Assembly (NCBI GenBank): GCA_030123585.1
Contig: CP126120.1
Span: 2,357,001-2,421,000, forward strand
Direction of reading: 5' to 3'
Length of the DNA: 64,000 nucleotides
Origin: Rhodanobacteraceae bacterium
Lineage (GTDB): Bacteria > Pseudomonadota > Gammaproteobacteria > Xanthomonadales > Rhodanobacteraceae
The notes beneath the pieces were generated by a model, which had not been told where the DNA came from, did no database searches, and saw only the letters and a list, made by a program, of their open reading frames with translations. A program made the translations under genes and the position numbers. Positions 1-64,000 of the stretch are shown piece after piece (position 1 is the stretch's first letter; the number at the start of each line of letters is the position of its first letter).

Positions 1-498
1 GCACAGGCCGCCAAGGAGAGGATGCGGGCACTGACCGACTACAAGAGCGCCAGGGGACCGGAGAAGTACATCCTCTCGGAGCCGTTCCTGGTCGGGCTGT
101 TGAGCGTGCCGTGGTCGCACGTCGTGATCGCCACGGAACAAACCTACAGCCAGAACGGCCCGGTCATCCCGCGCACCATGGAACAGGCAGCGGCGCGCTA
201 CAGGGACTTCGACCAGCACAACCAGCTTGCGACCGGCGACATCAGCATCGCCCCGGGACTCTGGCCGCTCGGACACTCGAGCAGCGACAAATCCGCGCGC
301 GAATCGCCTGAGAACTTTCTGGGCCGCCTGCAGGCAGCCATGTCGGTCGCGTCACGCTATGTCTGGATTTATGGATACGGCAGCGCCTGGCAAACCGACG
401 GGCCGTACTACAAGAAGGGGCCGGTCGTCGACAATTTCCCCGATTACGTGCGTGCGGTCCACGAGGCGGAGCAACAGTGCGAACGCAACGGGTCATGA
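1..498 (+). CDS. Unrecognised protein, C-terminal part only
   Basis: The reading frame is open from the first base of the window, so the true start lies upstream. At least 166 residues are visible, ending at the TGA at 496-498. I do not recognise the family. The visible part is soluble-looking, with an aromatic stretch YVWIYGYGSAWQ about 50 residues from the end and a final helix-like segment (DYVRAVHEAEQQ). It lies 30 bases upstream of a kinase-like gene and in the same direction as two more glycan-type genes, so a role in surface polysaccharide metabolism is possible but only inferred from position. Confidence 0.7.
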   Translation, partial: AQAAKERMRALTDYKSARGPEKYILSEPFLVGLLSVPWSHVVIATEQTYSQNGPVIPRTMEQAAARYRDFDQHNQLATGDISIAPGLWPLGHSSSDKSARESPENFLGRLQAAMSVASRYVWIYGYGSAWQTDGPYYKKGPVVDNFPDYVRAVHEAEQQCERNGS

Positions 499-528
499 TC
501 CGCTTGCCGGAAATGCGGAGATGACGGC

Positions 529-1428
529 ATGAACGTGCAGGATTCTGCTCTCGGCACGCCGGCCGGAATCGACGCCGCGCCGCGGATCGAAACGCTCGCA
601 TTCACGCCGCGCAAGGAATCGTGGGTGGCGTCTTCGGGGGGCTGGTTCTACAAGATGTTTCGCAGCAGCGACGATCCGGCGCGGGACTGGCTGGACCCCG
701 TGTGCATCGAAAAGGCGCGCCGCGAGTACGCGGACATGCTCTTGCTGCACCGTTTCAGCAAGCACGTCTGCCGTCCGGTACGGCTCGACCACGCCTGCGT
801 CGTGTACCCGCACCTCTCCGGTCCCGACATGCGCGCGATGCTGCAGATGCGCGGCTGCACCTCGGCGCAACGCGCGGCTGCGCTGCGCGACGCCGTCACG
901 CTGCTCGCGCGTCTGCACGCGGAAACCGGCGAGGCGCTGGATTATCCGGTCAAGGATTATCTGCGCCACAGCTACCTCACCCCGGATGCCGAGGTACTCG
1001 CGCGCATCACCGCGCGCGAGCGGACGCTTTTCATCGGCGGTTTCGAGGTCCGCAATTTCCGGTTCGACCGCCAGCGCAATGCGTGGTTTTTTTTCGATCC
1101 CCAGCACGTGTTTCTCGGCATCCCCGAGGACGACCTGGCGCGATTCGTGATTTCACTGCTGATGGTTAATTGGGGTAAAGGCGGATCGTTGAGAATATGG
1201 CGTGATTTTGACGTCACGGATCTCGTGGCGACGTATCAGCAGGCCTCGGCGCGCACGCAGGACCCGCTGCTGCTCAATCATTGCCTGCGCGAAAACATCG
1301 CCATGCGGCGGCATTTCGCGGAAAAGGCGTTACGGGGCATGCACGGCGCGGGCAGGCTGATCGGCCGGCCGTACCTGTCCGCCTATTTCCTGCAACTCGA
1401 AAAGTGGGTGGCCAAGCATGAACTTTGA
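529..1428 (+). CDS. Kinase-fold protein, LPS-kinase/phosphotransferase-like
   Basis: Encodes 299 residues. The central part has features of the protein-kinase-like fold used by lipopolysaccharide heptose kinases and aminoglycoside-type phosphotransferases: an N-terminal stretch with glycines before FYKMF, a helical middle (LLARLHAETGEAL), and a FDP motif inside WFFFDPQHVFLG near residue 190, where metal-binding DFG/D-D residues sit in the family. The usual catalytic HxDxxxxN motif is not clear (the segment around FEVRNFRF is in that place), so the substrate and even activity are uncertain. The last 11 bases overlap the next gene, which suggests translational coupling to the methyltransferase and glycosyltransferase downstream. 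Confidence 0.6.
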   Translation: MNVQDSALGTPAGIDAAPRIETLAFTPRKESWVASSGGWFYKMFRSSDDPARDWLDPVCIEKARREYADMLLLHRFSKHVCRPVRLDHACVVYPHLSGPDMRAMLQMRGCTSAQRAAALRDAVTLLARLHAETGEALDYPVKDYLRHSYLTPDAEVLARITARERTLFIGGFEVRNFRFDRQRNAWFFFDPQHVFLGIPEDDLARFVISLLMVNWGKGGSLRIWRDFDVTDLVATYQQASARTQDPLLLNHCLRENIAMRRHFAEKALRGMHGAGRLIGRPYLSAYFLQLEKWVAKHEL

Positions 1429-2113
1429 CTACGAGCGCGATACCCGCAAGTTCTATCAGGACGATGCCACGGCGCAGCGTTACCACGCGCTGTTCGTGTC
1501 GCCGAATGGCTGGCGGAACCTTCCTTCGCGGGTGGTGGCGCGCAGGGAACGGCGCGCGATCGAAGGCCTGCTGGCACAGGTTCCGCACCGCACCGCGCTC
1601 GACATGCCGGCTGGCACCGGCAAGCTCGCCGGGGTTTTCGCTGGGCTCGGAACACGGGTGGTGGCCTCAGACATTTCCGCGAGCATGCTGAAGCTGGCCG
1701 AGGCCGAATATGCCCGGATCGGCTACGACCGCGTTGCGTTCCGGGTCGAGGACGCCATGGATCTCGGCGATTTCAGGAACGAGGAGTTCGACGTGGTCGT
1801 GTGCCTGCGGCTCATGCACCGCGTTCCCCCGTCCCTGCGCAAGACCATGCTGGGCGAACTCGCGCGCGTGGCCTCGCACGCGATCGTTTCGTTCGGCATC
1901 GAGAACGGCTTCCACGCGATGCGGCGGCGTGTCAGGGCCTCGGTCTTCGGCGGTTCGAAGAATTCCCTGTGCTTCTGCAGCATGGCGCAGGCGCAGGCCG
2001 AACTCGAGCCCATGTTCGAGATCGTCAGGCACGTCTGGATCGCGCCGGCGCTTTCGCAAGAAGTGGTTTTCCTGCTGAAGCCCAAGGCGCAACCCGCGCG
2101 GCGCACGGCATGA
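1418..2113 (+). CDS. Class I SAM-dependent methyltransferase
   Basis: Encodes 231 residues. A Rossmann-type SAM-binding motif I is seen as LDMPAGTGKLAGVFAGLG (about residues 53-70), followed by the acidic end of strand 2 in VVASDISASML and a motif II/III region FDVVVCLRLMHRVPP. This is the usual order for class I methyltransferases. The start ATG lies inside the 3' end of the kinase-like gene (11-base overlap) and the stop is 3 bases before the glycosyltransferase start, so the three genes look like one operon. The substrate is unknown; a sugar or lipid intermediate of a surface glycan is the natural guess from context. Confidence 0.85.
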   Translation: MNFDYERDTRKFYQDDATAQRYHALFVSPNGWRNLPSRVVARRERRAIEGLLAQVPHRTALDMPAGTGKLAGVFAGLGTRVVASDISASMLKLAEAEYARIGYDRVAFRVEDAMDLGDFRNEEFDVVVCLRLMHRVPPSLRKTMLGELARVASHAIVSFGIENGFHAMRRRVRASVFGGSKNSLCFCSMAQAQAELEPMFEIVRHVWIAPALSQEVVFLLKPKAQPARRTA

Positions 2114-2116
2114 GCG

Positions 2117-3355
2117 ATGGGCCCTGACATGTGGCCAGATTCGACTTCGCCGGACGCCGCCGCAGTTCTGCCGGAACGTGCCCAGGCCGCGGCTGGCGGC
2201 GCGAAAACCATCCTGTTCGCCAACACCGACTGGTATCTCTACAACTTCCGGCGCTCGCTGGCGCTGGCGGCGCAGGCCGCGGGCTACGAGGTGCTGCTGA
2301 TTTCGCCTACCGGCGAATACGGACCGCGCCTGCGCGAGCTGGGCCTGCGCTGGGAACCGCTGTCCGGCATGGATCGCCGCAGCCTGAATCCCTTGCGCGA
2401 ACTGCGCCTCTTGATCGAACTCATCGCACTGTTCAGGCGCGAACGGCCCGCGCTGGTGCACAACTTCACCATCAAGTGCGCGGTGTACGGCTCGCTGGCC
2501 GCGATGGCGTCCGGAATTCCGGCACGCATCAACGCGGTGGCGGGCCTCGGCTACGTGTTCGCCAGCAACGCTCCGCGCGCGCGCCTGCTGCGGCCGCTGG
2601 TGCGCGGGCTGATGCGCTTCGCGCTGCGCGGAAAACGTGCGCGGCTGATCCTGCAGAACCACGACGACGCGGCGATGTTCACCAGCCACGGCCTGATCGA
2701 ACCCGCGCACCTGCGCGTGATCCTGGGCTCCGGCGTGGACTGCTCGCGGTTCGTGCCCCGCAACAGACCGGCCAACGATCCGCCCAGCGTGCTGCTGGCT
2801 GCGCGCTTGTTGTGGGAAAAAGGTTTGGCCGAATACGTGCAGGCGTCGCGCAGTCTGCGCGCGCGTGGAAGAACAGTCCGTTTCCTGCTCGCGGGCGCGT
2901 CCGACGCCGGCAATCCCGCCGCGGTGCCGGAAGCCACCGTGCGCGGCTGGGTCGAGGAAGGCCTGGTCGAGTGGATCGGGCACGTCGACGACATGCCGGC
3001 GCTGTTCGCATCGGTGGATATCGTGGTGTTGCCGAGCTACTACCGCGAAGGCGTGCCCAAATCGCTGATCGAAGCGGGAGCCTGCGCGACGCCGCTGATC
3101 AGCACGGACATGCCGGGCTGCCGCGACGCGGTCGCGGACGGCGTGAACGGACTGATCGTGCCGCCGCGCGATGCCGAGGCGTTGTGCGCGGCCATCGAGC
3201 GCCTGCTCGACGCGCCGGAACTGGCCCGGCAATTCGGTCTGGCGGCGCGGGTCCGTGCGCTGGCCGAGTTCGACGATCGCATCGTGATCCGGCGCACGCT
3301 GGAAACCTGGGACGAAGTGCTGGACGAACCGCTGGGCGTGCCGGCGACACGTTGA
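2117..3355 (+). CDS. GT4-family glycosyltransferase
   Basis: Encodes 412 residues with the two-domain GT-B pattern. The N-terminal half begins after a 30-residue tail with KTILFANTDWYLYNFR and has the acceptor-side motif HNFTIKCAVYGSLAA. The C-terminal half has SVLLAARLLWEKG followed by LPSYYREGVPKSLIEAGACA and STDMPGCRDAV, the E(x7)E-type nucleotide-sugar-binding region of glycosyltransferase family 4. It transfers a sugar from a nucleotide-sugar to a growing glycan, probably at the inner membrane. It closes the kinase-methyltransferase-transferase run and is convergent with a WecA-type gene, which supports an O-antigen or exopolysaccharide role. An alternative in-frame ATG lies at 2129. Confidence 0.88.
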   Translation: MGPDMWPDSTSPDAAAVLPERAQAAAGGAKTILFANTDWYLYNFRRSLALAAQAAGYEVLLISPTGEYGPRLRELGLRWEPLSGMDRRSLNPLRELRLLIELIALFRRERPALVHNFTIKCAVYGSLAAMASGIPARINAVAGLGYVFASNAPRARLLRPLVRGLMRFALRGKRARLILQNHDDAAMFTSHGLIEPAHLRVILGSGVDCSRFVPRNRPANDPPSVLLAARLLWEKGLAEYVQASRSLRARGRTVRFLLAGASDAGNPAAVPEATVRGWVEEGLVEWIGHVDDMPALFASVDIVVLPSYYREGVPKSLIEAGACATPLISTDMPGCRDAVADGVNGLIVPPRDAEALCAAIERLLDAPELARQFGLAARVRALAEFDDRIVIRRTLETWDEVLDEPLGVPATR

Positions 3356-3387
3356 TCGGATCGCGCGGACGCCGCGGCGGCCGAAGG

Positions 3388-4488
3388 TCAGGAATCCGTG
3401 CCGCTCGTGACCGGCGCCACTTCACCCTGCGGCGCAGACTTGTCGGCGGACGCGGATTGCGTGCGTTCGAGATGCGCGGTGAACGCGACATACAGCACCA
3501 GCACCACCGCGAACGCCACCAGGTTCGCGACCGCGCCCAACTCTGCGTGGATCACGAACCCCACCGAGGGCAACACCAGCGCGAACGCGACGAGATACAC
3601 CAGCGTGCGGCGTGGCCCCATCCCGGCGTTCATCAGCAGGTGATGGATGTGGGTGCGGTCCGGCGTGAAAGGCGACACGCCGCGCTTGAGGCGCCGGAAG
3701 ATCACGGCCAGCGTATCCATCACGGGCAGCGCGACGCACCACAGCACCAGCCCGGGCGAGATATGCCGCGGCGAACTCTGGCTCAATACGATCAGCGTCC
3801 AGGCGATGAGGTAGCCAAGCACCACGCTGCCGGAATCGCCGAGGAAAACCTTGGCTTTCCGGCCCAGCAATCCGAGGTTGGCCATCAGGTACGGATACAG
3901 CGCCGATGCCAGCAGCAGCACGATGACGGTCCGCGGCGCCGGCATGTCCGGCGCCATCAGCACGGCAATCGCGCCCGTGCTCACCAGCGCGAGGCAGCCC
4001 GCTAGACCGTCGATGCCATCCATGAGGTTGAACGCATTGATCAGCCCGATCACGGCCACGATGGTGAATGGAATGCCCAGCCATCCGAGCGTCAATTCGT
4101 ACCCGTGCAGCACGCCGAGCGAATGCACGTACACACCCGTCGTCGCCATCACGATCACGACCGCGGCGGTCTGCACCGCCACCCGCACGCTCACGCGCAA
4201 TCCGTAGCGGTCATCGAGCGCGCCTAGCGCCACCAGCACGCACGCCGTGGCCAGCACGATGTCGTCGAAACGCCGCAGATGTCCCAGCCATAACCACCCG
4301 GCCAGCACGCCCGCAAAAATCGACAGCCCGCCCACCAGCGGCGTGGCGAGCGCATGCCGTTTGCGCGCATCGGGATAATCGAGCAACCCGACCGATTTGC
4401 TCATGGGAACCAGCACGCACAATCCCAATGCCGACACGCTGATCGACACAAGGCAGGCTGACAAGACCGTGTGCGCGGCTGGAACCAT
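3388..4488 (-). CDS. wecA: Undecaprenyl-phosphate glycosyl-1-phosphate transferase, WecA/MraY family
   Basis: Encodes 366 residues from the ATG at 4486-4488; in-frame starts also exist at 4533 (ATG) and 4584 (TTG). It is a polytopic membrane protein. Family motifs are visible: DYPDARKRHALATPLVGG near the N-terminus, NAFNLMDGIDGLAG (acidic metal-binding loop), FLGDSGSVVLGYLIAW, and DRTHIHHLL, the basic His-rich loop of WecA/TagO proteins. It attaches the first sugar-1-phosphate of a surface glycan to undecaprenyl phosphate on the cytoplasmic face. It is convergent with the glycosyltransferase gene. The start I chose matches the usual family N-terminus (a hydrophobic helix straight after Met), but its Shine-Dalgarno match (GAGG) directly abuts the ATG, so the start is uncertain. 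Confidence 0.85.
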   Translation of the reverse strand: MVPAAHTVLSACLVSISVSALGLCVLVPMSKSVGLLDYPDARKRHALATPLVGGLSIFAGVLAGWLWLGHLRRFDDIVLATACVLVALGALDDRYGLRVSVRVAVQTAAVVIVMATTGVYVHSLGVLHGYELTLGWLGIPFTIVAVIGLINAFNLMDGIDGLAGCLALVSTGAIAVLMAPDMPAPRTVIVLLLASALYPYLMANLGLLGRKAKVFLGDSGSVVLGYLIAWTLIVLSQSSPRHISPGLVLWCVALPVMDTLAVIFRRLKRGVSPFTPDRTHIHHLLMNAGMGPRRTLVYLVAFALVLPSVGFVIHAELGAVANLVAFAVVLVLYVAFTAHLERTQSASADKSAPQGEVAPVTSGTDS

Positions 4489-4935
4489 CCTCGAAAATCT
4501 GGGCAGGCGGGAGGACCAGTATGCGCATGCCATCGAAACTGCTGCTGAATATTTTCGAGGAATGTAGGGCAGTAATTTCTCCAAAATGAACGTGTTTATC
4601 TACCCCAATGCTCCATGAATGAACTGCCGATTTGTCCATGCATGACGTCGGATTTTCATCGGAAAGGATTGCCGGGTTTGACGCGTGCATGTCGTGGGCG
4701 TGCCGGGGGTCGCGCGAGTGCGCATCCGCACATCGCGCGGATGACCCACCTGTGAACGTCGCGGCGCCGGGACCTGAGCGGTGTCCTGCAGAAGCCGGCG
4801 CCGGACCTGCACGGCATGAATGTTGCTTGTATCCTGCTGCAGCGGGATGGGGGAGATCGCACTGGGCATCGGTCCGTCCTTCTTTTCCGGCCCGCCGCAA
4901 CCGTCGGGGAAGATCCCGGCTGCGAGGAACCGCGA
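4489..4935. other. Long intergenic region, divergent upstream of wecA and a small membrane protein
   Basis: About 450 bases with no convincing gene. The part nearest wecA (4550-4640) is AT-rich compared with its surroundings and probably holds the wecA promoter on the minus strand. A 10-bp inverted repeat, CCTCGAAAAT at 4489-4498 and ATTTTCGAGG at 4551-4560, lies in it. The rest is G+C rich with short dyads and shows no riboswitch or RNA gene that I recognise. Confidence 0.4.
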
Positions 4936-5196
4936 GTGACCACCACCGACATCGGCATCCTGCTCGTCATCCTGTGCGTCCTGTTGTGGGCGATCATGGC
5001 TGCGCTGCACCGGCACACGGTGCAACTGGAAGCACTGAAGACGCAGATGCAGGAATTGCGGAAAGCGCAGCAGAACCAGTCCGGCCACGGGTCGGAGCCT
5101 GCGCGCACATCCCATCCACACGACGACATCGAACGCCTCGCACCGCACGCGGTGGACAATCCTTCGCTCAGGACCGGGCGGAAATCCGGGTCGTAG
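4936..5196 (+). CDS. Small single-span membrane protein with coiled coil
   Basis: Encodes 86 residues from a GTG start preceded by a strong GCGAGGAAC ribosome site 7 bases away; the longer frame from 4816 lacks such a site. After six residues comes one hydrophobic helix (GILLVILCVLLWAIMAAL, about residues 7-24), then a charged heptad-like stretch (HTVQLEALKTQMQELRKAQQ), then a polar, probably disordered tail. The layout is that of a bitopic inner-membrane protein with a cytoplasmic or periplasmic coiled coil. The function is not recognised. The next gene, a secreted peptidase, starts 133 bases downstream. Confidence 0.65.
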   Translation: MTTTDIGILLVILCVLLWAIMAALHRHTVQLEALKTQMQELRKAQQNQSGHGSEPARTSHPHDDIERLAPHAVDNPSLRTGRKSGS

Positions 5197-5329
5197 TCCG
5201 CGTTGCCGGACACGGCGGTGCCGGGCCGAAACGGCGTGCGGTTTTCCGCCGGCAGACAGGGCTTTCGCCACTTTCGCCGGGTCCGGCTTGGGTGTAGGTT
5301 TCGCGGGTTCCCTCCCCGGAGCGCCCGCC

Positions 5330-7375
5330 ATGCCCGCCTTCACGCGTTGTCTCGCCCTGCTGCTCGCCGGTTTCATTTTCGTGCCGCTCGCGCGCGCCGA
5401 CGCGCCGCCGGCGCAATCGGAAAACGCGCGGATCGAGCACATCCTGGCGCAACGCGCCAAAGTCAAGGACATCCCGGTCGTGGCGCTGTCCTGGGACGGA
5501 CAGCGTCTTGCGTGGGTGGTGTCGCACGACGACAAGACCACGCTGATGCTCGCGTCGTGGAACGGACAGAACGCCCGCCCGGCCGGGATTCCGGGCGATT
5601 GCCGTGAACAGGACCTTCGCTGGGCGCCGCGCGCAAACGAGCTGGCGGTGCTGACCCGCTGCAAGGTCGATCCTTCCAACACCAAGCCGATCCGCGGCGC
5701 GATCTGGCTGATCGATGTGCAGCGCGGCCAGCCGCCGCGCAAGCTCGCCGACATCGAGGGCTTCGCGCAGGGCATGCAGTGGAGCCGTGACGGCCAGCGC
5801 ATCGCGTTCCTGTACGTGCCGGGCGCGACGCGCCTGCCCTACGCGACCGCATCCGGCAACCCGCGCGTCGGCGTGATCGGCGAAACCGATGAGCAGGTGG
5901 AGCGTATCGCGCAGATCCCGGTTGCGGGAGGTGCGGTGGAAGTCCTGACGCCCGAGAACCTGTACGTCTACGAATTCCGGCTGTCGCCGATCGGCAACCG
6001 CCTTGCGTACACCGCCGCGCCGCCGCCGGGCGACAACAACTGGTGGACGGCCAAACTGTACGTGCAGGATGCGCGGGCGGGCGCCGCGCCCAAGATGATC
6101 GTCGATCCGGCCACGGTGGAAGGCCCGCTGCATGGACTGCAGATGGCGCTGCCGCGCTGGTCCCCCGATGCCGCGCGCATCGTTTTCATCGGCGGACTGA
6201 TGAGCGATCGCGGCGCCACCGGCGGCGACCTCTACGGCGTGCCCGCGTCGGGCGGCACGCCGATCGACCTGACCGAAGGCATCAAGGTCACGCCGGCGTG
6301 GTTCACCTTCCTCGGCCCGCGCTCGCTGCTGGTCAACCAGATCGCGAGCGGCAAGGTGCAGGTCACGGAATACACGCTCGACGGCAACGTCGCGCGGCAG
6401 ACCCGCACCTGGTTCACCGCACCCGGCCGCATCGGCGACGGGCGCGCCGAACTGTCCGTGGCGCTGTCGGACAAGGCGCCGTTGCGCATCGCCTACGCCG
6501 CGGATTCCTTCGATGAGCCGCCCGAGGTGCACGCAGGCTTGCTCGCCACCCGGCCGCCGCCCGCGGTCACGACCATCAACGCCGATCTCAAACCCGAATG
6601 GGGCAAGACGCAATCGGTGGAATGGAACCACGGCGGTTTCCGCGTGCAGGGCTGGCTGATGTACCCGGCCCGCTACGACGCGCACCGGCGCTATCCGATG
6701 ATCGTGTACGTCCACGGCGGCCCGTCCTCGGCCACCCTTCCGGCCTGGCGCAACAACGCGACCGCGCTTTCGCAATTCGGCTACTTCGTGCTGATGCCGA
6801 ACCCGCGCGGCAGCTTCGGCGAAGGCGAGGCGTTCGCGCAGGCCATCCGCAACCAGATGGGCTACGGCGATCTCGACGACATCCTCGCGGGCGTGGACAA
6901 GGTCGAGAAACTGGCGCCGATCGACAACGCCCGGCTCGGGATGACGGGCTGGAGCTACGGCGGTTTCATGAGCATGTTCGCGCCGACGCGCACCCACCGT
7001 TTCAAGGCGGTGGTGGCGGGCGCGGGGCTGTCCGACTGGCAGAGCTACTACGGCGAGAACCAGATCGACCAGTGGATGATCCCGTTCTTCGGCGCGTCGC
7101 TGTACGACGATCCGGCGGCCTACGCGAAAAGTTCGGCGATCAATTTCATCAGGAACACCCAAACGCCCGCGTTGATCGTGGTGGGCGAGCGCGACGAGGA
7201 ATGCCCGGCGCCGCAGTCGTTCGAATACTGGCACGCGCTCAAGACGCTGGGCGTGCCGACCACGCTGGTGGTGTACGCCAACCAGGGTCACCACATCGCC
7301 GACCATGTCGATCAGGAAGACATCCTGCGACGCACGCTGGACTGGTTCGGGAAATACCTGTCGGCGTCCCAATGA
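5330..7375 (+). CDS. Secreted S9-family prolyl oligopeptidase-like peptidase
   Basis: Encodes 681 residues from the ATG at 5330 (an in-frame start at 5288 would put extra residues before the signal). Residues 1-24 are a signal peptide ending in LARADA, so the enzyme is exported. The first ~400 residues contain repeats typical of a beta-propeller (for example MQWSRDGQRIAFLYV and LPRWSPDAARIVFIG). The C-terminal alpha/beta hydrolase domain has the catalytic triad: Ser542 in GMTGWSYGGFMS, Asp622 in GERDEECP and His654 in NQGHHIAD. Family members cleave short peptides, often after proline, in the periplasm or outside. It is convergent with the radical SAM gene. Confidence 0.92.
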   Translation: MPAFTRCLALLLAGFIFVPLARADAPPAQSENARIEHILAQRAKVKDIPVVALSWDGQRLAWVVSHDDKTTLMLASWNGQNARPAGIPGDCREQDLRWAPRANELAVLTRCKVDPSNTKPIRGAIWLIDVQRGQPPRKLADIEGFAQGMQWSRDGQRIAFLYVPGATRLPYATASGNPRVGVIGETDEQVERIAQIPVAGGAVEVLTPENLYVYEFRLSPIGNRLAYTAAPPPGDNNWWTAKLYVQDARAGAAPKMIVDPATVEGPLHGLQMALPRWSPDAARIVFIGGLMSDRGATGGDLYGVPASGGTPIDLTEGIKVTPAWFTFLGPRSLLVNQIASGKVQVTEYTLDGNVARQTRTWFTAPGRIGDGRAELSVALSDKAPLRIAYAADSFDEPPEVHAGLLATRPPPAVTTINADLKPEWGKTQSVEWNHGGFRVQGWLMYPARYDAHRRYPMIVYVHGGPSSATLPAWRNNATALSQFGYFVLMPNPRGSFGEGEAFAQAIRNQMGYGDLDDILAGVDKVEKLAPIDNARLGMTGWSYGGFMSMFAPTRTHRFKAVVAGAGLSDWQSYYGENQIDQWMIPFFGASLYDDPAAYAKSSAINFIRNTQTPALIVVGERDEECPAPQSFEYWHALKTLGVPTTLVVYANQGHHIADHVDQEDILRRTLDWFGKYLSASQ

Positions 7376-7388
7376 CATGCATCCCGGT

Positions 7389-7436
7389 CTGCACGCGCGC
7401 TCCTGCAAAGCCGCATTCGCTGGAGCTCGCGTGCAG
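7389..7436. repeat. Stem-loop downstream of the S9 peptidase
   Basis: Two 15-base arms, CTGCACGCGCGCTCC (7389-7403) and GGAGCTCGCGTGCAG (7422-7436), pair at 14 of 15 positions around an 18-base loop. No T-run follows directly, so it is not a classic terminator; it could stabilise the 3' end of the peptidase mRNA or be another short palindromic repeat. No second copy was noticed in this window. Confidence 0.5.
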
Positions 7437-7470
7437 GCGACCGCAAATGCCAAGGGACTCTGATTTTGTT

Positions 7471-7582
7471 CGTCACTCCGGGGCCGCCGCGGCTTTTCGC
7501 GGCGGAACCCGGAATCCAGTGTCTTTGCATGTCAACGCGTTATAACAAAGACACTGGATTCCCGCTTGCGCGGGAATGACGA
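7471..7582. repeat. Palindromic repeat family A, copy 1 (CCAGT subtype)
   Basis: A ~112-base imperfect palindrome. The outer arms are CGTCACTCCGGGG and the reverse-complement-like CGGGAATGACG; next come AACCCGGAATCCAGTG and CACTGGATTCCCG; the core pairs GTCTTTG with CAAAGAC. Other copies or part-copies are at 42202-42311, 42893-42955, 47090-47206, 52632-52743 and 53614-53730. It lies between two convergent genes. Confidence 0.85.
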
Positions 7583-7604
7583 TCGTGGATCGATCAGTAT
7601 TTAC

Positions 7605-8690
7605 CTAAAACAGATCGCCTTGAGGAGAAGCCTCACGCGGCGGCGTGAAGCGCGTGCAATCCAGCGGCCATTCGCGGCGGCGCACGTAGCCGAACTTGCG
7701 GCAGGCGACCTCGAACCGCCGCGACAGCAGGCGCGCGAATTCGCCCTCGCCGTGCATGCGGGTGCGGAAGTCGCTGTTGTAGTCGCGGCCGCCGCGCATC
7801 TGCCGCACCAGGCTCATCACGTGTTCGGCGCGTTGCGGCACGTGCAGTTCCAGCCATTCGCGGAACAACGTCTTCAGTTCCCACGGCAGCCGCAGCACGG
7901 TGTAGCCGGCCACGCGCGCGCCGGCTTGCGACGCGGCTTCCAGCACGTGTTCCAGGTCGCGGTCGGTCAGTGCCGGAATGATCGGCGCGACCAGCACGCC
8001 GCACGGCACGCCGGCATCGTTCAGCGCCTTGATCGCCGCGATGCGGCGGTGCGGCGCCGAGGCGCGCGGTTCCAGTTTCGATGCCAAGTGATTGTCGAGC
8101 TGCGCGCACGACACGAACACCTGCACGAGGCGTTGCTTCGCCATCGGCGCCAGCAAATCCAGATCGCGTTCGACCAGCGCGTTCTTGGTGACGATGGTGC
8201 AGGGATGGTTCGCGTCGCGCAGCACTTCCAGGATCGCGCGCGTGATCGCGCAGCGCCGCTCGATGGGCTGGTACGGATCGGTGTTGGCGCCCAGGTTGAT
8301 CGGCGTGCAGCGGTAGCCGGGGCGCGCGAGTTCCTTCGCCAACAGTTCGGCTGCATTGGTCTTGGCGAACAGCCTGGTCTCGAAGTCGAGTCCCGGCGAC
8401 AGGTTCAGGTAACTGTGCGAGGGACGCGCGAAACAATAGATGCAGCCGTGTTCGCAACCGCGATACGGGTTGATCGACTGCTCGAACGGCACGTCCGGCG
8501 AATCGTTGCGGCTGATGATCGAACGCGCAGTTTCCTCGCGGACCTCGGTGCGCGGCCGCGGTGCGGCCTCGTCCAGCAGCGCGCTCTGCCAGCCATCGTC
8601 CTCGGCGTGGTGGCGCACCGATTCGAAGCGGCCCTCCGGGTTGGACGCCGCGCCCCGGCCCTTGATGCGCGCGGATGGCTGGGTTTGCAT
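7605..8690 (-). CDS. Radical SAM protein, PA0069-like
   Basis: Encodes 361 residues from the ATG at 8688-8690, chosen because the preceding in-frame extension is low-complexity and passes through the intergenic palindrome. The iron-sulphur site is Cys79, Cys83 and Cys86 in YRGCEHGCIYCFAR, a CxxxCxxC radical SAM cluster motif. The N-terminal KGRGAASNPEGRFES and the later DPYQPIE and ILTKN-like (CTIVTKNALVERDLDLL) segments match the PA0069/SPL-related family of radical SAM proteins, whose reaction is not established. It is soluble and cytoplasmic. It is convergent with the S9 peptidase and divergent from the peptide-export island. Confidence 0.85.
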   Translation of the reverse strand: MQTQPSARIKGRGAASNPEGRFESVRHHAEDDGWQSALLDEAAPRPRTEVREETARSIISRNDSPDVPFEQSINPYRGCEHGCIYCFARPSHSYLNLSPGLDFETRLFAKTNAAELLAKELARPGYRCTPINLGANTDPYQPIERRCAITRAILEVLRDANHPCTIVTKNALVERDLDLLAPMAKQRLVQVFVSCAQLDNHLASKLEPRASAPHRRIAAIKALNDAGVPCGVLVAPIIPALTDRDLEHVLEAASQAGARVAGYTVLRLPWELKTLFREWLELHVPQRAEHVMSLVRQMRGGRDYNSDFRTRMHGEGEFARLLSRRFEVACRKFGYVRRREWPLDCTRFTPPREASPQGDLF

Positions 8691-8831
8691 CCGGCCAGCA
8701 TACGCCGGCCGGTCTCGCCGGATGCGACGGACACCCCTGCCTTCGGTCACGCTTGACGCGAGGCCGCGCTGCCGTTCGGCTCCTTGTGTTGACGCTGATG
8801 TGCCGGCGTTCCGCCCTACCCCATAACCAAA

Positions 8832-8851
8832 TTTGTGCGCATGCGCACAAA
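8832..8851. promoter_or_regulatory. Perfect 20-bp palindrome upstream of the exporter genes
   Basis: TTTGTGCGCATGCGCACAAA is a perfect palindrome. It is flanked by CATAAC (8822-8827) and GTTATG (8854-8859), themselves inverted, so the whole dyad spans 38 bases. It sits about 85 bases before the HlyD start and between two divergent genes, the usual place for a repressor or activator site. The regulator is unknown and not encoded in the island. Confidence 0.55.
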
Positions 8852-8934
8852 AAGTTATGAAAACGAAAGGTTGGCGAAAGGTCCACTCGCTAAAACTTTG
8901 GCCAGTCATCACCAGGAGCAGGGACAACAGGGGC

Positions 8935-10203
8935 ATGGGAGATCTGTTTCGCAAGGAAGCGTTGCAAGCGCAACGCGGTCAATGGATGGGCGCGATCAAT
9001 CTCGCGACTCCGCTGTCCTTCGTGTGGTGGGCGTTGCTGGCTGCAGCACTCGCTGCAGCGATCGTCCTGTTCCTGATCTTCGGTCAGTACACCCGCCGCG
9101 CCGATGTCACGGGGCAACTCGAGCCCACCGCGGGCATGCTCACCCTTTCGGCCAAGACCACCGGCATCGTCAAGCGCACGCTGGTGCATGAGGGTGAACA
9201 GGTCAAGGCGAACCAGCCATTGGTCGAAGTGGCGGCCGATCTGGTCAGCAGCATGGGTGATACCCACGCCGTGGTCAGTGCGCAATTGCGCGCGCAGGAA
9301 ACCCAGGTTCGCGCCACGCTGGCCAATCTCCAGCCACAGGCTAATGAGCAATCCAGGGATTTGCGCAACCGGATCGGCATGCTGCAGGCGCAGGTGCGCC
9401 AGATCGACGTGCAACTGGCCCTGCAACGCAAGCAAGTCATCACGGCCACGAGCTTCGTTTCGAAAATCCAGCCATTGGTGACTCGAGGCGTCGTTTCCGT
9501 TGCGCAGTTCAATGCTTACCAATCGGCCGCGTTGAATGATCAGGCTCAGGAGAAGGCGCTGGAACGCCAGCGCCTCGACACCGAACAGCAGTTGAGCGCG
9601 CTGCAAGCGCAATTGACGCAACTTCCGCTGGACACCACGGCCAAGGCGAATCAACTGCGTGGACAACTCGCGCAGCTCGACGCACAACTGGCCGAGAACG
9701 CTGCACAAGCCGGCACCGTATTGCGCGCGCCGCGCGCGGGCATCGTTTCGACCCTGCTGGTGAAGACAGGCCAGAACGTCGTTGCCGGTCAGCCGGTATT
9801 GTCGATCCTGCCGCAGGGGTCGAAGCTGGAGGCGCAACTGCTGGTGCCCAGCAGCGCGATCGGTTTCGTGGCGCCCGGCAACCGCGTGGTGCTGCGCTAT
9901 CAGGCGTATCCCTATCAGAAGTTCGGCCAGCAATACGGCAAGGTCGTGCAGGTGTCGCGCAGCGCGCTCAGCAACGCTGAGGTGGCGAGTCTGCTGGGCC
10001 AGAACGTCGCGGTGCCGTTGTACCGCGTGCTGGTCGCGTTGGACCGCCAACACATCGACGCCTATGGCAAGGCCGAAGCGCTCAAACCCGGCATGGCCCT
10101 GAACGCCGACATCCTGCTGGACCGCCGCAGCCTGTGGCAATGGGTATTCGAACCGCTGTACGGCTTGCGGCAGCAGCTTGCAGCCAATGGAGCGCATCAC
10201 TAA
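8935..10203 (+). CDS. HlyD-family periplasmic adaptor of a peptide exporter
   Basis: Encodes 422 residues. One N-terminal membrane helix (about residues 28-50) is followed by a first lipoyl half (GIVKRTLVHEGEQVKANQPLV), a long Gln/Ala-rich coiled coil (about 110-260), a second lipoyl half (LRAPRAGIVSTLLVKTGQNV) and a beta-barrel/C-terminal part. It is the membrane-fusion protein that would link an inner-membrane ABC exporter to an outer-membrane TolC channel. No TolC gene is present here, so a chromosomal one elsewhere would be used, as for other peptide microcins. The stop overlaps the start of the ABC gene (TAATG), so the two subunits are translationally coupled. An earlier in-frame ATG at 8857 is possible. 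Confidence 0.92.
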   Translation: MGDLFRKEALQAQRGQWMGAINLATPLSFVWWALLAAALAAAIVLFLIFGQYTRRADVTGQLEPTAGMLTLSAKTTGIVKRTLVHEGEQVKANQPLVEVAADLVSSMGDTHAVVSAQLRAQETQVRATLANLQPQANEQSRDLRNRIGMLQAQVRQIDVQLALQRKQVITATSFVSKIQPLVTRGVVSVAQFNAYQSAALNDQAQEKALERQRLDTEQQLSALQAQLTQLPLDTTAKANQLRGQLAQLDAQLAENAAQAGTVLRAPRAGIVSTLLVKTGQNVVAGQPVLSILPQGSKLEAQLLVPSSAIGFVAPGNRVVLRYQAYPYQKFGQQYGKVVQVSRSALSNAEVASLLGQNVAVPLYRVLVALDRQHIDAYGKAEALKPGMALNADILLDRRSLWQWVFEPLYGLRQQLAANGAHH

Positions 10204-12362
10204 TGAGCGGTAACGCGACCATGGATGGCGGTTTCCTCGACGGCCTGCAATGGGGCTGGCGGCGCAAGCTGCCGATGATCCTGCAAACCGAAGCCGCCGA
10301 ATGCGGGCTGGCGTCGCTGGCGATGATCGCGCGCCATCACGGTCACGATGTCGATCTGCCGTCGTTGCGACGCCGGCATGCGATGTCGTTGAAAGGCGCC
10401 AATCTCGCACGGGTGATGGAGATGGCCGCCAAACTGAGCTTCGAGACGCGTCCGTTGCGGCTGGAGCTCGATGAACTGCCCGAACTCAAGACGCCTTGCA
10501 TCCTGCATTGGGACTTAAACCATTTCGTGGTGCTGAAGCAGGCGACGAAACGCGGCGCAGTGATCCACGACCCGGCGCGTGGGGTGCTCAAACTCTTCAA
10601 CGCCGAAATCTCCAAACACTTCACCGGCGTGGCGCTCGAATTGAGTCCCGGCGCCGACTTCAAGCCGGTCAAGGCGCGCCAATCCATTTCGCTGCGTGCG
10701 CTGACCGGCAAGGTCAAGGGCTTGCCACGCGCGCTGATCCAGATCTTCGTGCTGGCGTTGGCGCTGGAAGTATTCGCGCTAGTCGGTCCGTTCTACCTGC
10801 AATGGGTGCTGGATCAAGTATTGGTCTCGGCCGACAAGAGCCTGTTGATGCTGCTCGGCATCGGCTTCCTGCTGGTGGCGCTGTTCCAGGCCGCGATTTC
10901 GGCGGTGCGCGCATGGACCATCACCTGGCTGGGCGCGATGCTGAACGTGCAGTGGATCACCAACGTGTTCGCGCACCTCTTGAAGCTGCCACTGGATTGG
11001 TACGAGAAGCGCCACGTCGGCGATGTGGTGTCGCGCTTCGGCTCGATGCAGACCATCCAGCAAACCCTCACCACCGGGTTCGTGGCTGCGATCCTGGACG
11101 GCATCATGGCCAGCCTGACCCTGGTGGTACTGGCGCTCTACAGCGTCAAGCTGACCCTGATCGTGCTGGCAGCGTTTGCGCTGTACGCCATCCTGCGCTG
11201 GTTCACCTACCAGCCGCTGCGGCGTGCGCAGGAAGACCAGATCGTTTACGCCGCGCGCCAGCAGACCGAGTTGCTGGAGGCCATCCGCGGCGCGCAGACG
11301 TTGAAGCTGTTCAACCAGCAGCAGCCGCGTACCGCGCGTTACGCCAATGCGGTCGTGGAAACGGTCAACCGCAACATCGCGATGCAGCGGCTCAACATCG
11401 CCTTCACCAGCGGCAACCAGTTGATCTTCGGCATCGAGAGGGTGGCACTCATCTGGCTGGCAGCGCTGCTGGTGCTGGATGGCACGTTCACGGCCGGCAT
11501 GCTGGTGGCGTTCGCGGCCTACGCGGACCAGTTCGTGACCCGGGCCGCGAGCCTGATCGACAAAGGTATCGAGTTCCGGATGCTGCGCCTGCACGCCGAG
11601 CGGGTAGCAGACATTGCGCTGACTGCGCCCGAGCAGCACGTCGAATCGACGTGGGATGCACCGCTGCCGAAAGCCGAGATCGAAGTGCGCAACGTCAGCT
11701 TCCGCTATGCCGACGGCGAACCGTGGATTCTGAAGAATTGCTCGCTCACGATTTCGGCCGGCGAATCGGTGGCGCTGATCGGGCCGTCCGGCTGCGGCAA
11801 GACCACCTTGGCCAAGATCATCCTGGGCCTGCTGGAACCGCAGGAAGGCGAAGTGCTGTACGGCGGCATCGACATCAGACGATTGGGTCTTGGCCGCTAC
11901 CGCAATCAGGTCGGTGCGGTGATGCAGGACGATCAACTGTTCGCCGGCTCCATCGCCGACAACATCGCCTGCTTCGATACGGAATCCAGCCCGCTGCGCA
12001 TCGAAGCTGCCGCGCGGCTCGCCGCGATCCATGACGACATCGCCCGGATGCCGATGGGCTACCAGAGCCTTGTCGGCGACATGGGTTCGGCGCTATCCGG
12101 AGGTCAAAAACAGCGTGCCCTGCTGGCACGCGCCCTCTACCGCAAGCCCTCGCTATTGGTGCTGGACGAAGCCACCAGCCATCTCGACATCGAACACGAG
12201 CGGCAGGTCAACGCCGCCGTGAACCGACTCGCGATCACCCGCATCGTGATCGCCCACCGCCCCGAGACCATCGCCAGTGCGCAGCGCGCGCTGCTGGTTG
12301 CTAGCGGCGCGGTGCAACCCATTCCGTCTACCCATCCACGCGAAGTGGAGGTAGCGGGATAG
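10203..12362 (+). CDS. C39 peptidase-ABC exporter for double-glycine leader peptides
   Basis: Encodes 719 residues with three domains. Residues ~25-150 are a C39 cysteine peptidase: Cys34 in LQTEAAECGLASLAM, His107 in LHWDLNHFVVL and Asp123 in IHDPARG form the expected triad. Residues ~170-470 are the transmembrane domain. The C-terminal ATPase has Walker A GPSGCGKTT (527-535), signature LSGGQKQR (from 631) and Walker B LLVLDEATSHLD (~650-661). Such peptidase-containing transporters cut leaders after a GG-type site and export the mature peptide. The two peptide genes directly downstream are the obvious substrates. All catalytic residues that I can check are intact. Confidence 0.95.
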   Translation: MSGNATMDGGFLDGLQWGWRRKLPMILQTEAAECGLASLAMIARHHGHDVDLPSLRRRHAMSLKGANLARVMEMAAKLSFETRPLRLELDELPELKTPCILHWDLNHFVVLKQATKRGAVIHDPARGVLKLFNAEISKHFTGVALELSPGADFKPVKARQSISLRALTGKVKGLPRALIQIFVLALALEVFALVGPFYLQWVLDQVLVSADKSLLMLLGIGFLLVALFQAAISAVRAWTITWLGAMLNVQWITNVFAHLLKLPLDWYEKRHVGDVVSRFGSMQTIQQTLTTGFVAAILDGIMASLTLVVLALYSVKLTLIVLAAFALYAILRWFTYQPLRRAQEDQIVYAARQQTELLEAIRGAQTLKLFNQQQPRTARYANAVVETVNRNIAMQRLNIAFTSGNQLIFGIERVALIWLAALLVLDGTFTAGMLVAFAAYADQFVTRAASLIDKGIEFRMLRLHAERVADIALTAPEQHVESTWDAPLPKAEIEVRNVSFRYADGEPWILKNCSLTISAGESVALIGPSGCGKTTLAKIILGLLEPQEGEVLYGGIDIRRLGLGRYRNQVGAVMQDDQLFAGSIADNIACFDTESSPLRIEAAARLAAIHDDIARMPMGYQSLVGDMGSALSGGQKQRALLARALYRKPSLLVLDEATSHLDIEHERQVNAAVNRLAITRIVIAHRPETIASAQRALLVASGAVQPIPSTHPREVEVAG

Positions 12363-12411
12363 CCGAAGCCGGGGCGGCTTTATATTCCCGGGACATCGAA
12401 GGAGCCGAAGT

Positions 12412-12636
12412 ATGCGTGCTTTGACCAATAATGACGTTCAAATCGTAGCAGCCGGAGCGAGTGCTCCCGGCATGACGGCCGGTGCCGCGATGTTGGGGGG
12501 AGCCGTAGGAGGTGCCGAGATCGGAGGAGAAGTGGGTGCCTCGGTCGGCGGAGTGGTGGGTGCGGTTGTTGGAGCCGCATTAGGTGTTGGAATTGGCGCC
12601 GTTGCAGGCGCCATTGCGTATATGGAATCCAAGTAA
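12412..12636 (+). CDS. Glycine-zipper bacteriocin-like peptide 1 with GG-type leader
   Basis: Encodes 74 residues, start supported by GAAGGAGC 5-8 bases upstream. The N-terminal 15 residues MRALTNNDVQIVAAG look like a double-glycine-type leader ending in Ala-Gly instead of Gly-Gly. The predicted core of 59 residues has no cysteine and is almost entirely Gly, Ala and Val with glycines at every fourth position (GASVG, GAVVG, GAALG, GVGIG, GAVAG), ending in GAIAYMESK. Such GxxxG zippers let two membrane helices pack, as in class IIb (lactobin/cerein-type) two-peptide bacteriocins. It lies 49 bases after the C39 exporter and 13 bases before a related peptide gene. The antibacterial role is inferred. 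Confidence 0.8.
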   Translation: MRALTNNDVQIVAAGASAPGMTAGAAMLGGAVGGAEIGGEVGASVGGVVGAVVGAALGVGIGAVAGAIAYMESK

Positions 12637-12649
12637 AGGAGAGCGTCGA

Positions 12650-12895
12650 ATGAATACATTGTCTGCAAACCAAATTGGTTTGATTTCTGGCGGGGATGGC
12701 AGTGCGGGAGGGCTGCTCGCGGCAGGAGCAGCTGGCGGTTTAAGCATGGGCGCAGCACTCGCCGAAGGTGGCGCGGCTGTTGGAACCTTGGTGGCTGGTC
12801 CCGCCGGCACTGTTGTCGGAGGTGCCGTGGGAGCTGCCGTCGGAGCCGTTCTAGGTAGCGTCGTCGGGGGGCTGGCTTACATCGAGAGCCACTGA
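12650..12895 (+). CDS. Glycine-zipper bacteriocin-like peptide 2 with GG leader
   Basis: Encodes 81 residues from an ATG preceded by AAAGGAGAGC, a strong ribosome site. The leader MNTLSANQIGLISGG has the canonical double glycine, with the hydrophobic spacing seen in peptides handled by C39 exporters. The 66-residue core lacks cysteine and carries a glycine zipper (GLSMG, GAAVG, GTVVG, GAVLG, GSVVG), ending in GGLAYIESH, which is clearly related to the GAIAYMESK end of peptide 1. The two peptides look like a duplicated pair that could act together in a target membrane. A stem-loop terminator begins 8 bases after its stop codon. Confidence 0.85.
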   Translation: MNTLSANQIGLISGGDGSAGGLLAAGAAGGLSMGAALAEGGAAVGTLVAGPAGTVVGGAVGAAVGAVLGSVVGGLAYIESH

Positions 12896-12902
12896 TGGGA
12901 GT

Positions 12903-12932
12903 GGCCGCCCCGTCAGGGGCGGCCCTCTTCTG
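12903..12932 (+). terminator. Terminator after the two peptide genes
   Basis: A 9-bp stem GGCCGCCCC/GGGGCGGCC (12903-12911 and 12916-12924) with loop GTCA, followed by CTCTTCTG. The pyrimidine tail is imperfect, so it may be leaky and let some transcript reach the next small gene. Confidence 0.65.
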
Positions 12933-12954
12933 TACAAACGAAGCGGAGAGAATT

Positions 12955-13158
12955 GTGAACGCACCAAATACTAGAGTTCTCAGGGCAATCGTGTTTAGTA
13001 CCCTGATATTCGTTGTGATGCTTTCTGTAGGTGGAGGCTTCGTCTTTCACAGCCCATGGATAATCGTGGTTGCCCTCGCATCTATGGTTTTCATTGGGGT
13101 AGTTGTGTTGCTGGTTCTACGAATATCGGGTGTCACGGAATTAAAGAAGCCTCATTAG
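12955..13158 (+). CDS. Small two-helix membrane protein, candidate immunity protein
   Basis: Encodes 67 residues from a GTG preceded by GCGGAGAG at a good distance; the in-frame ATG at 12895 would start inside the terminator and is less likely. There are two hydrophobic segments (VLRAIVFSTLIFVVMLSV and IIVVALASMVFIGVVVLLVL) and a short basic tail ending LKKPH. Size, membrane topology and place directly after the peptide pair fit the immunity proteins of two-peptide bacteriocins, but there is no sequence motif to prove this. Its base composition is lower in G+C than the housekeeping genes nearby, which suggests that the island was acquired. Confidence 0.6.
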   Translation: MNAPNTRVLRAIVFSTLIFVVMLSVGGGFVFHSPWIIVVALASMVFIGVVVLLVLRISGVTELKKPH

Positions 13159-13161
13159 AAA

Positions 13162-13332
13162 GATCCAAAGGTTCGACTTCGATGGCGCATTTTTATCCGT
13201 CTCTCTCAAGAAGGAAACAAGAGCTCCGAGGCTCGAGAGATGCGGCAATCCGTTTTGCCGGCGGCCCGAGGCTTGCGAGTTGGCGGATATCGAGCGTCAT
13301 CTCCTGTTATCAATGATCCAAAGGGTTTGACT
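13162..13332. repeat. Near-identical 17/18-base direct repeat before the M16 gene
   Basis: GATCCAAAGGTTCGACT at 13162-13178 and GATCCAAAGGGTTTGACT at 13315-13332 differ by one gap and one base. The second copy contains the ribosome site of the M16 gene and ends directly at its ATG; the first is also followed closely by an ATG (13182). It may mark a local duplication or the edge of the inserted island. Confidence 0.5.
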
Positions 13333-15996
13333 ATGAAGAAACGACTGATGGGACTCGCCGGTGCGCTCTCGCTGGCTTTGGTGGCGGGAGGCGCATGCGC
13401 CGCGACGAGCGGCACAAACGTCACGCGCGCGACGCTGGACAACGGCCTGCGCGTGGTGATCGTGCGTGACACGCTGGCGCCGGTGGTGACCACCGAGATG
13501 AATTACCTCGTCGGCAAGGACGAGACGCCGCAGGGCTTCCCCGGCACCGCGCACGCGGTCGAGCACATGATGTTCCGCGGCAGTCCGGGCCTTTCCAAGG
13601 ACCAGCTCGCCGCGATCGCGGCCAACATGGGCGGCGACTTCGACGCCGACACCACTTGGGGCGTGACCCAGTACTACTTCACCGCGCCGTCGCAGGATCT
13701 GGAGGTCGCGCTGCAGGTCGCGGCGCACCGCATGCGCGGCGTGGACATGAGCCAGAAGGAATGGGACAAGGAGCGCGGCGCGATCGAACAGGAAGTCTCG
13801 CGCGACAATTCCAATCCCGGCTTCAAGATGAGCGAGCAACTGCTGCAGCAGATGTTCGCCGGCACGCCCTACGCCGAAACCCCGCTGGGCACGCGGCCGT
13901 CGTTCGACCAGACCACGGCGGCGGCGCTGAAGCAATTCCACGACGCGTGGTACGCGCCCAACAACGCGATCCTGGTGGTCGCGGGCGACGTCGATCCGGC
14001 CACGACGCTGGCGGCGATCAAACGCGATTTCGCTGGCATCCCGGCCAGGACCCTGCCCGTGCGTCCGAAGTTCGACTTCCGGCCGGTGCAGGCGAAAAGC
14101 ATCAACCTGCCCAGCGACTATCCGTTCGGCATCGCGGTGATCGCCTACCGCTCGCCGGGACTGCGCGCGCAGGATTACGCGACCGCGCTGGTGCTGAACG
14201 GCGCGATGGGCTCGCAGCGCGCGGCACTGGCGGGCATGCGCTACGACGGCACCGCGCTGTTCGGCGGGTTCTTCGGCGAGGCGATGGAACACGCCGGCAT
14301 CGATTACGCGATGGGCGCCTTCCCGAAGGGCGGCAATCCCGCGCCGGTGATGCAGCGGATGCAGGAAATCCTCGCGCAAGCCGCGAGCAAGGGCGTGGAT
14401 CCGGCGCTCATCGAAGCCGCCAAGCGCAAGGCCATCGCCGACCTCGAATACAAGAAGAACTCCATTGACGGCCTCGCCAACGCGTGGTCGCAGGCGCTGG
14501 CATTCCAGGGCGCCGAATCGCCCGACGCGATCAAGGCCGCGATCGAGGCGGTGACGCCAGCCGAGGTGGACGTGCTGGCGAAACGGCTGTTCGATCCCGC
14601 GCACGCGATCACCGCGGTGCTGACGCCGGAGAGTTCCGGCAAGACGGTGTCGGGCAAGGGCTTCGGCGGCGCCGAGAGTTTCGCCGCCAGCCCCGACCAT
14701 CCGGTCACGCTGCCTGACTGGGCCGAGGCCGCGTTCGAAAAACTGGAAGTGCCGAAGTCGGCGATCGACCCCGTGACCTACACCTTGCCGAACGGCTTGA
14801 AGCTGATCGTGCAGCCGGAGTCGATCAGCGACACCGTCGAGGTCTACGGGCGCATCAAGACCAACGAGGACCTGCAGGCGCCCAAAGGCGAGGAAGGCGT
14901 GGCGCAGGTCCTGGAAGGGCTGTTCCCGTTCGGCACCACCACGCTGAACCGCCTGCAATTCCAGGCCGCGCTGGACGCAATCAGCGCGCACGAGAGCGCG
15001 GGATCGGATTTCTCGCTGGCGGTGCCGGCGGCGAATTTCGACAAGGGCATGCAACTCCTCGCCGACAACGAACTGCACCCGGCGCTGCCGACGCAGGCGT
15101 TCGCGATCGTGCAGCGCCAGACCGCGGGTCAAGTGGCCGGCCAGTTGCAGACGCCGGCGTTCCTCGCCGGGCTCGCGCTGGACAAGGCGCTGTATCCCGC
15201 CAACGATCCGGTGCTGCGGCACGCGACCCCGCAAGACGTCGAAGGCCTCACGCTGGACAAGGTGAAGCAGTACTACGCCAGCACCTTCCGTCCGGACATG
15301 ACGACGATCGTGATCGTCGGCAAGGTCGATCCCGCCGCAGCCAAAGCCGTGGTCGAAAAGGTGTTCGGCGGCTGGAAGGCCAGCGGTCCGAAACCCGACA
15401 CCGACTACGCGGCGGTGCCCGCGAACAAGCCCGGCCACGCCCAGACGCCGGACAAGAGCGCGGTGCAGGACGAAGTGACGATGGCGCAGACCCTCGCGCT
15501 CGACTATGACTCGCCGCAACGCTTCGCCTTGACCCTGGGCGACCACGTGCTGGGCGGCGGTTTCTACGCCTCGCGCCTGTATCGCGACCTGCGCGAGAAA
15601 CGCGGGCTGGTGTACAACGTCGGCGTCGGCGCCTCGCTCGACAGGCACCGCGGCACCTACACGGTGATCTTCGGCTGCGATCCCGACAAGGTCGCCGAGG
15701 CCGGCCGGATCGTGGTGCAGGACCTGAAGCAGATGCAGGACGCACCGGTCGGCGCGGCCGAACTGAAGCAGGCCAAGGGCATCCTGCTGCGGCAGATCCC
15801 GCTCCGCGATGCCAGCTTCGGCGCGATCGCCGGCAACCTGCTGACATACTCGATGGAAGGCAAGCCGCTGGACGAAGCGACCGTCGCCGCGCAGCACTAC
15901 ATGGACCTGACCGCGGCCGAGGTGCAGCAGGTGTTCGCGAAGTACGTGCGGCCCGACGGCATGGTGACATCGGTGAAGGGTCCGGCGCCGAAATGA
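13333..15996 (+). CDS. Periplasmic M16-family zinc metallopeptidase
   Basis: Encodes 887 residues; the ATG at 13333 follows an AAAGGG ribosome site and opens a signal peptide (MKKRLMGLAGALSLALVAGGACA). The zinc motif HxxEH is His74-Ala-Val-Glu77-His78 in AHAVEHMMFRG. The protein has the two-fold M16 layout, a second inactive-type M16 half beginning near VTYTLPNGLKLIVQPES (about residue 480) and YRDLREKRGLVYNVG near the C-terminus. Family members degrade unfolded or signal-derived peptides. A second, more distant M16 protein is at 53754-56594. It follows the peptide-export island in the same direction, but nothing ties it to that function. Confidence 0.92.
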   Translation: MKKRLMGLAGALSLALVAGGACAATSGTNVTRATLDNGLRVVIVRDTLAPVVTTEMNYLVGKDETPQGFPGTAHAVEHMMFRGSPGLSKDQLAAIAANMGGDFDADTTWGVTQYYFTAPSQDLEVALQVAAHRMRGVDMSQKEWDKERGAIEQEVSRDNSNPGFKMSEQLLQQMFAGTPYAETPLGTRPSFDQTTAAALKQFHDAWYAPNNAILVVAGDVDPATTLAAIKRDFAGIPARTLPVRPKFDFRPVQAKSINLPSDYPFGIAVIAYRSPGLRAQDYATALVLNGAMGSQRAALAGMRYDGTALFGGFFGEAMEHAGIDYAMGAFPKGGNPAPVMQRMQEILAQAASKGVDPALIEAAKRKAIADLEYKKNSIDGLANAWSQALAFQGAESPDAIKAAIEAVTPAEVDVLAKRLFDPAHAITAVLTPESSGKTVSGKGFGGAESFAASPDHPVTLPDWAEAAFEKLEVPKSAIDPVTYTLPNGLKLIVQPESISDTVEVYGRIKTNEDLQAPKGEEGVAQVLEGLFPFGTTTLNRLQFQAALDAISAHESAGSDFSLAVPAANFDKGMQLLADNELHPALPTQAFAIVQRQTAGQVAGQLQTPAFLAGLALDKALYPANDPVLRHATPQDVEGLTLDKVKQYYASTFRPDMTTIVIVGKVDPAAAKAVVEKVFGGWKASGPKPDTDYAAVPANKPGHAQTPDKSAVQDEVTMAQTLALDYDSPQRFALTLGDHVLGGGFYASRLYRDLREKRGLVYNVGVGASLDRHRGTYTVIFGCDPDKVAEAGRIVVQDLKQMQDAPVGAAELKQAKGILLRQIPLRDASFGAIAGNLLTYSMEGKPLDEATVAAQHYMDLTAAEVQQVFAKYVRPDGMVTSVKGPAPK

Positions 15997-16019
15997 TGCT
16001 TGGCGCCTGATCGCAACTG

Positions 16020-16049
16020 GGAAAAGGGCCGCATACGCGGCCCTTTTCC
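16020..16049. terminator. Bidirectional terminator between the M16 gene and a DUF4126 gene
   Basis: A 13-bp perfect stem GGAAAAGGGCCGC/GCGGCCCTTTTCC with loop ATAC. It carries a short A-run before and T-run after the stem, so it can end transcripts from both convergent genes. Confidence 0.85.
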
Positions 16050-16050
16050 T

Positions 16051-16665
16051 TCAGGCTCCGTCGCGCTGCGCGCCGCGCCCGAACAGGCGCTGGAATCCGC
16101 GTTTCAACGCGACCAGGCCGCGCCAGAGTTTCGGGATCAGCCACACCAGCAGCAGCACGAACAGCGCCAACAGCACCACGAACACCACCGGGTGTTGCAG
16201 CGCCAGCCACATCCCGAGCAGCAGCACGCCGTCCTCGGAGAAACTCAAGCCCCAGTTGGAGAACGGTTCCGGCGAGGTGTTGACCAGCGCGCGGGTGCCG
16301 GCCTTCGCGACGTGCGTGCCGGCCGCGAGCGCGCCGCCGGCGATCAGGGCGATCGCCTGCGTTTCCGGCGAGGCATGCGCGAACACGCCCCACGCCAGCA
16401 GCGCACCCAAAGGCACGCGCACGAAGGTCTGCACGCTGTCCCACATCGAATCCACCGCCGGCACCTTGTCCACCAGGAACTCGACCACCAGCAGCGCGCC
16501 GGTGGCGATCAGCACCGGTGTGTGCGCGAGGATCGCGAGCTTGTCCGGCAACACCACGAAGTGGAAACGATCGAGCAGGCCCGCGATGAACAGCGCGGCG
16601 TACAAGCGGAACCCGGACGCCCAGGACAGCACGCCGGCAAGCGCAACCGAGGGAAGCACGACCAT
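16051..16665 (-). CDS. DUF4126-family membrane protein
   Basis: Encodes 204 residues. The start ATG at 16663-16665 is fixed by AAGGAGT 8 bases upstream. There are several hydrophobic segments (SVALAGVLSWASGFRLYAAL, IAGGALAAGTHVAKAG, VVFVVLLALFVLLLVWL) and the conserved SGFRLY and PEPFSNWGLS segments that I associate with the DUF4126 family of integral membrane proteins. The function is unknown. It ends in a basic tail (KRGFQRLFGRGAQRDGA). It is convergent with the M16 gene and divergent from the small membrane gene at 16759. Confidence 0.75.
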   Translation of the reverse strand: MVVLPSVALAGVLSWASGFRLYAALFIAGLLDRFHFVVLPDKLAILAHTPVLIATGALLVVEFLVDKVPAVDSMWDSVQTFVRVPLGALLAWGVFAHASPETQAIALIAGGALAAGTHVAKAGTRALVNTSPEPFSNWGLSFSEDGVLLLGMWLALQHPVVFVVLLALFVLLLVWLIPKLWRGLVALKRGFQRLFGRGAQRDGA

Positions 16666-16758
16666 CGCGGCGGACTCCTTGGCCAGACAGCGCGACGATA
16701 CGCCGTAGCGTGGCCGCTGCGCTATGATCGCCCGCAACACGCAACACCGGGGTTGCCC

Positions 16759-17013
16759 ATGATCTGGGGTCTGGCGCTGGTTTCCTTGATGGCCTTCCTG
16801 CTGGCGTTCGCCAGCCATTCGCCCGGCTGGATGGGGCTGGGCATCGTGGTGGGCCTCGCGTGCGCCATCGCCGCGGCGCTGGTCTTCATCGACCGCCACG
16901 TGCGCGCGAGCTCGCGGCCCGAGCACATGACCGAGCGCGAACTCGAAGCCCTGCGCGGCACCGTCCGAAAAGACGCCCATCCATCCGAGCGGTTGCCGCC
17001 GCCCGCGCCCTGA
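16759..17013 (+). CDS. Small two-helix membrane protein of unknown function
   Basis: Encodes 84 residues. Residues ~2-20 (IWGLALVSLMAFLLAFASH) and ~26-46 (GLGIVVGLACAIAAALVFID) are two hydrophobic helices; the rest is a charged cytoplasmic-type tail rich in Glu, Arg and Pro (MTERELEALRGTVRK). A TATGAT hexamer at 16723-16728 could be its -10 box. The gene lies 70 bases before acetyl-CoA synthetase. I do not recognise the family; similar small two-helix proteins are common beside metabolic genes. Confidence 0.6.
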   Translation: MIWGLALVSLMAFLLAFASHSPGWMGLGIVVGLACAIAAALVFIDRHVRASSRPEHMTERELEALRGTVRKDAHPSERLPPPAP

Positions 17014-17083
17014 CGCCTGCAGCCGCAACGCGCGGTCTTTTTTGCTACGCTGATCCCTTGCGTCGTGCCAAGGAGATCCCGCG

Positions 17084-19039
<1,956 letters not shown>

Positions 19040-19057
19040 CCGAGCGCCATTGCGTTG

Positions 19058-19729
19058 ATGTTGTCGTCGCGGCCGGAGTTCACCGAGGTTTCGCCGCACG
19101 CCGCTGCCGCGCGCCTCGATGCCCGGTCGATCCACTTGTGGCGCATTCCCTACGCAATGTCGGCGGGGCGCGCGCCACTCCTGGCATTGCTGTCCGCCTA
19201 CCTCGGCGTTCCGCCGTCCGGCATCGTGCTGGATCAGGAGCAGCGCGGCAAGCCGCGGCTTGCGCCATCCGTCGCCAGTCGCATCGGCGACCGGCGCCTC
19301 GAATTCAACTGGTCGCACAGCGGGGACCATGCGCTCGTGGCGTTGGCCCTCGACTGCGCGCTGGGCGTCGACATCGAACGCGTGGGCAAGAACCTGCGGG
19401 CGCTCGAAATCGCGCAGCGCTTTTTCGATCCCGCGGAGGCGGACACGTTGGCGCGGCTCGATCCGTCCGCGCGCGACGAATCGTTCATCGCCCTGTGGTG
19501 CGCCAAGGAAGCGGTGCTGAAGGCCGCGGGTGAGGGCTTGTCCTTCGGCCTGTCGCGGCTGTCGTTCCGGAAGGAGCCGCGAGGATGGACGCTCGATCGC
19601 ACCGATCCGGCACTGGGCGCCATCGACGCCTGGCGTCTCGAAGGTTTCGATCCGTTGCCGGGTTACCGCGGCGCGTTGGCATGGCAGGGCGATGCGCGCC
19701 GCATCGTGGCGCTGCGTCCACCGGCGTGA
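19058..19729 (+). CDS. 4'-phosphopantetheinyl transferase, Sfp type
   Basis: Encodes 223 residues (an in-frame TTG is directly before the ATG). The family signatures are present: FNWSHSGDHALVALA, GVDIERVG (metal-binding Asp and Glu) and WCAKEAVLKAAGEGL (the WxxKEAxxK motif). It moves the phosphopantetheine arm of CoA onto a carrier-protein serine, giving holo-ACP or a holo-carrier domain. No carrier protein, polyketide or nonribosomal peptide gene is in this window, so the partner is unknown; the fatty-acid ACP is a likely one. It sits directly after acs, the enzyme that makes acetyl-CoA. Confidence 0.88.
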   Translation: MLSSRPEFTEVSPHAAAARLDARSIHLWRIPYAMSAGRAPLLALLSAYLGVPPSGIVLDQEQRGKPRLAPSVASRIGDRRLEFNWSHSGDHALVALALDCALGVDIERVGKNLRALEIAQRFFDPAEADTLARLDPSARDESFIALWCAKEAVLKAAGEGLSFGLSRLSFRKEPRGWTLDRTDPALGAIDAWRLEGFDPLPGYRGALAWQGDARRIVALRPPA

Positions 19730-19911
19730 GCGGCGCAAACTGAACCGTGGGCCACGGCGCATGAACTCGACCGGCATGCCGTGGTCACAGGAATACGGGA
19801 AGTCTCCCCGTAACATCCGCCCGTGCAGCGACGTGGTGGATTGCACTCTCCGGCGCGGAGGCCACTCCGCGCCGTTTTTTGTGCACGGGTTTGTGCGATG
19901 ATCCTCGCGGC
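19730..19911 (+). other. Structured spacer before pdxJ, possible small RNA
   Basis: The 182 bases between the transferase and pdxJ hold a small stem TACGGG/CCCGTA (about 19794-19811) and then a perfect terminator at 19851-19880. No protein frame is convincing. It could be the 3' untranslated end of the acs-transferase mRNA or a separate small RNA; no clear promoter could be read. Confidence 0.35.
19851..19880 (+). terminator. Strong rho-independent terminator
   Basis: Stem CGGCGCGGAG/CTCCGCGCCG (19851-19860 and 19865-19874), loop GCCA, followed by six Ts. It lies 122 bases after the transferase stop and 32 bases before pdxJ, so pdxJ needs its own promoter or read-through. Confidence 0.92.
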
Positions 19912-20658
19912 ATGACCCTGCTCAGCGTCAATCTCAACAAGATCGCCGTGCTGCGCAACGCGCGCGGCGGCCACGAACCCAATCTCGCCACCGCGGCCGA
20001 GACCTGCATCGCCGCGGGCTGCGGCGGCATCACCGTGCATCCACGGCCGGACCGGCGCCACGTCACCGCCGAAGACGTGGCGATGCTGGCGGAGCTGGTC
20101 CGCGGCCGGGTGGAATTCAACATCGAGGGCAACCCCTTCGCACCGGCCCGCCCCGGTTATCCGGGTTTCGTCGAACTGGTGCGCCAGGCCCGACCCGCGC
20201 AGGCGACGCTGGTGCCCGACGCCGATGGTCAGGTCACGTCCGACCACGGGTTCGACCTCGCACGCGACCTGCCCAAGCTCGCGCCGCTGGTCGCCACGCT
20301 CAACGAGACCGGCTGCCGCGTTTCGCTGTTCGCGGACGCCGGGACCCTCGATGGTTTCGATGCCGCGCGCGCGGTCGGAGTGGCGCGGGTCGAGCTGTAT
20401 ACCGGGCCGTACGCGCACGCTTTCGCGGCCCACGACCACGCCGCCGAACTCGCGCGCTGCGTCGCCACCGCACAGCGCGCGCGCGCGGCCGGGCTCGCGG
20501 TGAACGCGGGACACGATCTCGACCAGCGGAATCTCGGCACGTTCAAACGCGCAATCCCCGAGTTGGCCGAAGTGTCGATCGGACACGCGCTGATCAGCGA
20601 AGCGCTGTACGAAGGCCTCGATCGGACCGTGCGCAACTACCTCGCGATCCTCGCCTGA
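19912..20658 (+). CDS. pdxJ: Pyridoxine 5'-phosphate synthase
   Basis: Encodes 248 residues. It condenses 3-amino-2-oxopropyl phosphate with deoxyxylulose 5-phosphate to pyridoxine 5'-phosphate, the last ring-forming step of the DXP-dependent vitamin B6 route. Family motifs are [49 protein letters not shown] and [11 protein letters not shown]. The N-terminal [14 protein letters not shown] differs from the more common NIDHVATLRQARG form and looks like the variant subgroup of PdxJ. No good ribosome site precedes the ATG. It is convergent with the exbD genes and separated from them by a bidirectional terminator. Confidence 0.94.
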
Positions 20659-20668
20659 TCCGCACAAG

Positions 20669-20695
20669 AAAATGCCGCGCGATGCGCGGCATTTT
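20669..20695. terminator. Bidirectional terminator between pdxJ and exbD
   Basis: AAAATGCCGCGC and GCGCGGCATTTT (20669-20680 and 20684-20695) form a 12-bp perfect stem with a 3-base loop, with A and T runs built into the stem ends, so it can serve both convergent units. Confidence 0.9.
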
Positions 20696-20718
20696 GCTTC
20701 AAGCTATCACGGCTGACG

Positions 20719-21159
20719 TCAAGGTCCGGTACCGGGCCTGGCCTTGCCTTGGGTGATGAATCCCAAATGCACCATGCCGGCGGATTTGGCTTCCTGCATG
20801 ACCTTCCAGATCACCTTGTACGGCGTGGTCTTGTCCGCGCGGATGTTCAATTCCGGCTGCGGGTTGCTGGCCGCGGCCGCGCGCAGCCTCGCCGTGAGCA
20901 CCGCATCGCTGACCGGGCTGTCGTTCCAGTACAGGGTACCGTCGGGTTCGACCGCCAAATCAATCGGTGGCACCTGGATCGTGGCCGGCTTGGTATTGGG
21001 ATCGGCGCGCGGCAGATCGACCTTGACCTTGTGCGACATCAGGGGCGCCGTGATCATGAAGATGATCAGCAGCACCAGCATCACGTCGGCCAACGGGGTG
21101 ACGTTGATCTCGGCCTTGGGGATGTCGCTGCCGGTGTTTTCACCCACACTCATTGACAT
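20719..21159 (-). CDS. exbD: ExbD/TolR-family energy-transducing protein (second copy)
   Basis: Encodes 146 residues. One N-terminal membrane helix (about residues 23-40) follows KAEINVTPLADVMLVLLIIFM, where the Asp in LADVMLV is the conserved proton-path residue of ExbD/TolR. The rest is a periplasmic domain (WNDSPVSDAVL, LNIRADKTTPYKVI). With ExbB and TonB it uses the proton gradient to power outer-membrane receptors. It is the last gene of tonB-exbB-exbD-exbD and starts 12 bases after the previous exbD. Two tandem exbD genes are typical of Xanthomonadaceae Ton systems. Confidence 0.93.
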   Translation of the reverse strand: MSMSVGENTGSDIPKAEINVTPLADVMLVLLIIFMITAPLMSHKVKVDLPRADPNTKPATIQVPPIDLAVEPDGTLYWNDSPVSDAVLTARLRAAAASNPQPELNIRADKTTPYKVIWKVMQEAKSAGMVHLGFITQGKARPGTGP

Positions 21160-21171
21160 GGGGTCAATCCC

Positions 21172-21579
<408 letters not shown>

Positions 21580-21591
21580 GACAAGGCCCTC

Positions 21592-22413
21592 TTACTTCTT
21601 GACCGCCGGCGGAGGCACTGCGGCGGCCGGACGGGCGGCCGCAGACGGCGAACCGGACTCGATGCGCGCACCGGTGGCGAAGAAGTCGTGCAGGTCGTGC
21701 GCAAATTCATCGAAGTGCGCGATGGTGACGCGGTTGGCGCGCGAGTAGGCGTTGTACGCAATCACCGCGGGGATCGCCGCGAACAGGCCGATGGCGGTCA
21801 TGATCAGCGCCTGGCCGACCGGGCCCGCGACCGCGGAAATCGACGATTCGCCGCTCGCGCCGAGGTTGATCAGGGCGTAGTAGATGCCCATCACGGTACC
21901 CAACAGACCAACGAACACCGCGGCCGAACCAACCGTCGCCAGCAGCGTGAGGCCGCCTTCGAGGTTGCGGCTCTCGCGATCGACGGCCTGGCGCAGCGCG
22001 CGGTCGACGAACTCGGAACGGTTGAGCGCCTCGACCATGCGGCTGCCTTCGTGGCGCTGGTGGTGCGCCGCGGCCGACGCCGCATCGAGGGCGATCTTGG
22101 AGAACGGTTCGGAACGCGGCTGCTTTTCCATCACCCGCACCGCATCCTGCGCGGACGGGGTATCCCAGAACTTCTGGATGACCTTGTCCATGCGCGAACG
22201 GATCAGCGCATTGCGGATCGCGATCGCGATGATGAAGTACCACGAGGACACCGACATGATCACCAGCACGATCAGCACGATGAAGTCGATCGCGTGCTCG
22301 AGCGGGTGGGTCAGGATTTCGTGGAGAAAATGGCTCGCGCCAACCTGCTGCAGGGCTTGCGCGTTGGCATTGCCGACTGGTGCGGCGGCGGCGGAGGCTG
22401 CTTCTTGGATCAT
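21592..22413 (-). CDS. exbB: ExbB proton-channel protein of the Ton system
   Basis: Encodes 273 residues. A first membrane helix (about residues 42-64, FIVLIVLVIMSVSSWYFIIAI) is followed by a cytoplasmic segment and then two more helices in the MotA/TolQ/ExbB domain: LLATVGSAAVFVGLLGTVMGIY and AVAGPVGQALIMTAIGLFAAIPAVIAYN. The Thr/Gly pattern in these helices lines the proton path. The C-terminal tail is Ala/Pro rich. It forms the pentameric channel with ExbD and energises TonB. The gap of 84 bases to tonB is the longest in the operon and shows no terminator. Confidence 0.95.
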   Translation of the reverse strand: MIQEAASAAAAPVGNANAQALQQVGASHFLHEILTHPLEHAIDFIVLIVLVIMSVSSWYFIIAIAIRNALIRSRMDKVIQKFWDTPSAQDAVRVMEKQPRSEPFSKIALDAASAAAHHQRHEGSRMVEALNRSEFVDRALRQAVDRESRNLEGGLTLLATVGSAAVFVGLLGTVMGIYYALINLGASGESSISAVAGPVGQALIMTAIGLFAAIPAVIAYNAYSRANRVTIAHFDEFAHDLHDFFATGARIESGSPSAAARPAAAVPPPAVKK

Positions 22414-22497
22414 GGCGCTACCCTTCCTTCAAGTTGTAGCAAGTGGAACGTTGATTGACGGACTCTAACGGATTCGAACCCGTTGAGCGTGAAGTTT

Positions 22498-23154
22498 CTA
22501 TTCGATGCCACTGAGACTGAAATTCACCGGAACCAGCACGACACCACCGGTCGGCTTGCCGTGCTGCACGCCCGGGTTGAACTTCCAGTTGCGTGCGGCG
22601 TCTTCCGCGGCGCGGTCGAGTTCGCGGTAACCGCTGGACTTCTGGACCCTGACATCGACCACTTCGCCGGCGGCGTTGATGGTGATGGCCAGGATCACTT
22701 CACCCTGGTGGCCCTGGCGTATCGCCTGGATCGGATATTTCGGCGGATTGCGGTTCTTGTAGCTGATGTCGACCGACGGCGCGACATCCGCGGGCGGCGG
22801 CGGCGGTGCCGGCGGGCGCGGTGGCGCGGCCGGCGTCGACATGATCGACTGTTCCTGCGGCGGCGGCGGTGCCGGCGGCGGCGGCAGTGGCGGCGGATTT
22901 TCCAGCTTGATCACCTTCGGTGGCGGCTGCTTGGGCGGCTCCGGCGGCGGCGGCGGTGGCGGTGGCGGTGGCGGCGGCGGCGGAATGAACTCGACGCGCA
23001 CGATCTTCTGCTGGTTGTTCTTCTTGGCCTGCGGCGGAGCTGCGGGGGCCAGCAACATGATGATGATGCCGGCGTGCAGCGCAATCGCGAATGCGACTGC
23101 AATGGTGCGCCACCAGTTGAACCGTTTGCGGTCTTGAGCCGACGTGCGTGCCAT
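22498..23154 (-). CDS. tonB: TonB energy transducer with long proline tract
   Basis: Encodes 218 residues from the ATG at 23152-23154; an in-frame TTG at 23169 has a slightly better upstream AGGT, so the start is not certain. A basic N-terminus precedes one membrane helix (TIAVAFAIALHAGIIIMLLA). The periplasmic spacer is extremely proline rich and includes 14 prolines in a row followed by EPPKQPPPKV. The C-terminal TonB domain is clear (NPPKYPIQAIRQGHQGEVIL, GYRELDRAAEDAARNWKFNP). It spans the periplasm to contact the TonB boxes of outer-membrane receptors and carries energy from ExbB-ExbD. Confidence 0.95.
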   Translation of the reverse strand: MARTSAQDRKRFNWWRTIAVAFAIALHAGIIIMLLAPAAPPQAKKNNQQKIVRVEFIPPPPPPPPPPPPPPEPPKQPPPKVIKLENPPPLPPPPAPPPPQEQSIMSTPAAPPRPPAPPPPPADVAPSVDISYKNRNPPKYPIQAIRQGHQGEVILAITINAAGEVVDVRVQKSSGYRELDRAAEDAARNWKFNPGVQHGKPTGGVVLVPVNFSLSGIE

Positions 23155-23335
23155 CGTGTATTGAACCAATCGCTGACCTGTTGGGCCCCACTGCAGTCGC
23201 CGTATCGCTTTCGATCCGGTTCAGCAACCAAGGCGGCGGAAAAGTCTCGAACGTTACACCAGCATGAAGGCTTTGCCTAGTGGGCAAGACCCGGTTTTAT
23301 CGCGTGTCTTTCGAACATCCGGCAATCCGGCCGGA

Positions 23336-24691
23336 TTATTTGTGTCCCAGTTGTTTCAGGGTGCGGCGCGCATCGGCTTGCGTCTCCGGATCCTGTTCGG
23401 CCTGCTTGTACGCGGCGATCGCCGCGCTCTTGTCCTTCAGGGCAAGCTCGGCATTGCCGAGCGTCAGGTATGCCGCGCCCATGCGCTTGAACCCGCCCTT
23501 GGCAATCGCCTGCTTGAGCGCATCGCGGGCTTCCTTGTGCCGGCCCAGGTTTTCCAGCATCTGGCCGCGCAGGAAATCCACCTGGCCGTCCTTGGCGTCG
23601 GGCGACGCCTTGCCGTATGCAGCCGCGGCATCCTTGTAGTCGCCCGCGATCGCATACGAATCGCCCAGCAGCTTGTAGCTGTCGAAGCCCGGCTGGACGA
23701 TGCCCTTGTCCATGCCTTCCTTCAGGACCGCGACGGCCTTCGTCGCGTTGGGCTTGGGATCGGAGCTGCTCTGGCCCAGGTTGTCGTACATCTTGGCCAT
23801 GTTCATGTAGCCCGTTTCGTCCTTGATCTGGCCGTTCGCGCGCGCGCGTTCCAGCAGCGCGAGCGCCTTCTGGTCCTGGTGCGCGTTGATGTAGATGGCA
23901 ATGACGTTCTGCAACAGCGTGCTGTTGTTGGGATCCTTGGCCAGCGCCGCTTCGGCGAGCTTGGCGGCATCGTCGTACTTGTCCATCGCGAAGTAGCTGG
24001 CCATCTCGATCTGGTCCCAGCTCGGCTGCGGCTTGTCGCTCAGCGACTTGGCCTTCTGGATAGCGGCCACCGCTTCGGGGTATTTCTGCAGGCGGTAGTA
24101 GGCGTTGCCCTTCAGGGCCTCGATGTCCGCCGACTGCGCGCCGCTCTGCTTGCTCCAGCTGTCGAGGGTGGTCAACGCGTCGTTGTAGTCCTCGTCTGCG
24201 ATGTACATCTGCGCAAGCGTTTCCAGGCCCTGGAAATAGCTGTCGTTGTCGAGCGCGTTCGAATCGATCGCCTGCTTCTGCAGGGCGATCGCACCCTTGG
24301 TGTCACCGCTGCGGTACTTCACCTGGGCGAGGCCCAGCATCGCCAGCGCCCTGGCGTAGGCGTTGCTGCTCGAATCGGCGATCGGCTGCAGATCCTTGAG
24401 CGCGGTCGCGGAATCGCCGCTGTTGGCCGCCTGCAGGCCTTCGTTGAGGGTCTTGCCTTCCTTGGCGCTGACGCCGGCATTGGACGGCTGTTTGCGCGTG
24501 GCGTTCGGGTATTTGGTTGCCTGCTTGGCCTGCTTGTTCTGCTTCGACTGTTGCTCCCCGCATTTGTGTTGCAGCATCTGGAGGTCCGTGCACCCTTGCC
24601 CGCTCATCTGCGCGGAGGCAACGGCTGGCACACACGCCAAGGCAAAGGCAGCACACAGGCCGCAAACCAGCCAGCGGGACTCGAGCTTCAT
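23336..24691 (-). CDS. Exported tetratricopeptide-repeat protein
   Basis: Encodes 451 residues; the ATG at 24689-24691 follows AAGAGGAATC and starts a signal peptide ending in VASAQ. A short Cys-containing, Lys/Gln-rich segment is followed by repeated helical hairpins of the TPR type, for example LAMLGLAQVKYRSGDTKGAI, NAYYRLQKYPEAVAAI and LRGQMLENLGRHKEARDAL. TPR arrays are protein-interaction scaffolds; this one would act in the periplasm. It lies between gyrB and tonB on the same strand. A role with the Ton system is possible from position only. Confidence 0.85.
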   Translation of the reverse strand: MKLESRWLVCGLCAAFALACVPAVASAQMSGQGCTDLQMLQHKCGEQQSKQNKQAKQATKYPNATRKQPSNAGVSAKEGKTLNEGLQAANSGDSATALKDLQPIADSSSNAYARALAMLGLAQVKYRSGDTKGAIALQKQAIDSNALDNDSYFQGLETLAQMYIADEDYNDALTTLDSWSKQSGAQSADIEALKGNAYYRLQKYPEAVAAIQKAKSLSDKPQPSWDQIEMASYFAMDKYDDAAKLAEAALAKDPNNSTLLQNVIAIYINAHQDQKALALLERARANGQIKDETGYMNMAKMYDNLGQSSSDPKPNATKAVAVLKEGMDKGIVQPGFDSYKLLGDSYAIAGDYKDAAAAYGKASPDAKDGQVDFLRGQMLENLGRHKEARDALKQAIAKGGFKRMGAAYLTLGNAELALKDKSAAIAAYKQAEQDPETQADARRTLKQLGHK

Positions 24692-24790
24692 CGGGATTCC
24701 TCTTGCAGGTGACTGCACAGATCACGAACGGGGAAGGTGAGAGTAACGCGGTCCGTGCGCAAAGCTCAAGTACCGGAAAACCCGTTGTTC

Positions 24791-24809
24791 AAAAAAACGG
24801 CGTCCCGTT

Positions 24810-24810
<1 letters not shown>
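24791..24810 (-). terminator. Terminator after gyrB
   Basis: On the minus strand AAACGG-GACG-CCGTTT (plus 24795-24810) is followed by more Ts (plus-strand A-run 24791-24794). The hairpin starts at the gyrB stop codon and would end the dnaA-dnaN-recF-gyrB transcript. Confidence 0.7.
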
Positions 24811-27266
<2,456 letters not shown>

Positions 27267-27296
27267 TTATACCTTGACTGGCCCGATCCACGGGCT

Positions 27297-28367
27297 TCAG
27301 GCCGGCAACACGCCGGCATGTTCCACGTGGAACACCCGGGCTTGGGAGTCGCTGTGCCTGGGCCGAGAGGTGGTGGTCAACCAGGACTGCAGAGATTTGC
27401 CTGTCAACCAGGCCACAACCTTGATCGCGTGGTCTCCGTCGAGCTCGGAATCCAGATCGTCGATGCACAGCAGGGGATATTCGCCGATGCGCGCCTCAAG
27501 CCAACGGACCTGGGCCAGCGCACACACCAGCGCGATGGCCTTGGCCTGTCCACGCGACAAGTGCTCCCGCTGCGAGACGCGCGAGAAATGCAGCATCCAG
27601 TCGGCGCGATGCGGGCCACGCTGGGTATACCCACGTTCGCGGTCGCGGAGTCTCTGGCTCACCAGTTCCGCAGCTAACCCTACGGTTTCGTCCCAGCCGG
27701 GGCGATAGGCAACATGGACGCTGCCGAGCTCGGGAACCAGCCAATTCGATTCTTCCACAAGAAAAGGTTCGAGGCTGGCGAGACACTCGCTCCGCATCCG
27801 GTGGATACGGATGGCCAAGGCCGCCAGATCGTGCTCCCAAGGCTCGAACAGGGCGTCCGCGGCGTGGCTGCGAAGCAGGCTGTTGCGTTGCCGCAGGCCG
27901 CGACGCCACCTTCGCCAGACTTCCAGCGACTCGTGTTCCACGTGGAACACGCTCCAATCCAGAAAGTTGCGCCGTTCCTCGGCAGGGCCCAGGATCAACG
28001 ACAGACTTTCGGGGCCAAAGCACACCACCGGACAAGCCTCGAACAAGGGGGCGAGGGTGTCGAGATCGACACCATCCATCCGGGCCTGCCAGCGATCTTC
28101 CCGTCTTGTCAGCCCCAGCCGGTGCACGCCTCGCCGCTGGGTCTGCAATTCGGCGTAGATCGTGAACTCCGATGTGCCGTCACGGCAGGGCGCCGAACGC
28201 CCACCCGCACGGAACGAGCGGCCATGGGACAGGATATGGGCCGCTTCCAGCAGGGTAGTCTTGCCCGCTCCGTTGGCCCCAACCAGCCAGTTGATGCCGG
28301 GACCGGGCGTGAAGTCGATGCCCTCGAAACAGCGCAGGTTCGAGAGCCGCAGCAATTCGATGTTCAT
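27297..28367 (-). CDS. recF: DNA replication and repair protein RecF
   Basis: Encodes 356 residues. Walker A is LVGANGAGKTT (from about residue 28), the signature region is HLSRGQAKAIALVCALAQ, and Walker B is LLCIDDLDSELD. It loads RecA at gaps with RecO and RecR. The gene contains two exact copies of the ParB-binding parS consensus (27319-27334 and 27934-27949), each read in this frame as Val-Phe-His-Val-Glu-His. Residues near the C-terminus and near residue 140 are thus shaped by the DNA site. It is 43 bases after dnaN and 75 bases before gyrB. Confidence 0.97.
   Translation of the reverse strand: MNIELLRLSNLRCFEGIDFTPGPGINWLVGANGAGKTTLLEAAHILSHGRSFRAGGRSAPCRDGTSEFTIYAELQTQRRGVHRLGLTRREDRWQARMDGVDLDTLAPLFEACPVVCFGPESLSLILGPAEERRNFLDWSVFHVEHESLEVWRRWRRGLRQRNSLLRSHAADALFEPWEHDLAALAIRIHRMRSECLASLEPFLVEESNWLVPELGSVHVAYRPGWDETVGLAAELVSQRLRDRERGYTQRGPHRADWMLHFSRVSQREHLSRGQAKAIALVCALAQVRWLEARIGEYPLLCIDDLDSELDGDHAIKVVAWLTGKSLQSWLTTTSRPRHSDSQARVFHVEHAGVLPA
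27319..27334. promoter_or_regulatory. parS chromosome-partition site 1
   Basis: TGTTCCACGTGGAACA is a perfect match to the bacterial parS consensus TGTTNCACGTGNAACA, a 16-bp palindrome bound by ParB. It lies in the 3' end of recF, about 2.3 kb from the candidate origin, where parS sites are expected. Confidence 0.93.
27934..27949. promoter_or_regulatory. parS chromosome-partition site 2
   Basis: A second exact TGTTCCACGTGGAACA, 615 bases from site 1 and also inside recF. The spacing is a multiple of three, so both sites are read in the same codon phase. The parAB genes themselves are not in the window. Confidence 0.93.
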
Positions 28368-28410
28368 CGCCCCGTCTTCTCGCCAGGTGCGCGGGACGCG
28401 GGCCCGCGGT

Positions 28411-29511
28411 TCAAAGCCGCAACGGCATCACGACGTGCTGGGTTTGCTGGTTGGAAGCACCGCGCAAGAGGCAACTCGACTGGGCGTCGCGCAGTTGCAG
28501 GTGCACGCGTTCGTCATCGAGTGCGCCCAATGCATCCAGCAAATACCCCACGTTGAACCCAATGGCGATGTCGCCCACCTTGGTTTCAGCCTCGATCTCC
28601 TCGAAGGCTTCTTCCTGCTCGGGGTTGTGGGCAATGATGCGCAGGCATTGCGGACTGACTTCCAGGCGAACGCCGCGGTATTTTTCGTTGGAGAGGATCG
28701 CCGCGCGCTGCAGCGCATTGCGCATGACTTCACGCCCGACCTGGACCACCTTGTCCGCGCCAAGGGGAATGACGGCTTCGTAATCGGGAAACTTGCCGTC
28801 GATCAGCTTGGAGGTGAAAACCACGTCGCCGCGGCGCACCCGGATGTGATTGGTGGAAAATTCGACGCTGACCACGTTGTCGCCGGCTTCGAACAAGCCC
28901 AGCAGTTCCGTCACGCCTTTGCGCGGAATGATGAGCTGCCGATTGCCCTTGACCGCGACATCCAGCGCCGTCTCCGACATCGCCATCCGATGACCGTCAG
29001 TCGCCACGCAGCGCAGCTCGGAGCCACGCAGGTCGAGCAGCAGGCCGTTGAGGTAGTAACGGACATCCTGATTGGCCATCGCGAAGGCGGTGCGTTCCAT
29101 CAACCGGCGCAGGGTTCCCTCCGGCAGGGAAACCTTGTCGGTCACCTCGATTTCGTCCGTGGTCGGAAATTCGTCCGCTGGCAGGCAAGCCAAGGTGTAA
29201 CGGCTGCGTCCGGCGTGCATGACGACCCGGTCGCCTTTGACCTGCACGTCGACCTTCACCCCGTCGGGCAACGCCCGCAGCAGGTCAAACCATTTCCTGG
29301 CCGGAACGGTGGTTTCCCCGTCCTCGTCCTGATCCACGGCGCAGCTCGAGCGCATTTCGACCTCGAGATCCGTCCCGGTCAGGGACAGCCGGCCTCCCTT
29401 GACCTGCACCAGAAGGTTGGCGAGCACAGGCAAGGTTTGCCTGCGTTCGACCACGCCCACGACCTGCTGCATGGGTTTGAGCAAGGATTCGCGTTGAATG
29501 CTGAAGCGCAT
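28411..29511 (-). CDS. dnaN: DNA polymerase III sliding clamp (beta subunit)
   Basis: Encodes 366 residues, the same as in E. coli. The ATG at 29509-29511 starts MRFSIQRESLLKPMQQV, the canonical DnaN N-terminus; the longer frame upstream runs through the AT-rich origin region and is rejected. Clamp features include LPVLANLLVQVKGG, LSLTGTDLEVEM, GTLRRLMERTAFAMANQDVRYYLNG and the C-terminal HVVMPLRL that lies close to the partner-binding pocket. The dimeric ring tethers polymerase III to DNA. It follows dnaA at a distance of 207 bases that contains the candidate origin. Confidence 0.97.
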   Translation of the reverse strand: MRFSIQRESLLKPMQQVVGVVERRQTLPVLANLLVQVKGGRLSLTGTDLEVEMRSSCAVDQDEDGETTVPARKWFDLLRALPDGVKVDVQVKGDRVVMHAGRSRYTLACLPADEFPTTDEIEVTDKVSLPEGTLRRLMERTAFAMANQDVRYYLNGLLLDLRGSELRCVATDGHRMAMSETALDVAVKGNRQLIIPRKGVTELLGLFEAGDNVVSVEFSTNHIRVRRGDVVFTSKLIDGKFPDYEAVIPLGADKVVQVGREVMRNALQRAAILSNEKYRGVRLEVSPQCLRIIAHNPEQEEAFEEIEAETKVGDIAIGFNVGYLLDALGALDDERVHLQLRDAQSSCLLRGASNQQTQHVVMPLRL

Positions 29512-29718
29512 TGTTGATCCCCGTATTGGTCTTCTATCTTGGTTGCACTTGTAGATAAGATCGTAGAAGCAGGCTTTGTTGATAACCGGATTTCTGAACA
29601 ATATCTTTTTTAAACAACAACTTACATTGATTTATTTTGTTCCACCGCCTTGGGAACAGCGGTGCATGAGTTGTGGATGTTTTGTCGATCTCGTGCCATC
29701 CCGAAACTGTCCACAAGT
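29512..29718. other. Candidate replication origin (oriC) between dnaA and dnaN
   Basis: This 207-base gap is strongly AT-rich from about 29590 to 29642, a plausible unwinding element, in a chromosome of high G+C. DnaA-box-like nonamers are present: TGTAGATAA (29550-29558) and TGTTGATAA (29578-29586), each one base from the TGTGNATAA consensus, TGTGGATGT (29672-29680), and a weaker CTGTCCACA (29707-29715). dnaA lies on one side and dnaN on the other, a usual place for oriC in related bacteria. Confidence 0.6.
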
Positions 29719-31032
29719 TTACCCAGTCAATATCCGGATCAGTTTGTCCCAGTCCTGACGCAGGCGCATGTCTGTTTCGCAAAGGCCCCTGATCTTCTTG
29801 CAGGCGTGCATCACGGTCGTGTGGTCCTTGCCCCCGAAGGCCTCGCCGATCTCGGGCAGGCTGTGTTCGGTCAACTCCTTGGCCAACGCCATGGCGATCT
29901 GTCGCGGTCGCGCCAGCGAACGCAGTCGCCTTTGCGACAGGAGATCGGACAACCGCAGCTGATAATAATCGGCCACGGTCTTCTGGATATTCTGGATGGT
30001 GATCGCGCGCGCGTGCACGTTGAACAGGTCGCGCAGTGTTTCCTGGGCCAACTCGACGGTGATGCCGCGCCCCGACAGGTTGGCCTGCGCGGCGACAGTG
30101 TTGAGTGCGCCTTCGAGTTCGCGCACGTTGGAGCGGATCCGGCGCGCCAGCAGCAGGGCGACGTCGCTGGGCAGCGGAATGCCGCGGGTCTGCGCCTTTT
30201 CCAGCAGGATCGCGGCGCGGGTTTCGAAATCCGGCGGCTCGATCGCGACCGAAAGCCCCCAGCCCAGCCGCGATTTCAAGCGCAGCTCGAGATTGTCCAC
30301 TTCCTTCGGGTAGCGGTCGCAGGTCAGGATGATCTGCTGGCGCGATTCGTACAGCGTGTTGAAGGTGTGGAAGAACTCTTCCTGGGTCGCGTCCTTGCCC
30401 GCGAAGAACTGGATGTCGTCGATCAGCAGCGCATCGACCGAGCGGAAGCGGTGCTTGAAGTCGTCCATGTTCTTGTTGCGCAGCGCCGCGATCATCATCT
30501 CGGTGAAGCGCTCGGAATGCACGTAGAGCAGCTTCATCGACGGGTTGTGCTTCAGCATCAGATTGCCCGCCGCCTGCATCAGATGGGTCTTGCCGAGGCC
30601 GGTGCCGCCGTACAGCAGCAGCGGGTTGTAGGCCCGCCCGGGGTTCTGGGCCACCTGCATCGCGGCGGCCTTGCCCAGTTGGTTGGATTTGCCCTCGACG
30701 AAATTGTCGAAGGTGTAGTGCGGATCGAGGTTGTGTTGCGGGGCGGCCGGAGACGGCACGCCGGACGGCACGGCTTGCGGCTTCGGGCCGGTCGCGATCG
30801 AACCCACTTCGAGACGCAGCGGGACCGGCCGGCCGGCCAGCGCGGACAGCGTGCCCTCGATGCGCGCGAGATAGCCGTTGCGCACGAACTCGAGGGTATA
30901 GGTATTCGGCGCGAACAGCCGGAGGGTGCCGTCGTCGTAACGCGCCTGCAGCGGCTGCAGCCAGGTGTGCAGCACGCCGGGTTCGATTTCGCCTTCGAGC
31001 CTGGCGAGGCAGCGTTGCCAGAGATCGCTCAT
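29719..31032 (-). CDS. dnaA: Chromosomal replication initiator DnaA
   Basis: Encodes 437 residues. Domain I begins [17 protein letters not shown] and domain II is a short Pro/Ala-rich linker (about 82-100). Domain III is the AAA+ ATPase: [15 protein letters not shown], Walker [11 protein letters not shown] (141-150) and Walker [10 protein letters not shown] (~205). Domain IV has the DNA-binding signature [15 protein letters not shown]. DnaA binds DnaA boxes and opens oriC. It is divergent from rpmH, as in most bacteria of this group, and starts the dnaA-dnaN-recF-gyrB series. Confidence 0.98.
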
Positions 31033-31155
31033 GGATTCCCGCGGTGGATCGATGCCGGTGCGCGGCGTTCGCGCGTGGTGAACGGGTGAGTCTAACAGGC
31101 TGCCCGGACCCTGCGTTCGGAACCCGCTGCCGCCGTGCGACCGTGCCGATTTTCA

Positions 31156-31185
31156 TTGACGCGCGCCCAGCGGCAATCGTAGAAT
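31156..31185 (+). promoter_or_regulatory. Sigma-70-type promoter for rpmH-rnpA
   Basis: TTGACG (31156-31161) and TAGAAT (31180-31185) separated by 18 bases match the -35 and -10 consensus well. The -10 box is 59 bases before the rpmH start. It lies in the dnaA-rpmH divergent region. Confidence 0.65.
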
Positions 31186-31244
31186 TCACAGTCTTTTTCC
31201 ATGCATGACCCGCCTCGCGCGGGCGTCCTGCCGCGGAGTCACCC

Positions 31245-31379
31245 ATGAAACGCACCTACCAGCCCAGCGTGCTCAAGCGCGCCCGCACCCACGGTTTTCG
31301 CGCCCGCATGAAGACCGCTGATGGCCGCAAGGTCTTGTCCGCGCGCCGCGCCAAGGGCCGCAAGCGCCTGATCCCGTAA
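31245..31379 (+). CDS. rpmH: 50S ribosomal protein L34
   Basis: Encodes 44 residues, the normal L34 length: [18 protein letters not shown], then [12 protein letters not shown] and a basic end [17 protein letters not shown] ribosome site precedes it by 7 bases. L34 is a small basic protein of the large ribosomal subunit. It is followed 11 bases later by rnpA, the standard rpmH-rnpA pair, and is divergent from dnaA. A good sigma-70-type promoter lies upstream. Confidence 0.98.
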
Positions 31380-31390
31380 GCGCATCGCGC

Positions 31391-31765
31391 ATGGCCGGCT
31401 TGCCGCCTTCCGCGCGGCTGCGCCGAGCCGCCGAATTCGCCGCGCTGCGGAATGCGCAAGGGCGCATCCAGACACGCCATTTCCTGTTGCGCTGGATCGT
31501 CTCGCCGACCGGCGCGGCCAGATTGGGACTCGCGATATCGCGCAAGGTCAGCAAGCGTGCCGTCGCACGCAACCGGATCAAGCGGATCGCGCGCGAATCG
31601 TTCCGGCTGCAACGCGAGTCGCTGCCCGCGATGGATGTGCTGGTGATCGCGCGGTCTTCCGCGGCCACGATCGAGCGGGCGGTGTTGCGCGACGATCTCG
31701 ACGACGCGTGGCGGAAGCTCAAGGCGTTGAAGCCCGCATCCACACCCGGCACAATCGGCGGCTGA
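31391..31765 (+). CDS. rnpA: Ribonuclease P protein component
   Basis: Encodes 124 residues. The RNase P protein signature is seen in SRKVSKRAVARNRIKRIARE (the RNR motif), with the preceding FAALRNAQGR and TRHFLLRWIV. The protein is strongly basic and helps the RNase P RNA (not in this window) remove 5' leaders from tRNA precursors. It lies between rpmH and yidC. The small yidD gene that often sits between rnpA and yidC is missing here; only 39 bases separate the two genes. Confidence 0.95.
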   Translation: MAGLPPSARLRRAAEFAALRNAQGRIQTRHFLLRWIVSPTGAARLGLAISRKVSKRAVARNRIKRIARESFRLQRESLPAMDVLVIARSSAATIERAVLRDDLDDAWRKLKALKPASTPGTIGG

Positions 31766-31804
31766 CCCGCGCCAAGCCTCGCGCGGCCCATTCCGAGTTC
31801 CCCC

Positions 31805-33520
31805 GTGATCAATCAAACACGTACCCTGCTGGTCGTGGCGTTGCTGGTCGTCGCCTACTTGCTGTGGCAGGGCTGGCAACACGACTACCCGTCCGCTACG
31901 CCCGCCTCGCCGCCCGCGACGAGCGCGGTTCCCGCGTCCTCGCCGGGCGTACCGGAAGCGCCCGGCAGCGCCGCCGCCGATGCGGCGACGACCGTCACGA
32001 GCGTGCCCGCAACATCGGGCAAGGCCGCGGCGACGCCCGCGGCCGACCTGATCACGGCCAGCAATGACGTGTTGCGGCTCACCATCGATCCGCGCGGTGG
32101 CACCATCGTCGGCGCCGATCTGCTGGACTATCCGCAGCAGGTCAAGCGCGGCAGTCCGCCGGTGCGGCTGCTCGACGACACGCCGGCGAATTACTACGTC
32201 GCGCAGAGCGGATTGGTCGGCGCCGACGGCAGTGCCGCGCCCAACCACCTTGCCGAGTTCACCGCGACCGCCAAGGAAAATGCGCTGGCGCCCGGACAGA
32301 AGCAGGTCGTGGTGACCCTGGACTGGCGCGACGCCGCGACCGGCATCGGCGTTGTCAAGCGTTACACCTTGACCCGCGGCAGCTACGTGGTCGGCGTGAG
32401 CCAGCAGATCGACAACCGCGGCGTCAAGGCGTGGCACGGCAATGCCTACGAGCAGCTCGAACGGGTCCAGCCGCCGCCGGCGCCGAAGCATTTCCTCGAG
32501 TTCTACAACCCGGACAGCCTGAGCTTTACCGGCGCGGCGTGGTACAGCCCCGACGACAAGTTCAAGAAACTGGCCTTCGACAAGTTCGAAAAGGATCCGC
32601 TCAACCAGGAAGTGACCGGGGGCTGGATCGCGATGAGCCAGCGGTTCTTCCTGGGCGCATGGATCCCGGACGCCAGGCAGGCCGAGCGTTTCAGCAGCGT
32701 GGAAGTCGCCGGCCAGGGCGCCGACGGCAAGCCGCTCTACCTGGTCCGCGAAATGGGACCGACCTTGAGCGTCGCGCCGGGCGCGAGCGCCACCAGCAGC
32801 GCGAACCTGTACGTCGGCCCGAAGCTGCAGAACGAACTGGGCGACATCGCGCCGGGCCTGAACCTCACCGTGGATTACGGGATGTTCACCGTGATCGCGG
32901 CGCCGATGTTCAAACTCCTGTCGTGGCTGCATGCGCTGGTGCGCGACTGGGGCCTCGCGATCATCGCGCTGGTGCTGATCATCCAGGCCGCGACCTGGAA
33001 GCTCACCGAAGCGCAATACAAGTCCGGCGCGCGCATGCGCAAGCTGCAGCCGCGCATGCAGGCGCTGAAGGAACGCTTCGGCGACGACAAGCAGAAATAC
33101 CAGCAGGCGATGATGGAGCTGTACAAGAAGGAGAAGGTCAACCCGATGGCGGGCTGCCTGCCGGCGTTGATCACGATGCCGATCTTCCTCGCGCTGTACT
33201 ACGTGCTGATCTTCAGCGTCGAACTGCGGCACGTGCCGTTCCTGTGGATTCCCGACCTGTCGGCGGCCGATCCGTATTTCATCCTGCCGGTGCTGTACGC
33301 GCTCACCATGCTGGGCACGCAGTTCCTGACGCCGATGCAGGGCATGGATCCGACCCAGGCCCGGATGATGAAAGTGATGCCGGTGCTGTTCTCGGTGCTG
33401 TTCTTCTTCTTCCCGGCCGGCCTGACCCTGTACTACGTGGTGCGCGGCATCTGCATGCTCGGGCAGCAGTGGTACATCACCCGCAAGATCGAGCGGGCGG
33501 ACGCGCGCGCGCGCGCCTGA
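31805..33520 (+). CDS. yidC: Membrane protein insertase YidC
   Basis: Encodes 571 residues from a GTG start. An N-terminal membrane helix (LLVVALLVVAYLLWQGW) is followed by an Ala/Pro/Ser-rich linker and the large periplasmic domain of gram-negative YidC (about 80-360). The C-terminal five-helix core begins GMFTVIAAPMFKLLSWLHA; within it MRKLQPRMQALKERFGDDK and NPMAGCLPALITMPIFLALY are conserved cytoplasmic and membrane motifs. It inserts inner-membrane proteins alone or with SecYEG, including ATP synthase subunits a and c, whose genes lie just downstream. Confidence 0.97.
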   Translation: MINQTRTLLVVALLVVAYLLWQGWQHDYPSATPASPPATSAVPASSPGVPEAPGSAAADAATTVTSVPATSGKAAATPAADLITASNDVLRLTIDPRGGTIVGADLLDYPQQVKRGSPPVRLLDDTPANYYVAQSGLVGADGSAAPNHLAEFTATAKENALAPGQKQVVVTLDWRDAATGIGVVKRYTLTRGSYVVGVSQQIDNRGVKAWHGNAYEQLERVQPPPAPKHFLEFYNPDSLSFTGAAWYSPDDKFKKLAFDKFEKDPLNQEVTGGWIAMSQRFFLGAWIPDARQAERFSSVEVAGQGADGKPLYLVREMGPTLSVAPGASATSSANLYVGPKLQNELGDIAPGLNLTVDYGMFTVIAAPMFKLLSWLHALVRDWGLAIIALVLIIQAATWKLTEAQYKSGARMRKLQPRMQALKERFGDDKQKYQQAMMELYKKEKVNPMAGCLPALITMPIFLALYYVLIFSVELRHVPFLWIPDLSAADPYFILPVLYALTMLGTQFLTPMQGMDPTQARMMKVMPVLFSVLFFFFPAGLTLYYVVRGICMLGQQWYITRKIERADARARA

Positions 33521-33537
33521 ACCACGCAGGCTTGCGC

Positions 33538-34875
33538 ATGCAGGCGACCGACACCATCGCGGCCATCGCGACCCCTGCGGGGCGCGGCGGCATCGGCGTG
33601 GTGCGGGTATCGGGACCCGCGGCGCCCGCGATCGCGCAGGCGCTGTGCGGCATCGAACCCGTGCCGCGGCACGCGCATTACGCGGCGTTCCGCGACGCCG
33701 AAGGCCACGCGCTCGACCGCGGACTCGCGACGTGGTTTCCCGCGCCGCATTCCTTCACCGGCGAACACGTGCTGGAACTGTACGCGCACGGCAGCCCCGT
33801 GGTGCTCGACCGGCTGCTGCGACGTGTCTGCGAACTGGGCGCGCGGCCCGCACGCGCGGGCGAATTTTCCGAGCGGGCATTCCTCAACGGCAAGCTGGAT
33901 CTCGCGCAGGCCGAGGCGGTCGCGGACCTGATCGCGGCGCGTTCCGAAGCGCAGGCCCGCGCGGCGCAACGCTCGCTAGAAGGCGAGTTCTCCGAGCGTG
34001 TACAAGCGCTGGCGGATCTCGTGGTGCGCCTGCGCGTGGAAGTGGAGGCGGCGATCGATTTCGCCGAGGATGCTTCGGAAAGCGCGTCGCACGAAGTGCT
34101 TGCCCGGTTGTTCGCGCAAGCGACCGCCGCGCTGGATGCCTTGCTGGCTGCCGCGCGCCGCGGCGTGCGTCTGACCGACGGCCTGCACGCGGTGATCGTC
34201 GGCGCACCCAACGTGGGCAAGTCCAGCCTCATGAACGCGCTGGCCGGCCACGACCGCGCGATCGTCACCGACATTCCCGGCACCACCCGCGACGTGCTGC
34301 GCGAATCGATCGCGTTCGACGGCGTCGAACTGCTGCTGGCCGACACCGCGGGCTTGCGCGAATCCGGGGATACGGTCGAGGGCGAAGGCATCCGGCGTGC
34401 CCGTGCCGAACTGGAGCGTGCCGACATCGTGCTGCGGGTGATCGACGATGCCGGTCAGCTTGCGTCCGGCGATCTGTTTGCCGGCGCACCGGTCTCGGCG
34501 ACGCGCATCCTCGTGGTCAACAAGATCGACCTCGCGGGCTCGACGCCGCGCCGCGACGAGCGCGACGGCGTGGTGACAATCGCCCTGTCCGCGTGCACCG
34601 GGGCGGGACTCGATCTGTTGCGCACCGAACTGCGGCGCATCGCGTTGGGCGGCGAAGTGGAAGGCGTGTTCAGCGCGCGCGCCCGGCACGTGCTCGCCCT
34701 GGAACGCGCCGGCGGACACCTGGCTGCTGCACGCTCCGGACCAACGCTTGCGAGTCCCGAACTCGTGGCCGAGGAACTCGCCGCCGCGCAGCGCGCGCTC
34801 GGCGAAATCACCGGCGCATTCACCAGCGAGGATTTGCTCGGCGCGATTTTCTCCACGTTCTGCATCGGCAAATGA
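33538..34875 (+). CDS. mnmE: tRNA uridine-5-carboxymethylaminomethyl modification GTPase MnmE
   Basis: Encodes 445 residues; the ATG at 33538 starts MQATDTIAAIATPAGRGGIGVVRVSG, the canonical N-terminal tetrahydrofolate-binding domain. The inserted G domain (about 218-370) has GAPNVGKSS (from 222), DIPGTTRD, DTAGLRESGD and VVNKIDLAG. The C-terminal end FSTFCIGK carries the conserved CIGK motif. With MnmG (not here) it modifies the wobble uridine of several tRNAs. It starts 17 bases after yidC. A hairpin without a T-run overlaps its stop codon. Confidence 0.97.
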   Translation: MQATDTIAAIATPAGRGGIGVVRVSGPAAPAIAQALCGIEPVPRHAHYAAFRDAEGHALDRGLATWFPAPHSFTGEHVLELYAHGSPVVLDRLLRRVCELGARPARAGEFSERAFLNGKLDLAQAEAVADLIAARSEAQARAAQRSLEGEFSERVQALADLVVRLRVEVEAAIDFAEDASESASHEVLARLFAQATAALDALLAAARRGVRLTDGLHAVIVGAPNVGKSSLMNALAGHDRAIVTDIPGTTRDVLRESIAFDGVELLLADTAGLRESGDTVEGEGIRRARAELERADIVLRVIDDAGQLASGDLFAGAPVSATRILVVNKIDLAGSTPRRDERDGVVTIALSACTGAGLDLLRTELRRIALGGEVEGVFSARARHVLALERAGGHLAAARSGPTLASPELVAEELAAAQRALGEITGAFTSEDLLGAIFSTFCIGK

Positions 34876-35023
34876 GCGCAGGATGCGCTCATCCCGGCCA
34901 GCACGTGGACGCGTGTTGACGCGGGATCCAATTCCAAACCGATGTCGTCACTCACGCCCCCGCTCCACGCGGCGAACGGCGCAAAATCCTAGAAAATCCA
35001 GTGCGAAAGACGGCGCTCGCCGG

Positions 35024-35053
35024 TTGCGACGCCAGTTTGTGCGCTGCTACAAT
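35024..35053 (+). promoter_or_regulatory. Sigma-70-type promoter for the atp operon
   Basis: TTGCGA (35024-35029) and TACAAT (35048-35053) with an 18-base spacer lie about 60 bases before atpI. The segment between mnmE and atpI (34876-35111) holds no other gene. Confidence 0.55.
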
Positions 35054-35111
35054 TCCAAAGCTGATTGCAAGGTTTTTGGGTGGGTCGAAGGCACGCCCGA
35101 GGTGGCTGAAC

Positions 35112-35480
35112 TTGGACAACTCCCTCGCCGCCGGCAGACGGCTCGCCGTTCAGGTGGTGCTGGCGCAGGCGGCGGCGGCAATCATCGTCGGATTGTTGTT
35201 TCTCGCCGGGGGAGCGGCATCGGCCCTTGGCGCATTCGGCGGCGGAGTGGTGGTGGCGCTCGGTACCGCGTTGCTGGCGCTGCGGGTGTTCCGGCCGCCA
35301 CTGGCACGCGGCGCGGTCACCATGCGGCGGTTTGCGCTGGGAACGTTGCTGAAATGGCTGGTGGTGCTGGGTGGCTTGTTCCTGATCCTGGTGCGCTGGC
35401 GATTGCCGCTGGTGCCCGCGCTGGTCGGGGCCGGCGCGGCGATGGTGGTGAATTGGCTGGTTTTGCGCATCGACGTTTGA
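35112..35480 (+). CDS. atpI: ATP synthase protein I
   Basis: Encodes 122 residues from a TTG start at 35112 with GAGGTGG 8 bases upstream; the frame stays open to 35001, but the earlier part has no ribosome site and overlaps the likely promoter. Four hydrophobic segments are visible (VQVVLAQAAAAIIVGLLFLA, GAFGGGVVVALGTALLAL, LLKWLVVLGGLFLILV, LVPALVGAGAAMVVNWLVL), the normal AtpI topology. AtpI helps assemble the c-ring. It is the first gene of the complete atpIBEFHAGDC operon. Confidence 0.85.
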   Translation: MDNSLAAGRRLAVQVVLAQAAAAIIVGLLFLAGGAASALGAFGGGVVVALGTALLALRVFRPPLARGAVTMRRFALGTLLKWLVVLGGLFLILVRWRLPLVPALVGAGAAMVVNWLVLRIDV

Positions 35481-35505
35481 CACGGGATTAGCTGGGACTC
35501 ACGGC

Positions 35506-36504
35506 ATGGCGGCAGAAGCCCCTATCACTAGCGGTGCATACATCCTGCACCATCTCACCTATCTCCAGCTCGACCTCAAGAGCTGGAAGATCGTCGAGAA
35601 TTCCCAGGGCTTCTGGGTGCTGAACATCGACTCGGTGTTCTTCTCGGTCGTGCTGGGCCTGCTGTTCGTGTTCCTGTTCTGGCCAGTGGCGCGGCGCGCC
35701 AGCAGCGGCGTGCCGAAGAACTGGCAGAACTTCGTCGAGGTCTGCACCGAATTCGTCGACGGCCAAGTCAAGGACGCCTTCCACCAGAAATCGAAATTCG
35801 TCGCGCCGATGGCGCTGCTGGTGTTCTTCTGGGTGCTGTTCATGAACCTCATGGACCTGCTGCCCGTGGACGCGTTGCCGACCGCGGCCGAAGCCATGGG
35901 CATCGAACACCTGCGCATCCTGCCCTCGGCCGATCCCAACATCACACTGTCGATGTCGCTGACGGTGTTCCTGTTGTGCTTCTGGTACAGCTTCTACTGC
36001 AAGGGCTTCCTGACCAACGCCAAGGAAGCGGTGCTGCACCCGTTCGGCAAGTGGATGATGCCGGTCAACTTCGTGCTGAAGGTGGTCGAGGAATTGTCCA
36101 AGCCGCTCAGCCTGGGCCTGCGACTGTTCGGCAACATGTACGCGGGCGAGGTGATCTTCATCCTGCTGGCCGCGCTGACGCTGCGTTACAGCGCGCCGGC
36201 GCACATCGCGCCCGCGACCGGCGCCGCGTTCTTCATCTTCGCCGCGCTGGCCGTGCTGACCGTGGGCCTGTTCGCCTACGGCAAGGGCAAGTGGCTGCGC
36301 GGCTGGCTGCCGCTGGCGCTGCTCGCGGTGATCGCGGTCGGCAGCGTCGCGGGGTTCCTGCCCGCGATCGGCGGCCAGACCTATTACCAGATCCTGTTCG
36401 CGACCGGCTGGGGCATCTTCCACTGGCTGATCATCGCGCTGCAGGCCTACATCTTCATGGTGCTGACCGTCGCTTATCTCTCGATGGCGGCCGAGCATCA
36501 CTGA
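35506..36504 (+). CDS. atpB: ATP synthase F0 subunit a, with C-terminal insertion
   Basis: Encodes 332 residues, about 60 more than the E. coli subunit. The N-terminal two-thirds match the family closely (HHLTYLQLDLKSW, NLMDLLPVDALP, SADPNITLSMSL). The essential arginine is in LGLRLFGNMYAGEVIF (about 204-219). Between FILLAALTL and the last helix WGIFHWLIIALQAYIFMVLT, where E. coli has about 12 residues, there are some 75 residues with two hydrophobic stretches (GAAFFIFAALAVLTVGLFAYG and WLPLALLAVIAVGSVAGFLP). Subunit a forms the proton half-channels beside the c-ring. Confidence 0.96.
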   Translation: MAAEAPITSGAYILHHLTYLQLDLKSWKIVENSQGFWVLNIDSVFFSVVLGLLFVFLFWPVARRASSGVPKNWQNFVEVCTEFVDGQVKDAFHQKSKFVAPMALLVFFWVLFMNLMDLLPVDALPTAAEAMGIEHLRILPSADPNITLSMSLTVFLLCFWYSFYCKGFLTNAKEAVLHPFGKWMMPVNFVLKVVEELSKPLSLGLRLFGNMYAGEVIFILLAALTLRYSAPAHIAPATGAAFFIFAALAVLTVGLFAYGKGKWLRGWLPLALLAVIAVGSVAGFLPAIGGQTYYQILFATGWGIFHWLIIALQAYIFMVLTVAYLSMAAEHH

Positions 36505-36526
36505 GCGTCCGTTTTTACTTCACTGA

Positions 36527-36856
<330 letters not shown>

Positions 36857-36912
36857 AGCCTCGCGACGACCGCGACGTTGAACCCCGAGAGTGACGCGAG
36901 AGGATTGCGACC

Positions 36913-37383
36913 GTGAGCCTTAATGCCACGCTCATCGCCCAGATGCTGGTCTTTTTGATCCTCGTCTGGTTCACGATGAAATTCATCTGGCCGCCGATCA
37001 TGAAGGCCATGGAAGAGCGCGCCAAGCGCATCGCCGACGGCCTCGAAGCCGCCGACCGTGCGCGCAAGGAGCTCGCCGACGCCGACACGCGCGCCGCCGA
37101 GGAACTCAAGAAGGCGCGTGCCGAAGCCGCCGTGATCATCGAACGGGCGAACCACCAGGCCGGGCAGATCGTCGACAAGGCGCGTGCCGATGCCTTGCTG
37201 GAAGCCGCCAAGCAGAAGGCCCAGGCGCAAGCCGACATCGAGAACATGGCGCACCGCGCCCGCGCCGAGTTGCGCGGCCAGGTCGCCACGCTCGCGGTGC
37301 AGGGCGCCGAGAAGATCCTGGGTCGCGAAGTGAACGCCGCGACGCACAAGGACCTGCTCGACCAGTTGGTCGAGGGAATCTGA
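36913..37383 (+). CDS. atpF: ATP synthase F0 subunit b
   Basis: Encodes 156 residues from a GTG start, the same length as in E. coli. One N-terminal membrane helix ([20 protein letters not shown]) is followed by a long charged coiled coil ([20 protein letters not shown] through [17 protein letters not shown]). Subunit b dimerises to form the peripheral stalk that holds F1 to subunit a. Only 4 bases separate its stop from the atpH start. Confidence 0.96.
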
Positions 37384-37387
37384 CGCC

Positions 37388-37921
37388 ATGGCGCAGCCGC
37401 TGACCATCGCCCGACCCTACGCCCGCGCCGCGTTCGAACACGCGAAGGCGCACGGGTCGGTGTCGGAATGGGCGGGCAAGCTCGCCTTCGCCGCCGAGGC
37501 CGCGGTCGATCCGCGCGTGAGCGCCCTGTTCGGCGATCCGCGCATCGAGCCGCGTGCGTTGGCCGCGTTGTTCCGGCAAAACGGCGAAGCCGGCGATTCG
37601 GACTTCGCGCGTTTCCTCGAACTCCTGGCCGACAACCGCCGGCTGCGCGAACTGCCCGAGATCGCGGCGCTGTTCGAGCAGATGAAGCGCGACGCCGAAC
37701 ACGTGCTGAAGGTGCGGGTGCGCAGCGCGGTGCCGCTGGACGATGCACAGGTGCAGCACTTGGTCGAGGCGTTGAAGCGCCGCTTCCACAGCGAGATCGA
37801 ACTCGAGCGCAGCGTCGATGCCTCGGTGCTGGGCGGTGCGCTGATCGACGTCGGCGAAACCGTGATCGACGGTTCGCTGAAGAGCCGCCTGGCCAAGCTT
37901 GAAACAGCGTTGACGAATTGA
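37388..37921 (+). CDS. atpH: ATP synthase F1 subunit delta
   Basis: Encodes 177 residues, the standard length. It begins TIARPYARAAFEHAKAHG and ends with the conserved delta motif GALIDVGETVIDGSLKSRLAKLE. The protein links the top of F1 to the b-dimer stalk. It follows atpF after 4 bases. The next 129 bases before atpA hold a 7-bp inverted repeat (GAGTCAG at 37931-37937, CTGACTC at 37968-37974) but no gene. Confidence 0.95.
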   Translation: MAQPLTIARPYARAAFEHAKAHGSVSEWAGKLAFAAEAAVDPRVSALFGDPRIEPRALAALFRQNGEAGDSDFARFLELLADNRRLRELPEIAALFEQMKRDAEHVLKVRVRSAVPLDDAQVQHLVEALKRRFHSEIELERSVDASVLGGALIDVGETVIDGSLKSRLAKLETALTN

Positions 37922-38050
37922 AGCCGTAAAGAGTCAGCAAGAGCAAAGCACGAGTCCAGCGGTTTTACTGACTCACTTACTACTTACCCACCAATCTGTT
38001 TTGAAGAATCGTGCGGTATCAGATTGCCGTGCGATCCGAGGAATGAAGCA

Positions 38051-39598
38051 ATGGCCACCACACTCAACCCTTCCGAAATCAGCGAACTGATCCGCGCGCG
38101 CATCGAGCAGTTCAAGCTCTCGGCCGAAACCCGCAACGAAGGCACGCTGACTTCGGTGTCCGACGGTATCGTGCGTATCCACGGCCTGAACGACGCGATG
38201 GCCGGCGAAATGATCGAGCTGCCCGGTGACACCTATGCGCTGGCGCTGAACCTCGAGCGCGACTCGGTCGGCGCGGTGGTGCTCGGCAAGTACGAGCACC
38301 TGTCCGAAGGCGACACCGCCAAGACCACCGGCCGCATCCTCGAAGTGCCGGTCGGCCCCGAGATGCTGGGCCGCGTGGTCGACGCGCTGGGCAACCCGAT
38401 CGACGGCAAGGGCCCCATCAACACCCACGTGACCTCGCCGGTGGAGAAGGTCGCGCCGGGCGTGATCTGGCGCCAGTCGGTGTCGCAGCCGGTGCAGACC
38501 GGCTACAAGTCGGTCGACTCGATGATCCCGATTGGCCGCGGCCAACGCGAGCTGGTGATTGGCGATCGCCAGACCGGCAAGACCGCGCTCACGGTCGACA
38601 CCATCATCAACCAGAAGGGCACCGGCGTGAAGTGCATTTACGTCGCGATCGGACAGAAGCAGTCCTCGATCGCGAACGTGGTGCGCAAGCTGGAGGAACA
38701 TGACGCGATGAAGCACACCATCATCGTCGCGGCCTCGGCTTCCGACTCGGCGACGATGCAGTACATCGCGCCGTATGCCGGCTGCGCGATGGGCGAGTAC
38801 TTCCGCGACCACGGCGAAGACGCGCTGATCATCTACGACGACTTGACCAAGCAGGCCTGGGCGTATCGCCAGATCTCGCTGCTGCTGCGCCGTCCGCCGG
38901 GCCGCGAAGCGTATCCGGGCGACGTGTTCTACCTGCACTCGCGCCTGCTGGAGCGCGCCGCGCGCGTCAACGCCGAATATGTCGAGCGCGAAACCAAGGG
39001 TGAGATCAAGGGCAAGACGGGTTCGCTGACCGCGCTGCCGATCATCGAAACGCAGGCGGGCGACGTATCCGCGTTCGTGCCGACCAACGTGATCTCGATC
39101 ACCGACGGCCAGATCTTCCTCGAAACCGACCTGTTCAATGCCGGCATCCGCCCGGCCGTGAACGCGGGTATCTCGGTGTCGCGCGTGGGCGGCGCGGCGC
39201 AGACCAAGATCATCAAGAAACTGTCCGGCGGCGTGAAGCTGGCGCTGGCGCAATACCGCGAACTCGCCGCGTTCGCGCAGTTCGCCTCCGACCTCGATGC
39301 CGCGACCCGCGCGCAACTGGAGCGCGGCCAGCGCGTCACCGAACTGATGAAGCAGAAGCAGTATTCGCCGCTCAGCATCGCGCAACTCGCGATTTCGCTG
39401 TACGCGGCCGAGAAGGGTTATCTCGACGACCTGCCGATCGACAAGATCCTGCCGTTCGAACACGCCTTGCACCAGTTCATGGAAGCCAACCACGGCGAGC
39501 TGATGAAGAAGATCGTCGAGACCGGCGACTGGAACAACGACATCGAAGGCACCTTCAAGTCGGCGCTGGACGAGTTCAAGAAGACGGGGTCCTGGTGA
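38051..39598 (+). CDS. atpA: ATP synthase F1 subunit alpha
   Basis: Encodes 515 residues; the ATG at 38051 starts [21 protein letters not shown] (a further in-frame start at 38024 lacks support). The P-loop is GDRQTGKTA (around residue 172), followed by [15 protein letters not shown] and the F1 signature [17 protein letters not shown]. Subunit alpha forms the catalytic hexamer with beta and holds the non-catalytic nucleotide sites. A GTAG-type repeat begins 8 bases after the stop, between atpA and atpG. Confidence 0.98.
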
Positions 39599-39605
39599 CC
39601 CGGGT

Positions 39606-39653
39606 GTAGGAGCGGCGGAAGCCGCGACACGTCGGGCCTTCCGGCCCTCCTAC
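39606..39653. repeat. GTAG-type palindromic repeat family B, copy 1
   Basis: A 48-base element bounded by GTAGGAG and CTCCTAC with two internal hairpins, GCGGC-GGAA-GCCGC and GGGCC-TTCC-GGCCC. A second copy is at 61527-61575. The GTAG end and double-hairpin form match the REP elements of Stenotrophomonas and relatives that are mobilised by RAYT transposases. It lies in the atpA-atpG gap. Confidence 0.9.
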
Positions 39654-39669
39654 GACGGCAGGAAACGAC

Positions 39670-40590
39670 ATGGCAGGCGCAAGAGAAATCCGCAGCAAGA
39701 TCAAGAGCGTCGCGAACACCCGCAAGGTGACCAGCGCGCTGCAGATGGTGTCCGCGTCCAAGATCCGGCGCGCGCAGGATTTGATGCGCACCTCGCGTCC
39801 GTACGCGCTGCACATGCGCAACGTGGTCGCGCACATCGCGCAGGCGACGCCCGACTACCAGCACCCGGCGCTCAGGGAACGCGAGATCAAGCGCGTCTGC
39901 TACCTCATCGTGTCGACCGACCGCGGCTTGTGCGGCGGCCTGAATTCCAACCTGTTCCGCAAGGTGCTGGCCGACATCCACGACTGGCAGCAGAAGGGCA
40001 TTGGCGTCGAAGTGATCGCGATCGGCCAGAAGGCCGCGCAGTTCTTCCGCCGCATCAAGGTGGACCTGGTCGGCACCGTCACCCACCTCGGCGATCATCC
40101 GCGCCTGGAGAAACTGGTCGGCGTGATGAAGATCGCCGACGACGCCTTCATGCAGGGCAAGATCGACCGCATCTATCTTTGCTACAACCAGTTCGTCAAC
40201 ACCATGACCCAGCGCGCGACGATCGATGCGCTGATCCCGCTGCCGGCGGTGGCCGAGGAAATCGCCGAAGCGAAGGGTGACGAACTGCACCCGGCGTCCG
40301 AGGACGCCAAGGTCGAACGCGCCACCAGTTGGGACTACCTGTACGAACCGGAAGCGGAACCCGTGATCCGGCACGTGCTGAACCGCTACTTCGAGGCGAT
40401 GGTCTATCACGCCACGCTGGAGAACCTGGCCAGCGAGCACGCGGCGCGGATGGTCGCGATGAAGGCGGCGTCGGACAACGCCACCAAGGCCATCGGCACG
40501 TTGACGTTGATCTACAACAAGGCGCGCCAGGCGGCCATCACCCAGGAAATTTCCGAAATCGTCGGCGGCGCCGCGGCGGTCGGGGGTTGA
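39670..40590 (+). CDS. atpG: ATP synthase F1 subunit gamma
   Basis: Encodes 306 residues, about 20 more than in E. coli. It begins [20 protein letters not shown], a conserved helix of the rotating shaft, and ends with [20 protein letters not shown] and [14 protein letters not shown], the other half of the coiled-coil shaft. The central Rossmann-like part has [16 protein letters not shown] moderate insertion (about [19 protein letters not shown]) precedes the C-terminal helix. It rotates inside the alpha-beta hexamer. It is followed by a repeat-filled gap of 157 bases before atpD. Confidence 0.97.
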
Positions 40591-40601
40591 GTTTTTGTTT
40601 T

Positions 40602-40720
40602 TCCTTCTCCCGTCGGGAGAAGGTGGCGCGAAGCGCCGGATGAGGGTACGGATTCACCGCAACACAACGATGAAACCGGCCCTCACCCCTGCCCCTCTCC
40701 CGGAGGGAAAGGGGGTTCGG
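40602..40720. repeat. Palindromic repeat family C, copy 1 (paired units)
   Basis: Between atpG and atpD, CTTCTCCCGTCGGGAGAAGG (40603-40622) is followed by TGGCGCGAAGCGCCGGATGAGGGT, then an inverted partner CCCTCACCCCTGCCCCTCTCC ends near 40700 with CCGGAGGGAAAGGGG after it. A single unit of the same kind occurs at 63206-63250. Confidence 0.75.
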
Positions 40721-40732
40721 GCAGAAAATTGA

Positions 40733-42193
<1,461 letters not shown>

Positions 42194-42201
42194 GTATTCT
42201 T

Positions 42202-42311
42202 GTCATTCCGGGGCGGCCCGCAGGGCCGAACCCGGAATCGGTTGAGGTGTCGCTGCCACACCGATTCCGGGTCCCATCGCCGATGAAACCGGCGATGGTC
42301 CAGGAATGACG
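42202..42311. repeat. Palindromic repeat family A, copy 2 (CGGTT subtype)
   Basis: GTCATTCCGGGGCGGCCCGC at the left end and CAGGAATGACGA at the right end are the outer arms. The inner CCCGGAATCGGTT pairs with ACCGATTCCGGGT. It fills the atpD-atpC gap. Confidence 0.88.
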
Positions 42312-42377
42312 AAATGTTTTAGACGAGACGCAACCGATACCGGTATCGCGTCCGAGCCAACGAAGCGAGCGAAACAC

Positions 42378-42800
42378 ATGGCCACCATCCATTGCGACAT
42401 CGTCAGCGCCGAAGCCAACATCTTCCATGGCGACGTGGCCATGGTCATCGCCAGCGGCGAAGCCGGCGAGCTCGGCATTGCGCCGCGCCACGAGCCGCTG
42501 CTGACGCGCCTCAAGCCGGGCCAGGTCGAGGTGATCGGCGAGGACGGCAAGCGCCAGGGTTTCTACGTCTCGGGCGGCATCCTCGAAGTGCAGCCGAACG
42601 TGGTCACCGTGCTGGCCGACGCCGCGCTGCGCGCCGACGAAATCGACGAAGCCGCCGCCAAGCGCGCCAAGGAAGAGGCTGAGCGCATCCTCGCCAACCG
42701 CGGCGAAGCCAAGACCGTCGAGCAGGCGCAGCAGCAGCTCGCGCAGGCGCTGGCGCAATTGTCCGCGCTGGAACGCCTGCGCAAGAACCTGCAGCACTGA
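42378..42800 (+). CDS. atpC: ATP synthase F1 subunit epsilon
   Basis: Encodes 140 residues from the ATG at 42378 (frame open further upstream through the repeat). It begins [18 protein letters not shown] and contains [19 protein letters not shown] and [16 protein letters not shown], the conserved beta-sandwich of epsilon, then a two-helix C-terminal domain ([20 protein letters not shown] through [13 protein letters not shown]). It regulates ATPase activity and binds gamma. It ends the atp operon, followed by a strong terminator. Confidence 0.96.
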
Positions 42801-42828
42801 CCGCAACGCGCAACATCGAATGACGTGC

Positions 42829-42860
42829 AACGCCGGCCCCGTGCCGGCGTTTCTCTTTTC
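42829..42860 (+). terminator. Terminator of the atp operon
   Basis: Stem AACGCCGGC/GCCGGCGTT (42829-42837 and 42843-42851), loop CCCGT, followed by TCTCTTTTC. It lies 29 bases after the atpC stop. Confidence 0.9.
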
Positions 42861-42892
42861 GTCATTCCTGCCCAGGACCGCCCCACACTCCT

Positions 42893-42955
42893 CGTCATTC
42901 CGGGGCCGCCCACGCCGTTTGCGGACGGAACCCGGAATCCAGCTTCCGGTTTTCC
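42893..42955. repeat. Palindromic repeat family A, partial copy 3
   Basis: The left half only: CGTCATTCCGGGGCCGCC then GAACCCGGAATCCAGCTTCC. The expected right half is missing; a family D repeat follows instead. A short GTCATTCCTG remnant also lies at about 42860. Confidence 0.7.
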
Positions 42956-42966
42956 AGAGCAAGCGA

Positions 42967-43056
42967 GTAGGTTGGGCTGAGCGCAGCGAAGCCCAACAGG
43001 CACCCGCGACAACGTTGGGCTTCCCCCGGATCAAGCCCGGGGTCAGCCCAATCTAC
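42967..43056. repeat. Palindromic repeat family D
   Basis: GTAGGTTGGGCTGAGC at the left and TCAGCCCAATCTAC at the right form a 90-base element with GTAG/CTAC ends. Internal stems are GTTGGGCTGA and its partners and CCCCGGATCAAGCCCGGGG. It fills the gap between the atp operon and the methylase gene. Confidence 0.8.
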
Positions 43057-43102
43057 GCGCTTTTGCTAAAGTGCGTGCACACCCCGGGGAGCCGCGTTGC
43101 GC

Positions 43103-44803
43103 ATGAACCGTCTGTACTTCGGCGACAACCTGCACGTGTTGCGTGAGCACGTCGCCGACGAATCGGTGGACCTTGTGTATCTCGATCCGCCGTTCAATTC
43201 CAAGCGCGACTACAACCTGCTGTTCAAGACGCCCAAGGGCCACGAGTCGGACGCGCAGATCACCGCGTTCGAGGATTCCTGGCACTGGGGCGAGCAGGCC
43301 GAGCGCGAGTACGCGGAAATCCTGCGCCAGCCGAACACCGACGTCGCCGAGTTGATGCCGGCGCTGCGCGCGTTCCTCGGCGAGAACGACATGATGGCGT
43401 ATCTGGTGATGATGGCAAACCGGCTGCTGGAACTGCACCGCGTGCTGAAACCCACCGGAAGCCTGTATCTACACTGCGATCCGACCGCCAGCCATTACTT
43501 GAAGATCGTGCTGGATGGGGTGTTTGGAAAAGAGCACTTCATTAACGAGATTGTCTGGAAGCGATCCGACGCGCATAGCGATGCAAAGCAAGGCGCGACG
43601 CATTTTGGCCGCGTTCACGACACGCTGTTGTTCTATGCAAAGCACACGGATTACCGATTCAATCCTCAATACCTTCCACTTCCGCAAAGTACCGCTGACA
43701 ACTGGTATCGCAACGTAGAGCCGGAAACAGGGCGGCGCTACAACAAGGCAGACTTAACCGCTGCGAAAGGTGGTGGCGACACATCGTACGAGTGGAACGG
43801 GGTGCGGCCACCAGTTGGGCGCTATTGGGCGTATTCCAAAGCGAATATGGAAAAGATGGAGCGCGAAGGACGACTTGTGTACTCAGAGTCCGGGCGCCCT
43901 TACATGAAGCGGTATTTGGATGAGAGCAAAGGTGTTCCTTTGCAAGATTTTTGGGATGACATTTCGATGTTGCGCGGCATAAGTGGTGACGGCGAACGCC
44001 TCGGCTACCCCACCCAAAAACCCCTCGCGCTGCTGGAACGCATCATCAACGCCAGTTCCAATCCCGGCGACGTGGTGCTCGATCCCTTCTGCGGCTGCGG
44101 CACCGCGGTGCACGCTGCGCAGAAGCTGGAACGGCGCTGGATCGGGATCGACATCACGCACCTCGCGATCGCGCTGATCGAGAAGCGGCTGAAGGACGCG
44201 TTTCCCTATCTGAACCGGGTGAAGCCCGACAAGCCGGCACCGGTCGCGCCGGGCGTCGGCGAGGATGCGCCCGAATACATGCAACAGTTCGAGGTGATCG
44301 GCACGCCGGAAGACCTGGGTGGCGCGCGCAACCTGGCGCAGCGCGACAAGTACCAGTTCCAGTGGTGGGCATGCTCGCTGGTCAACGCGCAGCCGTACCA
44401 GGGCAGGAAGAAAGGCGCCGACGGCGGCATCGACGGACTGATCTTCTTCCAGGACGACAAGGGCGCGGCCAAGAAGATCGTGGTGTCGGTGAAGGGCGGC
44501 GACAACGTCAACGTCGCGATGGTGCGCGACCTCGCGCACGTGGTCGCGCGCGAGAAGGCCGAGATCGGTCTGTTCGTGACGCTGGCCGAACCCAGCAAGC
44601 CGATGGACGTGGAAGCGGTGAAGGAAGGCTTCTACACCTCGCCCGCGACCGGCGCGGAGTTTCCGAAAATCCAGATCCTCACGATCAAGGGCTTGCTGGA
44701 GGGTTCGGAACGCGCGCGCTATCCCGACCTCGCGCAGGGCGGCCACACCTTCAAGAAGGCCCGTCGCGAACAGGGCAAGGCGGATCAGCACGAGATGTTT
44801 TGA
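43103..44803 (+). CDS. DNA adenine methyltransferase fused to an Mrr-like nuclease domain
   Basis: Encodes 566 residues from the ATG at 43103. Motif IV DPPF is at 28-31 (VYLDPPFNSKRDYN) and the SAM motif FCGCGT at about 329-334; this order is typical of beta-class N6-adenine enzymes, with the target-recognition part between them. The C-terminal ~170 residues look like an Mrr/PD-(D/E)xK nuclease: GGIDGLIFF at about 440 and VVSVKGG at about 462. The middle (about 43510-43990) has visibly lower G+C and different codon use from both ends, as if exchanged. It lies in an insert between atpC and glmU, upstream of a probable toxin-antitoxin pair. Activity of the nuclease part is inferred. Confidence 0.85.
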   Translation: MNRLYFGDNLHVLREHVADESVDLVYLDPPFNSKRDYNLLFKTPKGHESDAQITAFEDSWHWGEQAEREYAEILRQPNTDVAELMPALRAFLGENDMMAYLVMMANRLLELHRVLKPTGSLYLHCDPTASHYLKIVLDGVFGKEHFINEIVWKRSDAHSDAKQGATHFGRVHDTLLFYAKHTDYRFNPQYLPLPQSTADNWYRNVEPETGRRYNKADLTAAKGGGDTSYEWNGVRPPVGRYWAYSKANMEKMEREGRLVYSESGRPYMKRYLDESKGVPLQDFWDDISMLRGISGDGERLGYPTQKPLALLERIINASSNPGDVVLDPFCGCGTAVHAAQKLERRWIGIDITHLAIALIEKRLKDAFPYLNRVKPDKPAPVAPGVGEDAPEYMQQFEVIGTPEDLGGARNLAQRDKYQFQWWACSLVNAQPYQGRKKGADGGIDGLIFFQDDKGAAKKIVVSVKGGDNVNVAMVRDLAHVVAREKAEIGLFVTLAEPSKPMDVEAVKEGFYTSPATGAEFPKIQILTIKGLLEGSERARYPDLAQGGHTFKKARREQGKADQHEMF

Positions 44804-44859
44804 GCACCCGTCAGGCACCCTGCCGGCTGCGCTGGCAACCCATAAAAATTAGGGGTAAT

Positions 44860-45198
44860 ATGGGCAAGCATCGGAGGCAAGGGAACCTTTCGCGGGTGCC
44901 GTTGACACCCGTCGCGGCGCAGCGGATCGTTCGGCGCATCGCCCAGGATTCCGGCCGCGTCTATTTCCTCAAGCACGCCATTGGACGCATGCGCATGCGC
45001 TCCATCCAGCGCGACCAGGTACTCGAGGGCCTGCGGCGGGGCACGATCCATGAAGGTCCGGCGCTGGATATCAAGGGCCGTTGGCGGTTCACCATGCACC
45101 ACTATTCCGCGGGCGACGAACTGGATATCGTGGCATCCCTCGACTGGGATGCCGAACGATCCGAGGAAGTGATCGTCGTGACCGTTTTCGAGGGCTGA
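44860..45198 (+). CDS. DUF4258-family probable toxin
   Basis: Encodes 112 residues; AGGGG 5 bases before the ATG is the ribosome site. After a basic N-terminus it shows the DUF4258 pattern: a His/Arg segment FLKHAIGRMRMRSIQRDQV, a helix, GRWRFTMHHYS and a final strand EEVIVVTVFEG. Members are small RNase-fold-like proteins commonly found as the toxin half of toxin-antitoxin pairs. The helix-turn-helix gene begins 2 bases after its stop, so the two are one unit with the toxin first. Confidence 0.75.
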   Translation: MGKHRRQGNLSRVPLTPVAAQRIVRRIAQDSGRVYFLKHAIGRMRMRSIQRDQVLEGLRRGTIHEGPALDIKGRWRFTMHHYSAGDELDIVASLDWDAERSEEVIVVTVFEG

Positions 45199-45200
45199 CC

Positions 45201-45659
45201 ATGTACCACTACACTGATTCAGGCTTGCGCAACATATGGCTGGCCAATGGCTACAAGAGCAAACGTACCCCTTATGGGGTTGCGGTTGCGATCGAGGACG
45301 TCGAGGGGTTGCATCGCGTGATCGGACTGTGTCTCGCCAGGGAAAAGCCCAAACTGACCGGGCGTGAATTCCGCTTCCTCCGCAAGGAACTGGGGCTCTC
45401 GCAAGCGGCGTTTGCGGAGGCGGTCGGCAATGATGCTCAGACCGTTGCGCTTTGGGAGAAAAACAAGACGCGATTGCCGGTGTGGGCGGACCGGCTGGTA
45501 CGCAAGTTGTATCTGGAGGCGACAGGCGGCAACGAGAAGTTGCGCGATCTGCTGGAGCGCTTGAAGAATCAGGATGAGCAACAACGGGAATCAAAATGGA
45601 TTTTTGAGGAACGTCCCCGCAAGGGTTGGTCCACCACGACACCCCGAAAAGCCGCCTGA
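45201..45659 (+). CDS. Helix-turn-helix probable antitoxin (MqsA-like C-terminal domain)
   Basis: Encodes 152 residues from the ATG at 45201; the longer frame upstream overlaps the toxin gene. The N-terminal 50 residues ([20 protein letters not shown]) are of unknown fold and lack the zinc cysteines of MqsA. Residues ~55-110 are an XRE-type helix-turn-helix: [20 protein letters not shown], then [16 protein letters not shown]. This part resembles the DNA-binding half of MqsA/HigA antitoxins, which bind their own promoter and neutralise the toxin. The tail is polar. It ends 23 bases before glmU. Confidence 0.8.
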
Positions 45660-45682
45660 TCGGAACCCAATCGAGAATACCC

Positions 45683-47044
45683 ATGGCCGACCCGCTGCAC
45701 GTGATCGTCCTCGCCGCGGGCGAGGGCAAACGCATGAAGTCGATGCTGCCGAAGGTGCTGATGCCGTTGGCGGGCGAGCCGATGCTGGCGCACGTGCTGG
45801 ACACCGCGCGCGCCCTGCGTCCGGAGGGCCTGCACGTGGTGTACGGCCACCGCGGCGAGCAGGTGCGCACCGCCTTCGCGCGCGACACCGACATCCACTG
45901 GGTGCATCAGTCGGAACAGTGGGGCACCGGCCATGCGGTGCGGCTGGCGCTTCACGACATTCCCGATCCCGCGCGGGTGCTGGTGCTGTACGGCGACGTT
46001 CCACTGCTGCGCGCGGAAACGCTCCAGGAATTGGTCCGCACCCACGCCGAACTCGCGGTGCTGGCGGCCGAACTCGACAATCCGACGGGTTACGCACGGG
46101 TGCTGCGCGACGGTCTCGGCCGGGTGCGCGCGATCGTGGAAGACCGCGACCTAGACCAAGCCCAGCGCGGCGTGCGCATCGTCGACACCGGCGTGACGTT
46201 CGCGGAATCGCGCCTGCTGCGCGGCTGGGTCGAGCGCCTCTCGCCCGACGATCGGCAAGGCGAGATCTATCTCACCGACGTGTTCGCGCTGGCGGCGGAG
46301 GACGGCACGCCGGCGGACGTGGTGATGACCGCCGACGCGATCGAGGCTTTTGCCGCCAACGATCCCGCGCAACTGGCCGGGCTGGCGGCGTACCTGCGGC
46401 TGCGCGATGCGACGCGCCTGATGCTCGCGGGCGTGCGCATCGCCGATCCCGCGCGCTTCGACCTCCGCGGGCACTTCAGCCACGGGCGCGACGTCGAGAT
46501 CGACGTGGACGTGATCCTCGAGGCCGGCGTCACCTTCGGCGACGGCGTGAAGATCGGGCCGTTCTGCCGGTTGCGCAACGTCAACCTCGCGGCCGGCACC
46601 GAAGTGCTGGCGCACTGCGACCTCGAAGGCGTGACCACGTACGGGCCATGCAAGATCGGCCCGTTCGCGCGCCTGCGGCCCGGCACCGAACTCGCCGCCG
46701 GCGTGCACGTGGGCAACTTCGTCGAAACCAAGAAGACCAAGCTCGGCGAGGGCAGCAAGGCCAACCACCTCACCTATCTGGGCGACGCGCGCGTCGGCGC
46801 CGGCGTCAACATCGGCGCGGGCACCATCACCTGCAACTACGACGGTGTCGACAAGCACGTCACCGAAATCGGCGACGGCGCCTTCATCGGCTCCAACTCG
46901 TCGCTGGTCGCGCCGGTGAAGGTGGGCGACAACGCCACCATCGGCGCCGGCTCGACCATCACGGCCGACGCGCCGGCGGACAAGCTCACCCTCGCGCGCG
47001 GCAAGCAGACCACGGTCAAGGACTGGCAGCGGCCGCGCAAGTAA
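45683..47044 (+). CDS. glmU: Bifunctional UDP-N-acetylglucosamine pyrophosphorylase/acetyltransferase
   Basis: Encodes 453 residues from the ATG at 45683. The N-terminal uridyltransferase begins [14 protein letters not shown], with EQWGTGHAV and [10 protein letters not shown]. The C-terminal left-handed beta-helix acetyltransferase is recognisable from hexapeptide repeats and the conserved [20 protein letters not shown] and [13 protein letters not shown]. It makes UDP-GlcNAc for peptidoglycan and LPS. Together with the WecA-type transferase this supplies surface glycan synthesis. In related genomes it commonly follows atpC directly, so the genes between are an insertion. Confidence 0.97.
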
Positions 47045-47089
47045 TTCCGTTTCCGCTTCGTTGGTCGCAGATTCGCCCTGCATATAAGT

Positions 47090-47206
47090 CGTCATTCCGG
47101 GGCTGCCCGTGTTGTCTGCGGGCAGAACCCGGAATCCAGTTTTTGGCGTCGGTGCACGAGAAGCTGGATTCCGGGTTCGGTCCTTCGGTCCGCCCCGGAA
47201 TGACGA
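47090..47206. repeat. Palindromic repeat family A, copy 4 (CCAGT subtype)
   Basis: Outer arms CGTCATTCCGGGGCTGCCCG and CGCCCCGGAATGACG; inner arms ACCCGGAATCCAGTTTTTGG and GCTGGATTCCGGGT. It lies between the convergent glmU and hydrolase genes. Confidence 0.88.
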
Positions 47207-47235
47207 TATTTTTGTCCCGCCGCAGGTTCAGCCGG

Positions 47236-48222
47236 TCACGGCAGCAGCACGAAGTGCGTGATCGACTGCGCCACTTCGCGCGGTTTTTCCATGATCGACA
47301 TGTGCCCGCAGCCGGTGAGCTCGGTGACGCCGATGTTGGGCGCGTGGGTCAGGCCCTTGCGGATCGCATCCAGCGCGGACACGTCGATGACCTGGTCCTG
47401 CATGCACCAGATCGCGAGCGTCGGCGCGGTGATGTCGGGCAGTTTTGCCTGCAGCGCGTCGCGCTCGTCCGGCGCGGTGAGGGTGCGCAGTACCTTGTCG
47501 TCGAACGCGCGCTCGCCCTTCGACTTGTCGACGAACACGTCCTGGATGCGTGGCGGCACCGACGGCGGCTTGGCGAACAGCAGCGATTCGAGGTGCTGGA
47601 ATTCGGCGCGGTTGTCGATGTCGAACGGACTCTTGCCGGATTTCAGTTCGCGCACGAAGGCGTTTGGCTTGAACCTGACACCGGCGCTGTCCACCAGCAC
47701 CAGCGCCGCGACGTCCTTCGGGTACTTCGCCGCGTACAGGCCCGCGATCGCGCCGCCCATCGAATGTCCGGCCAACGCGATTTCGCCCAAATGCAACGCG
47801 TCGACGAAGCCGTGCAGGCGATCGACCTGCGCCGCGTAACCGTAATCGGCATCGGGAATGCGGGTGGACGCGCCCCAGCCCGGCAGGTCGGGGATGATCA
47901 CGCGGAAGTTGCCGGTGAGGTAGCGCGCGGCCAGCAGCCAGTCGGCGTAGGTGCCGCCATAGCCGTGCAGCAGCACCAAGGTCGGCGCGCCCTGCTTGCC
48001 GCCTTCGAGGTACACCCAGCGGGTATCGCCGACTTGCACCGCTTGCCGGTGCAGGCCGTCGCGCCAGGCCTGCCACGCGATCGCACCGCGCAGCAGCACG
48101 CGCGGCGCGATGAAATAGACGGCCAAACCGATCACCGCCAGCGCGATGATGAGGCCGCCGAGGACCTTCAGGCGGAACGCAAAGCGCGCCAGCAGCGCGT
48201 CGCGGGCGGGGTTGTTCGACAT
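47236..48222 (-). CDS. Membrane-anchored alpha/beta hydrolase
   Basis: Encodes 328 residues. An N-terminal membrane helix (LKVLGGLIIALAVIGLAVYF) anchors an alpha/beta hydrolase domain. The oxyanion region is LLHGYGGTYADW, the nucleophile elbow is LAGHSMGGAIAGLY, an acid candidate is in MQDQVIDVS and the catalytic His in GCGHMSIMEKP. It resembles lipases and esterases of the Abhydrolase-1 family; the substrate is unknown. Its start lies 7 bases after the M1 aminopeptidase stop, so the two share a transcript. Confidence 0.88.
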   Translation of the reverse strand: MSNNPARDALLARFAFRLKVLGGLIIALAVIGLAVYFIAPRVLLRGAIAWQAWRDGLHRQAVQVGDTRWVYLEGGKQGAPTLVLLHGYGGTYADWLLAARYLTGNFRVIIPDLPGWGASTRIPDADYGYAAQVDRLHGFVDALHLGEIALAGHSMGGAIAGLYAAKYPKDVAALVLVDSAGVRFKPNAFVRELKSGKSPFDIDNRAEFQHLESLLFAKPPSVPPRIQDVFVDKSKGERAFDDKVLRTLTAPDERDALQAKLPDITAPTLAIWCMQDQVIDVSALDAIRKGLTHAPNIGVTELTGCGHMSIMEKPREVAQSITHFVLLP

Positions 48223-48229
48223 GCGCCGC

Positions 48230-50107
48230 TCAGCCCTTGTCCGCGTCGGGCTTGGCTTGCGCCGCGCGCGTCTTCTTGAACAGCCGCTCCACCGCCATCT
48301 GCGTCAGCGGGTGGTAGCCGTCTTTCGCGGCCGCATACACCTTTTCGGCATACGCGAAACCTTCCGGCGTCGCGCAGAACGCCTTGTACACCGGCATCGT
48401 GAGATACAGACGGCCGATGCGCGTCACGTGTTCGGCGGCGGCGGCCCAGACGGCCTTGTCACCCGCCGCGATCGCATGCACGTACCAGCGCATGCCGATC
48501 TCGGCGTTGGGCGTGCCGGTGAGGTGCTGAGCTGCATCCAGCGCTTGTATTTTGGCGAGAGGCGTTACATCAGGTAGCCCATCGAGGAAATACATCCACT
48601 CTTGAGTGTCCCAGGTTTTTGTATCGATTTCGTTGGCAGGGAGCGAACCAGCAAGGAAGTCGCCCCGTATTTCATCGATTGCGTCGAAGTCCTTCGATTC
48701 AGAAATCGGCGCATCCTTCGGAATGCCCGTGCCGTACACCCACGCCTTCACTTCGTCCCAACTCATCTTGCCGGGGTATTTGTCGACGAGGTTGGGCTTC
48801 AGGTACGCCAGCATTTGTTCGGTGGTGATGCTGTGCCACGCGAAATGATCGAAGTAGCCCTTCAGCCAGGTGTCGAAATGCTCGCGCCCGAATTTCTGCT
48901 CCAGCGCGCGCAGGAACCACGAGCCCTTGTCGTAGGCGACGTCGGAAAGTTCGTCGTCGGCATCGATGTCGCGCGGCTGCGGCGCGAGCCGCTGCGCATT
49001 CTCCGGCATCTTGCCGATGGTCTTTTCGAGATTGCGGATCGCCAGCAGGGTTTCCTCGGTTTCCTGCCGCTGTCCGTACAGCGCCTCGGTGATGCGGCCC
49101 TGCACGTAGGTGGTGAAGCCTTCGTTCAACCAGCCGTCGCGCCAGGTCGCGTTGGTGACGAGGTTGCCCGACCACGAATGCGCGAGTTCGTGCGAGATCA
49201 CGCTGACCAGGCTCTTGTCGCCGACGATGATCGTCGGCGTCGCGAAGGTCATGTTCGGGTTTTCCATCCCGCCGAACGGGAACGACGGCGGCAAGACGAG
49301 GATGTCGTAGCGGCCCCAGTGGTACGGGCCGTACAACTTCTCGGTGGTCTCGATCATCTTCTCGGTGTCTTCGAATTCGTGCGCGGCTTTCGCGACCACC
49401 GAAGGTTCGGCATACACCGCGCTGCGCGGGCCGGTTTCGCGCACGCCGAGGTCGCCCGCCGCGATCGCCATCAGGTACGACGGGATCGGGTGCGTCTGCT
49501 CGAAATCGAACGAGCCGTCCAGCGGATGCTTCGGATCATTCGGCGCGCTCATCACCACGCGCACGTCCTTGGGCGCGGTGACGTGCGCCTTGTACGTGAA
49601 GCGGATCGCGGGCGAGTCCTGCAGCGGAATCCACGAGCGCGCGTGCGTCGCTTCCGATTGCGAAAACAGGAACGGCAGCTTCTTGTCGGCGGTTTGCGCG
49701 GCGGTGAGCCATTGCAGGCCGCTGGCGTCCGGCGACGTGGTGTAGGCGATCCGCACTTCGTGCGGATGCTTCGGCGCGGCGATGGTGAGCTTCGAACCCA
49801 TGTTCGGTACCGGCGCGGCCAGTTCGTACTTCAGTGCACTGGCGTGGCCCTTGCCGTCCACCGCTTCGACCGAGGCGATCTTCAGGTTTTCGGTATCCAG
49901 CACCAAGTCTTGCGCCGAAGCGTTTTTCCAGTCCAGCGTCAGCGTCGCGACGCCGTCCAGTTGCTTGTGCTGGAAATCGACCTTGAGGTTCAGGTCGATG
50001 TGGTGGATGACGACTTCGTGAGGCTGTGCGTACGAATGACGGTCGGCGGCCTGCGCCGTGGCCGGCAGCACGAGGGCGCCGAGGGCGAGGGTGGAGAGCA
50101 GGCGCAT
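48230..50107 (-). CDS. Exported M1-family zinc aminopeptidase
   Basis: Encodes 625 residues. The ATG at 50105-50107 follows AGGAG by 6 bases and begins a signal peptide (MRLLSTLALGALVLPATAQA). The family exopeptidase motif is GGMENPN and the zinc site HExxH is in VISHELAHSW (near residue 304), with the third ligand Glu in NEGFTTYVQGR. The C-terminal part is an all-helical armadillo-like domain, giving the leukotriene A4 hydrolase type of architecture. It would trim peptides in the periplasm or medium. It is upstream of and close to the hydrolase gene. Confidence 0.94.
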   Translation of the reverse strand: MRLLSTLALGALVLPATAQAADRHSYAQPHEVVIHHIDLNLKVDFQHKQLDGVATLTLDWKNASAQDLVLDTENLKIASVEAVDGKGHASALKYELAAPVPNMGSKLTIAAPKHPHEVRIAYTTSPDASGLQWLTAAQTADKKLPFLFSQSEATHARSWIPLQDSPAIRFTYKAHVTAPKDVRVVMSAPNDPKHPLDGSFDFEQTHPIPSYLMAIAAGDLGVRETGPRSAVYAEPSVVAKAAHEFEDTEKMIETTEKLYGPYHWGRYDILVLPPSFPFGGMENPNMTFATPTIIVGDKSLVSVISHELAHSWSGNLVTNATWRDGWLNEGFTTYVQGRITEALYGQRQETEETLLAIRNLEKTIGKMPENAQRLAPQPRDIDADDELSDVAYDKGSWFLRALEQKFGREHFDTWLKGYFDHFAWHSITTEQMLAYLKPNLVDKYPGKMSWDEVKAWVYGTGIPKDAPISESKDFDAIDEIRGDFLAGSLPANEIDTKTWDTQEWMYFLDGLPDVTPLAKIQALDAAQHLTGTPNAEIGMRWYVHAIAAGDKAVWAAAAEHVTRIGRLYLTMPVYKAFCATPEGFAYAEKVYAAAKDGYHPLTQMAVERLFKKTRAAQAKPDADKG

Positions 50108-50236
50108 GGGCGCTCCTGTCGAAAAGGAAATCCCGAGTATGCCAGCGCGCTGGTGCCCGCGCCCGTGCAGAAAGGGCCAGCCGCCCGTCCGCGCCGCCGT
50201 TTTAAAATCGTTGTTTCGACCGCGCCGGAGTCCGTC

Positions 50237-50908
50237 ATGCCCACGTTGTACATCGCCAACAAGAATTACTCGTCGTGGTCGCTGCGGCCGTGGGTGCTGC
50301 TGCACGAACTCGGGATTTCGTTCGAGGAGAAACTGATGCCTTTCCATGCGAAGGCATTCAGCACGTTCTCGCCCAGCGGCAAGGTGCCGTGCCTGGTGGA
50401 CGGCGCAACCACGGTCTGGGATTCGCTGGCGATCACCGAATACCTGGCTGAGTCGCACCCGCAGGTGTGGCCCGCCGACAAGGCTGCGCGTGCCTTCGCG
50501 CGCTGCGCCGCCGCGGAAATGCATTCGGGTTTTACGGCGCTGCGCACCCAGTGCGGCATGAACTGTGGCATCCGGGTGAAACTGCATCGGATCGACGATG
50601 CGTTGCAGAGCGACCTCAAGCGCCTCGCCGCGTTGTGGAACGACGGCCTGCAGCGCTTCGGCGGCCCGTTCCTCGCCGGCGCGAAGTTCACCGCGGCCGA
50701 CGCGTTCTATGCGCCGGTTGCGTTCCGCATCCAGACCTATGCGCTGCCGCTCGACGCTGCGGCGAACGCCTACGCGCAACGCCTGCTGGCGCTGCCGTCG
50801 ATGCAGGACTGGTATCGCGCCGCGCTTGCGGAAACCTGGCGCGATGCAGGGCACGACGCCGAGGTCGTCGAGTGGGGCACCATCACGGAGGACTTGCGCG
50901 CCGCTTGA
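50237..50908 (+). CDS. Glutathione S-transferase family protein 1
   Basis: Encodes 223 residues. The N-terminal thioredoxin-like domain has YIANKNYSSWSLRPWVLLHE with SSWS in the active-site position, the cis-Pro in GKVPCLVDG and the glutathione-contact WDSLAITEYL. The C-terminal helical domain ends at KFTAADAFYAPVAFR, the usual structural motif. It conjugates or otherwise uses glutathione on small electrophiles. It is divergent from the M1 gene and convergent, with a 12-base gap, with a second glutathione S-transferase gene. Confidence 0.9.
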   Translation: MPTLYIANKNYSSWSLRPWVLLHELGISFEEKLMPFHAKAFSTFSPSGKVPCLVDGATTVWDSLAITEYLAESHPQVWPADKAARAFARCAAAEMHSGFTALRTQCGMNCGIRVKLHRIDDALQSDLKRLAALWNDGLQRFGGPFLAGAKFTAADAFYAPVAFRIQTYALPLDAAANAYAQRLLALPSMQDWYRAALAETWRDAGHDAEVVEWGTITEDLRAA

Positions 50909-50920
50909 AGCAACGCCGCG

Positions 50921-51562
50921 TCAGGGCAACTCGTTTGCGGTGTGCGGATCCTCGCTGTACGGATGCATGGTCGCGAGGAATCCCGGTTGCGCCTGTACCC
51001 GTGCGATCCAGCCGCGGAAATGCGGATACGGTTCGAGTGACAAGCCGGCTTCTTCCGCGCGGCTCGCGTACGCGAACACCGACATGTCGGCGATGCTGTA
51101 ACGGTCATTGGCGAGGAACGCGTGCATGGACAACTCGCGTTCGAGGATGCCGAGCGTGCGCAGCGCGGCCTTGCGTTTCATCTCGACCAATTCCGGCGGC
51201 CGCTGCGCCAGTTTGCCGGTGAGCGTCCAGTAACGCAGCGAACCGATCACCGACTCCACGCGTTCCTGCTCGAAGTGCAGCCACTGCTGCACCTTGGCGC
51301 GCTCGAAGGGATCGGACGGCAGGTAGGTCGTGCCATCGGCGAGGTAGGCGAGGATGGCATTCGATTCCGCCAGCGTGCGGCCATCGTCCAGCCAGATGGC
51401 AGGCACCGTGCCGGTGGGATTGATCGCGAGGTATTCCTCACTGCGTCCCGCGCCTTCGAAGATGCTCACGATCTCGGTGCGATACGGTCGCCCGAGATGG
51501 TTGAGCAGCAGGCGCACCTTCCACGCATTTTGCGAAGGCAGGTAGTCGAACAAGGTCAGCAT
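50921..51562 (-). CDS. Glutathione S-transferase family protein 2
   Basis: Encodes 213 residues. The thioredoxin-fold half has LFDYLPSQNAWKVRLLLNHL, cis-Pro in TGTVPAIWLDD and the glutathione contact LAESNAILAYL. The helical half has NDRYSIADMSVFAYA and a Gly-Trp toward the end. It is not closely similar to the neighbouring glutathione S-transferase, so this is two unrelated family members side by side and tail to tail, not a fresh duplication. The substrate is unknown. Confidence 0.9.
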   Translation of the reverse strand: MLTLFDYLPSQNAWKVRLLLNHLGRPYRTEIVSIFEGAGRSEEYLAINPTGTVPAIWLDDGRTLAESNAILAYLADGTTYLPSDPFERAKVQQWLHFEQERVESVIGSLRYWTLTGKLAQRPPELVEMKRKAALRTLGILERELSMHAFLANDRYSIADMSVFAYASRAEEAGLSLEPYPHFRGWIARVQAQPGFLATMHPYSEDPHTANELP

Positions 51563-51638
51563 CGCGCACCTCCGTCATCGAAAGCGCGAAGGTTGCCAGT
51601 TTGCGCGATGCCGTGCCATCCGATTCCTGCGCAGCCGA

Positions 51639-52592
51639 TCAGGCGAACCGCTCAGCGAAAGCGTCGGTCGCTTCGACCAGCTTGTCCACGATCGCGGGGT
51701 CGGATGCCGAGTGCCCCGCGAGCACGATGTGGAACCCGGCTTCCGGCCACGCCTGATGCAATTCGAATGCCGTCTTCACCGGGCAGATGATGTCGTAGCG
51801 CCCGTGCACGATGACGGCGGGGATGTGGCGGATGCGCTCGATGTCGCGCAACAACTGATTGGGTTCGAGGAACATGCCGCGGCGGAAGTAGTGCGCTTCC
51901 AGCCGGGCGAGGCTCACCGCCTTGTGCGGTTCGGAGAAATCGCCTTCGGCGTCCGGGTCGTGGACCAGCGTGGTACTGCCGCCCTCGTAGGCGCTCCAGG
52001 CCTGCGCGGCGGCGAGGCGCAGCGCTTCGTCGTCGCTGTCCAGACGCTGCCAGTAGGCTTCGATCATGTTGCCGCGCTCGGCTTCGGGGATGAAATCGCG
52101 AAAGCGCGCCCAGCGTTCGGGAAAAATGCAGCGCGCGCCGCCGTCCATTTCGTTGAACCAGCGCAGTTCCTCTTCGCGCGCGAGGAAGATGCCGCGCAGC
52201 ACCAGTCCGGTGACACGCTCGGGATGCGCTTCGGCGTAGGCGAGCGCCAGCGTCGAACCCCACGAACCGCCGAACACCAGCCAGCGTTCGATGCCGAGGT
52301 GTTCGCGGATGCGTTCGATGTCGGCGACCAGGTCTTGCGTGGTGTTGGCTTCGAGGCTCGCGAACGGCGTGGATTGGCCCGCACCGCGCTGATCGAACAG
52401 CACGATGCGCCAGCGCGCGTGATCGAAGAAGCGGCGATGGTAGGGCGACAAACCCGCGCCCGGACCGCCGTGCAGGAACACCACCGGCAGGCCATCGGGA
52501 TTGCCGCATTCCTCGACATGCAGCGTGTGGCCTTCGCCGACGACCAATTGCTCGGTGCGGTACGGCTCGATTCCGGGGTAAAGGTCTCGCAT
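51639..52592 (-). CDS. pip: Proline iminopeptidase
   Basis: Encodes 317 residues of the S33 alpha/beta hydrolase family. The oxyanion loop is FLHGGPGAGLSPYHRRFFD, the nucleophile elbow GGSWGSTLALAYAE, the acid is in GRYDIICPVKTA and the His in LAGHSASDP. It removes N-terminal proline from peptides. The whole-length match to the proline iminopeptidase pattern, including DQRGAGQSTPF, is clear. It is cytoplasmic with no signal peptide. A family A palindrome lies upstream. Confidence 0.94.
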   Translation of the reverse strand: MRDLYPGIEPYRTEQLVVGEGHTLHVEECGNPDGLPVVFLHGGPGAGLSPYHRRFFDHARWRIVLFDQRGAGQSTPFASLEANTTQDLVADIERIREHLGIERWLVFGGSWGSTLALAYAEAHPERVTGLVLRGIFLAREEELRWFNEMDGGARCIFPERWARFRDFIPEAERGNMIEAYWQRLDSDDEALRLAAAQAWSAYEGGSTTLVHDPDAEGDFSEPHKAVSLARLEAHYFRRGMFLEPNQLLRDIERIRHIPAVIVHGRYDIICPVKTAFELHQAWPEAGFHIVLAGHSASDPAIVDKLVEATDAFAERFA

Positions 52593-52631
52593 GGCGGCTT
52601 GTTCCTTCGACTTTCGATATCACATCAGCGT

Positions 52632-52743
52632 TGTCATTCCAACAAGCCCGCGCAGCGGGCGCGATCCGGAATCGGTTTCAAGGCATCCGACAACCGATTC
52701 CGGGTTCCGCCCGCGAACATCGCGGGCGGCCCCGGAATGACGA
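52632..52743. repeat. Palindromic repeat family A, copy 5 (CGGTT subtype)
   Basis: Outer arms GTCATTCCAACAAGCCCGCG (diverged) and CCCCGGAATGACGAC; inner arms TCCGGAATCGGTT and AACCGATTCCGGGTTCC. It lies between the proline iminopeptidase and ubiE genes. Confidence 0.88.
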
Positions 52744-52765
52744 CAAAGGAGAAGTTCGCCCGTGG

Positions 52766-53527
52766 CTACACCTTGTACCCGCGATGGATCGCGACGATGC
52801 CCGCGGAAAGGTTGCGCACCTCGACGTTGCGGAATCCGGCGGCTTCCAGCATGGCCTTCAGCGTTTGCTGGTCGGGATGCTTGCGGATCGATTCGGCGAG
52901 GTAGCGGTAGCTACCCTCGTCGTGCGCGACCAGCTTGCCGATGCGCGGCAACACCTGGAACGAGTGGAAGTCGTACAGCGGCTGCAACCAGTGCTGGTTG
53001 ACCTTCGAGAATTCGAGGATCAGCGCGCGGCCGCCGGGTTTCAGCACGCGCTGCATCTCGCGCAATGCAGCGTCCTTGTCGGTGACGTTGCGCAGGCCGA
53101 ACGCGATCGTGACCGCGTCGAACGCTGCATCCTGAAACGGCAAGGCCTCGGCGTTCACCTGCGCCCAGCGCAAACCCTGCAGCAAGCCGCGATCCAGCAG
53201 CCGGTCGCGCCCGACCCGCAGCATTTCCGCATTGATGTCGGCGACCACGACTTCGCCCGCCTCGCCCACGCGCGGCAGCAGCAGCGCGGCGACGTCGCCG
53301 GTACCGCCGGCGAGGTCCAGCACGCGATCGCCCTTGCGGATGCCCGAAGTCGCAACGAAGTGCCGCTTCCATAAACGGTGGACGCCGAACGACATCAGGT
53401 CGTTCATCACGTCGTACTTGCCGGCGACGGACGAGAACACCTCGCCGACCAGCTTCTGTTTTTCGGCGACGGGCACTTCGCGGTAGCCGAAGTGGGTGGT
53501 GGCGCCAGGAGATCCGTACTCGCTCAT
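52766..53527 (-). CDS. ubiE: Ubiquinone/menaquinone C-methyltransferase
   Basis: Encodes 253 residues from the ATG at 53525-53527. The N-terminal [21 protein letters not shown] is the UbiE signature. SAM motif I is [17 protein letters not shown], and motif II is [25 protein letters not shown]. It ends HRGYKV like other UbiE proteins. It makes the C-methylation in ubiquinone biosynthesis. The partner genes ubiJ and ubiB, often adjacent, lie 5.7 kb further on, beyond several unrelated genes. Confidence 0.96.
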
Positions 53528-53613
53528 GCCTGCATTGTACGGTGATTGTCTCCAGGCCTCGTCGTCGGGATGGCTGACTCCCGGCAAGGCCTGAGGCGCA
53601 CGCAAAAACATGT

Positions 53614-53730
53614 CGTCATTCCGGGGCGGCCTGCAGTTTCATCGCAGGTCGAACCCGGAATCGGTTCTTTTGAAGTCCAAAACCGATTCCGGGTTCCGCC
53701 CGCAAACAGCGCGGGCGGCCCCGGAATGAC
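53614..53730. repeat. Palindromic repeat family A, copy 6 (CGGTT subtype)
   Basis: Outer arms CGTCATTCCGGGGCGGCC and GGCGGCCCCGGAATGAC; inner arms CCCGGAATCGGTTCTTTTG and CAAAACCGATTCCGGG. It lies between the M16 peptidase and ubiE genes, both on the minus strand. Confidence 0.9.
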
Positions 53731-53753
53731 AACCAGGAGAGACAGGTCCGGAT

Positions 53754-56594
53754 TTACTTCACCGGATTGCCGTCGGCATCGATCACGTGGATCTCGCCGA
53801 GGTTCAACGCGCGCACCGGCTGCTCGATCTTCGACAGATCGCCCACGATCACCCAGGTCAGCTTGTCGGGATGGATCACTTCCTTCGCGGCGGCGTTCAC
53901 GGCGGCGTCCTTCTGCGCCTCGATCCGGCCCTTCAGCGTCTGCACGTAGTCGTCCGGGCGGTCGTACTTCACGATGCCCGCGACCGCGGACAGCACCGCC
54001 TGCGCGGTCTCGTACTGGCCCGGCATCTTGCGGATGTCGTTGTCCTTGATCTTCCGGATTTCCTTGTCGGTGATCGGCTTGTCGCCCACCACCGCACGTG
54101 CTTCCTTCAGCACCTCTGCGGCCGACGGCGCGGTCTTGTCGGTCTGGACCGGCGCGTACATCAGGTACGGACGCTGGCCGATGGCATTCGGGCTGAAGCT
54201 GCCGGCGCCATAGGCCCAGTGCTTGTCCTCGCGCAGGTTCATGTTGAGGCGCGAGGTGAAGGTGCCGCCGAACGCGCCGTTCATCGTGTCGATTTCGAGG
54301 TTGTTCGCGGCCCTGGTCGACGGCGCGACGATGCCGGCGAAGATCATCGACTGCTGCGCGCCCGGGCGGTTGACCAGATACACGTTTGACTGGGCCGGGT
54401 AATCGACCTTGGCGAGGTTCTTGGCCGGGATCGGCGTCGCCGGAGCCTTCCAGTCGCCGAACGCCTTTTCCAGTTGCGGGATGATCTTGTCCAGCGTGAT
54501 GTCGCCCGCGACCAGCAGCTTCATGTTGTCGGGACGGATGTAGTCGTGCATGAAGCCCTGCATGTCGGCCGCGGTGAGCGATTTGATCGACGCCTCGGTG
54601 CCCGAGCCGGTGAACGGCATCGCGTACGCGTTGCCCTTGCCGAACAGGATCGGCGGCAGCAGGCGCAGCGCGAGCATGGTGGGCTGGGCCTTTTCCTGCT
54701 CGATGTTGGCCAGCCACTGCCCGCGCACGCGCGCCATGTCGGCATCACGGAACGCCGGGTTGCGCACGATGTCGGCGTACAACGCCAGCGAGTCGGCGAG
54801 GTTCGCATCCAGCGCGCTCATCCACGTGTTGCAGGTGTCGAGGTCGCAACCGCTCGCGATCTCGGCGCCGAGGTGCTGCTTGCGCTTGGCGATCTCGACC
54901 GAGTCGAGATCCCGGGTGCCTTCATCCAGCATGCCCATCGTGAAGCTGGAGGTGCCGAGCTTCTTGCCCTGGTCGGCCGCGTAACCCGCGTCGAACAGCG
55001 CCTCGACCTGCACCACGGGAATCGCATGGCGTTCGGCCAGGATGACCTCGATGCCGTTCTTCAGCTTGCCGTGCTGCAGCGTCGGGAAGGTGAGATCGGG
55101 GAACGCGGTCACCTGCGGCACGCCCTTGCTGCGGTCGACGTCGCTCTTCGTCACCTTGTAGTCGCCTGCGGGCGAAAGCTTGTCGGCCGGACGCCCCGGC
55201 ATCGCGGCGCGGCCGGCTTCTTCGGCCATGTCCTTCGCATCGACCTTGCCCGGCTCCACGGTGAGCGTGTAATCGCCCTTCGACAGCCATTTGTCGGCGG
55301 CGGCTTTCACGGCGGCGGGCGTCGCGGCCATCGTGATGTCGTAGTCCTTTTTCCACGCACCGGGATCGTTGCGATAGACCTGCCCTTCGGCCAGCGTCAC
55401 CGCCTTGCCGGAAAATCCGCCGATCCGTTCCAGCCCGCGGATCGTGGAAGCCTGGTACGTGGTCTGGGCGCGTTGCAGCTCATCCGCGGTCGGACCGTCC
55501 TTCAGGAATTTCTGCCATTCGTCGGCGATCGCTGCTTCGACCTTGTTCGGATCGACGCCCTTCTTCACGTCCACCTGCAGCAGCGTCATGCTGGCGAGTT
55601 CGAACGGCATGTTGCCGACCGACACGTCGTCGGCCAGCTTGTCCTGGTAGACGAGGCGCTGGTACAGGCGCGAGGTCTTGCTGCCGCCGAGCACGGTAGT
55701 GGCGAGATCCAGCATCAGGCGGTCGTCGCCCTGCGAATCCAGGCCCGGCGTGTTCCACTCGCGGTAGATGCGGATCTGCGGGACGTTGTCGGTCATCGTG
55801 CCGCGCACGGATTTGTCGTTCGGCGCGATCCACGCCTGCGGCCGCGGCACGCGCGGGCCGGCCGGGATGTCGCCGAAATACTTCATCGCCTTTGCGCGCG
55901 CCTGCGCGGGCGTGATGTCACCGACCAGCACCAGCGTGGTGTTGGCCGCGCCGTAGTAGTCGCGGAACCACTGCTTCACCGTGGCCAGCGAGGCCGCATT
56001 CAAGTCCGCCATCGAACCGATGGTGTCGTGGTGATACGGATGATTGACCGGAAACGCGTAAGCCTGCAGGTTTTCGTAGACGCGGCCGTAGGGCTGGTTC
56101 TCGCCCTGGCGCTTCTCGTTCTGCACCACGCCGCGCTGGGTATCGAGTTCCTTCTGCCCGATCGCGCCGAGCAGGTGGCCCATGCGGTCGGATTCCATCC
56201 ACAGAGCCATGTCCAGCGCGGTGGTCGGCACGGTCTCGAAGTAATTGGTGCGGTCCAGCCAGGTGGTGCCGTTCATGCCGGTGGCGCCCACCAGTTCGAA
56301 CGGCTTGAAGTAACCGTCCTTGTGATTCTCCGAGCCCGAGAACATCAGGTGCTCGAACAGGTGCGCGAAGCCGGTCTTGCCCTTGGGCTCGTAGGCCGAA
56401 CCCACGTGGTACCACACGCTGACCGCGACGATCGGCGCCTTGTGGTCTTCGCTGACCACCACGGTGAGGCCATTCGGCAGGGTGAAGCGGGTGTAGGGAA
56501 TGTCGATGTTGTGGTCTGCCTCGGCTGCCTGCAGCGGGCCGGCGAACAAGCCGATGGCAAGCGTTGCGAAACACGCCATGAAGAACGTGCGCAT
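53754..56594 (-). CDS. Periplasmic M16-family zinc metallopeptidase (second)
   Basis: Encodes 946 residues. The ATG at 56592-56594 follows GGGGAGGA and starts a signal peptide ending in LQAAEADH. The zinc motif is His78-Leu-Phe-Glu81-His82 in FAHLFEHLMFSGS. Two M16 units are visible; the second begins near LKNGIEVILAERHAIP (about residue 520) and lacks the HxxEH motif, as is normal. It differs from the M16 protein at 13333-15996 in length and sequence. It probably acts on short or misfolded peptides in the periplasm. Confidence 0.94.
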   Translation of the reverse strand: MRTFFMACFATLAIGLFAGPLQAAEADHNIDIPYTRFTLPNGLTVVVSEDHKAPIVAVSVWYHVGSAYEPKGKTGFAHLFEHLMFSGSENHKDGYFKPFELVGATGMNGTTWLDRTNYFETVPTTALDMALWMESDRMGHLLGAIGQKELDTQRGVVQNEKRQGENQPYGRVYENLQAYAFPVNHPYHHDTIGSMADLNAASLATVKQWFRDYYGAANTTLVLVGDITPAQARAKAMKYFGDIPAGPRVPRPQAWIAPNDKSVRGTMTDNVPQIRIYREWNTPGLDSQGDDRLMLDLATTVLGGSKTSRLYQRLVYQDKLADDVSVGNMPFELASMTLLQVDVKKGVDPNKVEAAIADEWQKFLKDGPTADELQRAQTTYQASTIRGLERIGGFSGKAVTLAEGQVYRNDPGAWKKDYDITMAATPAAVKAAADKWLSKGDYTLTVEPGKVDAKDMAEEAGRAAMPGRPADKLSPAGDYKVTKSDVDRSKGVPQVTAFPDLTFPTLQHGKLKNGIEVILAERHAIPVVQVEALFDAGYAADQGKKLGTSSFTMGMLDEGTRDLDSVEIAKRKQHLGAEIASGCDLDTCNTWMSALDANLADSLALYADIVRNPAFRDADMARVRGQWLANIEQEKAQPTMLALRLLPPILFGKGNAYAMPFTGSGTEASIKSLTAADMQGFMHDYIRPDNMKLLVAGDITLDKIIPQLEKAFGDWKAPATPIPAKNLAKVDYPAQSNVYLVNRPGAQQSMIFAGIVAPSTRAANNLEIDTMNGAFGGTFTSRLNMNLREDKHWAYGAGSFSPNAIGQRPYLMYAPVQTDKTAPSAAEVLKEARAVVGDKPITDKEIRKIKDNDIRKMPGQYETAQAVLSAVAGIVKYDRPDDYVQTLKGRIEAQKDAAVNAAAKEVIHPDKLTWVIVGDLSKIEQPVRALNLGEIHVIDADGNPVK

Positions 56595-56730
56595 GTGGAG
56601 TCCTCCCCGGACATTGGAATTGTCCGGCAAACCTAGCCGAGGCCCGGAGGGAAAGCAATCGAACGGACGGGGTCTCGAGGTGGCGCCGCCGGAGCGGGGT
56701 TACACTGTCACCGGCCATACGGAAACCGTC

Positions 56731-57429
56731 ATGCAGCGCTGCCTCGTCACCGGCGCCAATCGTGGACTCGGATTGGCCTTCGTCACCCAGTTGCTGGAAC
56801 GCGGCGCGCGCGTGCTGGCCTGTTGCCGTGATCCCGCCGCAGCCAGGGTGCTGGATGCGCTGGCGGCGGCGCATGGCGATCGCCTGGTGATCCATGCGCT
56901 GGATGTGGCCGATGCGGCGGCCATCGACAAATTGCCGCAGGCCGCAGCGAAACACCTGCAGCGCATCGACCTGCTGGTCAACAACGCCGGCGTGCTGGTG
57001 TCGGGCGAACGCTTCGGCAATGTCAAGGCCGAGTCGCTGGCGGAGAGTTTCGCGGTGAATGCCTCGGCGCCGCTGCTGATCACGCAGGCGCTGGCGCCGC
57101 TGCTGGCGCTGGGCAACAAGCCGCGGGTGCTGTGCATCACCAGCCAGCTCGGCTCGATCGCGCAATCCGCCAGTTTCCGCACGGTCAGTTACGCGATGAG
57201 CAAGGCCGCGCTCAACATGGCGGTGAAGCGGCTGGCCGCCGAACTCGCGCCGCGCGGGATCCTGGTGCTGGCTGCGCACCCAGGCTGGGTCAAGACCGGG
57301 ATGGGCGGGACCGGCGCCACCCTCGCGCCCGCCGATTCCGCCCATGCCCTGTTGGCCTTGATCGAGCACGCGCAGATGCAGGATGCCGGCAAATTCCTGG
57401 CCTACGACGGTGCGGAACTCCCGTGGTAG
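56731..57429 (+). CDS. Short-chain dehydrogenase/reductase
   Basis: Encodes 232 residues. The cofactor site is LVTGANRGLGLAF (TGxxxGxG), the NNAG motif is LLVNNAGVL, and the catalytic Ser-Tyr-Lys lie in TSQLGSIA and VSYAMSKAALN. A classical SDR fold of this size uses NAD(H) or NADP(H) to oxidise or reduce an alcohol or carbonyl; the substrate is unknown. It is divergent from the M16 gene and followed by a 31-codon membrane protein gene. Confidence 0.9.
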   Translation: MQRCLVTGANRGLGLAFVTQLLERGARVLACCRDPAAARVLDALAAAHGDRLVIHALDVADAAAIDKLPQAAAKHLQRIDLLVNNAGVLVSGERFGNVKAESLAESFAVNASAPLLITQALAPLLALGNKPRVLCITSQLGSIAQSASFRTVSYAMSKAALNMAVKRLAAELAPRGILVLAAHPGWVKTGMGGTGATLAPADSAHALLALIEHAQMQDAGKFLAYDGAELPW

Positions 57430-57598
57430 ATCGACCGGAACTGTCCCGGGTCGCCGGGAAAGCGTGAAGCCGTTCACGACCCGGAACGGCGATCGCCTCG
57501 GGTTTACGAAAATTCGCAATTCGCGAACTGGCGTGGCACCACCGATGCACCGTGTTGTCAGCCGGAACCTTCCGGCGCCGACATCGACAGGTGGGACC

Positions 57599-57694
57599 AT
57601 GAAATCCGAAACGATCCTGATTCGGGGCATGTTCGTGATGGCTGCGGCGGCAACTCTGTTCGGCATCGTCTCGCTCATCGTCAGCGCGCATTGA
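57599..57694 (+). CDS. Very small single-helix membrane protein
   Basis: Encodes 31 residues from an ATG with AGGTGGG just upstream. A short polar N-terminus (MKSETILIRG) precedes one hydrophobic helix (FVMAAAATLFGIVSLIVSA). Nothing in the sequence gives a function; it is one of many small inner-membrane proteins. The preceding 170 bases contain small dyads, for example GCCGGAA-CC-TTCCGGC (57561-57576), and no gene. Confidence 0.45.
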   Translation: MKSETILIRGMFVMAAAATLFGIVSLIVSAH

Positions 57695-57803
57695 TTTCGT
57701 GCCTGTGGCCGAAACGTCCGCCGCTCCGGGCGCTTGATGCGGGTGCCCGCGGCGGCGGATGATCGGTCGCGTGCGCCTGATGGCACACCGCGATAATGCG
57801 GGG

Positions 57804-58268
57804 ATGCTGCACGTCATCTTGTTCCAGCCCGAGATTCCGCCCAACACCGGCAACGTGATCCGGCTGTGCGCCAACGCCGGCGCGTCACTGCACCTGATCC
57901 GTCCGCTCGGGTTCGAGCTCGACCACGCGAAACTGCGCCGCGCCGGGCTGGACTACCACGAGTTCGTCAACGTGCGGGCGCACGACGATCTCGATGCGTG
58001 CCTCGCGTCGCTGCAGCCGCCGCGCATGTTCGCGTTCACCAGCCATGCGGCGCATCGCTACACCGACGTCCGTTTCGCGGATGGCGACGCGTTGCTGTTC
58101 GGACGCGAAACATCCGGGCTGCCCGACGATGTCCTGCAGACGATTCCGGAAGCGCAGCGCCTGCGCCTGCCGATGCAGCCCGACAACCGCAGCCTCAATC
58201 TTTCCAACGCGGTCGCGATCGCGGTGTACGAGGCGTGGCGGCAGTTGGGTTTTCCGGGAGGAATCTGA
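57804..58268 (+). CDS. trmL: tRNA (cytidine/uridine-34-2'-O)-methyltransferase
   Basis: Encodes 154 residues, the TrmL length. It begins [20 protein letters not shown], then [18 protein letters not shown]. The SPOUT trefoil-knot motifs are [14 protein letters not shown] and [20 protein letters not shown]. It 2'-O-methylates the wobble base of two tRNA-Leu species. The family is a dimeric SAM-binding SPOUT enzyme. The start was chosen at the conserved [12 protein letters not shown]. An imperfect stem-loop with a short T-run follows the stop. Confidence 0.95.
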
Positions 58269-58270
58269 CT

Positions 58271-58295
58271 GCGATCATCCATGATCGCTGCGTTT
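58271..58295 (+). terminator. Possible terminator after trmL
   Basis: GCGATC-ATCCAT-GATCGC (58271-58288) is followed by TGCGTTTT. The stem is short, so the call is weak. Confidence 0.4.
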
Positions 58296-58404
58296 TCGAA
58301 TCGACGGTTCTCGAATCGTCCACGCAGCCACGGAACGCCAGAACGGCCATCAGAACTGCCGTCCTTGGCAAAGAGCTCCGTCCTGACTTTCCGCAACAGC
58401 CGCT

Positions 58405-58962
58405 TCAACGCAGCAGGATCCACATCCCCAATGCCGCGAACAACGCCGCGGTGCCGAGCCGCGCGGCGCGCAACGGCAGATGCGCCGCAAAGCGCGCGCC
58501 CAGGAACACCACCGGCACGTTCGCGACCAGCATGCCCGCGGTGCTGCCGGCGATCACCTGCCACAACGGGTGGTAGTGCGCGCCCAGCACGGCCGTCGCG
58601 ATCTGGGTGCGGTCACCGAGTTCGGCAAGGAAAAACGCGGTCAGCGTCGCGATGAGCACGCCGCGGCCGTGCAGCGGCACGGGTTCGGCGTCGTCGGTCT
58701 TTTCCGGCAGCAGCGCCCACGCCGCGACCGCGAGGAACGACAGCCCGATCAACCAGCGCTGTATTTCGGGCGTCATCCAGTGCGCCAGCCACGCACCGAG
58801 TTCGGCGGCGATCGCGTGGCTCAGCAAGGATGCGACCAGGATGCCGGCGCAGATCGGCCACGGCTTGCGGAACCTGGCCGCGAACACCAGCGACAGCAGT
58901 TGCGTCTTGTCGCCGATCTCGGCCAGCGCCACCGCACCGAGGGAAACCAGGAAGGCTTGCAA
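58405..58962 (-). CDS. GDT1/UPF0016-family manganese exporter
   Basis: Encodes 185 residues from a TTG start at 58960-58962 with GGAG 8 bases upstream; the long frame beyond it runs into the riboswitch and is not coding. Two copies of the family ExGD(K/R)T motif are present, LAEIGDKTQ and LAELGDRTQ, each in a three-helix repeat. GDT1/UPF0016 proteins export Mn2+ (for example MneA-type proteins). The yybP-ykoY manganese riboswitch immediately upstream supports this role strongly. It is divergent from ubiJ. Confidence 0.93.
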   Translation of the reverse strand: MQAFLVSLGAVALAEIGDKTQLLSLVFAARFRKPWPICAGILVASLLSHAIAAELGAWLAHWMTPEIQRWLIGLSFLAVAAWALLPEKTDDAEPVPLHGRGVLIATLTAFFLAELGDRTQIATAVLGAHYHPLWQVIAGSTAGMLVANVPVVFLGARFAAHLPLRAARLGTAALFAALGMWILLR

Positions 58963-59033
58963 GGGAATCTCCGGGGGGGCCGGGTGACGCGACAATCCCG
59001 TGCGCGTTCCGGCCCGGACACGTGCACGCGGAC

Positions 59034-59134
59034 TGTCGGTCTCGCCGACTTTGAGTCGCCTGCGCCACGACCGGCCGGCCGAGTGTGTTGACGCAAGCCC
59101 TTCGGCAGCATGCCGAAGGCGGCTACTCCCCGAC
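59034..59134 (-). promoter_or_regulatory. yybP-ykoY manganese riboswitch
   Basis: Read on the minus strand the 5' leader of the exporter gene has the conserved yybP-ykoY elements in order: GGGGAGTAGCC (plus 59121-59132), a hairpin CCTTCGG-CATG-CTGCCGAAGG, GTCAACACACTC, and GGCGACTCAAAGTCGGCGAGACCG ending near plus 59037. This aptamer binds Mn2+ and turns on expression when manganese is high. It begins ~170 bases and ends ~70 bases before the TTG start. Confidence 0.93.
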
Positions 59135-59195
59135 GGAGTGCGCGCAGCGTAGCGGCGCCCGCCGTGCCGCGCAACGCAGCGGCTACAATTACCCG

Positions 59196-59846
59196 ATGCC
59201 CGATCGCGAACCCAACGCCTGGATTCCCCATCCATTGCGCCGACTCGGCGGCATGGCGCTCACCCTCGCGCTGAACCGCCTGGTCGCGCTCGATCCCGAA
59301 TCGCGCCAGGCGATCGGCAAGCTGGAGGGCCGCCGCATCGGCGTGCACCTGAAGGGTCCCGAGATCGCGTTTTCGATCGCCGCGCGCAACGGCACGCTGC
59401 AGATCGAACCGCCGCCGGGCGCCGACGATGCCAGCGCCACGGATTTCGAAGTCAGGGCCACGCCCGGTTCGTTGCTGGCGATGGCGTTGGGCCGTGACGG
59501 CGATGCGCGCCCCGCCGGCAAGGTCGAGATCGCGGGCGACGCGGAACTCGCCCGGCAGGTGCAGAAACTCGCGCGCGACTACCGGCCCGATTTCGAGGCG
59601 GCGTTCGCTTCGGTGTTCGGCGAAGTGGCGGGCACCGCGATCGCACGCGCGCTGCATGATGCCGCGAAGTGGGCCGGCGAAGGCGCGCGGCACTTCCGCG
59701 ACGACACCGTCGACTGGCTGCGCGACGAAGCGCGGTTGACCGTGCCGCATGCCGAAATGAACGCGTTCCTCGACGAGGTGGATGCGCTGCGCGAGCGCAC
59801 CGAGCGGCTGGCCGCGCGCATGCGCAATCTGGATGGCAAGCCATGA
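59196..59846 (+). CDS. ubiJ: SCP2-domain ubiquinone biosynthesis accessory protein
   Basis: Encodes 216 residues from the ATG at 59196. The SCP2-like lipid-binding domain spans about residues 20-115 (ALNRLVALDPESRQAIGKLEG, then KGPEIAFSIAARNGTLQIEP and ATPGSLLAMALG). The C-terminal half is helical with charged heptads (ALRERTERLAARMRNLDG). UbiJ supports the soluble Ubi complex by binding quinone intermediates. Its stop overlaps the ubiB start (ATGA), so the two are translated together, the expected ubiJ-ubiB pair. Confidence 0.88.
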   Translation: MPDREPNAWIPHPLRRLGGMALTLALNRLVALDPESRQAIGKLEGRRIGVHLKGPEIAFSIAARNGTLQIEPPPGADDASATDFEVRATPGSLLAMALGRDGDARPAGKVEIAGDAELARQVQKLARDYRPDFEAAFASVFGEVAGTAIARALHDAAKWAGEGARHFRDDTVDWLRDEARLTVPHAEMNAFLDEVDALRERTERLAARMRNLDGKP

Positions 59847-61501
59847 CGCCGCTGCGCCTGTTGCCGCGCGTGTTGCACGTCGCCGCGGTACTGGTGCGCT
59901 ACCGCGTCGACGACCTGATCGACGAGCAGCACGTGATGCGGCCGTTGCGCTGGACGCGCGCGCTGCTGCCGCGTCCGCGCAGGCAGATCGCCGCGCTGCC
60001 GCGCGGCGCGCGCCTGCGGCTCGCCTTGAACGAGCTCGGTCCGATCTGGGTCAAGGCCGGACAGGTGTTGTCCACTCGCCGCGACCTGATTCCCGAGGAT
60101 GTCGCCGACGAGCTGTCGCAGTTGCAGGACCAGGTGCCGCCGTTCCCCGGCAGCGAGGCGCGCGCGATCGTCGAGGAATCGCTGGGCAAGCCCATCGGCG
60201 AACTGTATGCGAGCTTCGACGAGACGCCGCTGGCTTCGGCGTCGATCGCGCAGGTGCATGCGGCGCATTTGCCGAACAACCGCGAAGTCGTGGTCAAGGT
60301 GCTGCGGCCGAACGTCGCGAAGAACGTCCGCCGCAACCTCGAACTGCTGGACGCGTTGGCGCGGCTGGTCGAACGCTGGCATCCGCAGGCCGACAAGATC
60401 CGCCCGCGCGACATGTTCGACGAGGTCGCCAAGACCCTGCACAACGAGTTGAACCTGCAGCACGAGGGCGCCAACGCCAGCCTGCTGCGGCGCAATTTCG
60501 AGCACTCCGACGACCTGTACGTGCCGGAAATCTTCTGGTCGCACAGCGGCGAGAAGGTGCTGACGATGGAGCGCGTGCACGGCATTCCCGCCGACGACGT
60601 GGCGGCGCTGTCCGAAGCCGGGATCGACCGGCGGCGGCTGGCCGAAAAGGGCGTGCGCCTGTTCTACGAACAGGTGTTCCGCGACAACTTCTTCCACGCC
60701 GACGCACACCCCGGCAACATCTGGGTCGATCCCACCCGCACCCGCGACCCGCGTTTCATCGCGCTGGATTTCGGGATCATGGGTTCGCTGCCGGACGAGG
60801 ACCAGTACTGGCTGGCGGAAAACTTCATCGCGATGTTCGAGCGCAACTACCGCCGCATCGCCGAACTGCATCTTGCCGCCGGCTGGATGCCGCGCCACAT
60901 CCGCGTCGATGAACTGGAAGCCGCGATCCGCACCGTGTGCGAGCCGTACTTCACGCGCCCGCTGTCGGAGATTTCACTGGCGGAAGTGGTGTCCAAGCTG
61001 TTCAGCACCGCGCGCAAGTTCGAACTCACCCTGCAGCCGCAACTGATCCTGCTGCAGAAGACCCTGCTCAACGTCGAGGGGCTGGGCCGCCAGCTCGATC
61101 CCGACATCGACATCTGGTCGGTGGCGCAGCCGGTGCTGAAGCGCATCCTCGCCGATCGCTACAGCCTGAAGCACGCGGTCAAGGAAATCCGCAAACGCGT
61201 GCCGGAGTGGCTGCGCATCGCGCCGCTGATCCCCGAGAAAATCCACGACGCGCTGGAAGCGCTGGCCGAAGGCAACGGCCCGCTGCAGGTCGGCGAACGC
61301 GAACTGGAACACCTGCACATGCTGGCGCGCGAGATCCAGCGCCGCATCCTCGCGGGGGCGTTCGGCTGCGCGCTGCTGGTGGGGGCCGCGTTGATCCTCG
61401 CGCTGGCGCCGCGCCTGGGCGCGTGGCCGCCGATCATCCTCACCGCCGCCGGCGTGCTGAGCTTCGCGGTCGCGTGGCCGTGGAAGCGGGCGAAGGTGTG
61501 A
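59843..61501 (+). CDS. ubiB: Atypical kinase/ATPase of ubiquinone biosynthesis
   Basis: Encodes 552 residues. The KxGQ motif of the ADCK/ABC1 family is WVKAGQVLSTRRDLIP; others are ASASIAQVHAA, VVVKVLRPNV and the catalytic-type segment NFFHADAHPGNIWVD, with LDFGIMG. The last 60 residues have two hydrophobic membrane helices (GAFGCALLVGAALILALAPR, WPPIILTAAGVLSFAVAW), so it is anchored in the inner membrane. UbiB is needed for the later ubiquinone steps. It overlaps ubiJ by 4 bases and is followed by a GTAG-type repeat. Confidence 0.97.
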   Translation: MTPLRLLPRVLHVAAVLVRYRVDDLIDEQHVMRPLRWTRALLPRPRRQIAALPRGARLRLALNELGPIWVKAGQVLSTRRDLIPEDVADELSQLQDQVPPFPGSEARAIVEESLGKPIGELYASFDETPLASASIAQVHAAHLPNNREVVVKVLRPNVAKNVRRNLELLDALARLVERWHPQADKIRPRDMFDEVAKTLHNELNLQHEGANASLLRRNFEHSDDLYVPEIFWSHSGEKVLTMERVHGIPADDVAALSEAGIDRRRLAEKGVRLFYEQVFRDNFFHADAHPGNIWVDPTRTRDPRFIALDFGIMGSLPDEDQYWLAENFIAMFERNYRRIAELHLAAGWMPRHIRVDELEAAIRTVCEPYFTRPLSEISLAEVVSKLFSTARKFELTLQPQLILLQKTLLNVEGLGRQLDPDIDIWSVAQPVLKRILADRYSLKHAVKEIRKRVPEWLRIAPLIPEKIHDALEALAEGNGPLQVGERELEHLHMLAREIQRRILAGAFGCALLVGAALILALAPRLGAWPPIILTAAGVLSFAVAWPWKRAKV

Positions 61502-61526
61502 ATGCGGCTCTCTCCAGCATCCCCGG

Positions 61527-61575
61527 GTAGGAGCGGCGGAAGCCGCGACGAAATCGGGCCTTCCGGCCCTCCTAC
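61527..61575. repeat. GTAG-type palindromic repeat family B, copy 2
   Basis: GTAGGAGCGGCGGAAGCCGC at the left and GGGCCTTCCGGCCCTCCTAC at the right, nearly identical to the copy at 39606-39653. It lies between convergent ubiB and gpmA. Its right-end CTAC is the reverse complement of GTAG and supplies the TAG stop codon of gpmA (61572-61574). Confidence 0.92.
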
Positions 61576-62315
61576 CTGGCCCGCCCCTGCGCCGCCACCG
61601 CCGCAGCCTTGGCCGCGATCGCATCCGCATCGCCCAGGTAGAAATGCTCGACGGGTTGCAGCGCGTCATCGAAGCGGTACACCAGCGGCACGCCGTTCGG
61701 GATGTTGAGGCCGGTGATGTCGGCGTCGGAAATGCCGTCGAGGTATTTCACCAGCGCGCGCATCGAGTTGCCGTGCGCCGACACCAGCGCGCGCTGGCCC
61801 GCGCGGATCGCGGGCGCCAGCACCTCGTGCCAGTACGGCAGTACCCGCGCCACGGTGTCCTTCAGGCATTCGGTCAGCGGAATCTGCGCGGGGTCGAGTT
61901 TCGCGTAGCGCGGATCGTTCGCGCAGAAGTTGTCCTTCGGATCCAGCGGCGGCGGCGGCACGTCGTAGCTGCGTCGCCAGATGTGCACCTGTTCGTCGCC
62001 GTGCTTTGCCGCGATCTCGGCCTTGTTCAAGCCGGTCAGCGCGCCGTAGTGGCGTTCGTTCAAGCGCCAGTCGGTGACGACCGGCAACCACGCCAGATCC
62101 ATCGCGTCCTGCACGCCCCACAAGGTGTGTACCGCGCGGGTCAGCACCGAGGTGTGCGCGACGTCGAATGCGTAGCCTTCCTTTTTCAGCAGCTCGCCGG
62201 CCTCGCGCGCCTCGGCGCGGCCCTGCTCGGTGAGGTCGATGTCGGCCCAGCCGGTGAAGCGGTTTTCCTTGTTCCACAGCGACTGGCCGTGGCGAATCAT
62301 CACGAGGGTGGGCAT
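61572..62315 (-). CDS. gpmA: 2,3-bisphosphoglycerate-dependent phosphoglycerate mutase
   Basis: Encodes 247 residues, the normal dPGM length. The catalytic phosphohistidine motif is [12 protein letters not shown] (His9), the second-site region is [15 protein letters not shown], and the second His is in [15 protein letters not shown]. It interconverts 3- and 2-phosphoglycerate in glycolysis and gluconeogenesis. The stop codon TAG is formed by the end of a GTAG-type repeat. The start is at 62313-62315; a longer frame to 62384 is less likely. Confidence 0.96.
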
Positions 62316-62396
62316 GACGACGGATCCGCGTGAACGAAAACGCTTATTGTAGCGGTTCGACAACGGCGACCTGACAGTTGTCATGGTTATTCTGGC

Positions 62397-62417
62397 CTAT
62401 TGTCGACACCACAATAG
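62397..62417. repeat. Small inverted repeat upstream of the lipoprotein gene
   Basis: CTATTGT-CGACACC-ACAATAG has 7-bp perfect arms in an AT-rich divergent region, 49 bases before the lipoprotein start. It could be an operator or part of a promoter. Confidence 0.4.
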
Positions 62418-62465
62418 TCGGGCACGATCGACCCTGATCAACACGCACCGCGCAGGAGGCTTCCC

Positions 62466-63194
62466 ATGCGATCCGCACGTCTTTGTTCCCTCGCCCTCGC
62501 CTTGCTGGCCCTGCCGCTTGCACTCGGCGCTTGCGTGAGCGGCGTCAACGGTTCGGTCGATGTCGCGGCGGGCTCGAGCGTCTCCGACGCCAGCACCGTC
62601 AACGGATCGGTGCATGTCCAGGCCAAGGCCAGGGCCGACAAGGCTTCCACCGTCAACGGCTCGATCGAGATCGGCGAAGGCGCGCAGGTCGGCGAAGCGA
62701 CCACCGTGAACGGCCACGTCAAGCTCGCCCAGCACGCCACCGCGGGCAGCGTGGACACCGTCAACGGCAGCATCACCCTCGGCAACGACGCCACGGTGTC
62801 GGGCAACGTGACGGCGGTGAACGGCGACCTCAACCTTGCGTCCGGCTCGGCCGTGAACGGCGCGCTGACCAACGTCAACAGCCACATCAACATCGACGGC
62901 GCCCATGTCGGCAAGGGCATCACCACCGTCAACGGCGACATCGACATCACCGGCAACGCGGTGGTCGACGGCGGCATCAAGGTGAAGAAACCGAACGACA
63001 ACGGCGTGTTCGGCATCCACTTCGGCAGCAACAACATCCCGACCATCACCATCGGCCCCGGCGCCACCGTGAACGGACCGCTCGACTTCGAACGCCCGGT
63101 GAAGCTCTATATCAGCGACCAGGCCCACGTCGCCGGGCCGATCACCGGTGCCGAGGCGGTGAAGTTCTCGGGCGCGACGCCGCCGGCGTCCTGA
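62466..63194 (+). CDS. Lipoprotein with VNG-repeat beta-solenoid
   Basis: Encodes 242 residues. The signal peptide ends in a lipobox LGAC, so Cys23 would be lipidated. The mature part is built from about eight short repeats with the core TVNGS or close variants (STVNGSVHVQ, STVNGSIEIG, TTVNGHVKLA, DTVNGSITLG, TAVNGDLNLA, TTVNGDIDIT) spaced near 18 residues. Such repeats form a right- or left-handed beta-helix; the pattern resembles polymer-forming (bactofilin-like or DUF-type) proteins. The C-terminal 50 residues depart from the repeat. The function is unknown. The AT-rich segment upstream has a small inverted repeat. Confidence 0.8.
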   Translation: MRSARLCSLALALLALPLALGACVSGVNGSVDVAAGSSVSDASTVNGSVHVQAKARADKASTVNGSIEIGEGAQVGEATTVNGHVKLAQHATAGSVDTVNGSITLGNDATVSGNVTAVNGDLNLASGSAVNGALTNVNSHINIDGAHVGKGITTVNGDIDITGNAVVDGGIKVKKPNDNGVFGIHFGSNNIPTITIGPGATVNGPLDFERPVKLYISDQAHVAGPITGAEAVKFSGATPPAS

Positions 63195-63205
63195 CGCGTT
63201 TGTCG

Positions 63206-63250
63206 TTCCCTCTCCCTTTGGGAGAGGGTGGCGCGTAGCGCCGGGTGAGG
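63206..63250. repeat. Palindromic repeat family C, copy 2
   Basis: CCCTCTCCCTTTGGGAGAGGG is followed by TGGCGCGTAGCGCCGGGTGAGGGT, the same plan as in the atpG-atpD gap (40602-40720). It starts 12 bases after the lipoprotein gene. Confidence 0.8.
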
Positions 63251-63548
63251 GTACGACCCATTGCGTCGTATCAGTCGACATCCCTGTCTTGGTTCCGCTC
63301 GCCTACCGGCGAGCGGGCTACTTTCGGCGTTCAAATCGGCAGTCCCTGCCGATTTAGTCGCGCATCCATGGCCTCGAACATGCGCGTCTTGCTCCCGCTT
63401 GGCGCTGCGATGCTCGGCGTCACGCGACGGCGCGTTCATCGCTTCGTTGCCGGCCATCCATGGCCTGTCCCAGTAAGGCGGGTGATAACCCGCCTTCTAC
63501 TGTACAGCCCGGGAACATGGTGGACGCCCGTTCGGAGGCATTGCCAGG
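63251..63548. repeat. Cluster of other short palindromes
   Basis: About 300 bases without a gene hold several stem-loops: CCGCTCGCC-TACC-GGCGAGCGG (about 63296-63317), AATCGGCAG-TCCC-TGCCGATT (about 63344-63365), and AAGGCGGGT-GATA-ACCCGCCTT (63477-63498). The last may end transcripts from either side. No protein-coding frame is convincing. Confidence 0.6.
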
Positions 63549-64000
63549 TTATTTGCAACGAACCTGGGTGTCCTGTGCCGCCACGATCTGCCAGCGACTG
63601 GAGCGTTTGAGCCAGGTGTCGGTCCAAACCAGGCAACGTTTTTCCACCTTGCCGTTCGCGTTGGTGCGCAGGCTGCTTTCGCTGCCATAGACCAGTGCAG
63701 TGGCATCGCCGAAAAAGTGCACGGTGATATCACCCAAGCGGCAGTCGGTGGCCGGGGGATTGGGCGTGGCAATCGCATCCTTCTTGCCGTAGCGTTCGCC
63801 GCTCGGAGACGTGCCCTGGAAATCGTCGGCAAAGACATCCTTGAGGCCCGGCTGCGGACTGCAGTCCGCATCCAGCCACATTTTTTCACTGGCCTTGATC
63901 AGCTTGACCGTCGCTTCACCTGGTTTGCCCCAGCGCGCCTGCTGCGCGTACGCCGACAGGGAAAGCGAACAACCCAGCACAATCGCCACGAGCACATTCG
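63549..64000 (-). CDS. Exported NTF2-like/SnoaL-like protein, start beyond the window
   Basis: The last gene of the window runs off the right edge; at least 150 residues are visible. The first residues seen (VLVAIVLGCSLSLSAYAQQ) are the end of a signal peptide, so the start codon is probably just past 64000 (a GTG at 63993-63995 is an alternative). The rest has the layout of a small alpha+beta barrel of the NTF2/DUF4440 kind: KLIKASEKMWLDADCSPQPG, VFADDFQGTSP, ITVHFFGDATALVYGSESS and a final WQIVAAQDTQ. No catalytic function can be assigned. Confidence 0.7.
   Translation of the reverse strand, partial: NVLVAIVLGCSLSLSAYAQQARWGKPGEATVKLIKASEKMWLDADCSPQPGLKDVFADDFQGTSPSGERYGKKDAIATPNPPATDCRLGDITVHFFGDATALVYGSESSLRTNANGKVEKRCLVWTDTWLKRSSRWQIVAAQDTQVRCK

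Follow-up and report, generated by a model that had tools for sequence, protein, structure and literature searches.

Gene content of the exporter array

The locus lies within a 64-kb stretch of DNA (the window) from a complete 3.29-Mb Rhodanobacteraceae genome; relatives in Rhodanobacter, Dyella, and Frateuria belong to the same family. On its forward strand, genes for a HlyD-family periplasmic adaptor (8935..10203; Pfam HlyD_3, 2.8e-15; NCBIfam type_I_hlyD, 2.6e-37), a C39 peptidase-ABC exporter (PCAT; 10203..12362; Pfam Peptidase_C39, 2.4e-34, along with ABC_membrane and ABC_tran), and two GG-type precursor peptides form one array. The HlyD gene starts at the ATG at 8935, while position 8832, given in the initial annotation of this DNA, marks the limit of the longest open frame. 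The exporter belongs to the PCATs, as its N-terminal C39 domain is fused to the ABC part and has the catalytic Cys34, His107, and Asp123 in register with solved C39 domains (PDB 6mpz, 1.5e-24). These family matches and this alignment confirm the adaptor and the intact exporter of the initial annotation, and its observation that the island lacks a TolC also holds: several OEP-family genes are found in the genome, all outside the island.

Upstream of HlyD, the divergent promoter region contains a perfect 20-bp palindrome, TTTGTGCGCATGCGCACAAA (8832..8851), which is a candidate operator. Its layout recalls the CRP/Clp type (TGTG-N8-CACA). When sought upstream of the other clusters, it was matched, in part, only in the congener G014, where it has the same place.

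Paired glycine-zipper precursors

Precursor 1 (12412..12636, forward strand; 74 aa) is preceded by the Shine-Dalgarno sequence AAGGAG (12399..12404) and consists of the leader MRALTNNDVQIVAAG and a glycine-zipper core of 59 aa (about 5.0 kDa). Precursor 2 (12650..12895, same strand; 81 aa) has the leader MNTLSANQIGLISGG and a glycine-zipper core of 66 aa (about 5.6 kDa), and is followed by a terminator-like hairpin with 9 G-C pairs (12903..12924; fold z-score -5.4). Both follow a Shine-Dalgarno sequence, and each 15-residue leader is hydrophobic at positions -12, -7, and -4, a pattern that fits four of the 124 Shine-Dalgarno-preceded small ORF starts in the window; two of these four are the precursors themselves. 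The leader of precursor 2 ends in Gly-Gly and that of precursor 1 in Ala-Gly. The initial annotation had noted the Ala-Gly end as a possible cause of altered processing; the end is indeed present, but it is unlikely to be disqualifying, since this leader keeps the hydrophobic residues at -4, -7, and -12, and a further zipper cargo, L183, has the same Ala-Gly end.

Neither core contains cysteine, and Gly, Ala, Val, and Ile together account for 75% (precursor 1) and 70% (precursor 2) of the residues. The zipper stretches free of charge and proline span 31 and 27 residues, respectively, with 6 and 5 GxxxG sites; shuffles of matched composition have about 2 (P 0.0014 and 0.0064). The similarity between the two cores is greater than their composition explains (z 6.9, reached by 0 of 2000 shuffles), and both cores end in a short, charged or polar C-terminus (YMESK in precursor 1, YIESH in precursor 2). 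They are also very hydrophobic (GRAVY about 1.1) and acidic (pI about 4.2). Altogether, this bears out the initial description of two leader-bearing, cysteine-free zippers with related C-termini. AlphaFold models, which were made without alignments and yield only helices of moderate confidence, predict helices at residues 6-36 and 40-73 of precursor 1 (pLDDT 76) and at residues 31-80 of precursor 2 (pLDDT 71).

The comparison with bacteriocin profiles that the initial annotation had proposed placed neither peptide in the lactobin/cerein family, and at E up to 1 neither matched any Pfam or NCBIfam model. Searched against PDB sequences and plasmids, the precursors returned no relative, and precursor 2 as a lone query in the family gave weak matches only. 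A profile outperformed the single query, yet it also drew unrelated conserved-tail zipper proteins and a Gly-zipper lipoprotein. Across the order, the profile search found three further adjacent zipper pairs, one with its own exporter in the order HlyD-pepA-pepB-ABC (G471) and two without a nearby exporter (G446 and G092), so the two-peptide arrangement recurs. Among 113 distinct related exporter loci, two zipper cargos downstream of the exporter are found only in the window. Homologues in a structural family unlinked to exporters, which would have spoken against the initial reading, did not turn up; the related zipper peptides mostly adjoin such exporters.

Candidate immunity gene and exchange of cargo

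Behind the hairpin, a gene with a GTG start (ORF3; 12955..13158, forward strand) encodes a 67-aa protein with two predicted transmembrane (TM) segments. ORF3 has no Pfam or NCBIfam family match, and a homologue search gave only marginal matches, in larger frames, and no recognizable homologue. On the same strand, the cargo is followed by a small protein with two or more TM segments in 9 of 22 related loci, compared to 0 of 22 on the opposite strand and 1 of 19 farther downstream (controls pooled, 1 of 41; Fisher P 1.6e-4). By eye, these small TM proteins have no mutual homology, as expected for cognate immunity proteins. The product of ORF3 is a candidate immunity protein, most likely the cognate one. 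With the strong hairpin at 12903-12924 standing between it and the precursors, ORF3 may need read-through or its own promoter.

The search for the same cluster in other Rhodanobacteraceae, also proposed initially, found the exporter in 73 of the 234 genomes of the family, a patchy distribution. In the window, the cluster is flanked by a radical-SAM gene and an M16 peptidase gene; the congener G007 has both neighbors with no cluster between them, and the congener G014 has HlyD/ABC genes at the same site. A second HlyD/C39-ABC cluster is located at 1.156 Mb in the window genome (G000:C1:1155474-1157912, locus L009), and its ABC protein is 84% identical. The L009 cluster has a different, cysteine-containing zipper precursor, its own copy of the pseudoknot described below, and its own small two-TM gene. 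In the genome G016, three equally scoring exporter copies lie within 50 kb (C1:2579139, 2608947, and 2626689), which suggests local amplification.

Exporters that are 84-91% identical carry otherwise different cargo: a zipper pair in the window, single zippers at L009 and L044, and a Cys-rich precursor at L046. At the last of these loci, from Rhodanobacter sp. A1T4 (G175), the exporter is 85% identical to that of the window and the Cys-rich precursor lies about 126 nt after the ABC gene; the same exporter type therefore handles very different cargo. In an alignment of the junctions, similarity continues past the exporter stop codon by about 20 nt and is then lost. In 14 of 14 loci examined, the third-position GC (GC3) is lower in the cargo (36-73%) than in the exporter (67-86%), and a TM gene downstream of the cargo has a similar GC3 to the cargo. 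The window follows this pattern, with 51% for precursor 1, 53% for precursor 2, and 48% for ORF3 versus 83% for the exporter. Based on the low GC3 of cargo and TM gene, and on the high identity of exporters whose cargoes differ, cargo and TM gene appear to form an exchangeable cassette behind a resident exporter. The low cargo GC3 could instead reflect codon choice in small genes, and not transfer.

A covarying pseudoknot in the leader of the cargo genes

Upstream of precursor 1, the 5' leader contains a 33-nt H-type pseudoknot (12361..12393, forward strand), supported by covariation, which begins in the exporter stop codon and ends 18 nt before the start of precursor 1, 5 nt before its Shine-Dalgarno sequence. 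Stem A is formed by GCCG and CGGC, and in stem B the loop of A pairs with a downstream heptamer. The alignment of exporter-cargo junctions revealed 18 conserved nucleotides, AGCCGAAGYNNGGRCGGC. This sequence has eight exact matches in 1.93 Mb of loci, and each of them sits 30-36 nt before the start codon of a GG-leader gene. With up to four mismatches, the element lies 25-45 nt upstream of 20 of 130 GG-leader-like ORFs (one of the 20 looks spurious), versus 0.85 expected from shuffled upstream sequences. In whole genomes, the 18-nt core with one mismatch is no more frequent than background, so our case for the RNA relies on exact or model-based matches.

The pairing partner of the loop heptamer is a second heptamer that lies 3-9 nt downstream, and their complementarity exceeds that of partner-swapped sequences (z 7.2). 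In nine ungapped sequences, whose choice by the 18-nt pattern biases stem A but not stem B, 97% of cells are paired and five pairs changed on both sides; 0 of 500 shuffles of this alignment match any measure. In 30 sequences, fitted to stem B and not to stem A, 97.3% of cells are paired and 26 are doubly changed, with compensatory changes in both stems. When only nested pairs are allowed, the folding energy of the cargo leader is not significant, in keeping with a pseudoknot. The element has no match in Rfam 15 (best chance matches, E above 3), and we found no paper that describes it.

In Rhodanobacteraceae, Lysobacter, and a second genus of Xanthomonadaceae, the pseudoknot recurs 15-35 nt before GG-leader genes that are otherwise unrelated. 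We built a covariance model from the nine sequences; its matches outside the training set with E below 0.05 (L098, L145, L064, L058, L087, and L057/L103) are all upstream of GG-leader ORFs, and matches below threshold at L062 and L239 also lie directly before such ORFs. E-values of these short models are rough, and matches above about E 2e-3 are mostly noise, in or near unrelated genes. Among the 16 best matches in the 234 family genomes (E up to 1.4e-3), 14 lie 15-25 nt before GG-leader genes, compared to a background of 0.3-0.6% for a GG-leader ORF after a random position; most of the 14 are training loci, while those in G133 and G131 are new. At L047, which occupies the same place as L017, the element is about 1.1 kb behind the exporter and directly before the cargo, indicating that it travels with the cargo. 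At L129, each of two cargo genes has its own copy (3872-3900 and 4828-4856).

The remaining two of the 16 best matches, in the window genome (G000:C1:958153-958185, reverse strand; L304, 9154-9186) and in the congener G001 (L305, 8355), precede a gene for a 49-50-aa peptide that has no GG leader. This peptide contains repeated SPxAKKQE units (SPNAKKQE in the window genome) and has no family match. A third congener, G005, has a weaker match before a related repeat-peptide gene (L306, 4945), and the products range from 49 to 66 aa across the three congeners. The KQE-repeat peptide is possibly another precursor peptide.

In Xanthomonadaceae, the best matches in one genus (12 genomes) place the pseudoknot before a conserved GG-leader peptide; similarity to the named locus L145 suggests that this genus is Lysobacter. 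The peptide has the conserved core KGDTTHATGPNGDDPGDPD (L307-L315 and L322-L324, element at 1501; L145, element at 6168). In a second genus, probably Xanthomonas, and independent of the training set, the pseudoknot precedes a GG-leader His-rich protein with no Pfam match. This protein (L316, L317, L320, L321, L325, L326, L328-L330, and L335, element at 1501) exceeds 200 aa, with Gly-Glu repeats in L316, and several genomes have two element copies about 1.6 kb apart.

Role of the pseudoknot

The pseudoknot probably represents a class of cis-regulatory RNA not described before, which would jointly control C39-exported GG-leader genes across Xanthomonadales, together with at least one non-GG repeat-peptide gene. 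An unlikely alternative is that the element is a DNA site for recombination or cassette exchange, which would fit its position at the boundary of conserved exporter and variable cargo as well as the copy before each of the two cargo genes at L129. Such a site would not explain why the distance of 15-35 nt to the start codon is kept even away from exporters, nor why the element precedes a non-GG gene at a locus common to three congeners. Many of the covarying pairs are G-U, which supports pairing in RNA, and no second copy turned up at the far end of the cargo. We favor a 5'-leader regulatory RNA over a recombination site based on the constant start-codon distance, the G-U-rich covariation, and the unrelated gene at the locus common to congeners.

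As a regulatory RNA, the pseudoknot most likely controls translation of the precursors. In the window, a ribosome terminating on the exporter gene could melt it, coupling precursor synthesis to exporter translation, and the element is perhaps also tied to a trans-acting signal common to other C39 cargo genes. If so, secreted weapons that are not otherwise related would be switched on by a single signal. That a covarying pseudoknot marks GG-leader genes across the order is the unexpected part of our finding.

Proposed function of the secreted pair

The reading that we consider likely is a two-protein bacteriocin similar to the Cdz system of Caulobacter crescentus, encoded by a cargo and immunity cassette behind a resident exporter, with the pseudoknot most likely controlling translation. 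The C39 domain would cut the 15-residue leaders, and the ABC/HlyD pair, together with a housekeeping TolC, would export both zipper cores. By analogy to CdzC and CdzD, the small-residue-rich helical cores would associate via their GxxxG faces, either at the surface of the producer or within the membrane of the target, and would breach the envelope of neighbors that lack the cognate immunity protein. The initial annotation had proposed a two-component, C39-exported, microcin-like weapon in a xanthomonad-type bacterium, which remains the best-supported reading; a signal role, its other proposal, is possible. It had omitted the candidate immunity gene, the cassette-like cargo exchange, the hairpin, the RNA element, and the second paralogous cluster.

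It is possible, though less probable, that the pair is a freely diffusible two-peptide bacteriocin, class IIb-like or class IIa microcin-like, and not a surface-retained, contact-dependent one. Diffusible bacteriocins use the same leader and exporter type, and the single-cargo relatives with small TM genes share the gene order of Moraxella mcbABCI (PMC2761928). However, the zipper cores are very hydrophobic, like the aggregating CdzC; they have no receptor-binding or siderophore-type C-terminal extension, and the bacteriocin models in Pfam and NCBIfam do not match them.

Secreted matrix, adhesion, or aggregation proteins, amyloid-like and serving biofilm formation instead of killing, are an improbable explanation. 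Glycine zippers can drive stable aggregates, C39 exporters also carry non-toxic cargo, and the same exporter type bears quite different cargo at L046; still, the patchy presence, the strong cargo turnover, and the recurrent small membrane gene fit a toxin and its immunity protein better. We consider it very unlikely that these are self-lysis (autolysis or fratricide) peptides like the Neisseria Nap peptides (PMC11798529), which likewise have GG leaders and are encoded in a horizontally acquired island that includes a candidate immunity gene, but whose cores are short and cationic, in contrast to the acidic zippers of 59-66 aa here. Glycine-zipper membrane or outer-membrane proteins unrelated to export are hardly credible: some members of alignment A1 match Pfam Gly-zipper models, but the window peptides themselves do not, and both have GG-type leaders directly behind a C39 exporter.

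Comparison with known systems

To our knowledge, Cdz-type two-protein zipper killers include one experimentally studied example. In Cdz of C. crescentus (CdzABCDI), two type I-secreted zipper proteins kill on contact, and a small membrane protein confers immunity (PMC5380434). The published key features of Cdz are a length of 60-151 aa, a leader ending in G[G/A/S], an uninterrupted zipper, a short charged or polar C-terminus, and an adjacent type I exporter (PMC5380434). Both window precursors share these features, except that the leader of precursor 1 ends in AG. Further likenesses are a type I exporter pair that lacks a TolC of its own, two small proteins with zippers (84-86 aa in Cdz, 74-81 aa in the window), a composition in which small and hydrophobic residues make up 75%, a small membrane protein for immunity (in the window, a candidate), and a patchy distribution with variable toxins. 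The systems differ in operon order and strands, as cdzAB is divergent from cdzCDI; in the immunity protein, with three TM segments predicted for CdzI versus two for the ORF3 candidate; and in the pseudoknot that precedes the window cargo. The resemblance is one of parts and composition, by published description, so we call the system Cdz-like and not a proven member of Cdz.

Other systems share fewer of these traits. The mcbABCI locus of Moraxella catarrhalis has the same order of HlyD, C39-ABC, GG-leader peptide, and small immunity gene (74 aa), but encodes one peptide, whose core is predicted to be mostly beta and is not described as a zipper (PMC2761928). Gram-positive class IIb bacteriocins, to which the initial annotation had compared the pair, likewise combine two GG-leader GxxxG peptides with an immunity gene; they belong to a Gram-positive host and envelope, and the window precursors have no profile match. 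This comparison is weaker than that with the Gram-negative Cdz, which has the same parts. Class II microcins, including Xanthomonas candidates (PMC13174018), are PCAT-exported with a GG leader and often an adjacent immunity gene, whereas the pair in the window is free of cysteine and lacks a distinct C-terminal domain for uptake or antibacterial action. Cis-regulatory pseudoknots in Rfam resemble the window element as small H-type pseudoknots upstream of a ribosome-binding site, but form other families.

The system is Cdz-like, and the pseudoknot is its newest feature. The window provides a second clear Cdz-like gene set, in another proteobacterial class and with an immunity candidate that can be tested. 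The pseudoknot is of wider importance, as it unites unrelated secreted peptides into one candidate regulon and, requiring no similarity among the products, offers a cargo-independent route to C39-exported genes that evade homology searches. It also raises the direct question of which signal controls these genes.
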